A stretch of DNA of 64,000 bases from the NCBI GenBank assembly GCA_017483195.1, contig JAFULR010000008.1, positions 1 to 64,000 on the forward strand. The letters are read 5' to 3'. Within the stretch, counting starts at the first letter, position 1; each line of letters opens with the position of its first letter. The notes beneath the pieces are model-generated. The model was not told where the DNA came from, made no database searches, and worked only from the letters and a program-made list of their open reading frames with translations. Both the position numbers and the translations under genes were made by a program. The DNA comes from Clostridia bacterium (lineage in GTDB: Bacteria > Bacillota > Clostridia > Oscillospirales > CAG-272). Shown here piece by piece: positions 1 through 64,000 of the stretch.

Positions 1-105
1 GAGAAGTTGGAAGAATACATACATTACTACAACAACGAAAGAATTTCTCTAAAACTAAAAGGAATGAGCCCAGTTCAGTACCGAGCTCATTCACAAGCAA
101 TTTAA
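1..105 (+). CDS. IS3-family transposase OrfB, C-terminal fragment
   Basis: Only the last 34 codons lie inside the window; the gene continues past the left edge. The visible residues include HYYNNERI and LKGMSPVQYR, the characteristic end of the DDE integrase catalytic subunit of IS3-family (IS150-like) elements. The stop is followed after 11 bases by an inverted-repeat-like end, as expected for this family. Whether the full element is intact cannot be judged. Identification rests on the C-terminal motif and on its position next to a recognisable IS end. Confidence 0.85.
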   Translation, partial: EKLEEYIHYYNNERISLKLKGMSPVQYRAHSQAI

Positions 106-141
106 TATTTAATTTTTGTCTAAACTTTTGGGTTCACTTCA
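1..141 (+). mobile_element. Right end of an IS3-family insertion sequence
   Basis: The transposase tail is followed at 117-141 by a terminal sequence whose complement begins TGAAGTGAACCCAAAAG, typical of IS150-group inverted repeats. Host sequence resumes at about 142. The left end and any target-site duplication are outside the window, so the 3-bp duplication cannot be checked. Confidence 0.75.
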
Positions 142-160
142 AATACGGGGAGTCATTAGA

Positions 161-1060
161 TTATTTCAGCTTAACTTTAATATAAATTGAGGAATGATCG
201 CTTGAATAAACACCGTCGTAGCAGTTGTTAAGAATTCTGTATTCCAAAACCTCGCTTTTGCCCTTGCTTATCATAATATAATCGATTCTCGGCTCGGTTG
301 CAGGCTTTGTTCCCCATTTGTGGAAGGTAGGGCCTTCATCCGCCTCAAGTGCAATATTATGCGCGTCATCAAATGCATCGTAGGTAGATTTTATGGTTTC
401 GCTATCGGGATCGGCATTGAAGTCGCCCATAAGGAACGCAGGTATGTTGTTAAATTCGGAAATCTTGTCAAGAACTACCTTTATTCCTTCAATTCTTGCC
501 TCCTGACTTACGTGGTCAAGATGTGTGTTAAAAACGACAAAATCTTCTCCGGTAGCCTTGTCCTTGAGTATAACGTAAGATGCTATTCTGTAATGTGCCG
601 CTCCCCAACCCTTACTCATTTCATCGGGTGTTTCACTGAGCCAGAACATTCCGCTATCTACTTTTTCGTATTTGTCGGTTCTGTAGAATATGGGGCAACC
701 CTCACTAAGGATAAAATCATCACGGTATGATATCTCAGAGGCATAATCGGGCATAGCATCCACAAGATAATAATAATGCATGAAGGTTACCTCTTGGAAT
801 CCGATTATGTCAGGCTTAACCTTGTTAACGTCTTCAACAATAAGATGAGCGCGATAGAACCAGCTTTTTTCGAAGAGATCATCGGGGGCATAGCACCTGA
901 CGTTAGTGCTCATAATTACCATCTCGTCAGTTTGCTCAGTAGAAATCTCGACCTTGTGATCTTCAAAAAGAAATTTAGGAAGGTAAAAAAGCTGTACTGC
1001 TAAAAAAATGAGTATAGCAACGAGTATCAAAATCAATAATCCTTGTAAAATCTGTTCCAT
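161..1060 (-). CDS. Membrane-anchored endonuclease/exonuclease/phosphatase (EEP) family hydrolase
   Basis: A 299-residue protein with one hydrophobic segment at about residues 4-28, followed by an EEP (DNase I-like) domain. The family motifs appear in order: GFQEV with the metal-binding Glu, NTHLDH, GDFNADP, RIDYI and a final SDH with the catalytic His. The family cleaves phosphodiester or phosphomonoester bonds in nucleic acids, phosphoinositides or sphingomyelin; the substrate here cannot be told. The N-terminal anchor suggests an extracytoplasmic catalytic domain, which is inference. The start at 1060 was chosen over one 20 codons upstream because AAGGAG lies 7 bases before it. It has its own promoter, divergent from topB, and ends about 20 bp from the IS end. 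Confidence 0.85.
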   Translation of the reverse strand: MEQILQGLLILILVAILIFLAVQLFYLPKFLFEDHKVEISTEQTDEMVIMSTNVRCYAPDDLFEKSWFYRAHLIVEDVNKVKPDIIGFQEVTFMHYYYLVDAMPDYASEISYRDDFILSEGCPIFYRTDKYEKVDSGMFWLSETPDEMSKGWGAAHYRIASYVILKDKATGEDFVVFNTHLDHVSQEARIEGIKVVLDKISEFNNIPAFLMGDFNADPDSETIKSTYDAFDDAHNIALEADEGPTFHKWGTKPATEPRIDYIMISKGKSEVLEYRILNNCYDGVYSSDHSSIYIKVKLK

Positions 1061-1091
1061 AACGCAACTCCTTAAAATCATTTGTGATTTG

Positions 1092-1120
1092 ATTATAACA
1101 TATAAAAATTGGTTTGACAA
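1092..1120 (-). promoter_or_regulatory. Sigma-A promoter of the EEP hydrolase gene
   Basis: Read on the minus strand, TTGTCA (1115-1120) and TATAAT (1092-1097) are separated by 17 bp and sit about 30 bp upstream of the start codon. It is back to back with the topB promoter. Confidence 0.7.
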
Positions 1121-1144
1121 TAGAAAAGTTATATTTTTTCTTTC

Positions 1145-1173
1145 TTGACATTGTAGTTGCTTTGAGGTATAAT
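1145..1173 (+). promoter_or_regulatory. Consensus sigma-A promoter of topB
   Basis: A perfect TTGACA (1145-1150), a 17-bp spacer and a perfect TATAAT (1168-1173), 32 bp before the topB start codon. Confidence 0.85.
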
Positions 1174-1205
1174 AAGGTTTAGATTTTTCAGGAAAGGAGA
1201 ACGAT

Positions 1206-3326
1206 ATGATCTTAATTATTGCCGAAAAACCAAGCCTTGCGCGAAATATAGCTGCAGGAATTGGTAAAATGAATAATAAAAACGGTTATCTTGAGGGTAA
1301 CGGATATCTTATAACCTGGGCTTTCGGTCATTTGTTCTCTCTTGCGGATATCGAGTATTATAATCCTTCTCCCGACGGAAGCGGAAGATGGACTATGGAT
1401 AATCTTCCCTGCTTTCCTCAAAAATTTGTTTTCGAATTAAAAAAGAATGCAAATAAAAAAATTGATCCGGGTGTTCAGAAGCAGTTTAATACGATAAAAC
1501 AACTCTGCAACCGTCCTGACGTTACCACTATTGTAAACGCGGGAGACGCGGACCGTGAAGGAGAGATCATTGTAAGACTTTGCATTCAGAATGCTCTTGA
1601 AACACCAAAGGAGATTAAAAGACTTTGGCTTCCCGACCAAACCCCACAAACAGTTGCTAAGGCTCTTACGGAAATGATGTCCGATGCGGAATATCACAAT
1701 CTCGCTAACGAAGGATTTGCCAGAACTTATATCGACTGGCTTTACGGAGTTAACCTTACAAGGTATGCTACGTTAAAAACCGGTACATTGCTTCGAGTTG
1801 GCAGAGTAATTGTCCCAATCGTTAAAGCTATTTACGATAGGGATATGGCAATAAAAAACTTTGTTCCTGAGAAGTATTACGTAATCGCAAGCAAGGAATT
1901 TACCAACGGAGAGGTCATTGAGCTAACGGGAAAAGAAAAGTTTTCCAAGGATATGCTTAATAAGGCGGAGGAGCTTTGTAAAAAATACAATGAATCCACA
2001 GCTGTAGTTACCTCTGTAAAAAGAAAGAAGGATACTCTCCTTCCCGGCAAGCTTTATTCCCTTTCTAAGCTTCAGAACGTACTTGGAAAAAAATATAAAA
2101 TGTCTATGAAGCAAAGCCTTGATATTATTCAAAGGCTTTATGAAAACGGTTATCTCACCTATCCTCGTACCAACTCCGAGTATCTTGCTACAAGTGAGCA
2201 AGGAAAGGTCAAGACAATACTTGAAAATTGCAAGAAGCTTGGTTATCCCGTAGAATTTAAATTTTCAAAAAAGATATTTGACGATTCTAAAATTGAATCG
2301 CACTCAGCTCTTACCCCGACATATAAAATTCCTGATTCTTCAAAGCTCAGTCCCGACGAGATGAAGGTATATTCAACCGTTTTCCGTCGCTTTGTAGCAG
2401 TGTTTTGTGCCGAGGAATGCATAGTTGAGCGCAGTGAGATCACAATCAAGGTCGGTGAATACGAAGAATTTTCTATCAAGGGTACTGTTATAGTTCAAAA
2501 TGGTTGGACTAAATACGATGATTACTCTCAAAAAGACAAGATACTGCCTAAGCTTTCAAAGGGTGACGTTGTGAATGTTAACTTCAAACCCTTAGAAAAG
2601 GAAACCGCGCCACCCAAGCACTATACCATCGAGACGCTGAATAATTACCTGAAAAACCCGTTCAGAGAGGATAAAGCAGCTCTTGATGAAAAGGCTCAGA
2701 ATGACGACACCTACAATACTGATGATACCGAAGATTACAAAGCAATCTTTGAAGGTCTTGAGCTTGGCACCGAGGCTACACGTACAGGGATAATAGATAA
2801 TGCCCGAAACAGTCATTATATAAATCTCACAAAGGATGTTTATACTATTCTTCCCGGCGGTATATTTTTGATAGAATCGCTGATCCATATGAACATAAAT
2901 ATGGATAAGTATAAAACGAGTCAGCTCGGTCAGGCGCTTAAGCGGGTTTATCGCGGTAATATTGCCATCGAAGATGCAATTGCTCTTACCGAAAGTGAAT
3001 TATCCGAAATATTCTCATCAAAGAACGTGCCTATTGAGATTGATACTGATAACGGATTTGTCGGCGATGAAATCGGAGCTTGCCCACTATGTGATGGAAA
3101 GATCAGACGCACTAAATTCGGATATGGATGCTCTAATTATAGGGAAAACGGATGTAAGTTCGCAATCGGTGGATATATTCTCGGCCGTGCCATATCAAAA
3201 TCAAACGTTCAGCTTCTCCTCTCTAACGGAAGGACCTCCAAAATACAAGGCTTTACCTCTAAAAACGGTAAAAAGTTTGACGCATTTCTTAAGCTTGAAA
3301 ACGGCAAGGTCGTTTTCGACTTTTAA
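1206..3326 (+). CDS. topB: DNA topoisomerase III (type IA)
   Basis: A 706-residue type IA topoisomerase. It passes one DNA strand through a transient break in another via a 5'-phosphotyrosine link, relaxing negative supercoils and decatenating intermediates. The TOPRIM domain opens the protein (IIAEKPSLARN, then NAGDADREGEI with the acidic metal-binding triad). The active-site Tyr is in LTYPRTNSEYL at about residue 320. The GTEATRTGIID motif follows, and a C-terminal four-Cys repeat (CPLCDGKI...CSNY...C) resembles topoisomerase zinc-finger repeats. The length suits TopB rather than the longer TopA. GGAAAGGAG precedes the ATG and the promoter is consensus. No plasmid or conjugation genes are seen nearby, although topB homologues often travel with integrative elements. 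Confidence 0.95.
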   Translation: MILIIAEKPSLARNIAAGIGKMNNKNGYLEGNGYLITWAFGHLFSLADIEYYNPSPDGSGRWTMDNLPCFPQKFVFELKKNANKKIDPGVQKQFNTIKQLCNRPDVTTIVNAGDADREGEIIVRLCIQNALETPKEIKRLWLPDQTPQTVAKALTEMMSDAEYHNLANEGFARTYIDWLYGVNLTRYATLKTGTLLRVGRVIVPIVKAIYDRDMAIKNFVPEKYYVIASKEFTNGEVIELTGKEKFSKDMLNKAEELCKKYNESTAVVTSVKRKKDTLLPGKLYSLSKLQNVLGKKYKMSMKQSLDIIQRLYENGYLTYPRTNSEYLATSEQGKVKTILENCKKLGYPVEFKFSKKIFDDSKIESHSALTPTYKIPDSSKLSPDEMKVYSTVFRRFVAVFCAEECIVERSEITIKVGEYEEFSIKGTVIVQNGWTKYDDYSQKDKILPKLSKGDVVNVNFKPLEKETAPPKHYTIETLNNYLKNPFREDKAALDEKAQNDDTYNTDDTEDYKAIFEGLELGTEATRTGIIDNARNSHYINLTKDVYTILPGGIFLIESLIHMNINMDKYKTSQLGQALKRVYRGNIAIEDAIALTESELSEIFSSKNVPIEIDTDNGFVGDEIGACPLCDGKIRRTKFGYGCSNYRENGCKFAIGGYILGRAISKSNVQLLLSNGRTSKIQGFTSKNGKKFDAFLKLENGKVVFDF

Positions 3327-3511
3327 AAACAAATCTCCTCTTTTTAACACTTTTTTTGCAAATAAATATAATGTCGTAAGAAAGGTTTATTTGCAGAAAA
3401 TTCCAAATGCTTTTGTTTAATTATTTGATTAAGATTAAGCTTTTTATGGGAAAAATATACCTGTACGGCAGATAGAACCATTCGTAAAATTCTGCCCTCG
3501 GAGGTGTATTT

Positions 3512-3874
3512 ATGAGTGTTAAACGAGGAGATATTTTTTATGCGGATTTAAGTCCCGTAATCGGTTCTGAGCAAGGTGGACTCAGACCTGTTCTTATAGT
3601 TCAGAATGATGTAGGAAACAGATATAGCCCAACGGTAATAGCAGCCGCAATTACATCAAGAACCGCAAAAACACATTTACCCACACATATAGATATACAA
3701 GCGGATCAGGTCGGACTTGCAAAAAATTCGGTTGTTCTTTTAGAACAGATAAGAACGATCGATAAGCAGCGACTCAAAGAAAAAATGGGGCATCTTGATG
3801 AGGGTACTATGAGTGAAATCAATTCAGCAATTGCGGTCAGCTTTGGTCTCACGCCGCCACCTCAAAATCAATGA
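3512..3874 (+). CDS. mazF: MazF/PemK-family endoribonuclease toxin
   Basis: A 120-residue protein matching the MazF/EndoA fold from end to end: VKRGDIFYADLSPVIGSEQGG at the start (catalytic loop with the conserved Gly-Arg/Pro stretch), RPVLIVQND, and the later VVLLEQIRTIDK core. MazF toxins cut single-stranded mRNA at short sequences and are normally held inactive by a small antitoxin encoded just upstream. Here the 185 bp between topB and mazF hold no reading frame that looks like MazE or a CopG-type antitoxin. GGAGG lies 7 bases before the start. The toxin could depend on an antitoxin elsewhere, or act as a regulated housekeeping RNase. Confidence 0.92.
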   Translation: MSVKRGDIFYADLSPVIGSEQGGLRPVLIVQNDVGNRYSPTVIAAAITSRTAKTHLPTHIDIQADQVGLAKNSVVLLEQIRTIDKQRLKEKMGHLDEGTMSEINSAIAVSFGLTPPPQNQ

Positions 3875-3901
3875 AATTTGAGATTAATTTACAAAATATT
3901 A

Positions 3902-3930
3902 TTGATTTCCAATTATTGATGAACTATAAT
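3902..3930 (+). promoter_or_regulatory. Sigma-A promoter of the acyl-ACP thioesterase gene
   Basis: TTGATT (3902-3907), a 17-bp spacer and TATAAT (3925-3930), 31 bp before the start codon, in the short gap after mazF. Confidence 0.65.
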
Positions 3931-3961
3931 AATATCAGAAATTTAAGAATCGGAGATCATA

Positions 3962-4702
3962 ATGAAATTCACTCAATCCTACACAGTTCGCTGGCACGAT
4001 ACAAATGCGAACAGAGAGATAACTCCATCCTCAATACTGACATTGATGCAGGAGACCACCAACAAGCATATACAAACTATGTATCCTAATCTCGAATATA
4101 TCAGGGATGTTTTGCATCAAGCGTTCATCCTTTCAAAGGTATATCTTCGCTTTTACGAGCCAGCATTCGCTTATGACAATATAACTGTTGAAACGTGGAC
4201 GGGTGTTGAAACACGCGGTTTTACCTTTTACAGAAGCTTCCAAGTGAAAAAAGGCGAAGCTGTTATCGCCGATGCGCTTACAACCTGGTGTCTTATAGAT
4301 ACTCTTGAAAAGAAGCTCCTTCCCGCCTCAAAATTCGAAAACAATTTTGTTGACGAGGAATCCATCAAAATCGATATGCCGCGCAAAATAAAATTCCCGA
4401 CCGATAAGGAGCTTGATTTTGTCGGCAACAGACGTATTGTTTACAGCGATATTGATTACAATAAGCATATGAATAATACGCATTATCCCAATATGCTTGT
4501 GGATTTTCTTCCCGAGCCTGAGAGCTATCGTGTTAAAGAGCTTATGATCTCCTTTATAAAGGGTGCAATCTATAACGACGAGCTTTCCGTACTTAGATGC
4601 CTTGACGGAGATACCTTCTATTTCAAAACGCTTAATACAGAAGGCAACGTTTCTCTTGAGGCATTTATGAAGACCGAGACGCAGGACTTTGAAATCAAAT
4701 AG
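3962..4702 (+). CDS. Acyl-ACP thioesterase (FatA/FatB-like)
   Basis: A 246-residue double hot-dog protein of the bacterial acyl-ACP thioesterase family, which hydrolyses acyl-acyl carrier protein to release free fatty acids. The N-terminal half starts YTVRWHDTNANREIT and carries TWTGVETRGFTFYRSF. The second half holds the family's catalytic Asp-Asn-His pattern in SDIDYNKHMNNTHY at about residues 160-173. The length is normal for bacterial members. GGAG lies 6-9 bases before the ATG, and a promoter in the gap after mazF suggests it is expressed alone. Chain-length specificity cannot be read from sequence. Confidence 0.9.
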   Translation: MKFTQSYTVRWHDTNANREITPSSILTLMQETTNKHIQTMYPNLEYIRDVLHQAFILSKVYLRFYEPAFAYDNITVETWTGVETRGFTFYRSFQVKKGEAVIADALTTWCLIDTLEKKLLPASKFENNFVDEESIKIDMPRKIKFPTDKELDFVGNRRIVYSDIDYNKHMNNTHYPNMLVDFLPEPESYRVKELMISFIKGAIYNDELSVLRCLDGDTFYFKTLNTEGNVSLEAFMKTETQDFEIK

Positions 4703-4711
4703 TAATAATAT

Positions 4712-4756
4712 ACCTCCGTTATTCATATAGTTAATTAACTATAAAACAACGGAGGT
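4712..4756 (+). promoter_or_regulatory. Nested palindrome occluding the ribosome binding site of the LRR gene
   Basis: ACCTCCGTT at 4712-4720 is perfectly complementary to AACGGAGGT at 4748-4756, and the latter contains the GGAGGT Shine-Dalgarno of the gene starting at 4765. Between the arms lies a perfect 18-bp palindrome at 4726-4743. In RNA the outer stem would bury the ribosome site. In DNA the inner palindrome could be a protein-binding site. No U-tract follows, so it does not look like a terminator. Confidence 0.6.
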
Positions 4757-4764
4757 CTAATTTT

Positions 4765-5385
4765 ATGAAAAGTATCAGTATCAGATCGATAGTTCTCTTT
4801 TTGGCTGTCCTTGCCATTACTGCATATTTCGGTGAAAAGGAAATAAACTCAAAGATCGAGGAAACCATAAAAAACAATTATCAAACCGAGATCGATGCTC
4901 TGAAGGAAAAACTGAACAGTCAATCCGAGCTGATCAATTCAATTATAGGACTTGATAATAAAGTCCCCGAGGAAAACGAGGAACAGGATAGCAATTCAGA
5001 TAGTACGCAAACCGAAACAAAGCCCGAATTTGAGTACGTAATGGAAAACGGCGGAATAACTATCACAAAATACAACGGAAAATCCAAATCCCCGCAAATT
5101 CCGGAAAGAATTAATGATCTGCCCATACTTAAAATTGGCAAAAGAGCATTTGCGGAAACCGGAATAAAAAGTGTAACGCTTCCCTCCTCTTGTAAGAGTA
5201 TAGATTGGTTTGCTTTTTACGGTTGCTATTCTCTAAGTACGGTATATGCCCCATCCGGAATAGAAAATATAGAATACGGAGCATTCGATTCTTGCTCGAA
5301 GTCATTAACAATATATTGTGAGAAAAATTCATACGTGGAGAAATATGCCAAGAGCTTTGGCATATCTTACTACTATTATCAATAA
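4765..5385 (+). CDS. Membrane-anchored leucine-rich-repeat (BspA/LRR_5-type) protein
   Basis: A 206-residue protein. A hydrophobic segment at residues 5-21 acts as a signal anchor, a helical and probably coiled-coil stretch follows (residues 25-65), then an acidic Ser/Glu/Thr-rich linker (about 68-90). The C-terminal BspA-type repeats carry the pattern IGKRAFAETGIKSVTLPSS, then FAFYGCYSLSTVYAP and YGAFDSCSKSLTIYC. Such repeats are common in surface proteins of gut Firmicutes and often mediate binding, but the ligand is unknown. Only about three repeats are present, few for the family. Translation may be controlled by the hairpin over its ribosome site. A strong terminator follows directly after the stop. 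Confidence 0.8.
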   Translation: MKSISIRSIVLFLAVLAITAYFGEKEINSKIEETIKNNYQTEIDALKEKLNSQSELINSIIGLDNKVPEENEEQDSNSDSTQTETKPEFEYVMENGGITITKYNGKSKSPQIPERINDLPILKIGKRAFAETGIKSVTLPSSCKSIDWFAFYGCYSLSTVYAPSGIENIEYGAFDSCSKSLTIYCEKNSYVEKYAKSFGISYYYYQ

Positions 5386-5414
5386 AAAAGACCGATGCTG
5401 AGCATCGGTCTTTT
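5386..5414. terminator. Bidirectional rho-independent terminator
   Basis: GACCGATGC and GCATCGGTC form a perfect stem flanked by A-run and T-run, between the converging LRR gene and ppa. Confidence 0.9.
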
Positions 5415-5417
5415 AGC

Positions 5418-5945
5418 TTAAGAGAAAATCTCTTTATAATCATCAATAGCCTTTTGAATTATCTCAATGGCTTTATCCTTATCATAAAGCGATTTTACAG
5501 CAGTTTTTTTATTTTCAAGCTGCTTGTAAACCTTGAAGAAATGCATAATTTCATCAAAAATATGGGAAGGAAGATCGTTTACGGAATGATAGTCTTTGGA
5601 TGTAGGATCGTTAACGAGAACGCCAATGATCTTATCATCTATATCTCCATTATCAACCATTCGAACTACTCCAATGGGTCTTACCTTGCAAAGGGTAAGC
5701 GGATAGATCTCAGGTGAGAACAGTACAAGGACGTCAAGCGGGTCCTTATCATCTGCGAATGTTCTCGGAATGAAACCGTAATTTGCAGGATAGTGAGTTG
5801 AAGTATAAAGAACGCGGTCAAGCTTGATAAGGCCTGTTTCCTTGTCAAGCTCGTACTTACACTGTGAGTTTTTGGGTATTTCAATAACCACAGTAAATTC
5901 TTCGGGTGTTATCTCTTTGGGGTCGATGTCATGCCAAATATTCAT
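5418..5945 (-). CDS. ppa: Inorganic pyrophosphatase (family I)
   Basis: A 175-residue soluble family I pyrophosphatase that hydrolyses PPi to two phosphates and pulls biosynthetic reactions forward. It shows FTVVIEIPKNSQCKYE, the YPANYGFIPRT segment and the signature DDKDPLDVLVL with its metal-binding aspartates. The length fits prokaryotic hexameric enzymes. AAGGAGG precedes the start. It is the last gene of the DUF512-der-obg-ppa run, 18 bp after obg, and ends at a bidirectional terminator. Confidence 0.95.
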   Translation of the reverse strand: MNIWHDIDPKEITPEEFTVVIEIPKNSQCKYELDKETGLIKLDRVLYTSTHYPANYGFIPRTFADDKDPLDVLVLFSPEIYPLTLCKVRPIGVVRMVDNGDIDDKIIGVLVNDPTSKDYHSVNDLPSHIFDEIMHFFKVYKQLENKKTAVKSLYDKDKAIEIIQKAIDDYKEIFS

Positions 5946-5963
5946 TCGTGTTACCTCCTTAAA

Positions 5964-8569
<2,606 letters not shown>

Positions 8570-8582
8570 ATTTTCTGCCTCC

Positions 8583-9896
8583 TTACTCTATTCCGAGCAT
8601 AGCGGAAACAAATCCTGCCCCGTCATTACCCGAAAGTCTTATATTAACGTCTAATTTTTTTGAAAGTTCATCAATGCTCATTCCGCACAAGAACAGATCT
8701 CCCTCAGATCTGAGTACGTTTGGCGGTAAAATAAGCTCGTCGAAAAGTGATTTATCTTTTAGTTGGTCGTAAATATCACTTCCCGTCAATAATCCCGATA
8801 CGGTAATTTCGTGACCGAAGAAATTGTTTATTATCGGATATACGGTAATGCTCAATCCCGGCACTATCGCTGAAAGGCGGTTGCACATATCTGTTATTTG
8901 ATCCTTAGCAGCCATTCCGGTAACTACCGATACCCTTCTTGGGGGATTGAATTTGGATATGTACTCATCGATGTAATCGGTCTCAATGCCAAACTCTGTT
9001 AAAAGAGATGTCAGCATTCCCACGCCGTTTTCTATCTGCGCATAGCCTTCATAATATTCATCGTCGTGCAACGGCAGCTCCGCCTTGATATAGAATTCAT
9101 CAGCGCAGAAGAACAATCTTGATCCGTATTTTTCAAGGCATTCATCTGCAAATTTCTCAACCTGAGAAATAACGCGTTTACAATCCTCGGGTGTAAAGCT
9201 TTCAAGAGGAAACAGGTTGTCTCTGAATTTAGTTTTCCCTGCGGGCACTATTGAAACACTCTGCAACGCAGGATAATACTGCGTAAGATCACGCATTGAT
9301 CTTTGCAGCTCCTCACCGTCGTTTATTCCCTTGCAAAGCACGATCTGTGCGCAGATGTGAATGCCTGCATCCGCAAATCTTTTAAGATAAGAGAGGACTT
9401 CTCCGGATCTCTTGTTTTTCATCATCTTCACGCGCAGCTCAGGATTTGTTGTATGTACCGACACATTCACAGGAGAGATGTGCATCTCGATTATTCTGTC
9501 AATATCACGGTCGTGAAGATTCGTAAGTGTTATGTAATTTCCGTGCAGGAATGAAAGTCTCGAATCGTCATCCTTAAAATAGAGTGTCTTTCTCAATCCC
9601 TTGGGAAGCTGATCTATGAAGCAAAAAATGCACTTATTCTCGCACGAATGCTTGTTATCCATAAGAGGAGTTTCGAAGTCAAGGCCGATATCATCGTATT
9701 CTTGCTTGATGATATTGAAATGAAGCTCGGCACCGGCTCTTTTAACAAGGATATCGATTGTTCTGTTCGCAAGATGAAATCTGTAATCAAGAACGTCATT
9801 AATTTCTTTTCCGTTAATAGAAACTAAAATGTCATCAGCCAGAATACCGGCTCTATGGGCTCTCGAATTCAAGTCAACGCAAGTAATTTTAACCAT
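8583..9896 (-). CDS. DUF512 family protein, PDZ plus radical-SAM-like iron-sulfur domain
   Basis: A 437-residue protein of the DUF512 family. An N-terminal PDZ-like domain (HRAGILADDILVSING, about residues 10-60) precedes a Cys motif CENKCIFCF (C-x3-C-x2-C) typical of radical SAM [4Fe-4S] binding, then a TIM-barrel-like region and the DUF512 C-terminus. No substrate is known to me for this family. In Clostridia it commonly lies directly upstream of der, as here, hinting at a role near translation or the envelope. The start at 9896 was chosen over one 20 codons upstream because AGGAGGA lies 4 bases before it. It is first in an operon driven by a consensus promoter. Confidence 0.88.
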   Translation of the reverse strand: MVKITCVDLNSRAHRAGILADDILVSINGKEINDVLDYRFHLANRTIDILVKRAGAELHFNIIKQEYDDIGLDFETPLMDNKHSCENKCIFCFIDQLPKGLRKTLYFKDDDSRLSFLHGNYITLTNLHDRDIDRIIEMHISPVNVSVHTTNPELRVKMMKNKRSGEVLSYLKRFADAGIHICAQIVLCKGINDGEELQRSMRDLTQYYPALQSVSIVPAGKTKFRDNLFPLESFTPEDCKRVISQVEKFADECLEKYGSRLFFCADEFYIKAELPLHDDEYYEGYAQIENGVGMLTSLLTEFGIETDYIDEYISKFNPPRRVSVVTGMAAKDQITDMCNRLSAIVPGLSITVYPIINNFFGHEITVSGLLTGSDIYDQLKDKSLFDELILPPNVLRSEGDLFLCGMSIDELSKKLDVNIRLSGNDGAGFVSAMLGIE

Positions 9897-9927
9897 ATTC
9901 TCCTCCTTTTCTAATGTTAGACGATAT

Positions 9928-9956
9928 ATTATATCATAAATATAATGTTTTGTCAA
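9928..9956 (-). promoter_or_regulatory. Consensus sigma-A promoter of the DUF512-der-obg-ppa operon
   Basis: On the minus strand, TTGACA (9951-9956), a 17-bp spacer and TATAAT (9928-9933), 31 bp before the DUF512 start. Confidence 0.85.
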
Positions 9957-10100
9957 AGCATTTTTATAAATATTTTGATTTTTTATGAACGATATTCATA
10001 ATTTCTGCAAATTTATTTTAAAAAGAAGGTATGTTCATAAAATATCGTGATTTGTTAACAAATTGTTTACAATTAATGATAAAAAATTATCATAAAACTA

Positions 10101-10129
10101 TATCCAAAATTGAAATTTTATGTTATAAT
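10101..10129 (+). promoter_or_regulatory. Probable extended -10 promoter of ppdK
   Basis: TGTTATAATG at 10121-10130 is a TG-extended -10 (TATAAT at 10124-10129). The -35 region at about 10101-10106 is poor. The gene-free stretch 9897-10262 holds this promoter, the divergent DUF512 promoter and an AT-rich leader of about 125 bases before ppdK; I see no other gene or RNA in it. Confidence 0.55.
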
Positions 10130-10159
10130 GTCGGGTGGAATAAGCGTATTTATCCGCTC

Positions 10160-10177
10160 GGCATACTGATGTATGCC
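10160..10177 (+). promoter_or_regulatory. Small hairpin in the ppdK leader
   Basis: GGCATAC and GTATGCC pair perfectly around a 4-base loop in the untranslated leader; a T-rich stretch follows at about 10181-10196. It could stabilise the mRNA or form a weak attenuator. No known riboswitch pattern is recognised. Confidence 0.3.
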
Positions 10178-10262
10178 CTATCGTCTTGTCTTTTTGGGAT
10201 TTGACGTTATTACAAACGCTTATAAAAAACATTTTTATATTTTATTTTTGGAGGAATCAAAA

Positions 10263-12893
10263 ATGGCAAAAAAGTATTGTTACCTCTTTACAGAAGGTAA
10301 TGCAAGCATGCGTGAGATCCTCGGCGGTAAGGGTGCGAACCTCGCAGAAATGACCAATATAGGTCTTCCCGTTCCCCAGGGCTTCACCATTTCCACAGAG
10401 GCTTGTACTCAGTATTATGAGGACGGCCGTCAGATCAACCCCGAAATTCAGGCTGAGATCTATGATTACATCGTAAAGATGGAAGCAGTTACAGGCAAGA
10501 AGTTCGGTGATCTTGAGAATCCCCTTCTCGTTTCCGTTCGTTCCGGTGCTCGCGCATCCATGCCCGGTATGATGGATACAATCCTTAACCTCGGTCTTAA
10601 CGAAGAGGTTGTTGAAGTTATGGCTAAGAAGTCCGGTAATGCTCGTTGGGCATACGACTGCTATAGAAGATTTATTCAAATGTACTCCGACGTAGTTATG
10701 GAAGTTGGTAAGAAGTACTTCGAAGAGCTCATCGATAAGATGAAGGAAGAAAAGGGCGTTAAGCTTGACGTTGAGCTTACTGCTGATGATCTTAAGGAGC
10801 TTGCAAATCAGTTCAAGGCTGAGTACAAGGCTAAGATCGGTACAGACTTCCCCTCCGATCCCAAGGAACAGCTCATGGGAGCAGTTAAGGCTGTATTCCG
10901 TTCTTGGGACAACCCCCGTGCAAACGTTTACCGTCGTGACAACGACATTCCCTACTCTTGGGGTACTGCTGTAAACGTACAGGCAATGGCATTCGGTAAC
11001 ATGGGTGAAGATTGCGGTACAGGTGTTGCATTTACTCGTGACCCTGCTACAGGTGAAAAGAAGCTTATGGGTGAGTTCCTTACAAATGCTCAGGGTGAGG
11101 ACGTTGTTGCAGGCGTTCGTACACCCATGCCCATCGCTGAAATGGCTAATAAGTTCCCCGCTGCATTCGAAGAGTTCGTAAAGGTTTGCGAAATCCTTGA
11201 GAACCACTACCACGATATGCAGGATATGGAATTCACAGTTGAAAACGAGAAGCTCTATATGCTTCAGACTCGTAACGGTAAGAGAACAGCTCAGGCTGCT
11301 CTTCAGATCGCCGTTGACCTTGTTAAAGAAGGACACAAGTCCAAGGAAGAGGCTGTTCTTATGATCGACCCCAGAAACCTTGATACACTTCTTCATCCCC
11401 AGTTCGATGCTAAGGCTCTTAAGTCTGCCACACCTATGGGCAGAGGCCTTGGTGCATCCCCCGGTGCAGCTTGCGGACAGGTAGTATTCTCTGCTGAGGA
11501 TGCTGAGGTTTGGCACAATGCAGGTAAGAAGGTTGTTCTTGTTCGTCTTGAAACATCTCCTGAGGACATCACAGGTATGAAGGCTGCTCAGGGTATCCTT
11601 ACAGTACGTGGCGGTATGACATCTCACGCAGCGGTTGTTGCTCGTGGTATGGGTAAGTGCTGCGTATCCGGTTGTGGTGATATCACAATGGATGAGGAAA
11701 ACAAGAAGTTCACACTTGCCGGCAAGACATACGTTGAAGGCGACTACATCTCTATCGACGGATCTACAGGTGCTATCTATGACGGCATTATTCCTACTGT
11801 TGACGCAGAAATCTCCGGTAACTTCGGTACAATCATGGGTTGGGCTGACGAGTTCCGTACACTTAAGGTTAGAACAAATGCTGATACACCTACAGATGCA
11901 AAGAAGGCTCGTGAGCTTGGCGCAGAAGGTATCGGTCTTTGCCGTACAGAGCATATGTTCTTCGAGGCAGACAGAATTGCTGCTTTCCGTGAAATGATCT
12001 GCTCTAACACAGCTGAAGAGAGAGAGGTTGCTCTTGCAAAGATTCTTCCCTACCAGCAGTCCGACTTCGAAAAGATCTACGAGGCTCTTGAAGGACATCC
12101 CGTTTGCATCAGATTCCTTGACCCTCCGCTCCATGAATTCGTACCCACAACTGAAGAAGACATCGCTCTTCTTGCTAACAGCCAGGGTAAGACAGTTGAA
12201 GAGATCAAGGCTATCATCGCTTCTCTCCATGAGTTCAACCCCATGATGGGTCACCGTGGATGCCGTCTCTCCGTAACATATCCTGAGATCGCAAAGATGC
12301 AGACAGCTGCGGTTATCCGCGCTGCAATCAACGTTCAGAAGAATCATCCCGATTGGAACGTAGTTCCCGAAATCATGATTCCTCTTGTAGGCGACGTTAA
12401 GGAGCTTAAGTACGTTAAGAGTGTAGTTGTAGCAACTGCTGATGCAGAGATCGCTGCTGCTGGTGTTGAGCTTCACTATGAGGTTGGTACAATGATCGAG
12501 ATCCCCAGAGCTTGTCTCACAGCTGACGAAATCGCTCAGAATGCAGACTTCTTCTGCTTCGGTACAAACGACCTTACACAGATGACATACGGCTTCTCTC
12601 GTGACGACGCAGGTAAGTTCCTCGGTGCTTACTACGATGCAAAGATCTTCGAGAACGATCCCTTCGCAAAGCTCGACCAGACAGGTGTTGGTAAGCTTAT
12701 GAATATGGCTGTTACACTCGGAAGATCCGCTAATGAGCATCTCCACGTAGGTATCTGCGGCGAGCACGGTGGCGACCCCACATCCGTAGAGTTCTGCCAT
12801 AGCATCGGTCTTGACTATGTATCTTGCTCACCCTTCCGTGTGCCGATCGCACGTCTTGCTGCTGCTCAGGCTGCTATTAAGGATAACAAGTAA
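10263..12893 (+). CDS. ppdK: Pyruvate, phosphate dikinase
   Basis: An 876-residue cytoplasmic PPDK, the usual length. It interconverts pyruvate + ATP + Pi and phosphoenolpyruvate + AMP + PPi, serving PPi-dependent glycolysis or gluconeogenesis in anaerobes. The ATP-grasp domain is N-terminal (GGKGANLAEM, SVRSGARASMPGMMDT). The central phosphohistidine domain has GGMTSHAAVVARGMGK with the catalytic His. The C-terminal PEP/pyruvate barrel has RTEHMF, MMGHRGCRL and FGTNDLTQ. Codon use is strongly biased, as expected for a very abundant enzyme, and GGAGGAATCAAA precedes the chosen ATG. A reading start 30 codons upstream lacks a ribosome site. The gene is monocistronic between its own promoter and terminator. 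Confidence 0.97.
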   Translation: MAKKYCYLFTEGNASMREILGGKGANLAEMTNIGLPVPQGFTISTEACTQYYEDGRQINPEIQAEIYDYIVKMEAVTGKKFGDLENPLLVSVRSGARASMPGMMDTILNLGLNEEVVEVMAKKSGNARWAYDCYRRFIQMYSDVVMEVGKKYFEELIDKMKEEKGVKLDVELTADDLKELANQFKAEYKAKIGTDFPSDPKEQLMGAVKAVFRSWDNPRANVYRRDNDIPYSWGTAVNVQAMAFGNMGEDCGTGVAFTRDPATGEKKLMGEFLTNAQGEDVVAGVRTPMPIAEMANKFPAAFEEFVKVCEILENHYHDMQDMEFTVENEKLYMLQTRNGKRTAQAALQIAVDLVKEGHKSKEEAVLMIDPRNLDTLLHPQFDAKALKSATPMGRGLGASPGAACGQVVFSAEDAEVWHNAGKKVVLVRLETSPEDITGMKAAQGILTVRGGMTSHAAVVARGMGKCCVSGCGDITMDEENKKFTLAGKTYVEGDYISIDGSTGAIYDGIIPTVDAEISGNFGTIMGWADEFRTLKVRTNADTPTDAKKARELGAEGIGLCRTEHMFFEADRIAAFREMICSNTAEEREVALAKILPYQQSDFEKIYEALEGHPVCIRFLDPPLHEFVPTTEEDIALLANSQGKTVEEIKAIIASLHEFNPMMGHRGCRLSVTYPEIAKMQTAAVIRAAINVQKNHPDWNVVPEIMIPLVGDVKELKYVKSVVVATADAEIAAAGVELHYEVGTMIEIPRACLTADEIAQNADFFCFGTNDLTQMTYGFSRDDAGKFLGAYYDAKIFENDPFAKLDQTGVGKLMNMAVTLGRSANEHLHVGICGEHGGDPTSVEFCHSIGLDYVSCSPFRVPIARLAAAQAAIKDNK

Positions 12894-12912
12894 TTAATTA
12901 CAAATAAAAATT

Positions 12913-12944
12913 GCCCTCGCGGTTTTCCGCGAGGGCTTTTGTTT
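12913..12944 (+). terminator. Rho-independent terminator of ppdK
   Basis: GCCCTCGCGG and CCGCGAGGGC form a perfect 10-bp GC-rich stem with a TTTT loop, followed by TTTTGTTT. It just overlaps the end of the converging CPBP gene. Confidence 0.92.
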
Positions 12945-13692
12945 ATACAAATAATATCCAAATCAATTTTGAAACGATATGCACTCCTCCGTGCGCAAGC
13001 ATAGCGTAATGTATTCCGTATTTTCTATATAGCCTGCCGAACAACAAACCAAAGCCGCCGTTCATCAAGAAGCATCGTATAAGTATCATAGGAGTAATAC
13101 CGATCGAGGTTGCAGTTCCCGGAATATGAGCTGCAGCGAAAAGCAGAGCTGCTATAATATTAGCTATTACAAGTATTGTGTTATTCATCTCTTCCTTTTT
13201 AGCGATCCTTTGAATTATGAATGCTATCAAGGACATAAAAAACAACCGCAGCATTACCTCTTCAATAACCGCGCCGTAAGTAACGGATGCAATAATATAT
13301 TCGAAGGTTGGCTTTATCGCATAGCTATCCTTTATTACTGCCGAGAATTCACCAAATATCAGCAGATCAAGCAGAATAAATGCTGCGCCGCCCACAAGGG
13401 TCACTAAAGCTAATTCAATATTTCCCTTTTTACAAAACGTTACCTTGCGCCAAAGTCCGATCTTTCTTGCAAGGATTTTTCCTATAATACCTAAAATAAA
13501 AGCATAACTAAGAGATTGGATAGTTGTTATAATAATCAGAACATCAATACTTCCTACCTGTGCCAAAACCTCTTCAATCATCTCATCGGAAAGGATTTGA
13601 ACTGAATACAGCGCTGTAAAATAGCCGCCGATAAGACCGAAAACGGTAAGAAAAATGAGATATTTAAGATTACTCTTTATTAGTTCCTTCAT
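12943..13692 (-). CDS. CPBP-family (CAAX-like) intramembrane metalloprotease
   Basis: About 249 residues with six to seven hydrophobic segments and the CPBP/Abi signature: EEVMLRLFF (the Glu-Glu-x3-Arg motif), AAHIPG, and a final HGGVHIVSKLIW. The family includes prenyl-protein proteases in eukaryotes and, in bacteria, bacteriocin self-immunity and toxin-processing proteins. The start at 13692 has AAAGGA nine bases before it, better than an ATG six codons upstream; either start overlaps the end of sdpI. As third gene after sdpR and sdpI, it is likely part of the same regulated immunity or stress cassette, which is inference. Confidence 0.85.
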   Translation of the reverse strand: MKELIKSNLKYLIFLTVFGLIGGYFTALYSVQILSDEMIEEVLAQVGSIDVLIIITTIQSLSYAFILGIIGKILARKIGLWRKVTFCKKGNIELALVTLVGGAAFILLDLLIFGEFSAVIKDSYAIKPTFEYIIASVTYGAVIEEVMLRLFFMSLIAFIIQRIAKKEEMNNTILVIANIIAALLFAAAHIPGTATSIGITPMILIRCFLMNGGFGLLFGRLYRKYGIHYAMLAHGGVHIVSKLIWILFV

Positions 13693-14380
13693 TCTCTTTT
13701 TTCCTTTCATCTCTATAAACGAAATATGCGTAGATCAAAACCACAAGTAATGAAAGAGTAACCGAAGCTAACATAATAATGGGTGATGCCAAGCCTTTAA
13801 ATAATAACGCTCCAATTATTGTAATTACACCGGCAATCATCATCACATAGCTTGCAAATTTATTTGATCTTATCCAAGTATTTTCATTATACAACGTCCA
13901 AGGAAAGCGGAAACCAATGGTACTGTTTCTTCTTGTCTTGGGCATATAGTTTCCCATAATTATAAATACTAAGCCCATTACGATCGACACTGCTCTAATC
14001 ACGTCAAATTCAGGCAGATCCTTTTCGGGATACACCTGAGAATAAGATGTATAAAGAGTAATAATATTCATCACGAGGAATAAAAGAGACATTACCCAAT
14101 CCGTAATATTAAGCACCTTAACGTTGGATGAAATCTCAGCCTTTGCTTTTTCATCAGTAACAGAGGAAGCTTTTTTAACATAAAACCTCGAAATAAATTC
14201 AAACATAATCATAGTAATAATTGCCATAACCGGTAATACGAGCATTTCATATTTTGAGCCCCATCTGTCCGCGATGCCGTTAATGTCAAAGTGTACGGGG
14301 ATCGTGTCGGGAAAAATAAAAAGCATTAATACCGTTGACAAAAGAGTTATAGCTGCTAAAATCCACTTAATTATTTTCAT
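13670..14380 (-). CDS. sdpI: SdpI-family membrane protein (DUF1648 plus SdpI domain)
   Basis: A 236-residue integral membrane protein. The N-terminal DUF1648 domain has the pattern P-VHFDINGIADRWGSK (about residues 28-44). The SdpI domain follows with NYMPKTRRNSTIGFRFPWTL at about 142-161, the family hallmark. Six membrane segments can be seen. In Bacillus subtilis SdpI gives immunity to the cannibalism toxin SDP and sequesters SdpR at the membrane when toxin is sensed. No sdpABC toxin genes are in this window. The start shares an ATGA overlap with the sdpR stop. Confidence 0.88.
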   Translation of the reverse strand: MKIIKWILAAITLLSTVLMLFIFPDTIPVHFDINGIADRWGSKYEMLVLPVMAIITMIMFEFISRFYVKKASSVTDEKAKAEISSNVKVLNITDWVMSLLFLVMNIITLYTSYSQVYPEKDLPEFDVIRAVSIVMGLVFIIMGNYMPKTRRNSTIGFRFPWTLYNENTWIRSNKFASYVMMIAGVITIIGALLFKGLASPIIMLASVTLSLLVVLIYAYFVYRDERKKENEGTNKE

Positions 14381-14646
14381 TTCTTGTTACCTCCAAACTG
14401 TTGAATCCATAGGATCAATTCCTGAAAAACAGTTGCATTGATCTCATAGTAAATAAAATTCTTGTGCTTATATTCCATCACAAGATCTGCTCCCTTTAAG
14501 AGCTTTAAATGGTACGAAAGCGCAGCAGGTGTGATCTGCAATGCTTCTGCGATCTCGCCGGCGCTCATTCTGCCACCTTTAAGCATAACGAGTATCTCTC
14601 TTCTCTGATCGTCGGCAAGAACCTTAAAGATGTTGTTTTCTCCCAT
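14377..14646 (-). CDS. sdpR: ArsR-type autorepressor, SdpR-like
   Basis: An 89-residue winged-helix ArsR/SmtB protein: FKVLADDQRREILVML at the start, recognition helix region ITPAALSYHLKLLKGADLV, and a C-terminal FIYYEIN wing and dimer helix. It has no metal-binding CxC motif, so it is not a metal sensor of the classic type. Pairing with sdpI by an ATGA overlap defines it as SdpR-like. GGAGGA precedes the start. Two palindromic repeats flank its promoter and are probable autorepression sites. Confidence 0.88.
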   Translation of the reverse strand: MGENNIFKVLADDQRREILVMLKGGRMSAGEIAEALQITPAALSYHLKLLKGADLVMEYKHKNFIYYEINATVFQELILWIQQFGGNKK

Positions 14647-14654
14647 ATTTCCTC

Positions 14655-14678
14655 CTATTTCAAATATTATTTAAATAT
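14655..14678. promoter_or_regulatory. Candidate SdpR operator 1 (downstream of -10)
   Basis: Begins CTATTTCAAA and ends TTTAAATA, sharing the outer arms and the 9-4-9 spacing of the second site at 14711-14734. It covers the space between the -10 box and the sdpR ribosome site, a natural repression position. It is less symmetric than site 2. Confidence 0.5.
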
Positions 14679-14707
14679 ATTATAGCACGTGATACGCAGC
14701 TTGTCAA
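14679..14707 (-). promoter_or_regulatory. sdpR: Consensus sigma-A promoter of sdpR-sdpI-CPBP
   Basis: On the minus strand, TTGACA (14702-14707), a 17-bp spacer and TATAAT (14679-14684), 32 bp before the sdpR start. Confidence 0.8.
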
Positions 14708-14710
14708 GTA

Positions 14711-14734
14711 CTATTTCAAAATATTTTTAAATAG
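14711..14734. promoter_or_regulatory. Candidate SdpR operator 2 (upstream of -35)
   Basis: A 24-bp near-perfect palindrome (22 of 24 bases symmetric) starting CTATTTCAAA and ending TTTAAATAG, just upstream of the -35 box of sdpR. Its left half exactly repeats the left half of site 1. Confidence 0.55.
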
Positions 14735-14790
14735 CATTAAAATCATATGTATGTATTAGATTTTTGTGAATTATCACCAATGTATTGTAG

Positions 14791-14820
14791 TTGACAATCA
14801 AACTTTATGTATGATATAAT
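14791..14820 (+). promoter_or_regulatory. Sigma-A promoter of the transporter-flavoprotein operon
   Basis: TTGACA (14791-14796) and TATAAT (14815-14820) with an 18-bp spacer and a TG extension at 14812-14813, 47 bp before the start codon. Confidence 0.8.
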
Positions 14821-14867
14821 TAATGTGTTTATGAAAATAAACAAATTATGACAAAGGAGACAAAATT

Positions 14868-16250
14868 ATGTCTAGAAAAAAGCTCTCCGCCTGGACCAAA
14901 TTAAAATATGGCGTTGGCGATTTCGGTATGGCTGTTGTTACGGCTATTCTTCAATTCGGTCAGAATAAGTATTATACTGACACTGCACTTATTGACCCGT
15001 GGGTTATCGGTCTTGCTATGCTCATCGGTAAAATCACCTGGGACTTAGCCAATGACGTTCTTTTCGGCTATCTTGAAGATAAAACAAAGTCAAGATGGGG
15101 TAAGCGTCGTCCTTATCTTATTTTCGGTGCTGCACCCTTTGCCCTCTTCTTCTGGATAATGTTTTCACTTCCTGTTTCTCAGGGTAATAAGGTATTTGAT
15201 TTCTTTTTAATTATCATCACGTTTATTGTTTTTGATACATTCCATACACTCACTAACACTGCATACTCAGCTATGACAGCAGAGATCACTGATGACTATG
15301 ATGAAAGAACATCTCTTACTACATACAGAATGGTGTTTAGTGTTATCGGATATCTTGTAGGTGCTGCTACATCTTTGATGCTCCCCGCTATGGTTGCCGA
15401 TATGTTCTCATTGACAATTCAGCAAGGTTGGAGCTACGTTTCGTTGGTAGTTGGTATTCTTGCCGGAATCGCTATTCTCATTCCCGGTCTTTTCCTTAAA
15501 TATACTCCCGCGGTTGAGGATAAGCCCCCTAAGATGCCCCCATTCAAGGCTATTCTTACTACACTTAAAAACAAACCATTTATAAGTTATCTCATAGTAA
15601 CGATGATAATGAGCGTTAGCTTTACTATGGTAACAAGTATGCTTGGTTACTATATTGACTCATATCTGAAGATAGAAGGCATTATGGGTACGCTTATTAT
15701 GATCGCTATGCTTGTTGTACTTGGTCTTTTCCTTGTTCCTTGCGGTATTATCTCAAATAAGATCGGTAAGGCAAAAACTTACGCGCTCGGTCTTACTATA
15801 GCTTCTGCCGCTCTTATCGGAGTATTCTTCTTGCCCGCAGACTGTGGAATCTGGATATATATTCTTGCTGCTATAGCAGGTATGGGCTTCTCTGCTCAGT
15901 GGGTTTGCCCACACTCGATGATTCCCGACGTTATCGAATACGATGAGCTCATGACAGGCGAGCGCCGCGAGGGAGTTTATTACGGTATGCAGGCTACTGC
16001 TACCAAGGTTACTGCTGCATTGGCATCCCTTATTACGAACTGGGTATTGGGATTTGCTAAATATGATGCAAAATTGGGCCTCCAGAACCAGCCTGAGAGC
16101 GCTCAGCTTGCAATAAGAATTCTTTTCGCGCTCGTTCCCGCAATATTCCTCCTTATATGTGTTCCCTTGCTTATAAAATATCCCATTACAAAGCAGTCAC
16201 ACGCAGAAGTTCTTAAACAGCTTGAAGAAAGAAGAAAACTGCAAAAATGA
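14868..16250 (+). CDS. GPH-family (MFS_2, MelB-like) cation symporter
   Basis: A 460-residue, roughly 12-helix transporter of the glycoside-pentoside-hexuronide:cation symporter family. Hallmarks are GVGDFG near the N-terminus, the cytosolic loop 2-3 motif GYLEDKTKSRWGKRRPY, and the late loop PHSMIPDVIEYDE followed by GERREGVYYG. Most characterised members import glycosides, pentoses or hexuronides with Na+ or H+, but the substrate cannot be assigned from sequence. CAAAGGAG lies upstream of the ATG. Its stop overlaps the start of the FAD oxidoreductase by ATGA. This is an unusual partner, since GPH transporters normally sit beside glycoside hydrolases. Confidence 0.9.
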   Translation: MSRKKLSAWTKLKYGVGDFGMAVVTAILQFGQNKYYTDTALIDPWVIGLAMLIGKITWDLANDVLFGYLEDKTKSRWGKRRPYLIFGAAPFALFFWIMFSLPVSQGNKVFDFFLIIITFIVFDTFHTLTNTAYSAMTAEITDDYDERTSLTTYRMVFSVIGYLVGAATSLMLPAMVADMFSLTIQQGWSYVSLVVGILAGIAILIPGLFLKYTPAVEDKPPKMPPFKAILTTLKNKPFISYLIVTMIMSVSFTMVTSMLGYYIDSYLKIEGIMGTLIMIAMLVVLGLFLVPCGIISNKIGKAKTYALGLTIASAALIGVFFLPADCGIWIYILAAIAGMGFSAQWVCPHSMIPDVIEYDELMTGERREGVYYGMQATATKVTAALASLITNWVLGFAKYDAKLGLQNQPESAQLAIRILFALVPAIFLLICVPLLIKYPITKQSHAEVLKQLEERRKLQK

Positions 16251-17746
16251 AAATTACGATTATCGGAGCAGGTCTCGGAGGCTTAACCTTTGGCGCTTTA
16301 GCAGCCAAGGATGGGCACGAGGTTTGCATATATGAAAAAAATCATGCTCCGGGTGGCGTAGTTGCCCTCCTTGAGCATGAAGGATATAAGTTTGAACAAG
16401 GTCCTCTTCTTATTGGAGATATGCTTGAGGAAGAATCAATTTATGAGTTTCTTAAGGGCTTAGGTATTACTCTCCAAACAGTTCGCGCCGATAGAGATAT
16501 TATTATGCCCGACTATGATATGGTAACGCCCAAAGAATATAGCGGACCATATTGGCGACGCGAAAGACTAAAAGAGCTTTTCCCGGAGGAAAAAAACAAT
16601 ATTGATCGATACTATAAGTTTTACGACGATGTAATGCATCTCAGATATTTGTCCACCCTTCCTCAGACAGCAATTAACAAAATTAAACTTGCTCTTGCAT
16701 TTCTTAAAATTAAGAAATATGCTAATATGAATGCCGATGAATTGACAAAGCACTTCTTTAAGAGTGAAAAGATCAGAACCCTTTACACCGGTATTCTTGC
16801 AGATTTCTGTGCTGATCCTTCTGAATCTCAAGGCTTGGCGGTTGTATTCACCAACTTTGAAACTGCTTTTGATAAACGTATCCCCTTATATAAGAATGGA
16901 AAAAAATATTATCCCGGTTATTGCTATATCAAGGGCGGATGCCAAAAGCTCCCCGAAGCATTGGCAGATTATATCGTTTCAAAAGGTGGAAAAATTCATT
17001 ATAATACTATCGTTGACAAAGTGATTGTTGAAAACAAGGCGGTTAAAGCTATACGTCTTGAGAACGGCGAAATCATTAACTCTGACATGGTAGTTGGATG
17101 CGGCTCAGGCAAGGATTTCTTCTTTGACACTGTCGGAGCTGAGCATCTTGATGAAAATTACCTTAACATATTGAATACCTTCAAACCAATGGAGGCTGTA
17201 TTTATGCTCCATCTCGGTGTTGATATTGATCCTATGAACTATATGCGCTCTGCTCTTTCCTATTGCTACGGTATGTATGATCTTCATGAAGCAACAGTTA
17301 AGCTTAGAACGGGTGTTTATCACGAGGGCTATGACGGATACCTTTTGTTTGTACCGTCACACCACGCTCCTGAATTTGCGCCCGAAGGTAAGCATTGTCT
17401 TACTATCTATACGGTTGCACCTGACACCCTGAAGGATGGGGATTGGGAAAGTAAGAAGGAGGAATATGCTAAAACGCTTATTTCACTTGCAGAAAAGCAG
17501 ATCCCCGAGCTTTCTAAGCATATAACTACAATGAAAATCATGACAGCTAAAGAATATCGCGAATATACGCATATGAGCAAATGTTCATTTGGTGGTGTAG
17601 TTCCGATCTGGAATCAGCAAAATCCAACTCATATCACTCCGGTAAAACACCTTATATTTGTAGGTCAACAGAGTGAAAATGCAGGAGGACTCGGAAACGT
17701 CATTATGGGTGCTAAATCTGCCTACGAAAAAGCTTTTAATAACTAA
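16247..17746 (+). CDS. CrtI-like NAD(P)/FAD-dependent oxidoreductase
   Basis: A 499-residue flavoprotein of the phytoene-desaturase/amine-oxidase superfamily. A Rossmann FAD-binding motif opens it (IIGAGLGGLTFGALA, then YEKNHAPGG at about residues 29-37). A second nucleotide-contact region is NSDMVVGCGSG. The C-terminal FAD motif is FVGQQSENAGGLGNVIMGAKSAYE. No carotenoid genes lie nearby, so a desaturase or isomerase role on carotenoids is not supported. Four-base overlap with the transporter gene suggests translational coupling, and its substrate may be what the transporter carries (inference). A terminator follows at once. Confidence 0.85.
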   Translation: MKITIIGAGLGGLTFGALAAKDGHEVCIYEKNHAPGGVVALLEHEGYKFEQGPLLIGDMLEEESIYEFLKGLGITLQTVRADRDIIMPDYDMVTPKEYSGPYWRRERLKELFPEEKNNIDRYYKFYDDVMHLRYLSTLPQTAINKIKLALAFLKIKKYANMNADELTKHFFKSEKIRTLYTGILADFCADPSESQGLAVVFTNFETAFDKRIPLYKNGKKYYPGYCYIKGGCQKLPEALADYIVSKGGKIHYNTIVDKVIVENKAVKAIRLENGEIINSDMVVGCGSGKDFFFDTVGAEHLDENYLNILNTFKPMEAVFMLHLGVDIDPMNYMRSALSYCYGMYDLHEATVKLRTGVYHEGYDGYLLFVPSHHAPEFAPEGKHCLTIYTVAPDTLKDGDWESKKEEYAKTLISLAEKQIPELSKHITTMKIMTAKEYREYTHMSKCSFGGVVPIWNQQNPTHITPVKHLIFVGQQSENAGGLGNVIMGAKSAYEKAFNN

Positions 17747-17753
17747 AAAAATA

Positions 17754-17783
17754 AACCCTGTGGAAGATCCACAGGGTTATTTT
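17754..17783. terminator. Bidirectional terminator between the flavoprotein gene and tsf
   Basis: AACCCTGTGGA pairs with TCCACAGGGTT (11 bp, 3-base loop), with T-rich flanks in both directions. Confidence 0.9.
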
Positions 17784-17792
17784 TAGGATTGA

Positions 17793-18719
17793 TTATTTGT
17801 TTGTAAGCTTAGCGATCTCTTCAGCGAAGTTCTCTTCCTTCTTCTGAATGCCTTCGCCCTTTTCGAATCTGCAGTAGCCTGTTACAGTGATCTTACCGCC
17901 AAATTCCTTAGCGCACTGCTCTACGTACTTGGAAACCTTCAAGGAATCTTCCTTAACGTAAGCCTGCTCAAGCAAGCAGTTGTTATCATAGAACTTACCG
18001 ATTCTACCGAGAACCATCTTCTCAATGATCTGAGCGGGCTTCTTGGAGTTAACGGGATCGTTTGCGATCTGAGCCATAAGGATTGCCTTTTCCTCTTCGA
18101 TTACGGAAGCGGGAACGGACTCCTTATTAAGGTATGCAACGGGATATGCACCAACCTGAAGGGCAATGTTCTTAGCGAACTCTGCAAATCCGGGGTGGTT
18201 TACAGCTGCTTCATCAGCGTCAAAGGAAACGATAACACCGATAGAGCCAAGACCGTGAATGTATGTGCTTGTTGTGCCCTCAACGATAACGAAGCGGCGA
18301 ACATCAAGCTTTTCACCGATCATAGCGATCTTTTCAACGAGAGAATCCTTAACAAGAGTTTCAGTACCGTCAAAGTTTGTGTTAAGAAGTGCCTCAAGAT
18401 CAGCGGGCTTGTTAGCGATGATTGTTCTGAGAAGACCCTTAACGAATTCCTTAAATGTATCGTTCTTAGCAACGAAGTCTGTTTCGGAGTTAACCTCAAC
18501 CATAGCTGTTACATTGCCAACAGTCATAATATCAACGATACCCTCAGCAGCGATTCTGCTTTCCTTCTTTGCAGCAGTAGCAAGACCCTTTTCACGAAGA
18601 AGCTTAACTGCCTTCTCGATGTCGCCTTCAGCCTCAACAAGAGCCTTCTTGCAGTCCATCATACCAAGTCCTGTTTTTGCGCGCAAAGCCGCAACGTCTT
18701 TTGCTGTAATATTAGCCAT
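17793..18719 (-). CDS. tsf: Translation elongation factor Ts
   Basis: A 308-residue EF-Ts, the nucleotide exchange factor that reloads EF-Tu with GTP. It begins with the N-terminal UBA-like domain containing LRAKTGLGMMDCKKAL, followed by the core subdomains with VEVNSETDFVAKN at about residues 75-87. Length and start are standard, and GAGG precedes the ATG. It follows rpsB by 24 bp in the usual bacterial pair; pyrH and frr, often next, are not here. Codon bias is strong. Confidence 0.97.
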   Translation of the reverse strand: MANITAKDVAALRAKTGLGMMDCKKALVEAEGDIEKAVKLLREKGLATAAKKESRIAAEGIVDIMTVGNVTAMVEVNSETDFVAKNDTFKEFVKGLLRTIIANKPADLEALLNTNFDGTETLVKDSLVEKIAMIGEKLDVRRFVIVEGTTSTYIHGLGSIGVIVSFDADEAAVNHPGFAEFAKNIALQVGAYPVAYLNKESVPASVIEEEKAILMAQIANDPVNSKKPAQIIEKMVLGRIGKFYDNNCLLEQAYVKEDSLKVSKYVEQCAKEFGGKITVTGYCRFEKGEGIQKKEENFAEEIAKLTNK

Positions 18720-18743
18720 TATTTTGTCCTCACTTATTTAAAA

Positions 18744-19478
18744 TTATTCTGCAACTTCTTCAGCTACTGTCTCTGTTGTTTCAGCAACAGTCTGCTCGCC
18801 CTGTCTGCCTTCGATAACTGCATCTGCAATTACAGAGGAGATAAGCTTGATAGCGCGGATAGCGTCATCGTTACCGGGGATTACGTAGTCTGCATCGTCG
18901 GGATCACAGTTTGTGTCAACGATAGCAACAACGGGAATACCGAGCTTCTTAGCTTCGAGAACTGCATTTCTTTCCTTCTTGGGGTCAACGATGAAAATAG
19001 CGGAAGGAAGTGTATCCATATCCTTAATACCACCGTAGCTCTTTTCAAGGTCGAAGATCTCTTTCTGCTTCATAGCAGCTTCCTTCTTGGGAAGAAGATC
19101 AAATGTGCCGTCCTCCTGCATCTTTGTAAGAGCGTTGAGACGAGCGATGGACTTCTTAATAGTCTTGTGGTTTGTGAGCATACCACCGGGCCAACGAACG
19201 TTTACATAGTACATACCGCAACGAGCTGCCTCTTCCTTGATAGCATCTGTTGCCTGCTTCTTTGTACCAACGAAAAGAACGTTTCCGCCTTCAGCTGCTA
19301 CGTCACGGATGAACATATACGCCTCTTCAAACTTCTTAACTGTCTTCTGAAGGTCGATGATGTAGATACCGTTTCTTTCTGTGAAGATGTACTCACTCAT
19401 CTTGGGGTTCCATCTTCTTGTGTGATGTCCGAAATGGACGCCAGCTTCGAGAAGCTGCTTAATTGAAATAATTGACAT
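18744..19478 (-). CDS. rpsB: 30S ribosomal protein S2
   Basis: A 244-residue S2 protein that joins the 30S subunit late and helps bind S1 or mRNA. The conserved start is [23 protein letters not shown], followed by [17 protein letters not shown] and RWPGGMLTN. The annotated start at 19478 has AAGGAGG ten bases before it; a longer reading 15 codons upstream would include the ribosome site itself and is rejected. The C-terminal tail is Glu/Val/Thr-rich. Confidence 0.97.
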
Positions 19479-19611
19479 TTTAAATGTCCTCCTTCGGTTT
19501 TTTCCACCACAAATGGCCAACAATCACAATCGTAAATCCTTACGACACCGGCATTGTTTCGTGCCTTTGTGTGTGTATTTAGATATTTAATTGCGCTTTT
19601 TCGCACAATTA
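19479..19611 (-). promoter_or_regulatory. Structured leader of rpsB-tsf
   Basis: About 130 untranslated bases. On the minus strand AATTGTGCG and GCGCAATT can pair just after the promoter, and TCGTAA with TTACGA near 19530-19545. Ribosomal protein leaders often bind the product for feedback control, but I do not recognise a named S2 leader here. Confidence 0.35.
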
Positions 19612-19617
19612 CAAGAG

Positions 19618-19646
19618 ATTATAACATAACTTATATATATTTTCAA
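19618..19646 (-). promoter_or_regulatory. Sigma-A promoter of rpsB-tsf
   Basis: On the minus strand, TTGAAA (19641-19646), a 17-bp spacer and TATAAT (19618-19623). Confidence 0.75.
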
Positions 19647-19682
19647 GCACATTAATAAAAGTTTACAAATTGTTAACAATAT

Positions 19683-19967
19683 TTATAGGATTTTTTTGCT
19701 TCTCCTTTTGCAAAAGCATTGCAATTCGTGAGAGGTATAGTTCACAAGTATAGTATCCTCTCCTATGCACTCTATTCTGCTCCAGGGTATAACTATGATA
19801 TCCGGCTTTCCAAGACCTAAAAATCCCGAAGAGCTTTCGATAATAAGACCTGTAATCTGGGCAGTACATTTATCGAACTCGAAATCGGATGAAAATCCAA
19901 GTCTTACTCCGTCGCATAAATTTATGATCTCCTTCTTTCGAAGATCAGCAGTAGAAATTATATTCAT
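19683..19967 (-). CDS. YlmC/YmxH-family PRC-barrel sporulation protein
   Basis: A 94-residue PRC-barrel-like protein of the YlmC/YmxH family: STADLRKKEIINLCDGVRLGF at the start, then FDKCTAQITGLII and the PDIIVIPWSRIECIGEDTILV strand pair. The family is common in spore formers and annotated as sporulation-related; its biochemical role is not established. GGGGGA lies just before the start. It lies after spoIIIAH in the same direction, behind a hairpin, so it may be transcribed by read-through or from an unseen promoter. Confidence 0.85.
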   Translation of the reverse strand: MNIISTADLRKKEIINLCDGVRLGFSSDFEFDKCTAQITGLIIESSSGFLGLGKPDIIVIPWSRIECIGEDTILVNYTSHELQCFCKRRSKKIL

Positions 19968-19983
19968 ATTTCCCCCATAATTT

Positions 19984-20012
19984 TAAAGCACCGACATTCA
20001 GCCGGTGCTTTA
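19984..20012 (-). terminator. Hairpin after spoIIIAH
   Basis: TAAAGCACCG and CGGTGCTTTA form a perfect 10-bp stem around a 9-base loop, two bases past the spoIIIAH stop. The T-run is short, so termination may be partial. Confidence 0.6.
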
Positions 20013-20014
20013 AA

Positions 20015-20614
20015 TCAGTTTTTCTCTATGTATTTAACATTTACAGGCTTTATTCCCGTCTGCTCAAATACAATCTCATTTATCTGAGCGAGCTGTGCGG
20101 GAAGCAAGCCCTCACTCATAACAACAATAGTACATAAACCGTCGTTGATTATTGCCACGCATTGCTCGAAGCCTTTTGCCATAACCATTGCCTCGATATT
20201 TGCCTCAGCTTCAATATTTGCTGCAATAGTTGAAATGTCTTCAAGCGCCTGGTTCTTTTCCGCAGTATCGGCGTCAGTAGAATCTACGACATTTTGAAGT
20301 ACCGCAAGAGCCTCATCCCTTGCTCTGTCACGGCTAACCTGCGTTGATGCAAAGTAAGCAAGAACCTCGCTTGCGTTGCTGCTATCCACGTTGCCGTCGG
20401 CGGCATTGGAGCCGTCGTTGTAGTCATATCCACCGTCGGACGGATTTGCAAACAAAACCCAATTCAAGCATATCGCTACACCAACCAACAGTACAGCTCC
20501 GATAATGATCAGATTTCTTCTACCGATCTTAGCAAAAAAATCTCTTACTTTTTCAATAACCGTAACCTCTTCTTCTTCGTTTTCAAGTAATTCGTACTTT
20601 TCTTCTGTATTCAT
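20015..20614 (-). CDS. spoIIIAH: Stage III sporulation protein AH
   Basis: A 199-residue bitopic membrane protein: charged cytoplasmic N-terminus, membrane segment at about residues 34-54, an Asp/Asn/Ser-rich linker, then a YscJ/FliF-like ring-building domain (AYFASTQVSRDRARDEAL to the C-terminus). In B. subtilis it lies in the mother-cell membrane and binds SpoIIQ of the forespore, forming a channel across both membranes needed for late forespore gene expression. ACGGAGGA precedes the start. It is last in the spoIIIA operon. Confidence 0.93.
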   Translation of the reverse strand: MNTEEKYELLENEEEEVTVIEKVRDFFAKIGRRNLIIIGAVLLVGVAICLNWVLFANPSDGGYDYNDGSNAADGNVDSSNASEVLAYFASTQVSRDRARDEALAVLQNVVDSTDADTAEKNQALEDISTIAANIEAEANIEAMVMAKGFEQCVAIINDGLCTIVVMSEGLLPAQLAQINEIVFEQTGIKPVNVKYIEKN

Positions 20615-20687
20615 AGAAATTTCCTCCGTTAACTTTTTAGTACACTATATGTATATATCACACAATTGCAATTTAGAACATATACTG

Positions 20688-21203
20688 TTATTTTTTTCCC
20701 TCCGCAACGTAAATTTTGTGTTTCGGTACACCGTATGCAGCCGAAATAAGATTTATCAGCTCCGCAGATAGTACAGAATCTCCACCACCTCTGCACACAA
20801 TTGCTATTCCGCATATATTTGGCATCCTTTCGCTTACTATTACCATTCTTTCATCGTTGCCGGAACCTATTATTACATGCTTTTTTTCTGAATTACTCCC
20901 GCTTGATGTTGTTCTTCCCTCTTCGTCAAAAGCATATTGGGTTTGAAATCCGTGATCAAAATATACAGATACGCTCACGTCGGAGATCCCCCGTACCTTC
21001 GAGCACAGATCGGCAATCTTTATTTCAATTGAATTAGCATATTCGGTGAGTCTTTTGTCATCATTGACGGTAGATTTCGATGGCTCTCCAAGATTCGGTA
21101 CCATCATAAGTATTATCCCGATAATTAAAAAAGCTCCAATTGCCAAAACGCTTTTATTAGCCCTCAGGTAAGCAAGAAAGCTAATATGTTTAGTTTCTTT
21201 CAT
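20688..21203 (-). CDS. spoIIIAG: Stage III sporulation protein AG
   Basis: A 171-residue protein with one membrane segment (about residues 17-35) and an extracellular ring-forming domain including VSVSVYFDHG and the Gly-Arg-Gly-Gly segment IAIVCRGGGDS. SpoIIIAG forms a large ring of the mother-cell/forespore channel, structurally related to type III secretion rings. AGGGAGG precedes the start. It lies 12 bp after spoIIIAF; a 73-bp AT-rich gap separates it from spoIIIAH. Confidence 0.93.
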   Translation of the reverse strand: MKETKHISFLAYLRANKSVLAIGAFLIIGIILMMVPNLGEPSKSTVNDDKRLTEYANSIEIKIADLCSKVRGISDVSVSVYFDHGFQTQYAFDEEGRTTSSGSNSEKKHVIIGSGNDERMVIVSERMPNICGIAIVCRGGGDSVLSAELINLISAAYGVPKHKIYVAEGKK

Positions 21204-21215
21204 TGAATTCCTCCC

Positions 21216-21716
21216 TTACTGATTTTTTATTAACACTCGGCACTCACACCCTACAAGAGCTATGAAATATTCTTCAATTTCATATGGATTTTTAAATATG
21301 GATTTGCCGGATAAAAGTATTTGCATATCCTTTATTTCAAGCCTATCATGGCCGCTGATAACACTTATATTTATCTCACATTCTTCATTTGGAATATCAA
21401 ATTTACTTAAAAGCAGATCCTTGATTTGTAATTTATACTGTTCGACAGAGTGATCTCTCAGATATTCATCCAAGATATCAGAATACTTTTCCTCTTCTGC
21501 GACTTGGGAGTCAAGAATATCATCCTTTAATTTATCCAAATAACCAATGTCAAATTTATTTATGACTTGAGATAGTGGAGAAATTATTGTAATTAATAGT
21601 ATAAGCATTCCTATAAGCTTTGTGTATTTTTCAAGGCCGCTGCCTTTAGGTATCAGCAAGTTCAAAACCGAGATGCACAATGACGATATTATTATAGACA
21701 TTAAATAGATTTTCAT
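21216..21716 (-). CDS. spoIIIAF: Stage III sporulation protein AF
   Basis: A 166-residue protein with two N-terminal membrane helices (about residues 2-22 and 33-53, ending LITIISPLSQVI) and a soluble C-terminal domain. It is a conserved part of the SpoIIIA complex. GGGGTG lies before the start. Only three bases separate it from the spoIIIAE stop. Identity is supported by fold pattern and position. Confidence 0.9.
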   Translation of the reverse strand: MKIYLMSIIISSLCISVLNLLIPKGSGLEKYTKLIGMLILLITIISPLSQVINKFDIGYLDKLKDDILDSQVAEEEKYSDILDEYLRDHSVEQYKLQIKDLLLSKFDIPNEECEINISVISGHDRLEIKDMQILLSGKSIFKNPYEIEEYFIALVGCECRVLIKNQ

Positions 21717-21719
21717 TTT

Positions 21720-22853
21720 TCACCCCAAAGGAGAACCGCATTTTGCAAATACAGTGATCAGATATAAAAGTGCTATTGCGGTTATTATGATAATGGCAAA
21801 AATATAACCTAATACACTTGATATTTCTTTTAAGATGCTTCCCTGCCTTTCGCACCCGCAAAAATACGCAAATGAGTCCGATACGGTAAGCACTAAACGG
21901 TAAAGATACACCTGTATAAGTGTTGGTAAGACAAGAAGTAAAAAAGCACCCAAAAGAACTATGCCAACACTCGAGCGAAGATACTCAATGCTTGCTCCTG
22001 CGGTTCTCAGAGATTCGCCAACAGTTCCTCCAACGAGAGGAATCATATTAGCCGCAAGCATTTTTGCAGCCTTTGCGCTTAACGAATCCGCTTTTGATAC
22101 AAGTAAATTCTGAGCAGAAATAACGGTTGTAAAGACCGTCATTATCAACCCAATAAAGAAAGTAAATATTTTCTTTATTGCCGCGCTTATTCTTATAAGA
22201 TCAAAGTCTGGCATAAATGCTGAAGCAAGCGCAAGAGCAAGGCATACTCCCATTATCGCTTCAATTGATACTATCAAAACATTCTCAAGTATTGATAGAA
22301 ATACTATTAAAGAGTAGTTATTCACGATAGCGGAGTTAATATTTCCACCCATAGCATACATTCCGCATATAACGGGCGATATTGTATTAACAAATATAAT
22401 GATTCCGTCGAAAAGCTCTTCCACCTTGTAAACATACGGAATAGTTATCTGAACTAATGTTATGGCTGTTACAGAGCTGCTTATTAAGCCTAAAACGTCG
22501 GTCATAGAACCATTTTTTAAAGACTTACTCAAAGAGTTTAACAGTGAGCACATGCAGAGCAAATAGAGAATTTTTCCAATTATTACTCCAATATCCCTTA
22601 AACTCAATCCCAAAATCTCAAATATACTATCAAATACATATTCCCACGACGTTAGCTTTTTTATCGCCTCGTTCCTTTCCTCGTCATTTTTGGAGAATAG
22701 TCCATCAGGTAAAAGCTCAGCGATATCGTCGGGTATCGAGTATTCAAGATCATAATATTGATCATCCAATGCAGATTCTTCTTCCGCGGAAACAGTAATT
22801 GATAAGCTCATTATAAAAAGCACAATAATTACTAATGCGATTCGCTTAATCAT
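21720..22853 (-). CDS. spoIIIAE: Stage III sporulation protein AE
   Basis: A 377-residue multipass membrane protein with an N-terminal signal segment (residues 4-22, cleavable-looking VSA/EEE) and about seven further helices. The conserved Lys-rich and Gly-Gly regions are visible (PLVGGTVGESLRTAG, LPTLIQVYLYRLVL). It resembles transporter-like components and is thought to form the membrane pore part of the SpoIIIA channel. The start overlaps the spoIIIAD stop by four bases. Confidence 0.93.
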   Translation of the reverse strand: MIKRIALVIIVLFIMSLSITVSAEEESALDDQYYDLEYSIPDDIAELLPDGLFSKNDEERNEAIKKLTSWEYVFDSIFEILGLSLRDIGVIIGKILYLLCMCSLLNSLSKSLKNGSMTDVLGLISSSVTAITLVQITIPYVYKVEELFDGIIIFVNTISPVICGMYAMGGNINSAIVNNYSLIVFLSILENVLIVSIEAIMGVCLALALASAFMPDFDLIRISAAIKKIFTFFIGLIMTVFTTVISAQNLLVSKADSLSAKAAKMLAANMIPLVGGTVGESLRTAGASIEYLRSSVGIVLLGAFLLLVLPTLIQVYLYRLVLTVSDSFAYFCGCERQGSILKEISSVLGYIFAIIIITAIALLYLITVFAKCGSPLG

Positions 22854-23236
22854 TGTATTAGTTCTCCCGCAAGATTTAATATCCGCTCAAGTAATGGCAT
22901 CGTTAGCAAAATGATTTCGAGCCTTCCAATAATTTCAACTCCTGAGGCGATATTTCCTTCACCGCAGTCTTTGCAAATATCGCTCGATATCTGAGTGATA
23001 TAGGCAATCGCAAGCGTTTTTAATATGATTTCCATATATTCCTCGTTCAATGCTTGTCCGGCAAGACCGCTTATGTAATCTATCAGAGGAGATACCATCC
23101 CGAGTGATATGCCAAACAATACGATAATGCCGGATATCCGTGCAGTAACGTGAAATTCATTTTTATAGTTTTTTATCATTACGCAAGATATTGCACAGAG
23201 TATTGCAATTCCGAAAAGCTTAAAACTTTCAATCAA
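22850..23236 (-). CDS. spoIIIAD: Stage III sporulation protein AD
   Basis: A 128-residue membrane protein with three to four helices. It carries the conserved AYITQISSDICKDCGEGNIASGVEIIGR segment of SpoIIIAD (here residues about 79-105). It is related in fold to SpoIIIAC and is part of the mother-cell membrane complex. Four-base overlaps with the genes on both sides point to tight co-translation. Confidence 0.92.
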   Translation of the reverse strand: MIESFKLFGIAILCAISCVMIKNYKNEFHVTARISGIIVLFGISLGMVSPLIDYISGLAGQALNEEYMEIILKTLAIAYITQISSDICKDCGEGNIASGVEIIGRLEIILLTMPLLERILNLAGELIQ

Positions 23237-23427
23237 AGCTCGAACACATCCTTTATACGATCGAAAAGATCCCCTATTTCTCCAACCAACATAAAAAACA
23301 CTATCGCAAGCCCTGCTATTATTAGCATTAAGCCTTGCTCATCCCGACCGCTTTTATTTAGTATTTGAGAAGCTATCGAGACTGTTAAACCAATTCCGGC
23401 TATTTTTAATATCAATCCGATTTCCAT
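23233..23427 (-). CDS. spoIIIAC: Stage III sporulation protein AC
   Basis: A 64-residue protein of two membrane helices with the SpoIIIAC core LKIAGIGLTVSIASQILNKSGRDEQ and a following hydrophobic stretch. The start at 23427 (MEIGLIL) fits known family N-termini; a start four codons upstream has its AAAGG touching the ATG, which is too close to work. Four-base overlap with spoIIIAD. Confidence 0.9.
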   Translation of the reverse strand: MEIGLILKIAGIGLTVSIASQILNKSGRDEQGLMLIIAGLAIVFFMLVGEIGDLFDRIKDVFEL

Positions 23428-23442
23428 ATTATGATCCATCCT

Positions 23443-23922
23443 TTATATTAAGAGCAAAATCAATGACGCTGCAAAGCATACACTAAGCCCAAAGTGCATT
23501 TTGCGTTCCTTTGAAATCTTTTCATCTGTCTTTTTTCGATACTCCCTTAACTCGTTAATATGATAATTACACATTTTCAGCTGCTCATCCCTATATACAG
23601 TTCCGAATTCATTAGCAAATTTCATTAATATATCAACAATTTCCTCATCGATATACATATTTGCCGAATTTACAACGTCAGCTACCGTTTTATAACCGGT
23701 ATTTAGCGCTCCGCATTTATTCAGAATGTCACGGTCACACGATTCTATAATTTTATCAATTGGAATATTATAGCATTCAACTTGATTTTTTATGTATTCG
23801 ATCAATCCTATATATGCATCTGCTTGTGAGATCTTCAGCTTTTCATATGCAAGGGTCTCTTTTACGAACACTATACCCGAGATCGCAACACCACATGCCC
23901 CTAAAAGCTTAAATATAGCCAT
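23443..23922 (-). CDS. spoIIIAB: Stage III sporulation protein AB
   Basis: A 159-residue protein with membrane helices at both ends and a helical middle resembling the GspF-like fold of the family (SQADAYIGLIEYIKNQVECYNIPID). The last helix ends in LLLI. The start at 23922 follows GGGAGGA by six bases and overlaps the end of spoIIIAA by 14 bp; a longer reading 15 codons upstream has no ribosome site. It is thought to work with the ATPase SpoIIIAA. Confidence 0.91.
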   Translation of the reverse strand: MAIFKLLGACGVAISGIVFVKETLAYEKLKISQADAYIGLIEYIKNQVECYNIPIDKIIESCDRDILNKCGALNTGYKTVADVVNSANMYIDEEIVDILMKFANEFGTVYRDEQLKMCNYHINELREYRKKTDEKISKERKMHFGLSVCFAASLILLLI

Positions 23923-24781
23923 TGGCTTCCTCCCACGAATATATTTCATATTTAAAGTCAAGTGCATCTCCGCGAGATATCTTCACGTAATTAGAAAATA
24001 TCCCTGCCCTATGTAGATCCCTGATTCCCTTGTGAGACAGTATGTCCTTTATTGATGAACCGTGGCATGAAGCAATAATGGGAATACCTGCGCCTTGAGC
24101 TTCAATTATAGCTGCTGCATCCTTATCATCTCCAATTTCGTCGCAAACAATGATTTGCGCATTCATAGTTCTTACCGCTATCTCAATTCCAAGCTTTCTT
24201 GGGTATGAAGATAATATAGTAACGAGTGTATCCTTTTTAGAAAGTCCGTATCCAAGCTCGTTTCTTGTGTCAATAACACAAGTACGCTTCCCACGTTCTC
24301 CGCTTGATACTTTTTGCGTGATTATTCGCAAAAGAGTTGTCTTTCCTACACCGGGTGGCGCAAATATCAGAGTTGAACCATGATCGATAATCTGAAGTAT
24401 TTCATCACAATTAACGTTAAACAATTTATTTGGAACCCTTATTGCCATCTCACTGACATCATATATACCCAAAACCTTATCATCCTCTGTGCTTGCTCTT
24501 CCGACCACACCCACTCTGATTCCAAGATCAAGTGTAATGTATCCCATTGATATCGAATCTTTAAAAGCATATAAGGAATTTCTTGAAACTGAACGCAATA
24601 TATCCTGCATTTCAGATTCGCTAATAACAATATTCAATAGAACGTTTCTACCGCCGCATATAATATAAGCTTGTCTATTAACTCTGATTCTGATTTCCTC
24701 AAGCAGATCTTCCGAAGTAAGTTTATTATTAATCTCAGCCATTAATCTATCCGGCAAATGATCAAATAATTTCTTATACAT
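23909..24781 (-). CDS. spoIIIAA: Stage III sporulation protein AA, secretion-type ATPase
   Basis: A 290-residue cytoplasmic ATPase related to the PilT/VirB11 family, with Walker A FAPPGVGKTTLLR at about residues 142-154 and a Walker B-like IIVCDEIGD with the catalytic Glu. The N-terminal domain has RIRVNRQAYI and GYITLDLGIRVGV. It is thought to power the SpoIIIA-SpoIIQ channel. A GTG three codons upstream is possible, but GGAAGGTG fits the ATG at 24781 better. It heads the eight-gene operon. Confidence 0.95.
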   Translation of the reverse strand: MYKKLFDHLPDRLMAEINNKLTSEDLLEEIRIRVNRQAYIICGGRNVLLNIVISESEMQDILRSVSRNSLYAFKDSISMGYITLDLGIRVGVVGRASTEDDKVLGIYDVSEMAIRVPNKLFNVNCDEILQIIDHGSTLIFAPPGVGKTTLLRIITQKVSSGERGKRTCVIDTRNELGYGLSKKDTLVTILSSYPRKLGIEIAVRTMNAQIIVCDEIGDDKDAAAIIEAQGAGIPIIASCHGSSIKDILSHKGIRDLHRAGIFSNYVKISRGDALDFKYEIYSWEEANGYI

Positions 24782-24800
24782 CTTTTTCACCTTCCAAATA

Positions 24801-24828
24801 ATCTATATGAGAAAAATAATTGAAATAT
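24801..24828 (-). promoter_or_regulatory. Candidate sigma-E promoter of the spoIIIA operon
   Basis: On the minus strand ATATTT (24823-24828), a 13-bp spacer and CATATAGAT (24801-24809) resemble the mother-cell sigma-E pattern ATATT-N13/14-CATACAAT. No good sigma-A promoter is seen here. spoIIIA is sigma-E dependent in Bacillus, which supports the reading. Confidence 0.5.
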
Positions 24829-24853
24829 TACACAAAAATTAGGTTGTTAGCTA

Positions 24854-24882
24854 TTGAAATATTATTAATTTTGTGGTAAAAT
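24854..24882 (+). promoter_or_regulatory. Sigma-A promoter of glpK
   Basis: TTGAAA (24854-24859), a 17-bp spacer and TAAAAT (24877-24882) with a TGG extension, 30 bp before the glpK start. No antiterminator hairpin of the GlpP type is seen. Confidence 0.65.
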
Positions 24883-24911
24883 GACATATAATGATATTAT
24901 TTGGAGGCTAT

Positions 24912-26393
24912 ATGAAAAAATATATTTTGGCTCTCGACGAAGGGACGACAAGTGCAAGGAGCATTTTGTTCGACCACGACTGCAACATAGTTTGTTCTTC
25001 ACAGCACGAATTCACTCAATATTACCCCCATCCCGGTTGGGTTGAGCAGGATCCTATGGAGATATATGCCAATCAGTATGCAACTCTTACCGAGTGTATT
25101 GCCAAAAGTGGCATTTCAGCCGATGAGATAGCAGGCATTGGAATCACCAACCAACGCGAGACAACTATCCTGTGGAATAAAAACACCGGCAAGCCCATCT
25201 ATAATGCTATCGTATGGCAATGCAGAAGAACCGCTGATATATGTGACAAGCTTGTTGCAGATGGCTATTCTGATTATATTCAAAGCACAACGGGCCTTAA
25301 AATTGATGCTTACTTCAGCGCTACAAAGATCAAATGGATACTCGACAACGTTGAGGGCGCAAGAGAAATGGCTGAGTGCGGAGATCTTCTCTTCGGAACT
25401 GTTGATACCTGGCTGATATGGAAGCTTACGGAAGGCAGAATCCACGTAACTGATGCTACAAATGCATCACGAACTATGCTTTATGATATAGAAAAAGGAA
25501 TATGGGATAATAAGCTTTTGGAAATCTTTGATATTCCCCAATCCATGCTTCCAAAGATATGCTCAAGCAGCGAAATATACGGGTCGATCGATATTATGGG
25601 CGCATCTATTCCAATCTGCGGAATTGCCGGAGACCAACAAGCTGCCCTCTTCGGTCAATGCTGCTTTATGGACGGAGAAGCTAAAAATACATACGGTACC
25701 GGATGCTTCCTGCTTGCTCATACAGGAAACAAGCGTGTAAGCTCTAAAAACGGCTTGATCACTACTGTAGCAGCAACAGAAAAGGGCAGAGCTTCCGAAT
25801 ATGCTCTCGAAGGATCAGTGTTCGTTGGAGGCGCAGTAATACAATGGCTCAGAGATGAGCTTCGAGTTATCAATGAATCCAAGGATAGCGAATATTTTGC
25901 CAAGAAGGTTAAGGACAATGGTGGAGTATATCTTGTTCCCGCCTTCGCAGGACTTGGCGCACCGCATTGGGATATGCACGCAAGAGGCACTATCACAGGG
26001 CTTACAAGGGGCTCTAACGTTTATCATATTATTCGTGCAGCCCTTGAATCTATCGCATATCAGTCCAATGATGTTATTAGCGCTATGGAGGCTGATACAG
26101 GAAGGGATATCGTATTCTTAAAGGTTGACGGAGGCGCGTCCGCTAATAGCTTTTTGATGCAATTCCAAAGTGATATTTCAAACGTAGAGGTTATACGCCC
26201 CTCTCTTGCCGAAGCTACCGCACAAGGCGCCGCTTTTCTTGCAGGTCTCGCTGTTGGGTTCTATAAGGATCGCGACGATCTTCGCACCATAGTATCAGTA
26301 AAGGATTCCTTCAAGCCGACAATAGAAGATAAAGCTCGGGCAGTATTACTTGATGGATGGAATAATGCAATTAATGCTTGTAAAAAAGATTAA
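24912..26393 (+). CDS. glpK: Glycerol kinase
   Basis: A 493-residue FGGY-family kinase that phosphorylates glycerol to sn-glycerol-3-phosphate. N-terminal ATPase motif [17 protein letters not shown], the substrate segment [18 protein letters not shown] and the C-terminal [16 protein letters not shown] are all present; length is normal. The start at 24912 has TTGGAGG six bases before it; seven extra upstream codons are rejected. It is followed ten bases later by a lipase-like gene, so the pair may form a glycerol-scavenging operon. No glpF or glpD is in the window. Confidence 0.96.
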
Positions 26394-26403
26394 GGAGGAC
26401 ACT

Positions 26404-27318
26404 ATGTGTATAAAAGTATTGGATAAAAAGGTTCTTTCTTCAAACGGCAAAAATATGCTGTCCGGAAAGGTATATCTCCCCGACGGTGATGTAAAAGGCT
26501 ATTTTCACGTTGTTCACGGCATGACAGAGCATATCTCCAGATATGACTCCTTTATGAGCCTTATGGCAGAGCAAGGATACATCACGTTTGGATATGATCA
26601 TCTTGGACACGGTTACACTGCAAAGGATGATTCCGAGCTTGGCTTTATTGCAGAGCGAAACGGTGACGATCTGCTCGCTAAGGATGTCAAGGTGTTTTAT
26701 GATGCTATGAAAGAGGAATACGGTGATCTTCCCTATTATCTTATGGGACACAGTATGGGCTCATTCATAGTTAGAATGGCTACGCAATACTACGTAACGC
26801 CAACTAAGCTCATCATTATGGGAACAAGCGGACCCAATCCAATTGCAGGAGCGGGACTTCTTGTATGCAAGCTTATTCGTGCCATCAAGGGTTCTCATCA
26901 CATTTCTCCACTTGTTGAAAATCTCGCTTTTGGCGCATACAACGATCACTTCAAGAGCGAAAACGATCCCAATGCTTGGCTTACCAAGGATATCGATATA
27001 CGAAAGAAATACGTTGCTGACAAATACTGTACGTTTAAGTTTACGGTCTCTGCTATGCACGATCTTATCTCCTTAAATAAAAACTGCAATACTGATGAAT
27101 GGTTTTCTTCAGTTGCCAAAAAGATGCCAATCCTCCTGACCTCCGGAGAGGACGATCCCGTTGGAGATTACGGCAAGGGAATACGAATTTGTGAAGAAAA
27201 GCTCAGAGCTAACGGCGCAAGCGTAGTTACTAAACTTTATCCGAATAACCGCCACGAGATACTTAACGACACTTGTCGTGAAGAAGTAATCAAGGATATT
27301 CTTGATTTTATATCATAA
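26404..27318 (+). CDS. Alpha/beta hydrolase, monoacylglycerol-lipase-like
   Basis: A 304-residue serine hydrolase of the Hydrolase_4 (monoglyceride lipase/lysophospholipase) type. The oxyanion segment VVHGMTEHISRYD is near residue 40, the nucleophile elbow is GHSMGSF (about 115-121), the acid is in SGEDDPVGDYG and the His in NNRHEIL. No signal peptide, so it is cytoplasmic. The start at 26404 follows TAAGGAGG by five bases. Position directly behind glpK suggests it frees glycerol from monoacylglycerols for phosphorylation (inference). Confidence 0.88.
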   Translation: MCIKVLDKKVLSSNGKNMLSGKVYLPDGDVKGYFHVVHGMTEHISRYDSFMSLMAEQGYITFGYDHLGHGYTAKDDSELGFIAERNGDDLLAKDVKVFYDAMKEEYGDLPYYLMGHSMGSFIVRMATQYYVTPTKLIIMGTSGPNPIAGAGLLVCKLIRAIKGSHHISPLVENLAFGAYNDHFKSENDPNAWLTKDIDIRKKYVADKYCTFKFTVSAMHDLISLNKNCNTDEWFSSVAKKMPILLTSGEDDPVGDYGKGIRICEEKLRANGASVVTKLYPNNRHEILNDTCREEVIKDILDFIS

Positions 27319-27323
27319 AAATT

Positions 27324-27353
27324 ATCCCACGGGCATTGACCGTGGGATTTTTT
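27324..27353 (+). terminator. Terminator of glpK-lipase operon
   Basis: ATCCCACGG and CCGTGGGAT form a 9-bp stem with a 7-base loop followed by a run of six T. Confidence 0.88.
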
Positions 27354-27385
27354 CATATAATAAGTTAAAACGAAAGGAGCTTATT

Positions 27386-27862
27386 ATGTGGAATAAAATT
27401 AAACCTTATGTCATTTCAATTGTTATAGCACTCGCTGTCGGCGGTCTTTCGGCCGTTCTGACAATGGATAATATGAGCATTTATGATGAAATCAGAACAC
27501 CTCCCCTCTCTCCACCTTCCATACTATTCCCTATAGTATGGACAGTTTTGTACATTTTGATGGGAATAAGCGCGGCTATAATATATTCTAACAAATATAT
27601 TGATACGGACGAAGCGAGATCAGGATTAAGAGCTTACGGCGTCAGCCTTGTATTTAACTTTCTTTGGAGTATCGTATTTTTCAATTTCAAATGGTTTGGA
27701 TTTGCATTCTTTTGGCTTCTTGCTCTACTATTCTTGATAATAAAAACGATAGTTTGCTATTTCAAGATAAGTAGAATTGCCGCCTATCTGCAAATTCCTT
27801 ATGCCATCTGGGTTGCATTTGCAGGATATCTAAATTTCGGTATCTGGATGCTTAATATGTAA
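27386..27862 (+). CDS. tspO: TspO/MBR-family tryptophan-rich membrane protein
   Basis: A 158-residue five-helix membrane protein of the TspO/peripheral benzodiazepine receptor family. Family marks are PPLSPPSILFPIVWTVLYILMG after the first helix, SLVFNFLWSIVFF, and a final YAIWVAFAGYLNFGIW. Bacterial TspO proteins bind porphyrins and act in stress or tetrapyrrole regulation; no heme genes are nearby. AAAGGAG lies seven bases before the start at 27386. An extended reading upstream would run back through the preceding terminator and is rejected. Confidence 0.92.
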   Translation: MWNKIKPYVISIVIALAVGGLSAVLTMDNMSIYDEIRTPPLSPPSILFPIVWTVLYILMGISAAIIYSNKYIDTDEARSGLRAYGVSLVFNFLWSIVFFNFKWFGFAFFWLLALLFLIIKTIVCYFKISRIAAYLQIPYAIWVAFAGYLNFGIWMLNM

Positions 27863-27892
27863 AAAAGAAGCCATCAGTTGATGGCTTCTTTT
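27863..27892. terminator. Bidirectional terminator between tspO and the uronate-isomerase-like gene
   Basis: AAAAGAAGCCATCA pairs with TGATGGCTTCTTTT; it starts right after the tspO stop and includes the stop of the converging gene. Confidence 0.88.
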
Positions 27893-28965
27893 AAATTGTT
27901 GTATAAAATATCTTGAATTAATCTTTGCAGCGTCTTTTCATCGCTTGCGTATTCTCCGTCTTCTACCCACTTGCCAATTATATTACATATGATTCGGCGA
28001 GTGTAATCGACACGCGCAAAGGCAGAGGCAGGTAATATTATATCTGGCAAAAATATAAACTTCCCAAATATATTTTTACGGGCAAAGCCTTCAAGCCTTC
28101 TCGATATTTCACCCTCATCGTCCTCAGCATCTATATAAACAAGATTAAAGCTTTTGGGCAGAGCGTTGGATCTATTTAAATAATCAAGAGCTTCATCGTC
28201 AATATACGGTTCAGCTCCATAATCCTCTTTACACCAAATCAAAGACCAATTCCTTTTTTTAAGCTCAGATCCAAGTGTTCGATAAATCTGCATATCAAGA
28301 AGGCGTATTTCATCGGGAGTAATACTTGTCCCTCCCTTTAATTTTAGAAGTATTTGATTTGCTTGATAAGGGTTTGGCTTAATAAATTTGTCAATAACCC
28401 AGCAGACAGCAGCCTTGCAGCCATTACTGTGTTGACTCGATATCATATCGGTAAGTCTTGATTCAAGATCACTAAGGCTTTTGATAGATTCATTATTTAT
28501 TTCACTCCATAAAGATGGATAAAAAGCCCTAACAAAAGAAACATCCGATCGCTTCATAGCGATTTGGTCTGAAAACGAATCTGCAATAATTTTTGAATTG
28601 CAAAACTCCCATATTTCATCGCAGTTATCTTCACATATTGCTAAAGTACATTCATAATTTTTTATCAGTTCAATATGAGAAATCAAATATATAGGATTCC
28701 CCACAAACCTTGGTAAAACAGAGCAAAATGCCTTGAATTTTTCATAGTCCGATGCGTCACCCGTTATGTACTTTTCATCTATTCCATAAGCTCTCATAGA
28801 ATCAAGCTTATAGCAATCATTAGTCAAAAAAGCTTCGGTAACGTTATTATATATTTTATCATCCACCTCAACATCGGAGCAAAGAGCTATTGTCGGAAGA
28901 TCCCTTGCATATTCAAAATACAATCTTTTAGCCGTTTCATTATGTAGTAAGTAATTTTCGTTCAT
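27874..28965 (-). CDS. Degenerate uronate isomerase (UxaC-like) protein, probably non-catalytic
   Basis: A 363-residue protein clearly related to glucuronate/uronate isomerase but about 100 residues shorter. Shared features: start LLHNETAKRLYFEYARDLP, middle YITGDASDYEKF, SLSDLESRL...GCKAA, and end RRIICNIIGKWVEDGEYASDE followed by ILYNNLKEA. The metal-binding motif, normally Asp-Tyr-His-Cys-His after DLP-x-I, reads ALCSDV (residues 27-32), so both histidines are gone; the later DHG and LHIG motifs are also altered (AVCWVI, LIWCKED). Isomerase activity is therefore unlikely. The frame is intact, AGGGGTG precedes the start and a strong promoter exists. A sensory, structural or new role, or early decay, are possible. 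Confidence 0.8.
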   Translation of the reverse strand: MNENYLLHNETAKRLYFEYARDLPTIALCSDVEVDDKIYNNVTEAFLTNDCYKLDSMRAYGIDEKYITGDASDYEKFKAFCSVLPRFVGNPIYLISHIELIKNYECTLAICEDNCDEIWEFCNSKIIADSFSDQIAMKRSDVSFVRAFYPSLWSEINNESIKSLSDLESRLTDMISSQHSNGCKAAVCWVIDKFIKPNPYQANQILLKLKGGTSITPDEIRLLDMQIYRTLGSELKKRNWSLIWCKEDYGAEPYIDDEALDYLNRSNALPKSFNLVYIDAEDDEGEISRRLEGFARKNIFGKFIFLPDIILPASAFARVDYTRRIICNIIGKWVEDGEYASDEKTLQRLIQDILYNNLKEAIN

Positions 28966-28993
28966 TTGTTCACCCCTGCATATTGTTAAACCA

Positions 28994-29022
28994 ATTATAC
29001 AATACTTTTAATAAAGTTTCAA
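28994..29022 (-). promoter_or_regulatory. Sigma-A promoter of the UxaC-like gene
   Basis: On the minus strand TTGAAA (29017-29022), a 17-bp spacer and TATAAT (28994-28999), 28 bp before the start. Confidence 0.75.
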
Positions 29023-29040
29023 GAAAAACTTTCAAAACTA

Positions 29041-29069
29041 TTTACGAAATCGCAAATATATGATATAAT
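29041..29069 (+). promoter_or_regulatory. Sigma-A promoter of the Lrp-aminotransferase operon
   Basis: TTTACG (29041-29046), a 17-bp spacer and TATAAT (29064-29069) with a TGA extension, 31 bp before the Lrp start. It is divergent from the UxaC-like promoter. Confidence 0.65.
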
Positions 29070-29100
29070 ATTATAAATTTTTTCAAAGGAGCTAATTAAA

Positions 29101-29583
29101 ATGGAAAATAAATTGCTTAAATTGCTTGAAAACGATGCCACTCTCACTCATGAGCAGCTTGCCAAAATGCTTGAAAAAGAGGTTGGCGATATAAAGAAGA
29201 TAATTCTTGAATATGAGAAGAATGGTGTGATTTTAGGGTATAAGACCTTGGTTGACTGGGATAAGACCTCTCGCGAATACGTAACTGCTATCATAGAGGT
29301 TAAAACAACTCCCCAGCCTGAGCGCGGATTTGACAGAATTGCAGAGAGAATCTACAATTATCCCGAGGTGGAAAGTCTCTATCTTATTTCCGGAGGATTT
29401 GATTTTGCTATTGTAATACAAGCCAAAACATTGCGTGAGGTAGCTCTTTTCGTTGCGGAAAAGCTCTCCCCAATTCCTCATATTCAAAGCACATCAACAC
29501 ATTTTGTCCTTAGAAGATACAAGGATAAGGGAGTAATATACGGCGCCGCGCCCGAGATAGATGAAAGAGAGAGCCTTGGTTAA
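29101..29583 (+). CDS. Lrp/AsnC-family transcriptional regulator
   Basis: A 160-residue Lrp-type regulator. The winged helix-turn-helix lies at residues 1-55 (LLKLLENDATLTHEQLAKML) and the RAM ligand-binding domain follows, with VTAIIEVKTTPQ and LISGGFDFAIVIQAKT. Such proteins sense amino acids and control their metabolism. CAAAGGAG precedes the start. The stop overlaps the aminotransferase ATG by one base (TAATG), so the regulator probably controls its own operon in response to the amino acid handled by the enzyme. Confidence 0.93.
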   Translation: MENKLLKLLENDATLTHEQLAKMLEKEVGDIKKIILEYEKNGVILGYKTLVDWDKTSREYVTAIIEVKTTPQPERGFDRIAERIYNYPEVESLYLISGGFDFAIVIQAKTLREVALFVAEKLSPIPHIQSTSTHFVLRRYKDKGVIYGAAPEIDERESLG

Positions 29584-30758
29584 TGATCGACTATAATAAG
29601 ATTCTCCCCGAAAAAATAGTAAGCATACCAAAATCGGGCATCAGAAAATACTTTGATATGATAACACCCGATATGAAGGACGTTATTTCACTAACCGTGG
29701 GTCAGCCTGATTTCGTTACCCCCTGGCATATTCGAGAGGCAGGTATTCAAAGTCTTGAAACCGGAAAGACTTTCTATACAGCGAATGCGGGACTTATGGA
29801 ACTGAGATGTGAAATCGATAAGTATATGACTCGTCGTTTCTCTCTATCGTATGATCCTTCAAGTGAGATCATAGTTACCGTTGGTGGCTCCGAAGCAATT
29901 GACATAGCTATGAGAGCGATTCTCGATATCGGTGATGAGGTTATCATCCCCACTCCTTCTTTCGTTTGTTACGAGCCCTTGACAAGAATGGCAGGTGCCG
30001 TACCCGTAATACTTGAAACATATATGGAGGATGAATTCCGAATTGATCCTGCTAAATTAAAGGCTCTTATTACACCTAAAACCAAAATGATAGTTCTTCC
30101 TTTCCCCAACAATCCAACCGGTGCAATTATGACGCGCGCCGAGCTGATGGAAATTGCGGATATAATAAAGGATACTAATATAATCGTGCTATCCGATGAA
30201 ATATATGCAGAAATGACCTATGGCGACCGCCACGTATCAATTGCAAGCATTGAAGGAATGAAGGAACGCACAATAGTTGTTAACGGCTTTTCAAAGGCTT
30301 TTGCTATGACAGGCTGGCGTCTTGGATGGGTGTGTGCTCCCGCTCCTATTACGGCGCAAATGCTGAAAATACATCAATACGAGATAATGTCAAGCCCAAC
30401 AACCTCTCAGTTTGCGGCAATATCCGCACTTAAAAACGGAGATCCTGATATAGAATATATGACAGCTGAGTATGATAGGCGCAGAACTCTCATATATAAT
30501 AGGCTTAATGAGATGGGATTAGAGTGCTTCGAGCCCAAGGGTGCGTTTTATGTCTTCCCTAAAATTTCTCAGTTCGGTATAAGCGGAGAGGAATTTTGCT
30601 CAGAGCTATTAAAACGATATCACGTTGCTATCGTCCCCGGAGAGGCTTTCGGTGCATGCGGTCTTGGATACGCAAGAATATCCTATGCCTATTCAATTAA
30701 TCATATAGCTGAAGGTCTTGACCGAATGGAAAAATTCATAAATGAAATAAAAAAATAG
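29583..30758 (+). CDS. Class I/II PLP-dependent aminotransferase
   Basis: A 391-residue fold-type I aminotransferase. Conserved points: SLTVGQPDFVTPWHIREA, YTANAGLMELR, PFPNNPTGAIM with the Asn that contacts PLP, LSDEIYAEMTYG with the PLP-binding Asp and Tyr, NGFSKAFAMTGWRLGW with the Schiff-base Lys, and a late ARISYA carrying the carboxylate-binding Arg. It resembles aspartate/aromatic or alanine-type enzymes next to Lrp regulators in Clostridia; the amino donor is not decidable. One-base overlap with the Lrp gene. Confidence 0.92.
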   Translation: MIDYNKILPEKIVSIPKSGIRKYFDMITPDMKDVISLTVGQPDFVTPWHIREAGIQSLETGKTFYTANAGLMELRCEIDKYMTRRFSLSYDPSSEIIVTVGGSEAIDIAMRAILDIGDEVIIPTPSFVCYEPLTRMAGAVPVILETYMEDEFRIDPAKLKALITPKTKMIVLPFPNNPTGAIMTRAELMEIADIIKDTNIIVLSDEIYAEMTYGDRHVSIASIEGMKERTIVVNGFSKAFAMTGWRLGWVCAPAPITAQMLKIHQYEIMSSPTTSQFAAISALKNGDPDIEYMTAEYDRRRTLIYNRLNEMGLECFEPKGAFYVFPKISQFGISGEEFCSELLKRYHVAIVPGEAFGACGLGYARISYAYSINHIAEGLDRMEKFINEIKK

Positions 30759-30783
30759 AGATGCAACGCATCTCTATTTTTTT
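30753..30783. terminator. Bidirectional terminator between aminotransferase and DtxR-type genes
   Basis: AAATAGAGATGC pairs with GCATCTCTATTT around AAC, with T-run on the plus side and A/T-rich run on the minus side. Confidence 0.9.
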
Positions 30784-31144
30784 ATTTATTAAATGTTCTT
30801 TTGATAGCCTCAAAGCTTTCGTCACTTATATGATGCTCAATTTTGCAAGCATCATCACTCGCTATGTCATAAGGCACACCTATAGACACGAGCACCTCCG
30901 TAAGTATTTTATGCCTTTCGTATATCTTTTCCGCAATAGAATTACCAAGCTCGGTAAGTGTAATATATCCCGATGCATCAACAGTAACGTATTCGCTTTT
31001 TTTAAGAAGTCCGATCGCTCGACTCACGCTTGGCTTTGAGTATCCCATATATTCGCAAATGTCTATTGCTCTTACGTTTTTTCCCTGCTTAGTAAGATAC
31101 AATATACTTTCAAGATACATTTCACCTGATTCGTATAAGCTCAT
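30782..31144 (-). CDS. DtxR/MntR-family metal-dependent repressor
   Basis: A 120-residue regulator with an N-terminal winged helix (GEMYLESILYLTKQG, then YMGYSKPSVSRAIGLLKKSEYV) and a dimerisation/metal domain (ITLTELGNSIAEKIYERH, and DDACKIEHHISDESF with the Glu-His metal ligands). There is no SH3-like third domain, as in MntR. Family members use Mn2+ or Fe2+ as co-repressor; which metal is unclear. AAGGAGG precedes the start. It follows dxs by nine bases, and no transporter target is nearby. Confidence 0.88.
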   Translation of the reverse strand: MSLYESGEMYLESILYLTKQGKNVRAIDICEYMGYSKPSVSRAIGLLKKSEYVTVDASGYITLTELGNSIAEKIYERHKILTEVLVSIGVPYDIASDDACKIEHHISDESFEAIKRTFNK

Positions 31145-31153
31145 ATGACCTCC

Positions 31154-33010
31154 TTAAATATTTTTTATCTTATGCGCTATACTCTGCGCATCAAGTCCAA
31201 ACGAAGAGTATATTGAAGAACCGTATTTATCCGCAAGAGTATCTTCAAGCGCAATAATGGCTGTTTTCTTATTCCTCATAATATCATATTTTGACAGGCG
31301 ATCCATAACCATCATGCCAAATCCACCTGCTTTTATTTCCTGTTCAAGAGTGATGATCTTAGCCTCACCGGTGGGTAATACGTCAACGATATCATTTACA
31401 AGATCGGAATACGGCATCAATCGTTCCACCAAAACTATACCTGTATTAATACTGTCTAAAGCAAGCAGCTGTTTGGCTTTAATTGCCTCAGCAGTTATGG
31501 ATCCGTGGGTAATGATAACCGCGTCTAAAGACTCGGGATCTGAGTAATTGGTTTTTAGAGATAAGTCACTTATTGCATCGGTGTAAAACTCTTCTGCTAT
31601 CTCTCTGTTTTCTTCCCCTTTTGCATACCTTACCGCAGATGGTCTGTCAAGTGAATTCATCTCAAGCAGAGCAAGCTTTAAGCCTTCATAGGTAACAGGG
31701 GCATATAATGTCATATTGGGAACATGGGATAACATTGCAACATCATAAATGCCGTGATGGGTTGGACCATCGGAAGGATTAAGACCTGCGCGGTCTATAC
31801 AAATTCTGACGGGCAGATTTTGTAAAGCCATATCGTGAAGAATATTATCATATGAACGCTGTAAAAACGTTGAATATACCGCAAAATAGGGCTTTAAGCC
31901 TTCAGCAGCAAGTCCGCAAGCAAAGGTTAAGGCGTGCTCCTCGGCTATTCCAACATCAAATATCTTATCAGGATGCTTCTCAGCGAATTCAACAAGACCC
32001 GTGCCGTGAAGCATTGCTGCAGTTATAGCCACCACTTTTTCATCATTATTGGCAATCTCAGTAATAATTTCTCCAAATTCAGCTGAGAAGCTTGACGCTT
32101 GAGATTCCGGTCCTTCCGGGGATATTCCGTGGTATTTTGCGGGATTATCTTCGGCAGGAGCATATCCCTTACCTTTAACAGTTTTGACGTGCACAATTGC
32201 ACTCTGCCCACGATTTTTTGCAATTTTTAAGGCTTCCTCAACCTCTTTTTCATTATTACCGTCAATCGGCCCAACGTAAAAAAGTCCAAGATTCTCAAAA
32301 TAATTTGAACCGTAGAAAATATCCTTAACTCTTGTCTTAAAGCCTTGCATGGCCTTAAATAGTCTTGGAGCCTTCGATACAAATCTCTTAATGTGGCCCT
32401 TAGTGCTAATGTAGGTTGGGTGCAATCGGAGCCTTGTAAGAATTTTTGCGAATGAACCTATATTTTTAGATATGGACATCTCATTCTCATTCAATACGAT
32501 GACAAGCTTCAGATCCTTTTGGATATTATTCAATGCTTCGTGAACCATTCCGCCGGTAAAAGCTCCGTCACCGAGAACAACGACCGTGGCTGCATCATTG
32601 CCTTGTATTTTATCTGCAATGGCAAATCCAAGTCCTGCGGAAATAGAGGTCGAGCTGTGACCGGCGCCAAATGAATCGTAATTGCTTTCACTTCTCTTCA
32701 TAAATCCGCTAAGACCGCCACCTTTACGCAACGTGTCAAATCGATCTTTTCTTTCAGTAATAATTTTGTGTACGTAGGATTGATGACTCACGTCAAATAT
32801 CAAATGGTCTTGCGGCACATCGAATACTCTGTGTATCGCAAGGGTAAGCTCAACAATACCGAGATTTGAAGCAAGATGTCCTCCGTTTTTAGTAACCTTT
32901 TCAATCAGAAACTGGCGAATTTCAGCTGCAAGAGGTTTGATTTCATCCTCCTGCATAGCCTTGAGATCTGCAGGAGAATTTATTCTGTTAAGATATTTAT
33001 ATTCAGACAT
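31154..33010 (-). CDS. dxs: 1-deoxy-D-xylulose-5-phosphate synthase
   Basis: A 618-residue thiamine-diphosphate enzyme that condenses pyruvate and glyceraldehyde-3-phosphate, the first step of the MEP isoprenoid route. It shows HLASNLGIVELTLAIH, FDVSHQSYVHKI, GAGHSSTSISAGLG, the ThDP/Mg motif GDGAFTGGMVHEALNN, the transketolase pyrimidine domain (AEEHALTFACGLA) and DRAGLNPSDGPTHHG. Length and start are typical. GGAGG precedes the start and a good promoter lies upstream. Downstream it is linked to the DtxR-type gene. Confidence 0.96.
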   Translation of the reverse strand: MSEYKYLNRINSPADLKAMQEDEIKPLAAEIRQFLIEKVTKNGGHLASNLGIVELTLAIHRVFDVPQDHLIFDVSHQSYVHKIITERKDRFDTLRKGGGLSGFMKRSESNYDSFGAGHSSTSISAGLGFAIADKIQGNDAATVVVLGDGAFTGGMVHEALNNIQKDLKLVIVLNENEMSISKNIGSFAKILTRLRLHPTYISTKGHIKRFVSKAPRLFKAMQGFKTRVKDIFYGSNYFENLGLFYVGPIDGNNEKEVEEALKIAKNRGQSAIVHVKTVKGKGYAPAEDNPAKYHGISPEGPESQASSFSAEFGEIITEIANNDEKVVAITAAMLHGTGLVEFAEKHPDKIFDVGIAEEHALTFACGLAAEGLKPYFAVYSTFLQRSYDNILHDMALQNLPVRICIDRAGLNPSDGPTHHGIYDVAMLSHVPNMTLYAPVTYEGLKLALLEMNSLDRPSAVRYAKGEENREIAEEFYTDAISDLSLKTNYSDPESLDAVIITHGSITAEAIKAKQLLALDSINTGIVLVERLMPYSDLVNDIVDVLPTGEAKIITLEQEIKAGGFGMMVMDRLSKYDIMRNKKTAIIALEDTLADKYGSSIYSSFGLDAQSIAHKIKNI

Positions 33011-33040
33011 ATAAATCCTCCATTTATTGACATCTATACT

Positions 33041-33069
33041 ATTATATCATCTAAATATATTTTTTTCAA
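33041..33069 (-). promoter_or_regulatory. Sigma-A promoter of dxs
   Basis: On the minus strand TTGAAA (33064-33069), a 17-bp spacer and TATAAT (33041-33046) with a TGA extension, 30 bp before the start. Confidence 0.75.
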
Positions 33070-33103
33070 GACTAAATCAGAAAATTTATGTAATCAAGCG
33101 AAA

Positions 33104-33123
33104 AACATATTAATTAATATGTT
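33104..33123. promoter_or_regulatory. 20-bp perfect palindrome upstream of the MMPL operon
   Basis: AACATATTAATTAATATGTT is perfectly self-complementary. A half-site copy, AACATATTAAT, recurs at 33173-33183 between the likely promoter region and the first MMPL gene. This looks like a regulator binding site; no adjacent regulator gene is found. A TATAAT at 33162-33167 may be the -10 but its -35 is weak. Confidence 0.45.
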
Positions 33124-33212
33124 GTGTTTTAAAGATTTTTTAAGGATTATATTTTACAATATATAATATAATAACATATTAATAAATTTTTTTAGATGAG
33201 GATTGTATATCA

Positions 33213-34223
33213 ATGAAAAAATTAGCCAATTTTTTAGTGCAAAAAAGGATCGCGCTTTTTACTCTCAGCATAATTTTAGCTATAGTATTCGCATGTATGA
33301 TACCCTTTGTCACAGTTAACACTGATCAGACAAAATACCTCGCCGCCGATTCTGATATGCGCAAGGGACTTGATATTATTAATACTGAATTCCCCGCCGC
33401 AGATCTCAAGGATTCTTTCCAGATTATGTTTCAGAACTTAACTGAAAGCGAGAAAACGAAAATTTTAAATGAGCTTAATAAATTTGACGGTGTGTCTTCT
33501 ATCGACTATGATTTGAAAAGCTCTGATTATAATACCAAAACATATACTATGTACTTAGTACATACAGATTACACCAATAATCCCGATAAGGTCAGTGATA
33601 TAATAGACAAAATGGAAAAGTATTTCAGCGATGATTATACAGTTTACTCCTACTATTCAGGCGGTTATATGGATGTACTTGATATTTTATTGCCTTTAGC
33701 TGTATCCATTATGCTTGTGCTCTTGTTTATTATGTGTCGAGCATATATCGAACCCGCATTTCTACTTATTTCGATAGGAGTTGCAGTTCTCATCAATATG
33801 GGTTCAAATATAATTTTTGAAAGTGTTTCCGACATAACATTTGGTATAGCGGCAGTTATGCAGCTAACCCTATCGATCGACTATTCAATTATGCTTCTTC
33901 ACCGTTACCAGCAAGAATATGAGCTCTTAGGTAAAAAGCACCGCAAGGAGGCTATGACACGTGCTATAGTGAATTCTATAAGCTCTATTTTCAGCAGCTC
34001 CCTCACAACAGTAGTAGGACTTATGGTTCTTCTTCTAATGTCATTTACGATCGGACGTGATATCGGTTTGGTACTTGCTAAAGGAGTTGCGTTAAGTTTC
34101 GTTACAGTATTCACCGTAATGCCCACTCTTGTAATTAAGTTCTCAGATCTGTTATATAAAACAAGCAAGAATCATTTAAAACAAAAAAAGCTTCTGAAGA
34201 ACGGAGGAATTGAAAATGTTTGA
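33213..34223 (+). CDS. MMPL/RND-type exporter, N-terminal half protein
   Basis: A 336-residue membrane protein equal to the first half of a clostridial MMPL/RND exporter: helix 1 at residues 13-33, an extracytoplasmic domain (about 34-150, including DQTKYLAADSDM), then five helices with AAVMQLTLSIDYSIMLLHRYQQE, the RND motif with the helix-4 Asp used for proton coupling. It ends where the second half would begin. GAGG lies about 12 bases upstream of the ATG. The next gene starts inside its last codons, in another frame with its own ribosome site, so the two probably make a heteromeric pump. Confidence 0.85.
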   Translation: MKKLANFLVQKRIALFTLSIILAIVFACMIPFVTVNTDQTKYLAADSDMRKGLDIINTEFPAADLKDSFQIMFQNLTESEKTKILNELNKFDGVSSIDYDLKSSDYNTKTYTMYLVHTDYTNNPDKVSDIIDKMEKYFSDDYTVYSYYSGGYMDVLDILLPLAVSIMLVLLFIMCRAYIEPAFLLISIGVAVLINMGSNIIFESVSDITFGIAAVMQLTLSIDYSIMLLHRYQQEYELLGKKHRKEAMTRAIVNSISSIFSSSLTTVVGLMVLLLMSFTIGRDIGLVLAKGVALSFVTVFTVMPTLVIKFSDLLYKTSKNHLKQKKLLKNGGIENV

Positions 34224-36027
34224 TAAAATAGTTTCATCCATCGGGCGCTTCAGCTTTAAAAACAGAAAGCTTATTGCCGTTCTCGGATTTATTCTTTTAA
34301 TTGCAGTGATCATTCTTGAATCGCAAACAATCATTGAATACTCCTATGCTGAAGACAGCATTGTTACAGACATCTTTCCCCAGGACGATATCATTGTTTT
34401 AGTTTATGAAAACAAAGATGAAAAAATGATGTCGTCAATCATAGATATGCTTTCAAAGGATGAGCACGTCACATCAATTCAAGCATATGCTAATACATTA
34501 GGCGCTGAAATGTCAGTTGATGACGTAGCAGGAATGTTTGGCATTGATAGAGTGTTCGTTAATACACTTTTCTATCTTTGCGAAAACGGATTTGCGACTG
34601 AGGGTATGACATTTGTTGATTTTGCAACGTTCATAACTTCCGATGACTTCATTAATAACGAGATGTTCGCTCCTATGCTTGATGAAGCATCTAAGGCGCA
34701 AATCGCTCAGCTTGGCAGCCTTGTAAATGCTCTTACAAGTACCGATAAATATTCAGCGGAAGAAATATCAGCTATGTTTGGTGTTGATGTACAAATGGTT
34801 CAAAGTGTATTTTACATTAAACAACTGCAGAATATCAACTATCAGAATTTTGCAAACACAATCTTTGGTACAATAGCCGGTGTTCTCGGTGTCGATGCTC
34901 AAACTATTGAAAAGGTATTTAATATAACTCCTGTAACTTCATTAAATATGGAGGAGTTTGTACGTGTCATCTCCGATCTCTCGGCAATTGCAGACGCTTT
35001 TGTAGATAGCGAGCAAGGCGCTCAGTTACACACTCTTATTGATATTTACGATGCAGTCAAGTCCAACAAAGAGCTCTCTCCGAGTGATATAGTTGATCTC
35101 TTTGGAAATATGGCTGACACAGATATGTTCACTGAAGAAAACTTGACCCTTCTCTATATTATGTCAAGAAGCAATACGATGGATATGTCAAGCACAAAAA
35201 TACCGCTTTATGACTTTTTTACCTTCTTATCCGAGGAAATAATCACAAACGAAGCATTTTCATCATATTTTGATGAAGCAATGCTTGCAGAATTTGAATC
35301 CGCAAAAACAATGATGAGCGAAGGTATTGCTCAGCTTGTTGGTCCTGAGCACTCAAGAATGGTAATCACAGTTGATTACGTCCTCGAATCACCGGAGATA
35401 AATAAATTCTATGCAGATCTTACTGATATGCTTGATAACACATTGTCAGGAAACTACTACTTAGTAGGAAATTCAGCAATGTCATATGAAGTATCTCAAA
35501 CCTTTGATCAAGAATATCTCATAATATCCATAGTAACTGCAATTGCAGTATTCCTTGTGGTGTATATGTCATTCCGCAAATTCTCAGTATCGCTCCTCCT
35601 TATATGCGTAATTGAATGCGCGGTATTCGCTATGATGAGTGTAATGGCCGTTACCGGATCTCCGATGTTCTTTATAGCCTTGATCTTAGTACAATGCATA
35701 CTTATGGGCTCGATGATCGACTATGCTATTCTATTTACTACTTATTACCGTGAGGTTCGCAAGGAATATGTGCTTGAAGAAGCTCTTCCCGTTGTTATGA
35801 CACGTGCAACCTATGCAATTCTAACATCGTCATTGATTCTTGTGCTTGTAACGTTCATTTGTGGATTCTTCATGACAGGAACCGTTGCAGCAATTCTCCA
35901 AACTCTCAGTATCGGTGCATTTTGTGCGATACTTCTTATACTCTTTGTCCTCCCGTCTTATCTTGTATTGCTTGATAAATTCATTATCAAGGAATCTAAA
36001 GAGAAATTGATGGCAATTGAAGAATAA
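34216..36027 (+). CDS. MMPL/RND-type exporter, C-terminal half protein with repeat domain
   Basis: A 603-residue membrane protein matching the second half of an MMPL exporter: helix at residues 19-37, a large extracytoplasmic region (about 40-415), then five helices with LMGSMIDYAILFTTYYREVRKE (helix-10 Asp) and LTSSLILVLVTFICGF. The outer region carries repeats of about 20 residues with the pattern MFGIDRVFVNTLFY, MFGVDVQMVQSVFY, VLGVDAQTIEKVFN at about residues 107, 187 and 223. GGAGGA lies seven bases before the start, eight bases inside the upstream gene. Substrate unknown; such pumps export lipids, peptides or drugs. Confidence 0.85.
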   Translation: MFDKIVSSIGRFSFKNRKLIAVLGFILLIAVIILESQTIIEYSYAEDSIVTDIFPQDDIIVLVYENKDEKMMSSIIDMLSKDEHVTSIQAYANTLGAEMSVDDVAGMFGIDRVFVNTLFYLCENGFATEGMTFVDFATFITSDDFINNEMFAPMLDEASKAQIAQLGSLVNALTSTDKYSAEEISAMFGVDVQMVQSVFYIKQLQNINYQNFANTIFGTIAGVLGVDAQTIEKVFNITPVTSLNMEEFVRVISDLSAIADAFVDSEQGAQLHTLIDIYDAVKSNKELSPSDIVDLFGNMADTDMFTEENLTLLYIMSRSNTMDMSSTKIPLYDFFTFLSEEIITNEAFSSYFDEAMLAEFESAKTMMSEGIAQLVGPEHSRMVITVDYVLESPEINKFYADLTDMLDNTLSGNYYLVGNSAMSYEVSQTFDQEYLIISIVTAIAVFLVVYMSFRKFSVSLLLICVIECAVFAMMSVMAVTGSPMFFIALILVQCILMGSMIDYAILFTTYYREVRKEYVLEEALPVVMTRATYAILTSSLILVLVTFICGFFMTGTVAAILQTLSIGAFCAILLILFVLPSYLVLLDKFIIKESKEKLMAIEE

Positions 36028-36034
36028 AATAAGA

Positions 36035-36074
36035 AGCCACTAAATCACAAATGTGATTTAGTGGCTATATTTTT
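36035..36074. terminator. Bidirectional terminator between MMPL operon and lysS
   Basis: AGCCACTAAATCACA pairs with TGTGATTTAGTGGCT (15 bp, very short loop), followed by ATATTTTT. Confidence 0.9.
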
Positions 36075-36079
36075 AGATA

Positions 36080-37591
36080 TTAATCAGCAAGGGGCTTCAT
36101 TGTTGGGAACAACAATACATCGCGAATTGATGCGCTATCTGTAAGAAGCATTACAAGACGGTCAACACCAAAGCCAAGACCACCCGTGGGAGCAAGTCCG
36201 TACTCAAGTGCTGTAACATAGTCGTAATCAACCTCCGCGTTGCAATTAGGCTCATCCTTCTTCTTGGCAGCTACCTGCTTTTCAAAGCGTTCCTTCTGAT
36301 CGATGGGATCGTTAAGCTCACTGAAAGCATTACCGAATTCAGTAGCATTGATAAAGTATTCAAATCTCTCAGTAAATGCGGGATCATCAGCCTTTCTCTT
36401 TGCAAGAGGGCTGTTTTCAACGGGATAATCGTAAATAAACGTGGGCTGAATGAGATGCTCCTCAACGAAAGCATCGAAAAGCTCAACGAGAACTGTTCCC
36501 TTTGTTGCATTAGCAGGAACCTCAACGTGATGCTCCTTAGCGCAAGCGCGTGCATCCTCGTCAGAGCTCCAAGCGTAATAATCAATACCGGAGTACTTCT
36601 TAACCGCCTCAACCATTGTGAGTCTTTCCCACTTGGACATATCTATTTCCTTGCCCTGGTATGTGATAAGAGTTGTGCCGCAAACCTTTTCTGCAAGCAT
36701 CTTGTTCATTTCCTCAACAAGATCCATCATTCCCTTATAATCGGTAAATGCCTGATAAAGCTCAATTGATGTAAACTCGGGATTGTGCTTTGTATCCATA
36801 CCCTCGTTTCTGAATATACGACCAACCTCATAAACCTTATCCATACCGCCAACAATAAGACGCTTAAGATAAAGCTCTGTTTCAATTCTGAGGTACATAT
36901 CCATGTCAAGAGTGTTATGATGAGTCTTGAAGGGACGAGCGGATGCACCGATCTCAAGAGGAACGAGAATGGGTGTGTCAACCTCAAGGAATCCCTTGCC
37001 ATCAAGGTACTCTCTTATATATTTAAGTATAAGGCTTCTCTTAACGAAGGTGTCCTTAACCTCGGGGTTCATAATAAGGTCAACGTATCTCTGTCTGTAT
37101 CTGAGATCCGTGTCCTTAAGACCGTGGAACTTTTCAGGAAGAGGAAGCAAGCTCTTAGCAAGAAGCTCAATCTCATAAACATGAACAGAAATCTCTCCGC
37201 GTCTTGTTCTGAATGCGACGCCGCTAACACCAACGATATCACCGATATCCCATTTTTTGTACTGCTCAAATGTCTCTTCTCCGATATCATTGATACGAAT
37301 GTAGCACTGAATTCTTCCCTTACCGTCCATAACGTCGATAAAGTTTGCCTTACCCATGTCACGGCGACTCATAATACGACCGGCAATTTTAACGTTCTTG
37401 CCCTCGTATTCTTCAAATTTGTCCTTGATATCTACACTGTAAGTATCGAAATCATACTTAACTTTTTGGAAGGGATCATTACCGCTTTCCTTTAATGAAG
37501 AAAGCTTGTCGCGTCTGATCTGAAGAATAGAATTTAATTCCTTTTCTTCGTCAACAACGATATTTTCATTAATATTATTAATATCAGTCAT
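36080..37591 (-). CDS. lysS: Lysyl-tRNA synthetase (class II)
   Basis: A 503-residue class II LysRS that charges tRNA-Lys. It has the N-terminal OB fold (KIAGRIMSRRDMGKANFIDV), motif 1 region, motif 2 YEVGRIFRNEGMDTKHNPEFT and motif 3 GLGFGVDRLVMLLTD. Length is normal. CGGAGG precedes the start. It follows greA by 15 bp, the frequent greA-lysS pair of Clostridia. No T-box leader is seen upstream; transcription likely comes through greA. Confidence 0.97.
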   Translation of the reverse strand: MTDINNINENIVVDEEKELNSILQIRRDKLSSLKESGNDPFQKVKYDFDTYSVDIKDKFEEYEGKNVKIAGRIMSRRDMGKANFIDVMDGKGRIQCYIRINDIGEETFEQYKKWDIGDIVGVSGVAFRTRRGEISVHVYEIELLAKSLLPLPEKFHGLKDTDLRYRQRYVDLIMNPEVKDTFVKRSLILKYIREYLDGKGFLEVDTPILVPLEIGASARPFKTHHNTLDMDMYLRIETELYLKRLIVGGMDKVYEVGRIFRNEGMDTKHNPEFTSIELYQAFTDYKGMMDLVEEMNKMLAEKVCGTTLITYQGKEIDMSKWERLTMVEAVKKYSGIDYYAWSSDEDARACAKEHHVEVPANATKGTVLVELFDAFVEEHLIQPTFIYDYPVENSPLAKRKADDPAFTERFEYFINATEFGNAFSELNDPIDQKERFEKQVAAKKKDEPNCNAEVDYDYVTALEYGLAPTGGLGFGVDRLVMLLTDSASIRDVLLFPTMKPLAD

Positions 37592-37606
37592 GTTTTCCTC
37601 CGAAAA

Positions 37607-38089
37607 TTACTTTCTTGTAACCTTAAGAACCTTAAGCACAATAGTGCCGGAAGGAGTATCAACACTAACCTCAGCTCCTGCTGCCTTGTTCATCAATGCG
37701 TGACCGATGGGAGACTGATCGGAGATCTTGCCGGAGAGAGGATCAACCTCATTTGAGCCTACAATACTGTATTCAACCTCTTCGTCAAACTCACAATCAT
37801 AAACGGTAACAGTAGAACCAATACTTACAACACTAGAATCGATCTTTGTTTCATCGATGATGAGAGCATTGTCAATAAGTGCCTGCAATTCAAGAATTCT
37901 TGCTTCGTTCTGAGCCTGTTCGTTTCTTGCCGCATCGTACTCAGAGTTTTCGGAAAGGTCACCGAAAGAACGAGCGAGAGCAATAGCCTCTTTAATTTCT
38001 TCACGCTTAACGGTCTGACGCTCCTTAAGCTCGGCTTGAAGAGCCTGAAAACCTTCTTTTGTGTACAACATCTGTTTAGACTTTGCCAT
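37607..38089 (-). CDS. greA: Transcription elongation factor GreA
   Basis: A 160-residue cleavage factor that rescues backtracked RNA polymerase. The N-terminal coiled coil carries ARSFGDLSENSEYDAAR with the acidic tip residues, and the C-terminal FKBP-like domain has the SPIGHALMNKAAGAEV segment. GGAG lies eight bases before the start. It lies 32 bp behind the S41 protease gene and 15 bp before lysS. Confidence 0.97.
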   Translation of the reverse strand: MAKSKQMLYTKEGFQALQAELKERQTVKREEIKEAIALARSFGDLSENSEYDAARNEQAQNEARILELQALIDNALIIDETKIDSSVVSIGSTVTVYDCEFDEEVEYSIVGSNEVDPLSGKISDQSPIGHALMNKAAGAEVSVDTPSGTIVLKVLKVTRK

Positions 38090-38121
38090 AATTAATTCTC
38101 CAATCTATATAGTAAATAATC

Positions 38122-39522
38122 TTAATCAATCAAAATCGAAATTGCCTTTTGGAGCTGATTGTCAATCTCCTCGGTCAATTTATAAAAATGTGTTTCTGCT
38201 GCAATACCTTCAAGCTCAACGGGATAATTTGGCTCAATTCCAATGTTACCGTCATATCCAATACCGCAGGGTGGGAAATACAGCTTTGTTGTAAGCTTTA
38301 ATGCGCCAAAGTAAAGGGGCTCTTTGCTATTTCCATTATAATATGATAAGTCGATAATGCTCTGCATACTTCCCTTACCGTAGGTTTTAACTCCCACTAT
38401 CTGAGCAAGCTCGTGGTCACGAAGTGCAGAAGTAAACAACTCAGCCGCGCTTGCTGAATTTTCATTAACAAGCACTGCCATTTCATATCCTCTGTATTTT
38501 CCGATGTCTGATTTGGAAACATTGCAAGTAGAATAACCGGAGGTTAATCCGTAATTCAATACTTTTACCTTAGTCACCTCTGTTTTTCCGGTGCTGTCCT
38601 TGGTGCTGAGAACAACGTCGCCCTCATTAAGGAGTGTGCTGAGAACCGCTGTTACCGATGCAAGGTCTCCACCGGGATTATTTCTGAGGTCAAATACAAA
38701 TTTATCGCAACCGCTCGCAATCAAGGAGTCCATACATTCCTTGAACTGAGTGGGTGTTGTAAGATCGAACTGAGAAATCGAAACTATACCAACCTTAGGA
38801 TCTCTTATAGATGTTTTAGCAGTAACAGAAACAGTTTTTACCTTAGCGCGCTGAACCTTCATCTCGATCTCTTCTGCTCCACGCAATACGGTAAACTCTG
38901 CATAAGTTCCCTCAGCTCCCTTGAGCTTGGAAACCGCATACTGGAAGGTCTCATAGCAAGCAGCATTGTTTATCTCCTCCACGGTATATGAGGGATATAG
39001 CTCCTTAACCTTTTGCTTGTTCTGCTCAACTATATCAGCAAGCGCAACCTTGCTTCCACCATCCATTATATGAGTAACCTTATCTCCGATTTGAAGACTA
39101 TTTTGCGCAGGCGAATCAGGCATAATAAGGACGACTTCCATAAAATAGCTGTCGTAATCGAAAATGACCTGCACACCTATGCCATAGAGATCTCCATTAT
39201 TCTCGCTCGTCATTGCTTCAAATTGTTCGGGAGTGTAGAACATTGCAAATTTATCGCCCGTAGCTTCAACGTAAGCGCGGATAGCAGCAAGCATAGCTGT
39301 TTCATAATCAACGTCGAAAATCGAGAAGTTTTTGAAAAGAGCATCGATAAGATAAAAGGTATCAGTATAATCAATGGGCTCTCTTCCGTCACCGTTCGGG
39401 TTATCAATATTGTTATTTTTTGTGGTGATCCCGGGAGTTATAACAAAGCAAGACACACAGGATCCAATAACTAAAACAAGGATGAGCAATATCGTAATGA
39501 AGGATAATAAACTTTTTTTCAT
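38122..39522 (-). CDS. S41-family C-terminal processing protease (CtpA-like)
   Basis: A 466-residue secreted or lipid-attached serine protease. The N-terminus has a signal segment with a lipobox-like LVIGSC at residues 17-22. A PDZ domain follows (YGIGVQVIFDYDSYFMEVVLIMPDSPAQNSLQIGDKV is its core region). The peptidase domain holds FVFDLRNNPGG, the nucleophile in NENSASAAEL and the catalytic Lys in GVKTYGKGSMQ. In Clostridia these enzymes trim exported proteins, some during sporulation. AAAGGAG precedes the start. It reads into greA-lysS. Confidence 0.92.
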   Translation of the reverse strand: MKKSLLSFITILLILVLVIGSCVSCFVITPGITTKNNNIDNPNGDGREPIDYTDTFYLIDALFKNFSIFDVDYETAMLAAIRAYVEATGDKFAMFYTPEQFEAMTSENNGDLYGIGVQVIFDYDSYFMEVVLIMPDSPAQNSLQIGDKVTHIMDGGSKVALADIVEQNKQKVKELYPSYTVEEINNAACYETFQYAVSKLKGAEGTYAEFTVLRGAEEIEMKVQRAKVKTVSVTAKTSIRDPKVGIVSISQFDLTTPTQFKECMDSLIASGCDKFVFDLRNNPGGDLASVTAVLSTLLNEGDVVLSTKDSTGKTEVTKVKVLNYGLTSGYSTCNVSKSDIGKYRGYEMAVLVNENSASAAELFTSALRDHELAQIVGVKTYGKGSMQSIIDLSYYNGNSKEPLYFGALKLTTKLYFPPCGIGYDGNIGIEPNYPVELEGIAAETHFYKLTEEIDNQLQKAISILID

Positions 39523-39567
39523 AATATTCTCCTTTCTGCCACAGGGGCTATAAGTAAAGAACGCGAC

Positions 39568-39598
39568 TAAGCGAAACGTAAAGATCCCGTTTCGCTTA
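39568..39598 (-). terminator. Hairpin after the PucR-type regulator
   Basis: TAAGCGAAACG and CGTTTCGCTTA form an 11-bp stem between the regulator and the S41 gene. The following bases on the minus strand are only mildly T-rich, so termination may be incomplete. Confidence 0.5.
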
Positions 39599-39606
39599 AA
39601 TAAGAA

Positions 39607-40692
39607 TTAATATTTTGATGAGATAGACTTGAGATACTTCTGAACCATAAGAGCCACCTTGAATGTAATGGCATGCTCAAATTCACGAAGATCAAGACCG
39701 GTAAGCTTGCGGATCTTTTCAAGTCTGTAAACTAATGTATTTCTATGTACGAAAAGCTTTCTTGATGTTTCGGAAACGTTAAGATTGTTCTCAAAGAAGC
39801 ACTGAATTGTCATAAGAGTTTCCTTATCAAGTGAATCGAGGCTTCCCTTTTTGAATACTTCCTGAAGGAACATTTCACACATAGTTGTGGGAAGCTGATA
39901 AATAAGTCTTCCAATTCCAAGATTTTCATAGCTGATAATGTTCTTTTCAGTTTCAAAAACCTTTCCAACGTCAAGAGCAACCTGAGCTTCTTTATAAGCT
40001 CTAGCCAAATCCTTGATATTGTCAACAACTGTAGAAATACCGATTGCAACCTTGGCATAATATTCATTATTAAGGGTTGTAACAATATTAGCTGCCATCT
40101 TTTCGATTTCCTTGCGTTCGGTACCGGGCTTAATATCCTTTACAAGAACCACGTCCTGCTCTCCAACGCTGATAACGTAATCCTTGGACTTGTCCGGGAA
40201 CATATTCTGAAGCATTTCAAAAGGCATCATATCAGTTCTGCTATAGAACTTAACGAGGAATACGATACGAACCTCCTCGGTATTGAAATGAAGCTCCTTG
40301 CTCTTAACGTAAATATCGCTGGGAAGAATATTATCCAGGATGATATTCTTTATAAATGATCCCTTATCATATTTTTCGTCATAGAGATTCTTTATATTAA
40401 TGAAGGAAACAACAAGTATCTTGGAAATCTTTTCCGCCAATTTGTCATCACCGTCAACAAATACATAGTACTCTGATTTGGATCCTGCAGTAATAGGACT
40501 ATATGTAGTTCCGTTAAGTATAAAGGACTTGGGAGAATATGTTATCTCCTCAGCAACTCCCTGGCGAACCTCACCGATTTTGGTAAGCTCGGAGCAAGCA
40601 ACAACGACACCGCTCTCATCAACAACGCCGATAACTCGCTCAACCGCATCTTTCATCTGATGAACAACGCCCTGAAACAATCTGTTAGACAT
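39607..40692 (-). CDS. CdaR/PucR-family transcriptional regulator
   Basis: A 361-residue regulator with an N-terminal sensory part (VIGVVDESGVVVACS), a central GGDEF-like region of the CdaR type (about residues 130-260) and a C-terminal PucR helix-turn-helix, FFENNLNVSETSRKLFVHRNTLVYRLEKI. Relatives sense sugar diacids or purine-breakdown products, but in Clostridia many have no known ligand, and no matching catabolic genes lie here. GAGAGG precedes the start and the gene has its own promoter. Confidence 0.88.
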   Translation of the reverse strand: MSNRLFQGVVHQMKDAVERVIGVVDESGVVVACSELTKIGEVRQGVAEEITYSPKSFILNGTTYSPITAGSKSEYYVFVDGDDKLAEKISKILVVSFINIKNLYDEKYDKGSFIKNIILDNILPSDIYVKSKELHFNTEEVRIVFLVKFYSRTDMMPFEMLQNMFPDKSKDYVISVGEQDVVLVKDIKPGTERKEIEKMAANIVTTLNNEYYAKVAIGISTVVDNIKDLARAYKEAQVALDVGKVFETEKNIISYENLGIGRLIYQLPTTMCEMFLQEVFKKGSLDSLDKETLMTIQCFFENNLNVSETSRKLFVHRNTLVYRLEKIRKLTGLDLREFEHAITFKVALMVQKYLKSISSKY

Positions 40693-40744
40693 AAATAAAA
40701 CCTCTCATTCATAAGCTTTAAAAGTTTTGTACATACTACACTAT

Positions 40745-40773
40745 ATAATACACTATTTTTTGTTATTTTTCAA
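40745..40773 (-). promoter_or_regulatory. Sigma-A promoter of the PucR-type regulator
   Basis: On the minus strand TTGAAA (40768-40773), a 17-bp spacer and TATTAT (40745-40750). Confidence 0.6.
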
Positions 40774-40842
40774 TAGGTATTTTGATATTTTCTCTAATTT
40801 TTTTTGTGCTTTTTGGTATATATCTTATGGAAGATCATTAAT

Positions 40843-41589
40843 TCATGTCAATTCAAACTCGTAAACCGCGCACGAAAGCGCAAAAACTGCTGCCGTCTCA
40901 GCTCTTAGTATCCTATTCCCCAAGCCTATAGGCATAAAACCACATTCTGATGCAATGCTTGCTTCGCGTTCTGAAAATCCGCCTTCACTTCCTATTATAA
41001 TAGATATGTCAGAAATCGATTTTTCAGATCTCAACGATTTTAGAGCAACACCCATCGGCATGGTTCCTTTACCCTCATAACAAAATAAAACAACATCCGA
41101 TCGTCGTGCGGCAGAAAGCATACCGTCAAAACTAACGGTGGGATTTACAGTTGGCACAATACCCCTGCCGCATTGTTTGGCAGCCTCTAACGCAATCTTG
41201 TTTCTGCGTTCTGTTTTGCGTGATTCAGCATCTGCCTTTACCTTAACAACACATCTTTCACTTTCAAACGGTGTAATGTCGAAGGCTCCGCACTCAATTG
41301 CTTTCTGAACTATAAAATCAAGCTTTTCACCTTTAGGAAGAGCCTGAAACAGATGGATCTTAACCGGGAGCTCGGACAATGACTTTGTCTTATCAACAAT
41401 TCTCGCTCTTACCTCTCCTTCAAGAAACTGCTCAAGAATACAGTTATATTCAACAGCATTATTATCACAAGCAGTAATATATTCACCTGCAGCCATTCTG
41501 AGTGATCTGGATATATGATGAGCATCGTCGCCTGTAATTGAAATCACATCTCCTATGATCTGATTTTCATTAATAAAGAACTTGGGCAT
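40843..41589 (-). CDS. rsmE: 16S rRNA (uracil-1498-N3)-methyltransferase
   Basis: A 248-residue SPOUT-class methyltransferase that methylates U1498 of 16S rRNA. The N-terminal PUA-like domain has GDDAHHISRSLRM. The knotted SAM site has QKAIECGAFDITPFESER, IIGSEGGFSEREA and LGNRILRAETAAVFAL. The start at 41589 follows GGAGG by five bases; six extra codons upstream are rejected. It has a consensus promoter and stands between the SPFH operon terminator and the PucR-type gene. Confidence 0.95.
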   Translation of the reverse strand: MPKFFINENQIIGDVISITGDDAHHISRSLRMAAGEYITACDNNAVEYNCILEQFLEGEVRARIVDKTKSLSELPVKIHLFQALPKGEKLDFIVQKAIECGAFDITPFESERCVVKVKADAESRKTERRNKIALEAAKQCGRGIVPTVNPTVSFDGMLSAARRSDVVLFCYEGKGTMPMGVALKSLRSEKSISDISIIIGSEGGFSEREASIASECGFMPIGLGNRILRAETAAVFALSCAVYEFELT

Positions 41590-41628
41590 ATAACCTCCAC
41601 CTAACATTTTATTATAAAAACTACATAT

Positions 41629-41657
41629 ATTATACTATAGTAAAGCATTTTTGTCAA
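41629..41657 (-). promoter_or_regulatory. Consensus sigma-A promoter of rsmE
   Basis: On the minus strand TTGACA (41652-41657), a 17-bp spacer and TATAAT (41629-41634), 39 bp before the start. Confidence 0.82.
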
Positions 41658-41671
41658 AGGTTTTATAAAAA

Positions 41672-41698
41672 GAAAGACACAGAAATTCTGTGTCTTTC
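41672..41698 (-). terminator. Terminator of the NfeD-SPFH operon
   Basis: GAAAGACACAGAA and TTCTGTGTCTTTC form a 13-bp stem; on the minus strand TTTTTATAA follows. Confidence 0.85.
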
Positions 41699-41723
41699 AA
41701 ATTATATATAAGTAAGCTTGATA

Positions 41724-42653
41724 TTATGCCTTAAAAATCTCGGATGCGCTGGAAGCAAGTCCTGCAAGACCCTGAATTTCAGAAGGAATGATGATCTTTG
41801 TAGCCTGACCGTCAGCTGCCTTCTGGAATGCCTCAAGGCTCTTGATTGCAAGAACTTCCTTAGAAGGCTCAGATGCGTTAACCATCTTGATACCCTCAGC
41901 AGTTGCCTGCTGAACCTGAAGAATAGCCTCAGCTTCACCTTCTGCCTCACAGATCATAGCTTCTCTGCGTGCTTCAGCAGCAAGGATTTCAGCCTGCTTC
42001 TTACCCTCTGCCTCGAGGATGTCAGCCTGCTTCTTACCTTCAGCAACAAGGATAGCAGCCTTTCTCTCACCCTCTGCAAGGATGATCTGTTCGCGGCGCT
42101 TACGCTCTGCGATCATCTGCTTTTCCATAGCTTCTGCAAGCTCATTGTCGGAAATAATGATGTTCTTAAGCTCAACACGAGTTACTCTGATACCCCAAGC
42201 GTCAGTAGCCTCATCCAAAATAGCTCTCATTCTGGAATTGATAAGGTCGCGGGATGTGAGAGTAGCATCAAGCTCAAGCTCACCGATGATGTTACGAAGT
42301 GTGGTAGCTGTGAGATGCTCAATAGCTGCCAAGGGATTAGCATGGCCGTAAGCGAAAAGCTTGCAGTCAGTAATCTGATAGAATACAACTGTATCTACCT
42401 CCATACGAACGTTATCCTTTGTGATAACGGGCTGGGGAGGATAATCAGCAACCTGCTCCTTGAGGTCAAGGATCTTAGCTGCTCTTTCAATGAAGGGTAT
42501 CTTAATGTGAAGACCTGTGTGCCATGTTCTACCGTAAACACCAAGTCTTTCCATAACGTACGCCTTGGACTGAGGAACGATTCTAAGGTTACAAATTGCA
42601 AGAACCAATAAGGCGAAGAGCACAATGGCTGCAACAATAATAAATTCTAACAT
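41724..42653 (-). CDS. SPFH-domain (stomatin/prohibitin-like) membrane protein
   Basis: A 309-residue band-7 protein: one N-terminal membrane segment (residues 3-22), the SPFH domain (IVPQSKAYVMERLGVYGRTWHTGLH, then DWRV-like region WGIRVTRVELKNI), and a long Ala/Glu-rich coiled coil with repeated AEGKKQADILEAEGKKQAEIL units. It ends in a Gly/Ala-rich tail. Such proteins form large membrane assemblies and guard membrane order or proteolysis. It follows an NfeD gene by 16 bp; the pair is a known functional unit. Confidence 0.93.
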   Translation of the reverse strand: MLEFIIVAAIVLFALLVLAICNLRIVPQSKAYVMERLGVYGRTWHTGLHIKIPFIERAAKILDLKEQVADYPPQPVITKDNVRMEVDTVVFYQITDCKLFAYGHANPLAAIEHLTATTLRNIIGELELDATLTSRDLINSRMRAILDEATDAWGIRVTRVELKNIIISDNELAEAMEKQMIAERKRREQIILAEGERKAAILVAEGKKQADILEAEGKKQAEILAAEARREAMICEAEGEAEAILQVQQATAEGIKMVNASEPSKEVLAIKSLEAFQKAADGQATKIIIPSEIQGLAGLASSASEIFKA

Positions 42654-42669
42654 CTTTCTAACCTCCTAA

Positions 42670-43125
42670 TTATTTCTCTCTTGAACAAACGAGCTTAACG
42701 CCGTCAATTCTTTCAACAACTACGATAGTGCCTTCTTCTACAACGTCGTTCTCATCTGTGGAACGAGCGCTCCAGATAGCACCCTTAAGGTTTACAGTAC
42801 CCTTGGAATGAATATTGGAGATATCCTCAACTACAAGGCATCTTTCACCAATAAGAGCTGTAAGGTTTGTCTTACCTCTCTTCATCTTCTTAACCTTCTT
42901 ATTGAAAGCGATTTTGAAAATAAGGAAAGAAACGATAGAAACAAGTGCAAAAGCTGCAAATTGAATCCAGAAATCACTTTCCTCTTTCGCGAAGAAAGAA
43001 ATCAAGAGAGCTACCGCGGCGGCAGGCATGAACCAAACCGTTACAACATCACTTGTACGCACCTCGAATATTATACATACAACGAGTACTACAAGCCATA
43101 AAAGACATAAAGCATATTCAACCAT
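42670..43125 (-). CDS. Short NfeD-family membrane protein
   Basis: A 151-residue NfeD1b-type protein with three to four membrane helices (residues about 3-22, 27-45, 53-73) and a C-terminal OB-fold domain (ALIGERCLVVEDISNIHSKGTVNLKGAIWSARS). The NfeD OB domain partners with SPFH proteins such as the one encoded next. The start at 43125 has GAGGAG nine bases upstream; a longer reading by 17 codons is rejected. Confidence 0.92.
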   Translation of the reverse strand: MVEYALCLLWLVVLVVCIIFEVRTSDVVTVWFMPAAAVALLISFFAKEESDFWIQFAAFALVSIVSFLIFKIAFNKKVKKMKRGKTNLTALIGERCLVVEDISNIHSKGTVNLKGAIWSARSTDENDVVEEGTIVVVERIDGVKLVCSREK

Positions 43126-43243
43126 ACATTTTTCTCCTCTGCTATGTAGAATTTGAACTGAGAGTAATTTATTCAAAATTCTTTACGAAATAGCCCAATC
43201 GAATAAATTGCCACACTTAGTTCATTATTTTAGTGTTACTACA

Positions 43244-43272
43244 ATCTTACCACACTTTCACCCCTATGTCAA
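43244..43272 (-). promoter_or_regulatory. Sigma-A promoter of the NfeD-SPFH operon
   Basis: On the minus strand TTGACA (43267-43272), a 17-bp spacer and TAAGAT (43244-43249) with a TGG extension. The leader to the NfeD start is about 110 bases; no clear structure is recognised in it. Confidence 0.6.
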
Positions 43273-43321
43273 CAATTATTTTTGATTTTTTTCATATTTT
43301 TTTACATTTTTAAAAAATTAC

Positions 43322-43350
43322 TTGTTTATCTTATAAATATATGCTATAAT
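43322..43350 (+). promoter_or_regulatory. Sigma-A promoter of the lepB-to-thrC run
   Basis: TTGTTT (43322-43327), a 17-bp spacer and TATAAT (43345-43350) with a TGC extension, 46 bp before lepB. Confidence 0.65.
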
Positions 43351-43396
43351 TGTAAAGAATAATTTGAAACTAACGTTATTTTTTATGGAGGTAGTA

Positions 43397-43999
43397 ATGG
43401 ATTTCAGCAAATTTTTCAATGATAAATCAACCCAAAACATTAAATCCAAAACATCTTCCCTCTTATTTGATGTTTTTGAAACATTATTAACTTGCTTCAT
43501 AATGATTATAATTCTGAACTCATTTTTCATCAGAACCTGCACCGTTGAGGGAAGCTCCATGCTTGGCACTCTTGAGGACGGTGACACCCTTATTATAAGC
43601 GATCTGTTTTACTCACCGAACGAGGGTGACATAGTTGTTTTCCACGATACCGATGAGTTGCACAAATTCATTGTAAAACGAATTATAGCAACCGGAAACA
43701 AATGGGTATGTATAGACTATGACAACCTCCTCGTGTATGTTTCCGACGACAATTCATTCACTGATAATGAAGTAATCGATGAATCAGACTATATGTATCT
43801 CGATATCGGAAGATATAAGGGTTATCGAGGAACTTACACCGTTTACGTTCCCGAAGGATACCTCTTCGTTCTCGGTGACAACCGCAATCATTCGGTTGAC
43901 AGTCGCTCCGAGGTAATCGGGCTTGTAGATGAGAAAACCGTAATCGGTAAAGTAATATTCAGAATTTTCCCCTATGATAGATTAGGAATTGTAGAATAA
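43397..43999 (+). CDS. lepB: Type I signal peptidase
   Basis: A 200-residue membrane-anchored signal peptidase that removes signal peptides from exported proteins. One membrane helix (about residues 26-46) is followed by the catalytic Ser in VEGSSMLGTL, the catalytic Lys in FIVKRIIATG and the box E motif VLGDNRNHSVDSR. Between Lys and box E is a short insert with acidic residues. GGAGG lies six bases before the start at 43397; an upstream reading of 11 codons is rejected. It heads a plus-strand series to thrC. Confidence 0.93.
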   Translation: MDFSKFFNDKSTQNIKSKTSSLLFDVFETLLTCFIMIIILNSFFIRTCTVEGSSMLGTLEDGDTLIISDLFYSPNEGDIVVFHDTDELHKFIVKRIIATGNKWVCIDYDNLLVYVSDDNSFTDNEVIDESDYMYLDIGRYKGYRGTYTVYVPEGYLFVLGDNRNHSVDSRSEVIGLVDEKTVIGKVIFRIFPYDRLGIVE

Positions 44000-44020
44000 A
44001 TTCAGAAACGGAGAAAAATT

Positions 44021-44884
44021 ATGCCATCAGAACAGATACAGTGGTTTCCCGGGCATATGGCGAAAACCCGCCGAATGATAACCGAAAACCTTAAAAACGT
44101 TGACGTTGTAATAGAAATACTTGACGCGAGAATTCCAAAAAGCTCAAGAAATCCTGAAATTGCCAAAATGACCGAGCAGAAGCCAACCATACTTCTCCTC
44201 AATAAAGCAACTCTAGCAGATCCCGAAATGACTAAAAAGTGGTGTGAATACTATTCTAAAGGACAAACGATATGTATAACCACCGACTGCTTAAGCGGTA
44301 TGGGCATAAATAAGCTAACCGAAGCAGTAAATAAGGTGCTTGCCGCCAAGCTTGAGCGTTATGAGGCCAAGGGAATGTCCGGCAGAAAGCTCAAGGCTAT
44401 GATCGTGGGAATTCCCAACGTGGGCAAATCCTCACTCATAAACAGAATTTGCGGCAGCAAAAAGGCAAAGGTCGAGAACCGCCCCGGCGTAACGGTTGAC
44501 AAGCAATGGGTAGCAACAAATATCGGCCTTGATCTTATGGATATGCCCGGTGTTCTCTGGCCTAAGTTTGACGATAGAATCATTGGCGAAAACCTTGCTC
44601 TCACAGGCGCAATTAAAGATAAAATACTTGATATTGAATCCCTTGCTATAGTTCTCTGCTCCCGTTTGCGCAAATACTATCCCGAAATGCTCTGCGCCAG
44701 ATATAAGCTTGGATGCATCGCTGATTATGAAGACTACACCGATTTACAGCTTTTTGAGGCTATCGGTAAAAAGCGCGGATTTTTAGTGAGCGGTGGAGAG
44801 ATCGACTACGAGCGCACCGCAAATATGCTTCTTGACGAATTCAGAAGCGCTAAAATAGGAAAAATAACACTCGACAGGATATAG
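44021..44884 (+). CDS. ylqF: Ribosome biogenesis GTPase YlqF (RbgA)
   Basis: A 287-residue circularly permuted GTPase that matures the 50S subunit. The N-terminal WFPGHMAKTRR is diagnostic. The GTPase motifs come in permuted order: G4-like LLNKATL, then G1 GIPNVGKSSLINR, then G3 DMPGVLWP. The C-terminal helical RNA-binding domain follows. GGAG lies eight bases before the start. It is 21 bp after lepB and 8 bp before rnhB, the arrangement common in Firmicutes. Confidence 0.96.
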   Translation: MPSEQIQWFPGHMAKTRRMITENLKNVDVVIEILDARIPKSSRNPEIAKMTEQKPTILLLNKATLADPEMTKKWCEYYSKGQTICITTDCLSGMGINKLTEAVNKVLAAKLERYEAKGMSGRKLKAMIVGIPNVGKSSLINRICGSKKAKVENRPGVTVDKQWVATNIGLDLMDMPGVLWPKFDDRIIGENLALTGAIKDKILDIESLAIVLCSRLRKYYPEMLCARYKLGCIADYEDYTDLQLFEAIGKKRGFLVSGGEIDYERTANMLLDEFRSAKIGKITLDRI

Positions 44885-44892
44885 ATAATACT

Positions 44893-45495
44893 ATGCTTGA
44901 ATACACCATTGAACAATCCCTTATTGATGAGGGTTACACTTACGTTTGCGGAGTTGACGAGGCAGGAAGAGGTCCCCTTTGCGGTCCCGTTGTTGCCGCC
45001 GCGTGCATACTTCCGGTAGGTCTTTACATAGAAGGATTAAACGATTCAAAGAAGCTTTCTCCCAAAAAGAGAAAGCAGGTTTTTGAAGAAATCAAAAAGC
45101 ACGCTATAGCTTACTGCATAGCACAAGCAAGCGTTGAGGAGATCGATGCGCTCAATATTCTTGAAGCGGATATGCTCGCTATGAATAGAGCTGTCGAGGG
45201 TCTTTGCGTAAAAGCAGACTTTGCGATCATAGACGGAAACATAAGCAGAGGCTTCAATATACCCACTATGACAGTTATTAAAGGAGATGCTACAAGCCCC
45301 TCGATCGCCGCCGCATCCATACTTGCAAAGGTAACGAGGGATGAAATGTGTGAGCAGATGGATAAGGATTATCCGCAATACGGCATCGCAAAGCACAAGG
45401 GCTATGGGACAAAGCAGCATATGGATGCCCTAAGGCAGTACGGTCCCTCCCCCATCCACCGCAAAAAATTCATCAGATTTCTGGACGAAAAATAA
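44893..45495 (+). CDS. rnhB: Ribonuclease HII
   Basis: A 200-residue type 2 RNase H that removes RNA from RNA-DNA hybrids, including single ribonucleotides. It shows VCGVDEAGRGPLCGPVVAAA with the Asp-Glu pair and the GRG motif, NDSKKLSPKKR, and the later catalytic Asp in FAIIDGN and AASILAKVTRD. Length is normal. Its ribosome site is weak, so translation is probably coupled to ylqF, whose stop is five bases upstream. Confidence 0.96.
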   Translation: MLEYTIEQSLIDEGYTYVCGVDEAGRGPLCGPVVAAACILPVGLYIEGLNDSKKLSPKKRKQVFEEIKKHAIAYCIAQASVEEIDALNILEADMLAMNRAVEGLCVKADFAIIDGNISRGFNIPTMTVIKGDATSPSIAAASILAKVTRDEMCEQMDKDYPQYGIAKHKGYGTKQHMDALRQYGPSPIHRKKFIRFLDEK

Positions 45496-45497
45496 TT

Positions 45498-45890
45498 ATG
45501 AGAAACACAACCGAGGTCGGCAGATACGGTGAAAGCGTAGCCTGCTATTACCTTCAAAACAACAAATACAAAATAGTTGCGCAAAATTATTACGCGCTTC
45601 ACAACGAAATTGACATTATCGCAGAAAATAACAAATATATTATTTTTGTTGAGGTAAAGACTCGCTCCTGCAGCTCTCCGCGCGATATGACTTTCGGAAC
45701 TCCCGCAATGGCAGTAACTCCCGCAAAGCAAAAGCGCACCGTAGCCGCCGCTCAGGCATACCTCTCAGAGCATCCCACGAAGAAGACCCCGCGTCTTGAC
45801 GTTATTGAGATATATCTCTCCAAGGAAAAGGACGGAGCTCCCTCCGAGGTGCTGAAAATCAATCATATAGAGGACGCATTCGGTGCATAA
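45498..45890 (+). CDS. YraN/UPF0102-family nuclease-fold protein
   Basis: A 130-residue protein of the UPF0102 family with an endonuclease-like core: GRYGESVACYYLQNN, HNEIDIIAENNKYIIFVEVKTR (the Glu-x-Lys of a PD-(D/E)XK fold) and PAKQKRTVAAAQAYL. The family is nearly always next to rnhB, as here with a two-base gap, but its function is not established. It overlaps the start of the dipeptidase gene by eight bases if the GTG start is used there. Confidence 0.92.
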   Translation: MRNTTEVGRYGESVACYYLQNNKYKIVAQNYYALHNEIDIIAENNKYIIFVEVKTRSCSSPRDMTFGTPAMAVTPAKQKRTVAAAQAYLSEHPTKKTPRLDVIEIYLSKEKDGAPSEVLKINHIEDAFGA

Positions 45891-46824
45891 TATGAAATTA
45901 TTTGACCTTCATTGCGATACGGCGACACGCCTTCTCGCCGAAAATCAGGGCTTATACGATAACGGCTTTCACGTCTCTTTAAAAAAGTCTGCTTATTTAA
46001 GTCGGTACGCCCAGGTGATGGCTATCTGGACGGATAAAAGGCTTACGGACTCCGAGGGATATGAAAGATTTTTCGAGGTCATAAAAAATCTCGAGAATGA
46101 AGCACATATTAACAAAAATTCTGTAAAAATCATCAAAAATGCATATGAGCTAAATGATTCCATCACACTCGGTATCACTCCTTTGATCGTGTCCGTTGAG
46201 GATGCAAGAATCCTTGAAAACGATATTGAAAGGCTAACCGTTCTTTATCAAAGCGGAGTAAGAGCATTAACTCTTAATTGGTACGGAACTACCTGTATAG
46301 GCGGTGCGCACGATAACGATATCGGTCTAACTGATTTTGGCAAACAAGTTGTTGAAGAGTGCTTCAGATTAGGCATCGTTCCCGACGTTTCGCATTGCTC
46401 TTTCAAAGGTACGTCGGATGCTTTAGAGATTGCGCAGGTGCATAGCAAGCCTTTAATTGCTTCGCATTCTGATTCATACTCCGTAAATCCGCATACACGA
46501 AATTTACAGGACAATGACTTTATTACCATTTCTAAGCTCGGTGGATTGGTGGGTATAAATTTGTGCCCTTCCCATCTAAATTTGAACGGATCAGCTAAGC
46601 TTTGCGATATCATCCGCCATATCGAGCATTATATGTCACTCGGCGGTGAAAACACCGTCGCTATGGGCTGCGACCTTGACGGGACAAATCTTCCAAATGG
46701 ATTTCAAGGAATACAAGATATTTACAAAATCGAAAATGAGCTTCAGAAGCTCAATTATTCAAACGATCTTACAGATAAAATTTTTTATAAGAATGCATTT
46801 AATTTTTTTACTAATAACATATAG
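45883..46824 (+). CDS. Membrane-dipeptidase-like (peptidase M19) metalloenzyme
   Basis: A 313-residue M19 dipeptidase of the renal-dipeptidase type, an amidohydrolase-fold zinc enzyme. Metal ligands are visible in FDLHCDTATR (His-x-Asp), IVSVEDARIL (bridging Glu), DVSHCS and ASHSDSYSVNPHTRN. The C-terminus has GCDLDGTNLPNGF. It has no signal peptide, so it is cytoplasmic. The GTG start at 45883 has GAGGA eight bases before it; an ATG three codons later is the alternative. It may cleave dipeptides, including D-amino-acid ones. Confidence 0.9.
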   Translation: MHNMKLFDLHCDTATRLLAENQGLYDNGFHVSLKKSAYLSRYAQVMAIWTDKRLTDSEGYERFFEVIKNLENEAHINKNSVKIIKNAYELNDSITLGITPLIVSVEDARILENDIERLTVLYQSGVRALTLNWYGTTCIGGAHDNDIGLTDFGKQVVEECFRLGIVPDVSHCSFKGTSDALEIAQVHSKPLIASHSDSYSVNPHTRNLQDNDFITISKLGGLVGINLCPSHLNLNGSAKLCDIIRHIEHYMSLGGENTVAMGCDLDGTNLPNGFQGIQDIYKIENELQKLNYSNDLTDKIFYKNAFNFFTNNI

Positions 46825-46833
46825 GAGACACCT

Positions 46834-48318
46834 ATGAATTTTCATAGTACAAGAGACACTAACAAAACTAAATATACGGCAGCACAGGTAATCATAAAGG
46901 GACTCGCCGACGACGGAGGACTTTTCGTCCCCGAAAGCATCCCTACGCTTTCCCTCTCCGAGATCGGGTCCTTTTGCGATCTTGACTATCCTACGCTCGC
47001 AGCTACTATCCTTAGTAAGCTTTTAACTGATTACACCTACGGTGAATTGCTTGAGGATTGCAACGGCGCATATTCCTTAGCTTCATTCCCCGACGGCGCG
47101 TGCCCTCTTGTGCGTGTTTACGGCAACACTTATTCCCTCGAGCTGTGGCACGGACCAACCTGCGCGTTTAAGGATATGGCTCTTCAGCTGATGCCTCGAT
47201 TGCTTTTACGCGCGCTCTCTAAGGAGGGAGAATCACGGACAGCTCTGATCCTTGTTGCGACCTCGGGAGATACCGGAAAAGCCGCTCTCGAAGGATACAA
47301 AAATATCGATCAGATAAAAATATCCGTATTTTATCCTAAAAACGGTGTCAGCACCATCCAACAGCTTCAAATGGCAACACAGGAAGGCGAAAACGTCAAC
47401 GTCTGCGCGGTAAACGGAAATTTTGATGACATCCAATCCGAAGTAAAGAATATTTTTTCAAGTAGTGATATCTCATCAAAGCTTGAAGAGATGGGCTATT
47501 TCCTTTCAAGCGCAAATTCAATCAACTTTGGAAGACTTGCACCTCAGATCGTTTACTACTTTAAATCATATTGCGATCTGTTAAAAAATAAAGAAATCAC
47601 TTTGGGCGACAAAATAAACGTATGTGTTCCAACGGGCAATTTCGGCAATATCCTTGCAGCTTATGTAGCTAAGCTTATGGGTTTGCCTATCGCTACTTTG
47701 ATATGCGCTTCAAATTCCAACAATATACTAACAGACTTTTTGAATACCGGAAGATATGACCGCAACCGCGAATTTCATTTGACAATATCTCCATCTATGG
47801 ATATACTTATTTCAAGTAATCTTGAAAGGCTTTTGTATTTTATTTCAGGGGCCGATGCAACCGCAACCTGGATGAAATCATTAAATCAAAACGGCTATTA
47901 TCAGGTTGATGAAAACACATTAACCGAAATTTCAAAGAGCTTCTGCGGATACTGTGCCGACGAGACTCAGACAAAGCAGACCATCGGTAAATATTTTCAC
48001 GATTATAACTATCTCATTGATACTCATACTGCAGTAGCATTCTCAGCTCTTGATCAATATAGAGAAAAAACAGGCGATAATACTCCCTGCGTGGTTGCAT
48101 CCACAGCCAATCCATACAAATTTGCAAAGGATGTTTACAATGCACTGACAGGAATTGATTCCTCAGAAGGCTTTGATTCCCTCACTGCTCTTTCAAACGA
48201 AACTCTTGCGCCTATTCCCGACCCATTAAGCAAACTCAGAGATAAAAAAACGATATTCACATCAGTTTGCGATAAGAATACCATGGCAGACGAGATATTT
48301 GAATTTTTGAAAAAATAA
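46834..48318 (+). CDS. thrC: Threonine synthase
   Basis: A 494-residue PLP enzyme converting O-phosphohomoserine to threonine. It belongs to the long, yeast/E. coli-like class, with the N-terminal NFHSTRD, GLADDGGLFVPE, the PLP Lys in HGPTCAFKDMALQLMP and LVATSGDTGKAALEGY and the phosphate-binding Gly/Asn loop VPTGNFGNILAAY. AGGAGA lies before the start, nine bases after the dipeptidase stop. No other threonine genes are in the window. It is the last gene of the lepB run, before a hairpin. Confidence 0.95.
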   Translation: MNFHSTRDTNKTKYTAAQVIIKGLADDGGLFVPESIPTLSLSEIGSFCDLDYPTLAATILSKLLTDYTYGELLEDCNGAYSLASFPDGACPLVRVYGNTYSLELWHGPTCAFKDMALQLMPRLLLRALSKEGESRTALILVATSGDTGKAALEGYKNIDQIKISVFYPKNGVSTIQQLQMATQEGENVNVCAVNGNFDDIQSEVKNIFSSSDISSKLEEMGYFLSSANSINFGRLAPQIVYYFKSYCDLLKNKEITLGDKINVCVPTGNFGNILAAYVAKLMGLPIATLICASNSNNILTDFLNTGRYDRNREFHLTISPSMDILISSNLERLLYFISGADATATWMKSLNQNGYYQVDENTLTEISKSFCGYCADETQTKQTIGKYFHDYNYLIDTHTAVAFSALDQYREKTGDNTPCVVASTANPYKFAKDVYNALTGIDSSEGFDSLTALSNETLAPIPDPLSKLRDKKTIFTSVCDKNTMADEIFEFLKK

Positions 48319-48344
48319 AAGCATACCTCATCGAGATATGCTTT
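48318..48344. terminator. Hairpin between thrC and the DUF1540 gene
   Basis: AAAGCATA...TATGCTTT with an inner CTC/GAG pair and one mismatch; placed between converging genes. Confidence 0.65.
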
Positions 48345-48360
48345 ATAGCAATTTTTTCGG

Positions 48361-48549
48361 TTATTCCATCTTGTTTTTGAAGGTGGTGCAAAGTGTTTCT
48401 CTGCTTGCGTGAGCCTGCTCGGGACCTACCTTGATATGTCCTGCGCAGCACTTTCCGTCAGCTTGATTATAAGCACAGTTTGTAACGTCGCAGGTAATTC
48501 CCTTGATTACATTTTTATTGTTGTTACAACAGTTTCTCTCATTATTCAT
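48361..48549 (-). CDS. DUF1540 small Cys-rich protein
   Basis: A 62-residue protein with the DUF1540 pattern: CDVTNCAYNQADGKCCAGHIKVG, then ETLCTTF near the end, and an extra NCCNNN stretch at the N-terminus. The spacing of cysteines suggests a small metal-binding fold. The family is frequent in spore-forming Clostridia but has no proven function. The start at 48549 has GGAG seven bases upstream; a start four codons earlier has a poorer site. Confidence 0.88.
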   Translation of the reverse strand: MNNERNCCNNNKNVIKGITCDVTNCAYNQADGKCCAGHIKVGPEQAHASRETLCTTFKNKME

Positions 48550-48646
48550 AATTTTCTCCATTCCGCCTTTTGGGCAATATATTGTGATTTCTCACATTAA
48601 TATTATTTCCCGAAGAGTGTACTTTATTCAATGAAAGGATTTTACA

Positions 48647-49375
48647 ATGTCTTTGTACGTTATATCGGACCTTCATCTCTCCACCAACGAAACAACGAAC
48701 AAATCAATGGAAAAGTTCGGCACAAAATGGAGGGACTACCACAAAAAGCTTGAAAAAAATTTTCGTGCAATAATTAACGATGACGATACTGTTGTAATCC
48801 CGGGAGATATCTCTTGGGCAATGACACTCGAGGAGGCAAAATCCGATTTTCTGTTTCTTGAGTCTTTGCCCGGCAAAAAGATCATCTCTAAAGGAAATCA
48901 CGATTTTTGGTGGTCAACCGCCACTAAAATATATCAATTTTTCGAAGAAAATAATATAAAATCAATCTCCCTTCTCCACAACAACGCTCATTTGCTTGAT
49001 GATTGCGTAGTATGTGGTTCGCGCGGATGGTTCTATGATGAAAAGCAACAAAAAACAGTGGGAGATGTCGATTACGAAAAGATCGTCGCCCGTGAAGCTC
49101 AAAGGCTTGAAATCAGTATAAAAGCCGCAGAAGAATTAAGAGAGCAAAATCCGGACTTTCCCATTCTTGTTTTTCTGCACTTCCCGCCTGTTTACGCAGA
49201 TTGCGTTTGCGATAAGATACTTGATGTGTTAAAAAATCACAATATCAAAAATTGCTTTTACGGACATATCCATAACAATTATTCAATTCCCAGAGAGTTT
49301 GAATATGATGGAATTTCATTTACAATGGTTGCTGCAGATTACTTAAATTTTGCTCCAATGCCCGTTTTTCTTTGA
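48647..49375 (+). CDS. Calcineurin-like metallophosphoesterase
   Basis: A 242-residue phosphoesterase with the full dimetal set: ISDLHLS, PGDISWAM, SKGNHDFWW, LHFPPVY and GHIHNN. Members of this group in Firmicutes (YmdB/YpbG-like neighbours) hydrolyse phosphodiesters or monoesters; the substrate is unknown. GAAAGGA lies nine bases before the start. It precedes the tig-clpP-clpX cluster but that cluster has its own promoter. Confidence 0.92.
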   Translation: MSLYVISDLHLSTNETTNKSMEKFGTKWRDYHKKLEKNFRAIINDDDTVVIPGDISWAMTLEEAKSDFLFLESLPGKKIISKGNHDFWWSTATKIYQFFEENNIKSISLLHNNAHLLDDCVVCGSRGWFYDEKQQKTVGDVDYEKIVAREAQRLEISIKAAEELREQNPDFPILVFLHFPPVYADCVCDKILDVLKNHNIKNCFYGHIHNNYSIPREFEYDGISFTMVAADYLNFAPMPVFL

Positions 49376-49401
49376 TTTTTCAGCAATTTTGCAAAAAAAT
49401 C

Positions 49402-49430
49402 TTGACATTTTGTTGTTTATTATATATAAT
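49402..49430 (+). promoter_or_regulatory. Consensus sigma-A promoter of tig-clpP-clpX
   Basis: TTGACA (49402-49407), a 17-bp spacer and TATAAT (49425-49430), 36 bp before tig. No CIRCE element or CtsR box is seen. Confidence 0.85.
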
Positions 49431-49466
49431 AAGCTTTGTATGTTAAAATCTTGGAGGATTTAAAAA

Positions 49467-50864
49467 ATGAAATTGATTAAAAACGAAAAAATTGAAGGTA
49501 GCAAAGTAGAGCTCCACTTTTCAGTAGAACAGTCCGTTTTTGAAGCAGCTTGTGAGCGCGCTTACAAAAAAGAGGTTGGCAAGATCAACATTCCCGGCTT
49601 CAGAAAAGGTAAGGCTCCCCGAGCTATGATTGAAAAGATGTACGGTAAGGGCTTCTTCTATGACACAGCTCTTAACGATATTCTTCCCGAGGCTTATGAG
49701 GCAGCAGTTGCAGAGGCTGGTATCGAGCCCGTGGCACAGCCCGAGATCGACGTTCTCTCTCTTGATGAAAACGGTGTTGTTTTCACAGCTAAGGTTTTTG
49801 TTAAGCCCGATGTAAAGATCGAAGGCTACTTCGGTATTGAAGTAACCAAAGAGGTTGCTCCCGTAACTGACGAGGAGATCAATAAGGAGCTTGAGCTCGT
49901 AAGAGAAAGAAATAGCCGTGAGATCGATGCTAACGATCGTCCTGCTGAGCTTGGTGACACAGCTGTTATTGACTTTGAGGGCTTCGTTGACGGAGTTGCA
50001 TTCGAAGGTGGCAAGGGCGAGGACCATGCTCTTAAGCTCGGTTCCGGTCAGTTCATTCCCGGATTCGAAGAGCAGATCGTTGGTCACTCCGTTGATGAAG
50101 AGTTCGACGTTAACGTAACCTTCCCCACCGAGTATCACGCAGAAGACCTTGCTGGTAAGGCATCCGTATTCAAGGTAAAGCTTCACGCTCTTACAAAGGT
50201 TGAGCTTCCCGTTCTTGACGATGAATTCGCAAAGGACGTTTCCGAATTCGATACGCTTGATGAATACAAGGCAGATCTTAAGGCTAAAATCGAGAATAGA
50301 CACGAAGCTACAGCACAGAGCGCAGTTGACGGTCAGCTCATGGATGCTCTTATTGAAAAGCTTGAAGCTGAAATTCCCGAAGCTATGTTCGAGACAGAGG
50401 CAGAAAACTTCGTTCGCGATTACGACAATCAGCTCAGAATGCAGGGACTTGACCTTAAGACATATTTCCAGTACACAGGTATGACACTCGAGACACTTCG
50501 TTCTCAGTTCCGTCCTCAGGCTGAAAAGCAGGTTAAGGCAAGACTCGCTCTTGAAAAGATCGCTGAGCTTGAGAACCTCACAGCATCCGAAGAGGATATC
50601 AACGGTGAGTATGCAAGAATTGCAGAGGCTTACGGCATCGAGGTTGAGCAGGTTAAGGCTTCTATCGACTCCGAGTTCATCGCAGCTGATATGAAGGTTA
50701 AGCTTGCGCTTGACGCAGTTAAGGAAAAGGCAGTAGTTAAGGCTCCTAAGAAGAAGGCTGCTGCTAAGAAGGCTCCCAAGGCTGAAGAGGCTGAAGGCGA
50801 AGAAAAGCCCGTAAAGAAAACAAGAAAAACAACAAAGAAAGCAACTGAAGAAACAGAGGCTTAA
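49467..50864 (+). CDS. tig: Trigger factor (ribosome-bound chaperone)
   Basis: A 465-residue trigger factor. The N-terminal ribosome-docking domain contains the signature [12 protein letters not shown] (about residues 40-51), the PPIase domain has [13 protein letters not shown] and [16 protein letters not shown], and the C-terminal chaperone domain runs to about residue 420. It helps new chains fold at the tunnel exit. An extra Lys/Ala/Glu tail of about 40 residues ([12 protein letters not shown]) follows, longer than in many homologues. TTGGAGG lies nine bases before the start. Codon bias is strong. Confidence 0.96.
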
Positions 50865-50896
50865 TTTCCAACTATAATACAAGGAGGTCATTACTA

Positions 50897-51490
50897 ATGA
50901 TGAACAATTCACTCGTCCCCATGGTCGTAGAACAAACAGGCAGGGGCGAAAGATCATACGATATTTTTTCAAGACTTCTTAATGACCGTATCATTTTTCT
51001 GTCCGACGAAGTAAATGATGCCACCGCTTCCCTTGTGGTAGCTCAGCTTCTTTACCTTGAGGCGCAGGATCCAGACAAAGATATTTCCTTTTACATCAAT
51101 AGTCCCGGTGGCTCAGTAACCGCAGGAATGGCTATATATGACACAATGAATTTTATCAAATGCGACGTATCCACAGTTTGCATCGGTATGGCGGCATCCA
51201 TGGGCGCATTTCTTCTCAGCGCAGGAACTAAGGGCAAGAGATTTGCTCTCCCTAACAGCGAGATAATGATCCATCAACCTCTCGGCGGTGCAAAGGGTCA
51301 GGCTACGGACATCAAAATTCAGGCAGAGCTTATTCTCCGCACACGCGACAGACTCAATGCAATTCTTGCTAAAAACACCGGCAAATCAATTGATGAGATC
51401 GCACGCGATACCGAAAGAGATAACTATATGACCGCGGATGAAGCACTTGCATACGGTCTTATAGATAAAGTAATTGATAAGCACGCATAA
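50897..51490 (+). CDS. clpP: ATP-dependent Clp protease, proteolytic subunit
   Basis: A 197-residue ClpP peptidase that forms the two-ring chamber for ATP-dependent proteolysis. Catalytic Ser in [11 protein letters not shown], His in [12 protein letters not shown] and Asp in [16 protein letters not shown] lies ten bases before the first of two ATG codons; either could serve. It lies 32 bp behind tig and overlaps no gene, with clpX 16 bp downstream, the classic tig-clpP-clpX order. Confidence 0.97.
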
Positions 51491-51506
51491 GCGAAAGGTA
51501 AATATT

Positions 51507-52784
51507 ATGGCTGAAAATAAAAAGCCCGACAGTAACGGCAATACCCCCAAAAGGTATTGCTGTTTCTGCGGAAGACACGAAAACCAGGTTAATTTCTTAA
51601 TTCCCTCGCCTAAGGGAGTATATATTTGTGATTTCTGCGTAGATACTTGCTCCGAAATACTTGACGAGGCGCTCGCAGACTTCTCCGATTCCTCACAACC
51701 AATCAAGCTTGAGGAGCTTCCAAAGCCTCGCGATATCAAGAAAACTCTTGATGAATACGTAATCGGACAGGATGACGCAAAGATTGCTCTTTCTGTAGCA
51801 GTTTATAACCACTATAAGAGAATTTTATCAAAAGCGGATACCAAGGATGAAAAAGAGCTTGACGGTGTCGAGCTTCAAAAGTCCAACGTACTTCTTATAG
51901 GACCGACAGGTGTGGGAAAAACATATCTTGCTCAGACTCTCGCAAGAACTCTCCAGGTTCCCTTTGCTATAGCTGATGCTACAACTCTTACAGAAGCAGG
52001 CTATGTTGGTGAGGACGTTGAAAATATACTGCTCCGACTTATCCAGGCGGCAGACTACGATGTTGAAAAAGCTCAAAAAGGTATTATCTATATTGACGAG
52101 ATCGACAAGATTTCAAGAAAAAGCGAAAATCGCTCAATTACCCGAGACGTATCGGGCGAAGGTGTCCAACAGGCACTACTTAAAATTCTTGAAGGCACAA
52201 CCGCTAACGTTCCTCCTCAGGGTGGAAGAAAGCATCCGGGTCAGGAATTTATCCAGATAAATACCTCAGATATTCTCTTTATTTGCGGCGGAGCCTTTGA
52301 CGGGCTTGAACAGATTATTGAAAAGCGCAAGGGTCAAAGCGTTATAGGCTTTGGCGGCGAGGTCAAGAAAAAGAGCGAAAAGAAAAAGGACGGAATATAT
52401 AGGGACGTTACCTCTCACGATATAGTAAAATACGGTATTATACCCGAGCTTACAGGTAGAATCCCCGTAATCGTTGCTCTTTCTGAGCTTGACACTCATG
52501 CTCTCAAGCGCATTATAACAGAGCCCAAAAACTCCCTGTTAAAGCAATACATCAAATTATTTGCTATTGACAACGTGGAAATTGAATTTGAGGATGATGC
52601 GATTGAGGCAATAGCTGAGCTTGCAATCGAGCAGAACACGGGAGCGCGAGGTCTCCGCTCCATTATGGAAGGCTTTATGATGCAAATAATGTATTCTGTT
52701 CCCTCACGAGACGACGTATCAAAGATCATAATTACAAGAGATACAGTTATAAACAAATCAGAACCCAAATACATTCTTAAATAA
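51507..52784 (+). CDS. clpX: ATP-dependent Clp protease, ATP-binding subunit ClpX
   Basis: A 425-residue AAA+ unfoldase. The N-terminal four-Cys zinc domain (CCFCGR...CDFCVDTC) binds adaptors and substrates, then [21 protein letters not shown], Walker [16 protein letters not shown], Walker [11 protein letters not shown], and the sensor [11 protein letters not shown]. The ClpP-binding loop is at ...[10 protein letters not shown]. The start at 51507 has AAAGG nine bases upstream; an in-frame ATG 11 codons earlier lies inside clpP and is rejected. A terminator follows. Confidence 0.97.
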
Positions 52785-52817
52785 AAAATGCTGTTGCATA
52801 AGCAACAGCATTTTTTT
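52784..52817. terminator. Bidirectional terminator between clpX and the Cys-rich gene
   Basis: AAAAATGCTGTTGC pairs with GCAACAGCATTTTT around ATAA, with further T on the plus side. Confidence 0.92.
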
Positions 52818-53649
52818 ATTGACATCCGCATCCTTTATCGTTATGCTTGAGCGGAGCGGGTACGTGTCCTCCGCCCGCGGTAAACTCCTGTAACGGGAAC
52901 GGCATACACTTAAATATATCACAAGGATTTTCCTCTGAGTGAGTAAGACATTCCTTGTCAGGCACGGTGTATTCGGTGCCCTGAATGATATACTGAGCGG
53001 GTCTTACAAGCCTTACTACCGAAAATACTCCTATAGAAACGGCAAGATATCTGTTTCCGTCATCGGAAAGATTACCGTTAATATAACGGGTGACAGTCTC
53101 GGGAACGTCGCCGCATCCACAGCAGCATACTATATGACAATGATGATTTTTCTCAATCACCCTAACGCCAAGTATAACGGGATCCACAGCTTCAACAACT
53201 GCAGTAGGAAGATTTCCTTCCGAGCAGCAAACCTCCGCGGGCATTTCACAGAAGCCACCGGATGCATTACTCTTAAATATATTAAGATTGTTCTCACCGC
53301 CGTAAAGGATAACGTTCTTGTCAATTACTGCGATACCTTCAAATTCCTGTATTCTGCCGGGAGCAATGCATCCCTCAAATACAAGCTTAATATATAGCCT
53401 TATATTTATTGAATAAAATCCCCTGTTGAACGCGATGGGATCAACCGTTATATTGCTCCAAGCAATACAGGAGCTTTTAACTCTTATATTAGTGGTACGT
53501 TCAATTATTTCATTTCCAAATCCCGTAAGATGCACCTTGATATTTTCATAGCAATCACGATCTCTGCAGGAATCCAGAACACGGTTTGCTTCAATACAAA
53601 CAGTATCCTTGCCCGCACCCGTTCCGCAAATGAATCTATTATCTGCCAT
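52816..53649 (-). CDS. Cys-rich protein of unknown function, clostridial, next to sigG
   Basis: A 277-residue soluble protein with no signal peptide. Visible features: FICGTGAGKDTVCIEANRVLDSCRDRDC at the start, several beta-like stretches (NRGFYSINIRLYIKLVFEG), a Cys/His cluster HHCHIVCCCGCGD at about residues 177-189, and a tail ending KGCGCQ. I know similar proteins only as uncharacterised clostridial ones. High Cys content and adjacency to sigG suggest a spore-associated protein, which is inference. GGAGGG lies eight bases before the chosen start. The sigG terminator lies just upstream and a sigma-G-like promoter overlaps it. Confidence 0.75.
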   Translation of the reverse strand: MADNRFICGTGAGKDTVCIEANRVLDSCRDRDCYENIKVHLTGFGNEIIERTTNIRVKSSCIAWSNITVDPIAFNRGFYSINIRLYIKLVFEGCIAPGRIQEFEGIAVIDKNVILYGGENNLNIFKSNASGGFCEMPAEVCCSEGNLPTAVVEAVDPVILGVRVIEKNHHCHIVCCCGCGDVPETVTRYINGNLSDDGNRYLAVSIGVFSVVRLVRPAQYIIQGTEYTVPDKECLTHSEENPCDIFKCMPFPLQEFTAGGGHVPAPLKHNDKGCGCQ

Positions 53650-53660
53650 ACTGATACCCT

Positions 53661-53699
53661 CCAAAAAAATAATAAGGAAGAAAACATCTTCTTCCTTAT
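53661..53699 (-). terminator. Terminator of sigG
   Basis: On the minus strand ATAAGGAAGAA and TTCTTCCTTAT form an 11-bp stem followed by ATTATTTTTTTGG. It ends only about 12 bases before the start codon of the Cys-rich gene. Confidence 0.8.
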
Positions 53700-53701
53700 C
53701 A

Positions 53702-53730
53702 TAATATGCATTTTTACGAAATGATTTACA
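53702..53730 (-). promoter_or_regulatory. Possible sigma-G/F-type promoter of the Cys-rich gene
   Basis: On the minus strand TGTAAA (53725-53730), 16 bp, then CATATTA (53702-53708), close to the forespore pattern GNATA-N16-CATNNTA. A start near 53695 would begin inside the upstream terminator arm and so escape it. Confidence 0.3.
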
Positions 53731-53736
53731 AATCCG

Positions 53737-54510
53737 CTAAAATTCTCTCCTCATCTTCTCAAGTGCCCCTTTTTCAATTCTCGAAACCTGCGCTTGCGAT
53801 ATTCCAATTTCACTTGCAATATCCATCTGAGTTTTGTTCTCAAAGAAGCGCTTGATTATTATAGACCGTTCTCTGTCATTCAGTACCTTCATAGCTTCCC
53901 TGAGAGCAATATTTTCAAGCCATGCCTCGTCACCGGAATTCACGTCACTCAGCTGGTCAATAACGTATATAGAATCTCCACTGTCAGTAAAAACAGGCTC
54001 ATATAAGGATATTGGTGCCACTATTGCTTCAAGAGCCCTTACAACGTTCTCCTTGCTCTCACCAAGCTTTTCTGCAATCTGTTGAGCGGTGGGCTCATTC
54101 TCGTTAGCACGTGTAAGCTCTTCTCTAACGCTAAGCGCGTGATATGCGAGATCCCTCATAGAACGGCTAATTCTAATAGAGTTGTTGTCGCGAAGATATC
54201 TTCTGATCTCACCAATTATCATAGGAACCGCATAAGTTGAAAATTTCACATCAAGAGCTATATTAAAGTTGTCGATGGCCTTGATCAATCCCAGGCAGCC
54301 CACCTGAAAAAGATCGTCCGGATTCTCGTTTCTGTTGGTAAATTTCTGAATTACGCTCAGTACAAGACGAAGATTTCCGTATATAAGCTTATCGCGAGCC
54401 TCAAAATCACCTTCCTTACACTTAATAAGCAGCTCTCTTTTGCTTTTATCATCTAAAACTATTAGCTTCGACGTGTTAACCCCACAAATTTCAACCTTAC
54501 TGTATTGCAT
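53737..54510 (-). CDS. sigG: RNA polymerase sigma factor G (forespore-specific)
   Basis: A 257-residue sigma-70-family factor. The N-terminal VEICGVNTSKLIVLDD is diagnostic of sigma-G. Region 2 has NLRLVLSVIQKFTNRNENPDDLFQVGCLGLIKAIDNF and KFSTYAVPMIIGEIRRYLRDN; region 4 has GISQAQVSRIEKGALEKMR. It drives late forespore genes once the SpoIIIA-SpoIIQ channel is active, linking it to the spoIIIA operon in this window. The spoIIGA and sigE genes that usually precede sigG are absent. GGGGG lies about six bases before the start. Confidence 0.96.
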   Translation of the reverse strand: MQYSKVEICGVNTSKLIVLDDKSKRELLIKCKEGDFEARDKLIYGNLRLVLSVIQKFTNRNENPDDLFQVGCLGLIKAIDNFNIALDVKFSTYAVPMIIGEIRRYLRDNNSIRISRSMRDLAYHALSVREELTRANENEPTAQQIAEKLGESKENVVRALEAIVAPISLYEPVFTDSGDSIYVIDQLSDVNSGDEAWLENIALREAMKVLNDRERSIIIKRFFENKTQMDIASEIGISQAQVSRIEKGALEKMRREF

Positions 54511-54532
54511 AAAATACCCCCATATATTTTCA

Positions 54533-54559
54533 GCTATATGAAAAGTATTGACCTATATT
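54533..54559 (-). promoter_or_regulatory. Candidate sporulation promoter of sigG
   Basis: On the minus strand AATATA (54554-54559), a 13-bp spacer and CATATAGC (54533-54540), the same arrangement as the candidate promoter of spoIIIAA. No sigma-A promoter is seen. In Bacillus sigG is read by sigma-F and sigma-G; this motif is nearer sigma-E, so the factor is uncertain. Confidence 0.35.
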
Positions 54560-54597
54560 TATATTGCGATACAGTGTTCAAACGTGTAAAAAATGGA

Positions 54598-54625
54598 AAA
54601 ACAGCCGAAGATCGGCTGTTTTTTC
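54598..54625 (-). terminator. Terminator of the E2-like acyltransferase gene
   Basis: AACAGCCGA and TCGGCTGTT form a 9-bp stem with flanking A and T runs; it lies just after the stop at 54631. Confidence 0.85.
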
Positions 54626-54630
54626 AGTTA

Positions 54631-55512
54631 TTAATCAATATCTTCAACCACCTGCTCGGGAGGATACTCCAGAACACTTGGATTTTCAAATATTCTCTTC
54701 ATCATCTTGAATGCGGATGCGTAATAATATCCGTCACAGATTCTTTCATCGGTGGTGACCTTCATCTCAATATAGCGGTATCTTACGACCTCGCCTTCAT
54801 CATTCATTTTAACTCCGCGCTGCTTTGCGCCGTAAGCTACAAATACGGGAAGATTTCCGAAATCATAAATATGATGGTATATCGGACGAATACCGAGAGA
54901 ACCCATTGACGTAATGATCATAGATCCGTGGAAAGGACTAAGATCAAGAATGAACTTGGGAAGTATTCCGTAGTAGTCAAGAGTTTTTATAAACCAGATA
55001 ACGAATCTAAGCAAAAATCTTGGGATATAGTTCAATATTTTTGCAAAATCCTCAGTAGCGTTGCCTTCACCGTCACCCTTGTTTTCTTCAACGATCTTGT
55101 TAAACTTGTCATATACGTCGTAAACGGTATCGGTGGGTTCAAATATTACCTTAATGCACGCATCCTCGGAATCGAGCGTCATTTTCTTTTTTATGGTCAT
55201 TAATACCTCGATATTATTTCTCGCATAAATTGTCTGTCCGCTAACGAATCGGTTTATAGCGGGGCGCTGAGAAACAACTCGGATATAAGCTGCGATGATA
55301 ACGTGTAAAAGGGAGAAATTCTTTCTGCCTGCCTTGATCTGCTCGCGGCAGAACTTCTCTGCCTCAGCTATATCAAGCTTTTCTGTAAAGAAATTCTGGG
55401 AGTCACTCCTTTTAGGCATTATGTAAGGCATAGCTCTCTTTATAGGGTCAAGCGTTCTTAGCTTTCTTCCTTCTTTTCTATCGCCCAAGCGACGTTTTCT
55501 TTTATTGTTCAT
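54631..55512 (-). CDS. Stand-alone 2-oxoacid dehydrogenase E2-like acyltransferase, atypical active site
   Basis: A 293-residue protein with the CAT-like catalytic fold of E2 acyltransferases but no lipoyl or peripheral-subunit-binding domain. Fold marks: LLHVIIAAYIRVVSQRPAINRFV, HGSMIITSMGSLGI and PVFVAYGAKQRGV. The catalytic His-x3-Asp-Gly motif reads ERICDGYYYASAF, so His is replaced by Glu while the Asp-Gly remains. The N-terminus is Arg/Lys-rich. Usual acyl transfer is doubtful; a scaffold, binding or altered transfer role is possible. No E1 or E3 genes are nearby. AAGGAG precedes the start. Confidence 0.85.
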   Translation of the reverse strand: MNNKRKRRLGDRKEGRKLRTLDPIKRAMPYIMPKRSDSQNFFTEKLDIAEAEKFCREQIKAGRKNFSLLHVIIAAYIRVVSQRPAINRFVSGQTIYARNNIEVLMTIKKKMTLDSEDACIKVIFEPTDTVYDVYDKFNKIVEENKGDGEGNATEDFAKILNYIPRFLLRFVIWFIKTLDYYGILPKFILDLSPFHGSMIITSMGSLGIRPIYHHIYDFGNLPVFVAYGAKQRGVKMNDEGEVVRYRYIEMKVTTDERICDGYYYASAFKMMKRIFENPSVLEYPPEQVVEDID

Positions 55513-55633
55513 ATTGAATCTCCTTGTAATAGTTACATCTGCTAAATCTCAAAAGCAACATGCTTGTTTATTTTAACACAAAAAAACAAAATTGCCAATA
55601 GTTTTTGATAAAGTTCGGCGTTTTAGCCTAACT

Positions 55634-56563
55634 TTACTGCAGTTTTTGGAGGAATATACAAGTGTTTTTGGTTAAAAAGTCAATGTTTCCATTATCTGCC
55701 ACCACGTCCTTGTGGGTATGAATGTAAGGTGTATAAAGAAGTCCACCCTTGGTCTTTTTGCACGCTACGCAAGCAACTCCCATGGGAAAGTTCTTGTGAT
55801 CGGAATTTGAATTGCCCTCCTTACTCGTGCAAAAATCAAGCTCGAATCCGGCACAAGTGTCAAATACTTCCGAGAGAAGCTTGTATTCTTTTGAATCTGC
55901 GGCACCCTTTTGCGCTATAAAGATTACATTATTACCATTTCCTACACAGTCAAAATTCAAAAGGAATTTGTCCTTCATAGCTTCCTTGTGGTCCTTGTAG
56001 TATGCTGCAGAGCCAAGCTTTCCCTTTTCTTCATTATCGAAAAGGATAAAAGCAACGTTCTTCAAATCATCCTCAGATATGCTGTCAACTATACTGAGAA
56101 CGGTGGCTACTCCCGATGTGTTGTCATTATAATTATACTTGTTCGTAAATATCCTCATTCCTAAAAAGAAAATCCCGTAATAAAGTATAAGAAAGCTTGC
56201 CATATATGCTCTTTCATCATTGAGAAGGACCATACCAAAAAGGTATGAGAGTGTAAAAGAAATTACAAGCAAAAATATCACCGGCACGAACTGGTAAGAA
56301 TAAAAAACAAGCGGATTTTTCGGTATCATAATATTGGGAAAAATCGAACGCGCGGGCGTATCGTAATGCGCGGTAAAAATAGCTTTAGCCTTGGTGGGAT
56401 CGCCGATAACAACGTTCTTATGATTGCCGTTCTTTGTCGTCTCAACTCTTGCTTCTATTCCCTTTTCCTTAAGACTCTCTAAAACGTATCGCCTGAACGC
56501 GTGCTTTTCCGAGTCGCTTTTCCTAACGGGATAATTTTGGTTTATATAATCAAGCCTTGTCAT
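55634..56563 (-). CDS. M28-type zinc peptidase with embedded membrane helices
   Basis: A 309-residue aminopeptidase-fold protein. Metal and catalytic motifs of the M28 family are visible: IFTAHYDTPA (His), YNDNTSGVAT (bridging Asp), LFDNEEKGKLGS (catalytic Glu-Glu), LNFDCVGNGN and a late YIHTHKD. Between the first and second motif lie two hydrophobic helices (about residues 87-113 and 122-139), so the enzyme is probably tethered to the membrane with its active site on the cytoplasmic side. Substrate unknown. GGAG lies seven bases before the start and a good promoter is upstream. Confidence 0.85.
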   Translation of the reverse strand: MTRLDYINQNYPVRKSDSEKHAFRRYVLESLKEKGIEARVETTKNGNHKNVVIGDPTKAKAIFTAHYDTPARSIFPNIMIPKNPLVFYSYQFVPVIFLLVISFTLSYLFGMVLLNDERAYMASFLILYYGIFFLGMRIFTNKYNYNDNTSGVATVLSIVDSISEDDLKNVAFILFDNEEKGKLGSAAYYKDHKEAMKDKFLLNFDCVGNGNNVIFIAQKGAADSKEYKLLSEVFDTCAGFELDFCTSKEGNSNSDHKNFPMGVACVACKKTKGGLLYTPYIHTHKDVVADNGNIDFLTKNTCIFLQKLQ

Positions 56564-56592
56564 AAATACACTCCAAAAACAAAATTTTCTAC

Positions 56593-56621
56593 ATTATACA
56601 CCCTCATTCCGCCAAAGTCAA
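56593..56621 (-). promoter_or_regulatory. Sigma-A promoter of the M28-type peptidase gene
   Basis: On the minus strand TTGACT (56616-56621), a 17-bp spacer and TATAAT (56593-56598), 30 bp before the start. Confidence 0.75.
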
Positions 56622-56636
56622 CATTTTTAAATCAAA

Positions 56637-56661
56637 AAGCCAAGCGATTTACCGCTCGGCT
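56637..56661 (-). terminator. Terminator downstream of the unknown gene at 56799-57491
   Basis: On the minus strand AAGCCGAGCG pairs with CGCTTGGCTT (one G-T pair), followed by TTT. Confidence 0.7.
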
Positions 56662-56701
56662 TCGAATGAAATAACCAATATTCCAAAGCTATTCTCTTTA
56701 C

Positions 56702-56734
56702 TTTAATTGTAAGACGAACTACACTCTCGACGTG
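56702..56734 (-). pseudogene. Remnant copy of the rlmD 3' end
   Basis: On the minus strand these 33 bases read HVESVVRLTIK, against HVESVVCLTRK at the C-terminus of the rlmD gene ending at 57760; 27 of 33 bases agree. No start codon or ribosome site belongs to it. It lies downstream of the unknown gene, so that gene and the inverted-repeat element sit between two copies of the rlmD tail. Confidence 0.45.
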
Positions 56735-56798
56735 GGTCAAGACACTAAAAGGTCTCAAAACGGTCGAAAAAATGGGTAGTAATACCTTAAAGTCTCAC

Positions 56799-57491
56799 TT
56801 AATCCCCTTTTAGGCTTAAATCATATTCTTTGAGATAATAAAAGAAGGAAACCAATTGATTATGTAAATCTTGAATTGTTTTATATTTACCCTTGATGCT
56901 CCAAGACGGAACCAAACGAACACCCACAGATTCTTTTTTCTTCTCGCTTGAGTAAAATGTAAATTTGCCTTTGCTAAAATAAAAGTAATAGCTATAGGCT
57001 TCGGAGTCCATCAAGACAGCCATTCGTCTGTCAAGGACGCTTAAATTACCGGTCCACCGCAGTCCAAATTTTTCGCTTACCTTGCTAAAAATGACGACAT
57101 ACTCGCGGTATTTTTCATAATCTAACATGAAAAGATAAGGTCTGCTGAAACATACCTTTACGATATGAACGTCCACTTGGTAATGCTTCTCATCCATGCC
57201 GTGAACGATATAAAAGTCTTTTCCTTTCCAAACCTTCATCTCCCCTTTTGCTATGTAAGCGGGCTCGCCGTATTCGCCTGTTAAAATGTCATCAATTCTA
57301 GAAAGAGCCGAAGCATCCCATTTATCTATTTCGAATTCTATTTCCGCTCCCAAAAAGCTTTTATAAATCAAGACCTTTGCAGAAAATTCTCCAAATAATG
57401 ATACGCCTGAACAGTTCTTAATGCGTGATTTCATAGTTCTATAAGAATTTGAAATGGAGAAGTTCAAACCGCCAAAAACAATTTCTTTCAT
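56799..57491 (-). CDS. Hypothetical protein, unrecognised
   Basis: A 230-residue soluble protein I do not recognise. It has no signal peptide, no membrane helix and no cysteine-rich site. The first half alternates strands and ends GEYGEPAYIAKGEMKVWKGKDFYIV; the second half is rich in Tyr, Phe, Lys and Ser (YSYYFYFSKGKFTFYSSEKKK) and closes in a helix. Such aromatic, all-beta plus helix proteins include immunity or small accessory proteins, but nothing is diagnostic. AAAGGAG lies five bases before the start. It lies alone between the inverted-repeat element and an rlmD-tail remnant, with its own terminator, which suggests acquired DNA. Confidence 0.7.
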   Translation of the reverse strand: MKEIVFGGLNFSISNSYRTMKSRIKNCSGVSLFGEFSAKVLIYKSFLGAEIEFEIDKWDASALSRIDDILTGEYGEPAYIAKGEMKVWKGKDFYIVHGMDEKHYQVDVHIVKVCFSRPYLFMLDYEKYREYVVIFSKVSEKFGLRWTGNLSVLDRRMAVLMDSEAYSYYFYFSKGKFTFYSSEKKKESVGVRLVPSWSIKGKYKTIQDLHNQLVSFFYYLKEYDLSLKGD

Positions 57492-57610
57492 AAAAGCTCC
57501 TTTCGATATGTTATACTAAACCGCTGTAAATGAGAGTTTTGAGTTTCGCTCGAAATCATTATTTGTCCCAACGCAAAATTGGGGCATTTTTTGATTTTGA
57601 ACATCCGTTT

Positions 57611-57757
57611 TTGTAGGGGACGACGTCCTCGGCGTCCCGTAAAATAAGCGTTGTTTGCTTTGTGAATAGCTACATTAGATTGTCGATATCGAATAGCCAC
57701 CTTACAAGCACAAAATTTATGATTTTTTCGGGGCGCCGAGGACGTCGCCCCCTACAA
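57611..57757. repeat. 147-bp MITE-like element with 29-bp inverted ends
   Basis: The left end (57611-57639) starts TTGTAGGGGACGACGTCCTC; the right end (57729-57757) is its complement with 27 of 29 bases matching. Each end can also fold on itself (GGGACG with CGTCCC). The 89 bp between encode nothing and contain CGATATCG. It sits directly behind the rlmD stop and could terminate its transcript. The ends are GC-rich in an AT-rich setting. Confidence 0.75.
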
Positions 57758-57759
57758 GG

Positions 57760-59148
57760 TTAGATTTTTCTTGTCAGACAAACGACACTCTCAACGTGCC
57801 CCGTCCTCGGGAACATATCAACGGGATCAACGTCACCGATAGTGTAGCCGAAGTCCGAGAACATTTTGCAATCTCTTGCAAGTGTGTCCGCATCGCAGGA
57901 AACGTAAACTATTCGATTTATGTTTCTGCGCGAAAGAAATTCAATAACCTCGGGAGTGCAGCCCTTTCTCGGCGGGTCAAGAATTACCACGTCGGGATTA
58001 AGTGCGCCGTGCTGTGCCTCAACTGATGCAAAAAGGCTTTCTATATCCTTAGCATCTCCCGCATAAAACTTAGCGTTTTCAAAGCCGTTGATCTTAGCGT
58101 TTATATTAGCACATTCAACTGCGCCCTCAACTATTTCAACACCTACAAGCTCCGAAACGCGATCCGCCATAGAAAGACCGATCGTTCCCGTACCGCAATA
58201 TATATCCACCAAGGATATCTTTTTATCAAATCCTTCGGTAGCCTTTTGAGCCGCCAAAGAGTATAAAAGCTCGGCTCCGTCGTGATTTACCTGATAAAAT
58301 GACTCGGGAGTTATGCGGAATTTCACTCCGCAAAGCACGTCCTCGATATATCTTTCACCGTAGAGCGTTCTGTACGTATCACCCAATACCACGTTTGTAT
58401 TTTTGGTATTAACGTTTATCTGAATGCTCTTGACAGAAGGAAAATCGGTAAGGACAGTCTTAATAAAATCGCTCTCACAGGGCATTTTTTCACCGTTTAA
58501 AACGATGCAAAGCATTATCTCGCCCGTGTTTTTACCGTAACGAAGGTAAAGGTGGCGCAAAAGCCCCTTTCCGCTCTCCTCGTTATAAACGGATAGATTT
58601 TTCTCGTTTGCGAAATCACATACCGCGCGCAAAATTTCGCCAAAGACTTTCGGCTGCAGCGCGCAATCAAATGCCGATACCACGTTATGAGTTTTTGAAG
58701 CATAAAAGCCCGCAACGATTCCCTGTTTTGTCATAGCGAAGGGATACTGCGCTTTATTTCTGTAACCCTTGGTCTCATTCGTGCTATGTAAGTCATTAAT
58801 AATGACATCAGGAAGTCCCGCTTTAATAAAGGCGTGCTTTACGTAGCTTTTCTTAAGATCCTTTTCGTGTTCGTATGTAATATGACGATAAACACAACCG
58901 CCGCAGCTTTCACTAACACCGCAAAAGCATTCATTATCGCGAAATTCGGATGCATCGATAATCTCCTCAAGACGCGCAACTGCGAAATTTGTGTTCACCT
59001 TAATGATCTTCGCCTTGATCCTATCGCCGGTCACCGCTCCGCGCACGAATACAACACGACCGTCCTCAAGATGCGAAACTCCCGCACCGAGATTATTCAG
59101 ATCGGTAATATTTAATTCAACTATATCGTTCTTTTTTGCGTTATACAT
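57760..59148 (-). CDS. rlmD: 23S rRNA (uracil-C5)-methyltransferase, RlmD/RumA family
   Basis: A 462-residue TRAM-domain RNA methyltransferase, likely acting on U1939 or U747 of 23S rRNA. The TRAM domain is N-terminal (NDIVELNITDLNNLGAGVSHLEDGRVVFV). An iron-sulfur motif with cysteines CFCGVSESCGGC lies at about residues 74-85. The SAM domain has DIYCGTGTIGLSM, then DPPRKGC and the catalytic Cys in YVSCDADTLARD; the end HVESVVCL is typical. The start at 59148 overlaps the upstream gene by eight bases and has no clear ribosome site, implying translational coupling; a start four codons earlier is possible. Confidence 0.93.
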   Translation of the reverse strand: MYNAKKNDIVELNITDLNNLGAGVSHLEDGRVVFVRGAVTGDRIKAKIIKVNTNFAVARLEEIIDASEFRDNECFCGVSESCGGCVYRHITYEHEKDLKKSYVKHAFIKAGLPDVIINDLHSTNETKGYRNKAQYPFAMTKQGIVAGFYASKTHNVVSAFDCALQPKVFGEILRAVCDFANEKNLSVYNEESGKGLLRHLYLRYGKNTGEIMLCIVLNGEKMPCESDFIKTVLTDFPSVKSIQINVNTKNTNVVLGDTYRTLYGERYIEDVLCGVKFRITPESFYQVNHDGAELLYSLAAQKATEGFDKKISLVDIYCGTGTIGLSMADRVSELVGVEIVEGAVECANINAKINGFENAKFYAGDAKDIESLFASVEAQHGALNPDVVILDPPRKGCTPEVIEFLSRRNINRIVYVSCDADTLARDCKMFSDFGYTIGDVDPVDMFPRTGHVESVVCLTRKI

Positions 59149-59833
59149 AATATTCGTCATTCGTTTCAAGGCAGACGCAAACAACATCATCATTCTCGCT
59201 CATATCGCAAGCAAGCGCGATATTGTTGTTTTTTGCGGTAACCTTTCCGGCTCTGCCCGCGGGCGTATGCTCATAGTCAAGGTATCCCACTACTAAAGTC
59301 TTGTCCCCATAATAGTTTTTTTCAATGTCAATAAAACCGTTCATAAAATCGTCAAGCTCATAATCGTAAAGATCGGTATCCTTATTGAAATTATCGATGC
59401 CGCGGCAAATGAGAACGAACTCCTTGCCACTCTTAAGTTTTACTTCTTCAAATACAGGAAGGTCGGAAAGATAATCAAGAAATCCTTCCTTGGAGTCCGC
59501 ATCCGCGCTTTGAAAGGCTTCAAGTGTAACCTGACCGCCATCCTGCGCCCAAGCGATCATTTTCCTTGAAAAGCTTGCCGACGGAGCACCGCCCTCTTTC
59601 AATATCCTGTCAAACTCGGAAAGAAGGAGATAAGCCTTGTAATCATGCTCACCGAGAACGCTATACACATTATACTGCGCACTAAGCTCATTTACAAGTT
59701 CAATGGACTGCTCGCCGTGATCAACGATATTTCCGAGTATATAGAGGGTGTCGCTCTCCTTAAGATTTATTTTTTTGATCAGTTTTTCATATTTATCAAG
59801 TCTGCCGTAAAGGTTTGATACAACGTAAGTCAT
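59141..59833 (-). CDS. Degenerate PPP-fold metallophosphatase relative
   Basis: A 230-residue protein with the layout of PPP phosphatases (PrpA/ApaH-like) but altered motifs. The first motif, normally Ser-Asp-x-His-Gly, reads SNLYG (Asp to Asn7, His to Tyr9). The second, normally Leu-Gly-Asp-x2-Asp-Arg-Gly, reads LGNIVDHG (Asp to Asn35, Arg to His39). The third, Gly-Asn-His, reads GEHD (Asn to Glu62). The late His motif is GYLDYEHTP. Dimetal catalysis therefore seems lost or changed. AAAGGAG precedes the start. It lies 11 bp after the Nif3-like gene and overlaps rlmD by eight bases, so it is part of an RNA-modification operon. Confidence 0.75.
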   Translation of the reverse strand: MTYVVSNLYGRLDKYEKLIKKINLKESDTLYILGNIVDHGEQSIELVNELSAQYNVYSVLGEHDYKAYLLLSEFDRILKEGGAPSASFSRKMIAWAQDGGQVTLEAFQSADADSKEGFLDYLSDLPVFEEVKLKSGKEFVLICRGIDNFNKDTDLYDYELDDFMNGFIDIEKNYYGDKTLVVGYLDYEHTPAGRAGKVTAKNNNIALACDMSENDDVVCVCLETNDEYYV

Positions 59834-59844
59834 TTTTTGCTCCT

Positions 59845-60612
59845 TTATATATGATTTATAACGTTACTTTCAAAAAACTCGCAGGATATACCGTCATCCG
59901 CTTCGTTAACAAAGCGCGAAAGATTATAGAGAGCGATCCTCTCGGTAAAATAATGTCCCGCTTCAATAAGATTTACTCCGTGATCCTTGCAATCGGTCAT
60001 ATTGTGATATCCAAGCTCACCGGAAAGATACGTATCCGCTCCGCTTGCACGAGCCTCCCGGATATAGCTTCCTCCGCTACCTCCAACAACCGCAAGCCTG
60101 TGAACCTTTCCACTGTTAGAAGCATAATTAAGATGCTCACATCCGAGCTTTGCGCATACCACGGCGACGAAATGCTCGATATCAAGCTCTTCTGGAAGAT
60201 CACCAACTCTCATAAGCTCTATGCCATCGCATTCAATCTTTTCAATATTCTCAAGTTCAAAAAGCTCCGCGAGGGCATCGTTAACTCCACCGTCAACCGC
60301 ATCAAAGCGAGTATGAAATGACATAACTGAAATATCATTTTTGATGAGCTTTATAAGTCTTGCGGGAATTCCGTAATCGCCCGAAAGCGTCTTAACTCCT
60401 CTGAAAATAAGCGGATGATGGGATATGATAACGTCAAATCCGCCATCGATCGCGTGATCTATTGCTTCGGGGGTGACGTCCATACAGAAAAGGGCTTTTT
60501 TTACCTCTCTTTCACCATCGGAACAGCACATAAGTCCATCATTATCCCAGGAGCAAGAAAGCTCTCTCGGTATTTTTTCATTTAGATATCTGCTAAGCTC
60601 GTTTACTGTCAT
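59845..60612 (-). CDS. Nif3-like dinuclear metal-centre protein
   Basis: A 255-residue Nif3/DUF34 protein. Metal-binding motifs are ISHHPLIFRGVK (about residues 62-73), SFHTRFDAVDGGVND and the late IEAGHYFTERIA. It lacks the middle PII-like insert of the longer Bacillus YqfO. Family members form hexamers; GTP-cyclohydrolase-like and regulatory roles have been proposed, none certain. GAGG lies seven bases before the start. It follows trmK by five bases, a pairing widespread in Firmicutes. Confidence 0.93.
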   Translation of the reverse strand: MTVNELSRYLNEKIPRELSCSWDNDGLMCCSDGEREVKKALFCMDVTPEAIDHAIDGGFDVIISHHPLIFRGVKTLSGDYGIPARLIKLIKNDISVMSFHTRFDAVDGGVNDALAELFELENIEKIECDGIELMRVGDLPEELDIEHFVAVVCAKLGCEHLNYASNSGKVHRLAVVGGSGGSYIREARASGADTYLSGELGYHNMTDCKDHGVNLIEAGHYFTERIALYNLSRFVNEADDGISCEFFESNVINHI

Positions 60613-60617
60613 AATTA

Positions 60618-61301
60618 TTACCTCATCTTAATTTTTTTGATATTTTCGAGCATCTCGGCTTCGTAGCTTACATCTTCTCCGCCCGCTCTTTTTCCTTCGA
60701 TCTTTCGCGATAGCTTTTTAGAATCTATCTCCATTTGCTCCGATAAAAGCTCGCCGCCGTTTTTTAGGATATACTCACCGTAAAGCAAGATGATATCATC
60801 GAACTTACGGATAATTCCGTCATATTCGGCGCAGATCGTCTGATAGATCTTTCCTCTGTCAAAAGAGAGGGCTTCACCTATTATACGATAACCGTTATCG
60901 GCAAGATATTTTCTCAGTTTTTCGGGATGCGTCATAGGTTGAAGGATAAGCCTTTTTGCAGCATCCTTTAACCAAGGTGCCTCGTCAATTATCTTTACAA
61001 TCAGCTCCCCGCCCATTCCGAAAATCGCAACGTCGTCAACCTCGTCTTTATCAATCCTTCGCAAGCCGTCGCAAAGCACGGTCTTTATTTTGCCGTCAAG
61101 GGCATATTTATGTATATTTTCATCAGCCTTATCAAGCGGGCCTCTGTTGATATCCGCGGCGATCGCAAAGGCTATCCTGCCTTCAAGAATAAGAAAAATA
61201 GGCAGATATCCGTGATCCGTGCCAATGTCGGCAAGCCTTGATCCCTCACGAACAAATTGCACCGCGGTCAAAAGTCTTTCATTCAGCTTTATATTTTCCA
61301 T
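60618..61301 (-). CDS. trmK: tRNA (adenine-22-N1)-methyltransferase
   Basis: A 227-residue TrmK methyltransferase that modifies A22 of tRNAs with a long variable arm. The SAM motif is LADIGTDHGYLPIFL near residue 25, followed by IFGMGGELI and the LQPMTHPEKLRKYL segment. The C-terminal helical domain is present. The ribosome site is weak (GGTGA). The start lies only 13 bases past a strong terminator hairpin, so the promoter position is unclear. It leads the trmK-nif3-phosphatase-like-rlmD run. Confidence 0.94.
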   Translation of the reverse strand: MENIKLNERLLTAVQFVREGSRLADIGTDHGYLPIFLILEGRIAFAIAADINRGPLDKADENIHKYALDGKIKTVLCDGLRRIDKDEVDDVAIFGMGGELIVKIIDEAPWLKDAAKRLILQPMTHPEKLRKYLADNGYRIIGEALSFDRGKIYQTICAEYDGIIRKFDDIILLYGEYILKNGGELLSEQMEIDSKKLSRKIEGKRAGGEDVSYEAEMLENIKKIKMR

Positions 61302-61314
61302 AGTTCACCAAGAC

Positions 61315-61343
61315 AAAAAGAGCCTTTATTCAAGGCTCTTTTT
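61315..61343 (-). terminator. Terminator of the DUF1858 gene, upstream of trmK
   Basis: AAAAAGAGCCTT pairs with AAGGCTCTTTTT around TATTC. It lies between the DUF1858 stop and the trmK start, both on the minus strand. Confidence 0.88.
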
Positions 61344-61344
61344 A

Positions 61345-61542
61345 TTAATTTCCAAGAAATGCGTTAATCTTTTCTACAAGCTTGTCGGCATCTGTTCCGT
61401 GAACGGCGCAAGCATCTGCGATGCTCTCACCGCGAGAAGCGGGGCAACCGAGGCAATGCATACCGATCTCAAAGAAAAACTGAGCGGTCTCGGGATTGTA
61501 ATCAAGAATATCGCCAATAATGGACTCTTTTGTTACCTTCAT
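61345..61542 (-). CDS. DUF1858-domain small protein
   Basis: A 65-residue protein with the DUF1858 layout: VTKESIIGDILDYNPETAQFFFEIGMHCLGCPASRGESIADAC. The Cys-x2-Cys pair in HCLGCPA is the conserved redox or metal site. The family is linked to hybrid-cluster proteins and electron-transfer enzymes but has no defined reaction. AAAGGAG lies seven bases before the start at 61542; a 20-codon longer reading is rejected. It has a consensus promoter and its own terminator. Confidence 0.9.
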   Translation of the reverse strand: MKVTKESIIGDILDYNPETAQFFFEIGMHCLGCPASRGESIADACAVHGTDADKLVEKINAFLGN

Positions 61543-61573
61543 TGTTGTTTCTCCTTTAAAAAGTATATATATA

Positions 61574-61602
61574 ATTATATAACATTTTAAAGCCCGTGTC
61601 AA
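61574..61602 (-). promoter_or_regulatory. Consensus sigma-A promoter of the DUF1858 gene
   Basis: On the minus strand TTGACA (61597-61602), a 17-bp spacer and TATAAT (61574-61579), 31 bp before the start. Confidence 0.82.
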
Positions 61603-61620
61603 TCTAATTTTTCGAGATTA

Positions 61621-62070
61621 TCAAAGAAAATCCTTCATTTTTTCGATATTTCTCTCTTCAAAGGCAACTATTTCCTTAGCAAGCGAAACTGAGTTTTTGC
61701 ATTCCGGCAATTTTTCATAAGCGCTGACTTTTTGCAAAAGATCGGTCACATCCATAGTGGAGCCCTGCACCATCATCTCCGCCATATGACTTGTAGTACT
61801 GTCCTGAAGCGATTTCATTTCCATTCCTATTTTAGAGGATATCTTGGAGATGGGATTGGGCTCTTTGGGGGTAATTCCCTGCGCTGTTAACTGATCGCGT
61901 ACTCGTTTTGCATATTTTTCATAGGTATCGAGCTGAGTTGTCATCATTGATTTAAGAGCGGTGTCATTCACCTTGGGGAGAAGATTTATTATGGATTCGG
62001 AGCCCATTTTTACGTTGGAATAGATGTCCTGAAGAAGCTCGCTATCCTTGGATTTATTGGTGTTATTCAT
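61621..62070 (-). CDS. Helical protein of unknown function, ferritin-like in layout
   Basis: A 149-residue protein, predicted almost all helix, without signal peptide. Repeated Met and acidic residues (SELLQDIYSNVKMGSESIINLLPKV, MGSKIGMEMKSL-like stretch, HMAEMMVQGSTMDVTDLL, EEIVAFEERNIEKMKDFL-like end) suggest a four-helix bundle such as the ferritin-like stress families, but metal ligands cannot be assigned with confidence. AAGGAGG lies seven bases before the start at 62070. The family is unknown to me by name; it recurs in gut Clostridia annotations as hypothetical. Confidence 0.7.
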   Translation of the reverse strand: MNNTNKSKDSELLQDIYSNVKMGSESIINLLPKVNDTALKSMMTTQLDTYEKYAKRVRDQLTAQGITPKEPNPISKISSKIGMEMKSLQDSTTSHMAEMMVQGSTMDVTDLLQKVSAYEKLPECKNSVSLAKEIVAFEERNIEKMKDFL

Positions 62071-62130
62071 ATTTATCCTCCTTAAAATAATCAAAAATAG
62101 TATGCGCAAATAAAATAATATTATTCGCTG

Positions 62131-62158
62131 TTGACAAAAGAAAAAATATGAGTATAAT
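62131..62158 (+). promoter_or_regulatory. Sigma-A promoter of the esterase gene
   Basis: TTGACA (62131-62136), a 16-bp spacer and TATAAT (62153-62158), 18 bp before the start codon, so the leader is very short. Confidence 0.75.
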
Positions 62159-62176
62159 TATTTTGAGGTGATAATT

Positions 62177-62953
62177 ATGAAAATTGAAAAATTATTTATG
62201 TTTGAAAACGATGAAAAAGCGCATCTCATAACCTATATACGAGATAATCCGCCGGAGATGGACAACGAGCCCAGACGCGCGATTATTATTTGTCCCGGTG
62301 GCGGCTATCAATGGACCTCCGACCGTGAAAGTGAGCCGATAGCTCTCCAGTTTTTAGCGCGCGGATACAATGCCTTCGTACTTAAATATTCAGTTGCTGA
62401 AATGGCAAAAGATTTAAATCCTTTACGCGAGATCGAGGCTGCTATAAAGCACGTCAGAGATAACGCAAAGGCTTATAATATAAGGCCTGACAGGGTTTTT
62501 GTGCTTGGCTTTTCCGCAGGTGCTCACGTTGCTCTTTCAAGCGGTACACTACTGCCCGAGGAAGCACGTCCCGATGCTATGGTTTTGTGTTATCCCGTTG
62601 TAACTGCAACCTGTCCCACACACCTTGGATCGATGTATCATTTCTGCGGAACAGAAACACCTACCGAGGAGCAGATAGAGCTGTTTTCGCTTGATCTTCA
62701 CGTTGACAGTAATACTCCGCCAGCATTTGTTTGGCACACGGAAAACGATCCTTCCGTGCCCGTGCAGAACTCTAAAAATTTGATATCTGCTCTTAAAAAT
62801 GCAGGGGTCAAGCACGAGCTTTTACTCTTCCCCGACGGCCCTCACGGTCTCTCACTTGCAACGCACGAAACGTGCAAGGATATCCCCGAGGACGAGCCCC
62901 ATCCTGCTTCGGTTTGGGTAGATCTTGCGGATAAATGGCTTAAAAATTTATAA
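62177..62953 (+). CDS. Alpha/beta hydrolase, acetylesterase-like
   Basis: A 258-residue serine esterase of the BD-FAE/acetyl-esterase type. The oxyanion loop is IICPGGGYQWTS, the nucleophile elbow GFSAGAHVALS (about residues 113-123), the acid in WHTENDPSVPV and the His in DGPHGLSLA. No signal peptide, so it acts in the cytoplasm, perhaps removing acetyl groups from imported oligosaccharides. GAGGTG lies six bases before the chosen ATG; a reading three codons longer is less likely. Confidence 0.9.
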   Translation: MKIEKLFMFENDEKAHLITYIRDNPPEMDNEPRRAIIICPGGGYQWTSDRESEPIALQFLARGYNAFVLKYSVAEMAKDLNPLREIEAAIKHVRDNAKAYNIRPDRVFVLGFSAGAHVALSSGTLLPEEARPDAMVLCYPVVTATCPTHLGSMYHFCGTETPTEEQIELFSLDLHVDSNTPPAFVWHTENDPSVPVQNSKNLISALKNAGVKHELLLFPDGPHGLSLATHETCKDIPEDEPHPASVWVDLADKWLKNL

Positions 62954-62988
62954 AAAATAGCCGTTTTTACGAAAAATTGCGAAATTTT

Positions 62989-63048
62989 GGCACTATGTGG
63001 CACTATGTGGCACTATGTGGCACTATATGGCACTATATGGCACTATGA
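62989..63048 (+). repeat. Six tandem 10-bp repeats
   Basis: The unit GGCACTATGT occurs three times, then GGCACTATAT twice and GGCACTATGA once, with no gaps. The 10-bp period is close to one DNA turn. It lies between the esterase stop and the terminator of the converging M16C peptidase gene and is not coding. Confidence 0.9.
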
Positions 63049-63070
63049 GATACTAATTTTATACTAAAAC

Positions 63071-63100
63071 GAGCGCTCCGATTTTTCGGAGCGCTCTTTA
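63071..63100 (-). terminator. Terminator of the M16C peptidase gene
   Basis: GAGCGCTCCG pairs with CGGAGCGCTC (10 bp) around ATTTTT; it lies seven bases past the stop of the minus-strand gene. Confidence 0.85.
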
Positions 63101-63106
63101 TGTTTG

Positions 63107-64000
63107 TTAAATATTAACTATCTCGTCGAATTTGCCGTAGGCTGTTTGATTTGCGCCGTTGCCGACGGAGCATTCAGCGCAGGTGGATTTGAATTTTTCA
63201 AATACGGGTATAAATTTTTTGATATCTTCCTTAGTGAAGGAAAGCACCTCTGCCATGTGCTTTGACTTCTCCTCGTAGGTGTAATTTGCAAGATAGCCGA
63301 TCTCGTTCTCTATTCCCTCCTGCTCTACGGATTTGGGATTTACGAAGTCTGCAAGCGTGCTGATGATACATCCGAGGATCTCGCCGTCGGTGAACTCGTT
63401 ATTCGCAAGATAATCGGCAATACCGTCATAAAGCGCGTACGTTTCCTTAACCTTGGGATCGCGGTAAGAATAAACGTTCATAGATCCTCGTCTTGCGAAA
63501 CGAAGTCCGGTTCCGTATGCTCCACCTACCTCACGGATATTATGCCACAAGTATCCGAGTGAAAGAAGATTGGAAAGTGCGATATGCTTGCCGCTGTATG
63601 GGAGGATCTCTGTTACGTCGAGTGAGCGCACGTTAAAGCTGATACCCGCAGGGATGGCATATGCCACCTTTTTATCGGTGGGATTTACAAGAGTTTCACC
63701 TGCAAGCTTTTCTCCGTCTGTTAGATCAAGCTTATTTTCAAGCAAATCCTTATTTCCGGTAAGACCTGTGTAACTGAGATTTCCGCTATTGAACACCTTG
63801 ACAAGAAGATGCTTCGCATTTTCACAGAAGGTCTCGGGTGCGGCTACATATTTCTGAAGCTCTGCAAATAAAGGATAGCCGGAGCTGAGAGTTGCATAGT
63901 ATCCGCTTGCGCTGATAAGGGATTCACTCGTATTCAAGGCAAGTCCCACACCGTTACCCATAAATTGCATCTTCGCATTATTAAGCTCGCGAGCAAGCAC
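63107..64000 (-). CDS. M16C-family zinc metalloprotease (presequence-protease-like), C-terminal part
   Basis: The last 297 or so codons of a gene that continues past the right edge. The visible part is the non-catalytic C-terminal half of an M16C protease: SSGYPLFAELQKYV, GISFNVRSLDV, LSLGYLWHNIREVGGAYGTGLRFARRG and the YSYRDPKVKETYALYDG segment, a strong hallmark of this family. These enzymes enclose and degrade peptides in a chamber formed by both halves. The catalytic HxxEH would lie outside the window. Stop and terminator are intact. Confidence 0.9.
   Translation of the reverse strand: MLARELNNAKMQFMGNGVGLALNTSESLISASGYYATLSSGYPLFAELQKYVAAPETFCENAKHLLVKVFNSGNLSYTGLTGNKDLLENKLDLTDGEKLAGETLVNPTDKKVAYAIPAGISFNVRSLDVTEILPYSGKHIALSNLLSLGYLWHNIREVGGAYGTGLRFARRGSMNVYSYRDPKVKETYALYDGIADYLANNEFTDGEILGCIISTLADFVNPKSVEQEGIENEIGYLANYTYEEKSKHMAEVLSFTKEDIKKFIPVFEKFKSTCAECSVGNGANQTAYGKFDEIVNI

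Follow-up and report, generated by a model that had tools for sequence, protein, structure and literature searches.

The closest described system is the uronate isomerase UxaC (PF02614; structures 3IAC and 1J5S), with which the protein described here shares homology over its full length, the fold, both termini, and the N-terminal helical segment. Unlike UxaC, it has none of the metal and substrate residues, it is not encoded in a uronate operon, and it is predicted to have six core strands where UxaC has eight, with deletions around strands 2/3 and 5–7. Barrels of other amidohydrolases, such as the Geobacillus lactonase and phosphotriesterase, belong to the same superfamily and match more weakly (Z ~9), but those are metal enzymes and this protein has no metal ligands.

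Whereas pseudoenzymes as a rule have a single origin and are passed on from there, in this case the change appears to have come about repeatedly at one locus, across several genera. In the general description given in one source, they are enzyme homologues without the conserved catalytic motifs that are kept folded under selection (PMC10211241), and in these respects the protein is like them. No pseudoenzyme derived from UxaC was found in a literature search.

The pseudo-uxaC gene and its surroundings

The window is the whole stretch of 64,000 nucleotides that was analysed. The gene, here called pseudo-uxaC, and its associated features are as follows.

27874–28965, minus strand: pseudo-uxaC, a 363-aa UxaC homologue without catalytic residues (PF02614, alignments, AlphaFold2)
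28994–29022, minus strand: promoter-like TTGAAA-N17-TATAAT, 11 of 12 matches
28970–28977, minus strand: ribosome-binding-site-like AGGGGTGA, read from the sequence, with a Shine-Dalgarno-like AGGGG ~7 nt 5' of the pseudo-uxaC ATG
27863–27892, minus strand: hairpin terminator of 13 bp, covering the pseudo-uxaC stop codon and common to two convergent genes
28873–28881, minus strand: codons 29–31, Cys-Ser-Asp replacing the metal-binding His-x-His (alignments; Cys-Glu-Asn in the sister species)
28582–28848, minus strand: N-terminal helical segment, residues 40–128, the best-retained part, helices in the model
27877–28023, minus strand: C-terminal helices, residues 315–363
29101–29583, plus strand: divergent lrp/asnC-family regulator (PF01037), a neighbour kept across genera
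29583–30758, plus strand: aminotransferase class I/II (PF00155), a conserved neighbour at the locus
26395–27318, plus strand: alpha/beta hydrolase (PF12146)
24891–26393, plus strand: glycerol kinase-like gene, named from reading of the sequence, no profile; syntenic in genomes G002 and G003

The preliminary description had reported a frame open over 363 codons, a promoter, and a good ribosome-binding site; the frame is open from its ATG, and a promoter-like site and a Shine-Dalgarno-like sequence are present. It had also stated that terminators bound the gene, which is true of the 3' hairpin; the second minus-strand terminator is weaker and lies inside the divergent lrp gene, leaving the hairpin as the only convincing one. 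The stops and frameshifts of a pseudogene are absent both here and in the orthologue in G002. The PF02614 profile matches the protein at 3.1e-53 (181.7 bits, cut-off 25), best over residues 1–145, and phmmer matches it to 3IAC (9.7e-38) and 1J5S (1.4e-21). The NCBIfam glucuronate isomerase profile gives 148.6 bits, under its equivalog cut-off of 387.

The divergent neighbours in the window are the Lrp and aminotransferase genes. The MutS-like gene that accompanies them in other genera was not found in four searched genomes of the window genus. Elsewhere in the window, genes at 21720–24790 on the minus strand read like a spoIIIA sporulation operon, although the genome is only ~1.34 Mb (89% complete).

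Loss of the active site and retention of the body

The catalytic residues of UxaC, which we take to be those defined in the mutagenesis studies of the E. coli and B. halodurans enzymes, are lost from this protein. In the alignment, the HxH metal ligands of strand 1 read C29-S-D31, as had been noted before, and the loss of the later His motifs is also borne out. The His of QLHxG, the Arg of LRN, the catalytic Asp and Arg of TDSRSF, and the Trp of WWFND have each been substituted or deleted, and neither the strand-5 His nor the WWFND motif is left. Judged from these residues, the protein would have no isomerase activity. It has lost the catalytic motif and has kept the fold and the expression signals, as a pseudoenzyme would.

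The functional UxaCs have 129 conserved columns. Of the lineage cells in the 11 catalytic columns, 5.6% retain the residue, compared with 43.2% of those in the remaining 118 (permutation p < 5e-5). In the numbering of the window protein, Trp119 persists in 11 of 11 lineages and Phe77 in ten. Residues 61–120 are 60–67% identical to a functional relative, compared with 10–43% for residues 121–300. Against the orthologue in G002, residues 331–360 are ~80% identical, and conservation is lowest in the middle of the barrel (13–40%). All six lineages with more than one member have lost 36–64% of the stretch that follows strand 5 (301–345 in the numbering of G164).

The AlphaFold2 model of the window protein (mean pLDDT 86.6, pTM 0.82) has six core strands of at least 3 residues. 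A fold search with it places 3IAC (Z 32.1), 1J5S (31.4), and 2Q01 (26.7) nearest, with an rmsd of 3.0 over 358 residues to 3IAC. Because the input alignment was made of 31 functional UxaCs, which pulls the model toward the UxaC fold, the overall fold can be regarded as safe and the fine detail of the trimmed barrel as a prediction.

Orthologues and distribution in the family

A syntenic orthologue is present in G002, a genome of the same genus, with 48% identity over its length, an intact frame of 359 aa, and the same adjoining hydrolase and glycerol kinase genes. It has the same losses, reading LCEN (Cys-Glu-Asn) in place of the HxH; Cys29 is therefore common to the two and Asp31 is not. In another species (G003) the order is glpK-hydrolase-lrp-aminotransferase with nothing between hydrolase and lrp, which means that pseudo-uxaC is dispensable at the genus level.

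Profile and ORF searches covered 395 genomes of the same family, after which individual loci were read. UxaC homologues without the HxH were found in 22 of these genomes, in 11 genera, and all 22 inactive frames that were used are free of internal stops. In G376 and G186 (genus g48) the second His is kept and the first is lost. The inactive homologues are between 263 and 451 aa long; PF02614 matches the shortest ones marginally or not at all, and no other Pfam family matches them at E 0.1. The shorter forms of 263–309 aa, in genera g24, g28, g32, and g100, look like further erosion. Four forms of 282–309 aa in three genera (L175:9191-10057, L191:3491-4339, L203:1795-2655, L205:177-1106) are all without strand 1 and the C-terminal helices and end soon after P-(I/L)-G; either this trimming is convergent or they share an origin.

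Several candidates were set aside. The motif F-K-P-x-P-Y-H-A does not mark inactive proteins, being present in functional UxaCs of the family as well. L049, at 57% identity to the last 46 residues, is the end of a functional UxaC and not a third orthologue. The UxaCs of ~400 aa at L001, L003, L004, L009, L014, L022, and L042 are short and catalytically intact. These form a short UxaC type, together with L226 (427 aa) and L227 (422 aa), in which ~45–90 residues are missing in mid-profile (~188–279), the active site is whole, and uxaA is often adjacent. Very similar copies in different genera suggest that this type has spread horizontally. G097 has an extra divergent UxaC of 438 aa (L225:2611-3924, contig C87), with the HxH and TDSRS kept and the middle motifs altered, in addition to two further UxaCs.

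One locus in two states

In an all-against-all comparison of neighbourhoods, the usual arrangement has the inactive gene divergent from a PHP-domain gene (when present), a MutS-like gene (a MutS domain V ATPase of ~540 aa), an Lrp/AsnC gene, and an aminotransferase gene. The exceptions are in g3 and g24, where the inactive genes sit elsewhere. The order PHP, MutS domain V ATPase, Lrp/AsnC, aminotransferase is kept in many genera (L162, L164, L170, L171, L175, L198, L210, and others). In the reverse approach, starting at the MutS-like gene, 40 further loci were read. A functional uxaC bearing the HxH occupies the same divergent position in G160, G009, G054, G051, G164, G137, G097, G149, G020, and G058, and many genomes with the MutS-like locus have no uxaC-derived gene there. 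In genera g18, g37, g48, and g88 both inactive and functional uxaC are found at the locus, in different species; in g37, truB flanks both states on the far side.

In a joint tree, all of the inactive sequences cluster on long branches (SH-aLRT 94), with a warning from the program of long-branch joins, and this cluster is read as long-branch attraction. When a single inactive group at a time was added to the functional set, removing the long-branch pull, the inactive g18 proteins were sister to functional g18 (SH-aLRT 100), the inactive g48 proteins fell with functional g48 (98 / 88), and inactive g88 with functional g88 (77). In each of these three genera, the nearest functional relative of every inactive protein comes from within the genus itself. 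The pair from the window and G002 falls within the clade of the locus (SH-aLRT 100); the window gene descends from the native uxaC of this site.

A single clade of the g18 and g48 inactive proteins was rejected by the AU test (p 0.028), but the test did not reject grouping the window pair with g18 or grouping it with g48. The single origin of all inactive copies seen in the joint tree is rejected as the main reading by synteny, the separate trees, and the AU test. The fact that a functional uxaC is present at the same site in four genera supports inactivation in place more than once, with two losses formally supported and four or more likely from synteny. The loss in the window gene could be shared with another group.

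Metabolic setting

The preliminary description had stated that there were no uronate pathway genes nearby. None is present in the neighbourhood inspected, but a true uxaC lies ~103 kb away on the same contig (C4:131296-132642). The genes next to it, which encode an altronate dehydratase and a member of the mannitol dehydrogenase family, were taken to be uxaA and uxaB; UxuA is also present in the genome. Of the 22 genomes with an inactive copy, 14 encode a further UxaC that scores above the family cut-off (in many cases next to uxaA), compared with roughly 3 of 10 genomes with a functional gene at the locus. An association of the inactive state with a second UxaC is suggestive only. The second UxaC in g1 and g48 is of a different UxaC type. 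The remaining eight genomes have no other UxaC and are mostly incomplete. However, G021 (98% complete) and G031 (97%) have no other UxaC, no UxaA, and no UxuA, yet have kept the inactive gene, which therefore survives without the pathway.

Selection

Maximum likelihood codon estimates of dN/dS for inactive pairs at unsaturated distances are 0.40, 0.30, 0.26, 0.19, 0.21, and 0.25, each significantly below 1 (likelihood ratio statistics 18.7–130.6 against an omega of 1); the inactive genes are under purifying selection. For comparison, the MutS-like gene, the aminotransferase, and functional UxaC give 0.02–0.05 and the PHP gene 0.15. The constraint is weak, since the values are 5–10 times those of functional UxaC and the neighbours. 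Between the window gene and its G002 orthologue dN is 0.48 and dS is saturated; an omega of 1 is rejected (statistic 113), and dN/dS is at most ~0.38 if the dS of functional UxaC between the two genomes (1.26) is taken as a floor. Neutral simulation of the window gene produced a mean of 7–16 stops, with 0 of 400 frames intact at 0.2 or more substitutions per site.

The preliminary description had argued for a retained non-isomerase role and against a broken gene, and had named two observations that would point to decay in this strain only: restored His in close orthologues and a dN/dS near one. In the closest orthologue the His are not restored, dN/dS is well below one in the unsaturated inactive pairs, and neutrality is rejected for the window pair despite its saturated dS. 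Its argument is supported on both counts; what the role might be is considered below.

Explanations for the retained gene

Pseudo-uxaC probably encodes a pseudoenzyme that is maintained because it has a structural or binding role. Slow decay is unlikely, even though it would account for the raised dN/dS, the graded shortening from ~475 to 263 aa, the clean absence from G003, and the independence of the losses. In that reading the native gene, once a second UxaC had assumed its function or the pathway had disappeared, has no dedicated job and erodes while a weak constraint persists, which might, for instance, act solely against harmful misfolding. The intact frames would then be partly an ascertainment effect of searching for open frames. 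However, decay sits poorly with 22 of 22 inactive frames without an internal stop, and with a dN/dS significantly below 1 in every pair when the losses were, as far as the alignment shows, already present in the ancestors of the pairs. Nor would uniform decay give retention of 43% for structural residues against 6% for catalytic ones, or survival of the gene in G021 and G031. The same two genomes, having no functional UxaC, make it improbable that the dead copy is a regulatory or stabilising subunit of the true enzyme; the 14 genomes with both proteins would suit such a partnership and the retained regions could be subunit contacts, but in g1 and g48 the different type of the second UxaC means that the partners would not be sister proteins.

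Far less probable still is a new reaction on the old scaffold, with Cys29 and Asp31 forming a different metal or catalytic site. A Cys at the first His position is seen also in G002, G144, G186, and G376, but such a site is argued against because Asp31 is Asn in G002 where the Cys is shared. In addition, the other ligands are lost without conserved substitutes, the active-site loops are deleted, and the mid-barrel is where the window and G002 proteins are least alike.

Under the pseudoenzyme reading, the native uronate isomerase gene of the family would have been turned into a pseudoenzyme in place, with uronate isomerisation left to the separate uxaC-uxaA-uxaB operon or, in some relatives, dropped, to judge from gene content. 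Alignment and model show that selection still holds the folded part of the protein, chiefly its N-terminal helical segment and, in the window genus, the C-terminal helices as well, and that the loops of the active site have been excised along with two barrel stretches. The window protein is presumably translated and used. Most likely it would work as a binding protein or scaffold, with the helical surfaces that it has retained as the probable contact sites. A protein-protein role can be suggested tentatively, and sensing of a small ligand less readily. The ancestral UxaC at the locus may already have done this binding job on the side, and it is proposed that the shell was kept repeatedly after catalytic loss because that side role pre-existed. 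It is a more doubtful extension that the native UxaC is bifunctional, with a second, non-catalytic role tied to the MutS-like/Lrp/aminotransferase locus, and is repeatedly stripped to that role when another UxaC takes over or uronate use is lost.

Implications

Annotation by profile alone (the window gene scores 181.7 bits against a cut-off of 25) will assign uronate isomerase to genomes in which, to judge from gene content, the activity is absent, as in G021. At one locus, the orthologous gene appears to have become catalytically dead in no fewer than two separate events, and probably in four or more, and to have been kept each time. This makes the locus a natural replicate experiment, in which the residues that no lineage has given up indicate a testable non-catalytic function. 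If the native UxaC is indeed bifunctional, these losses would have exposed a hidden function of a classical sugar-acid enzyme.
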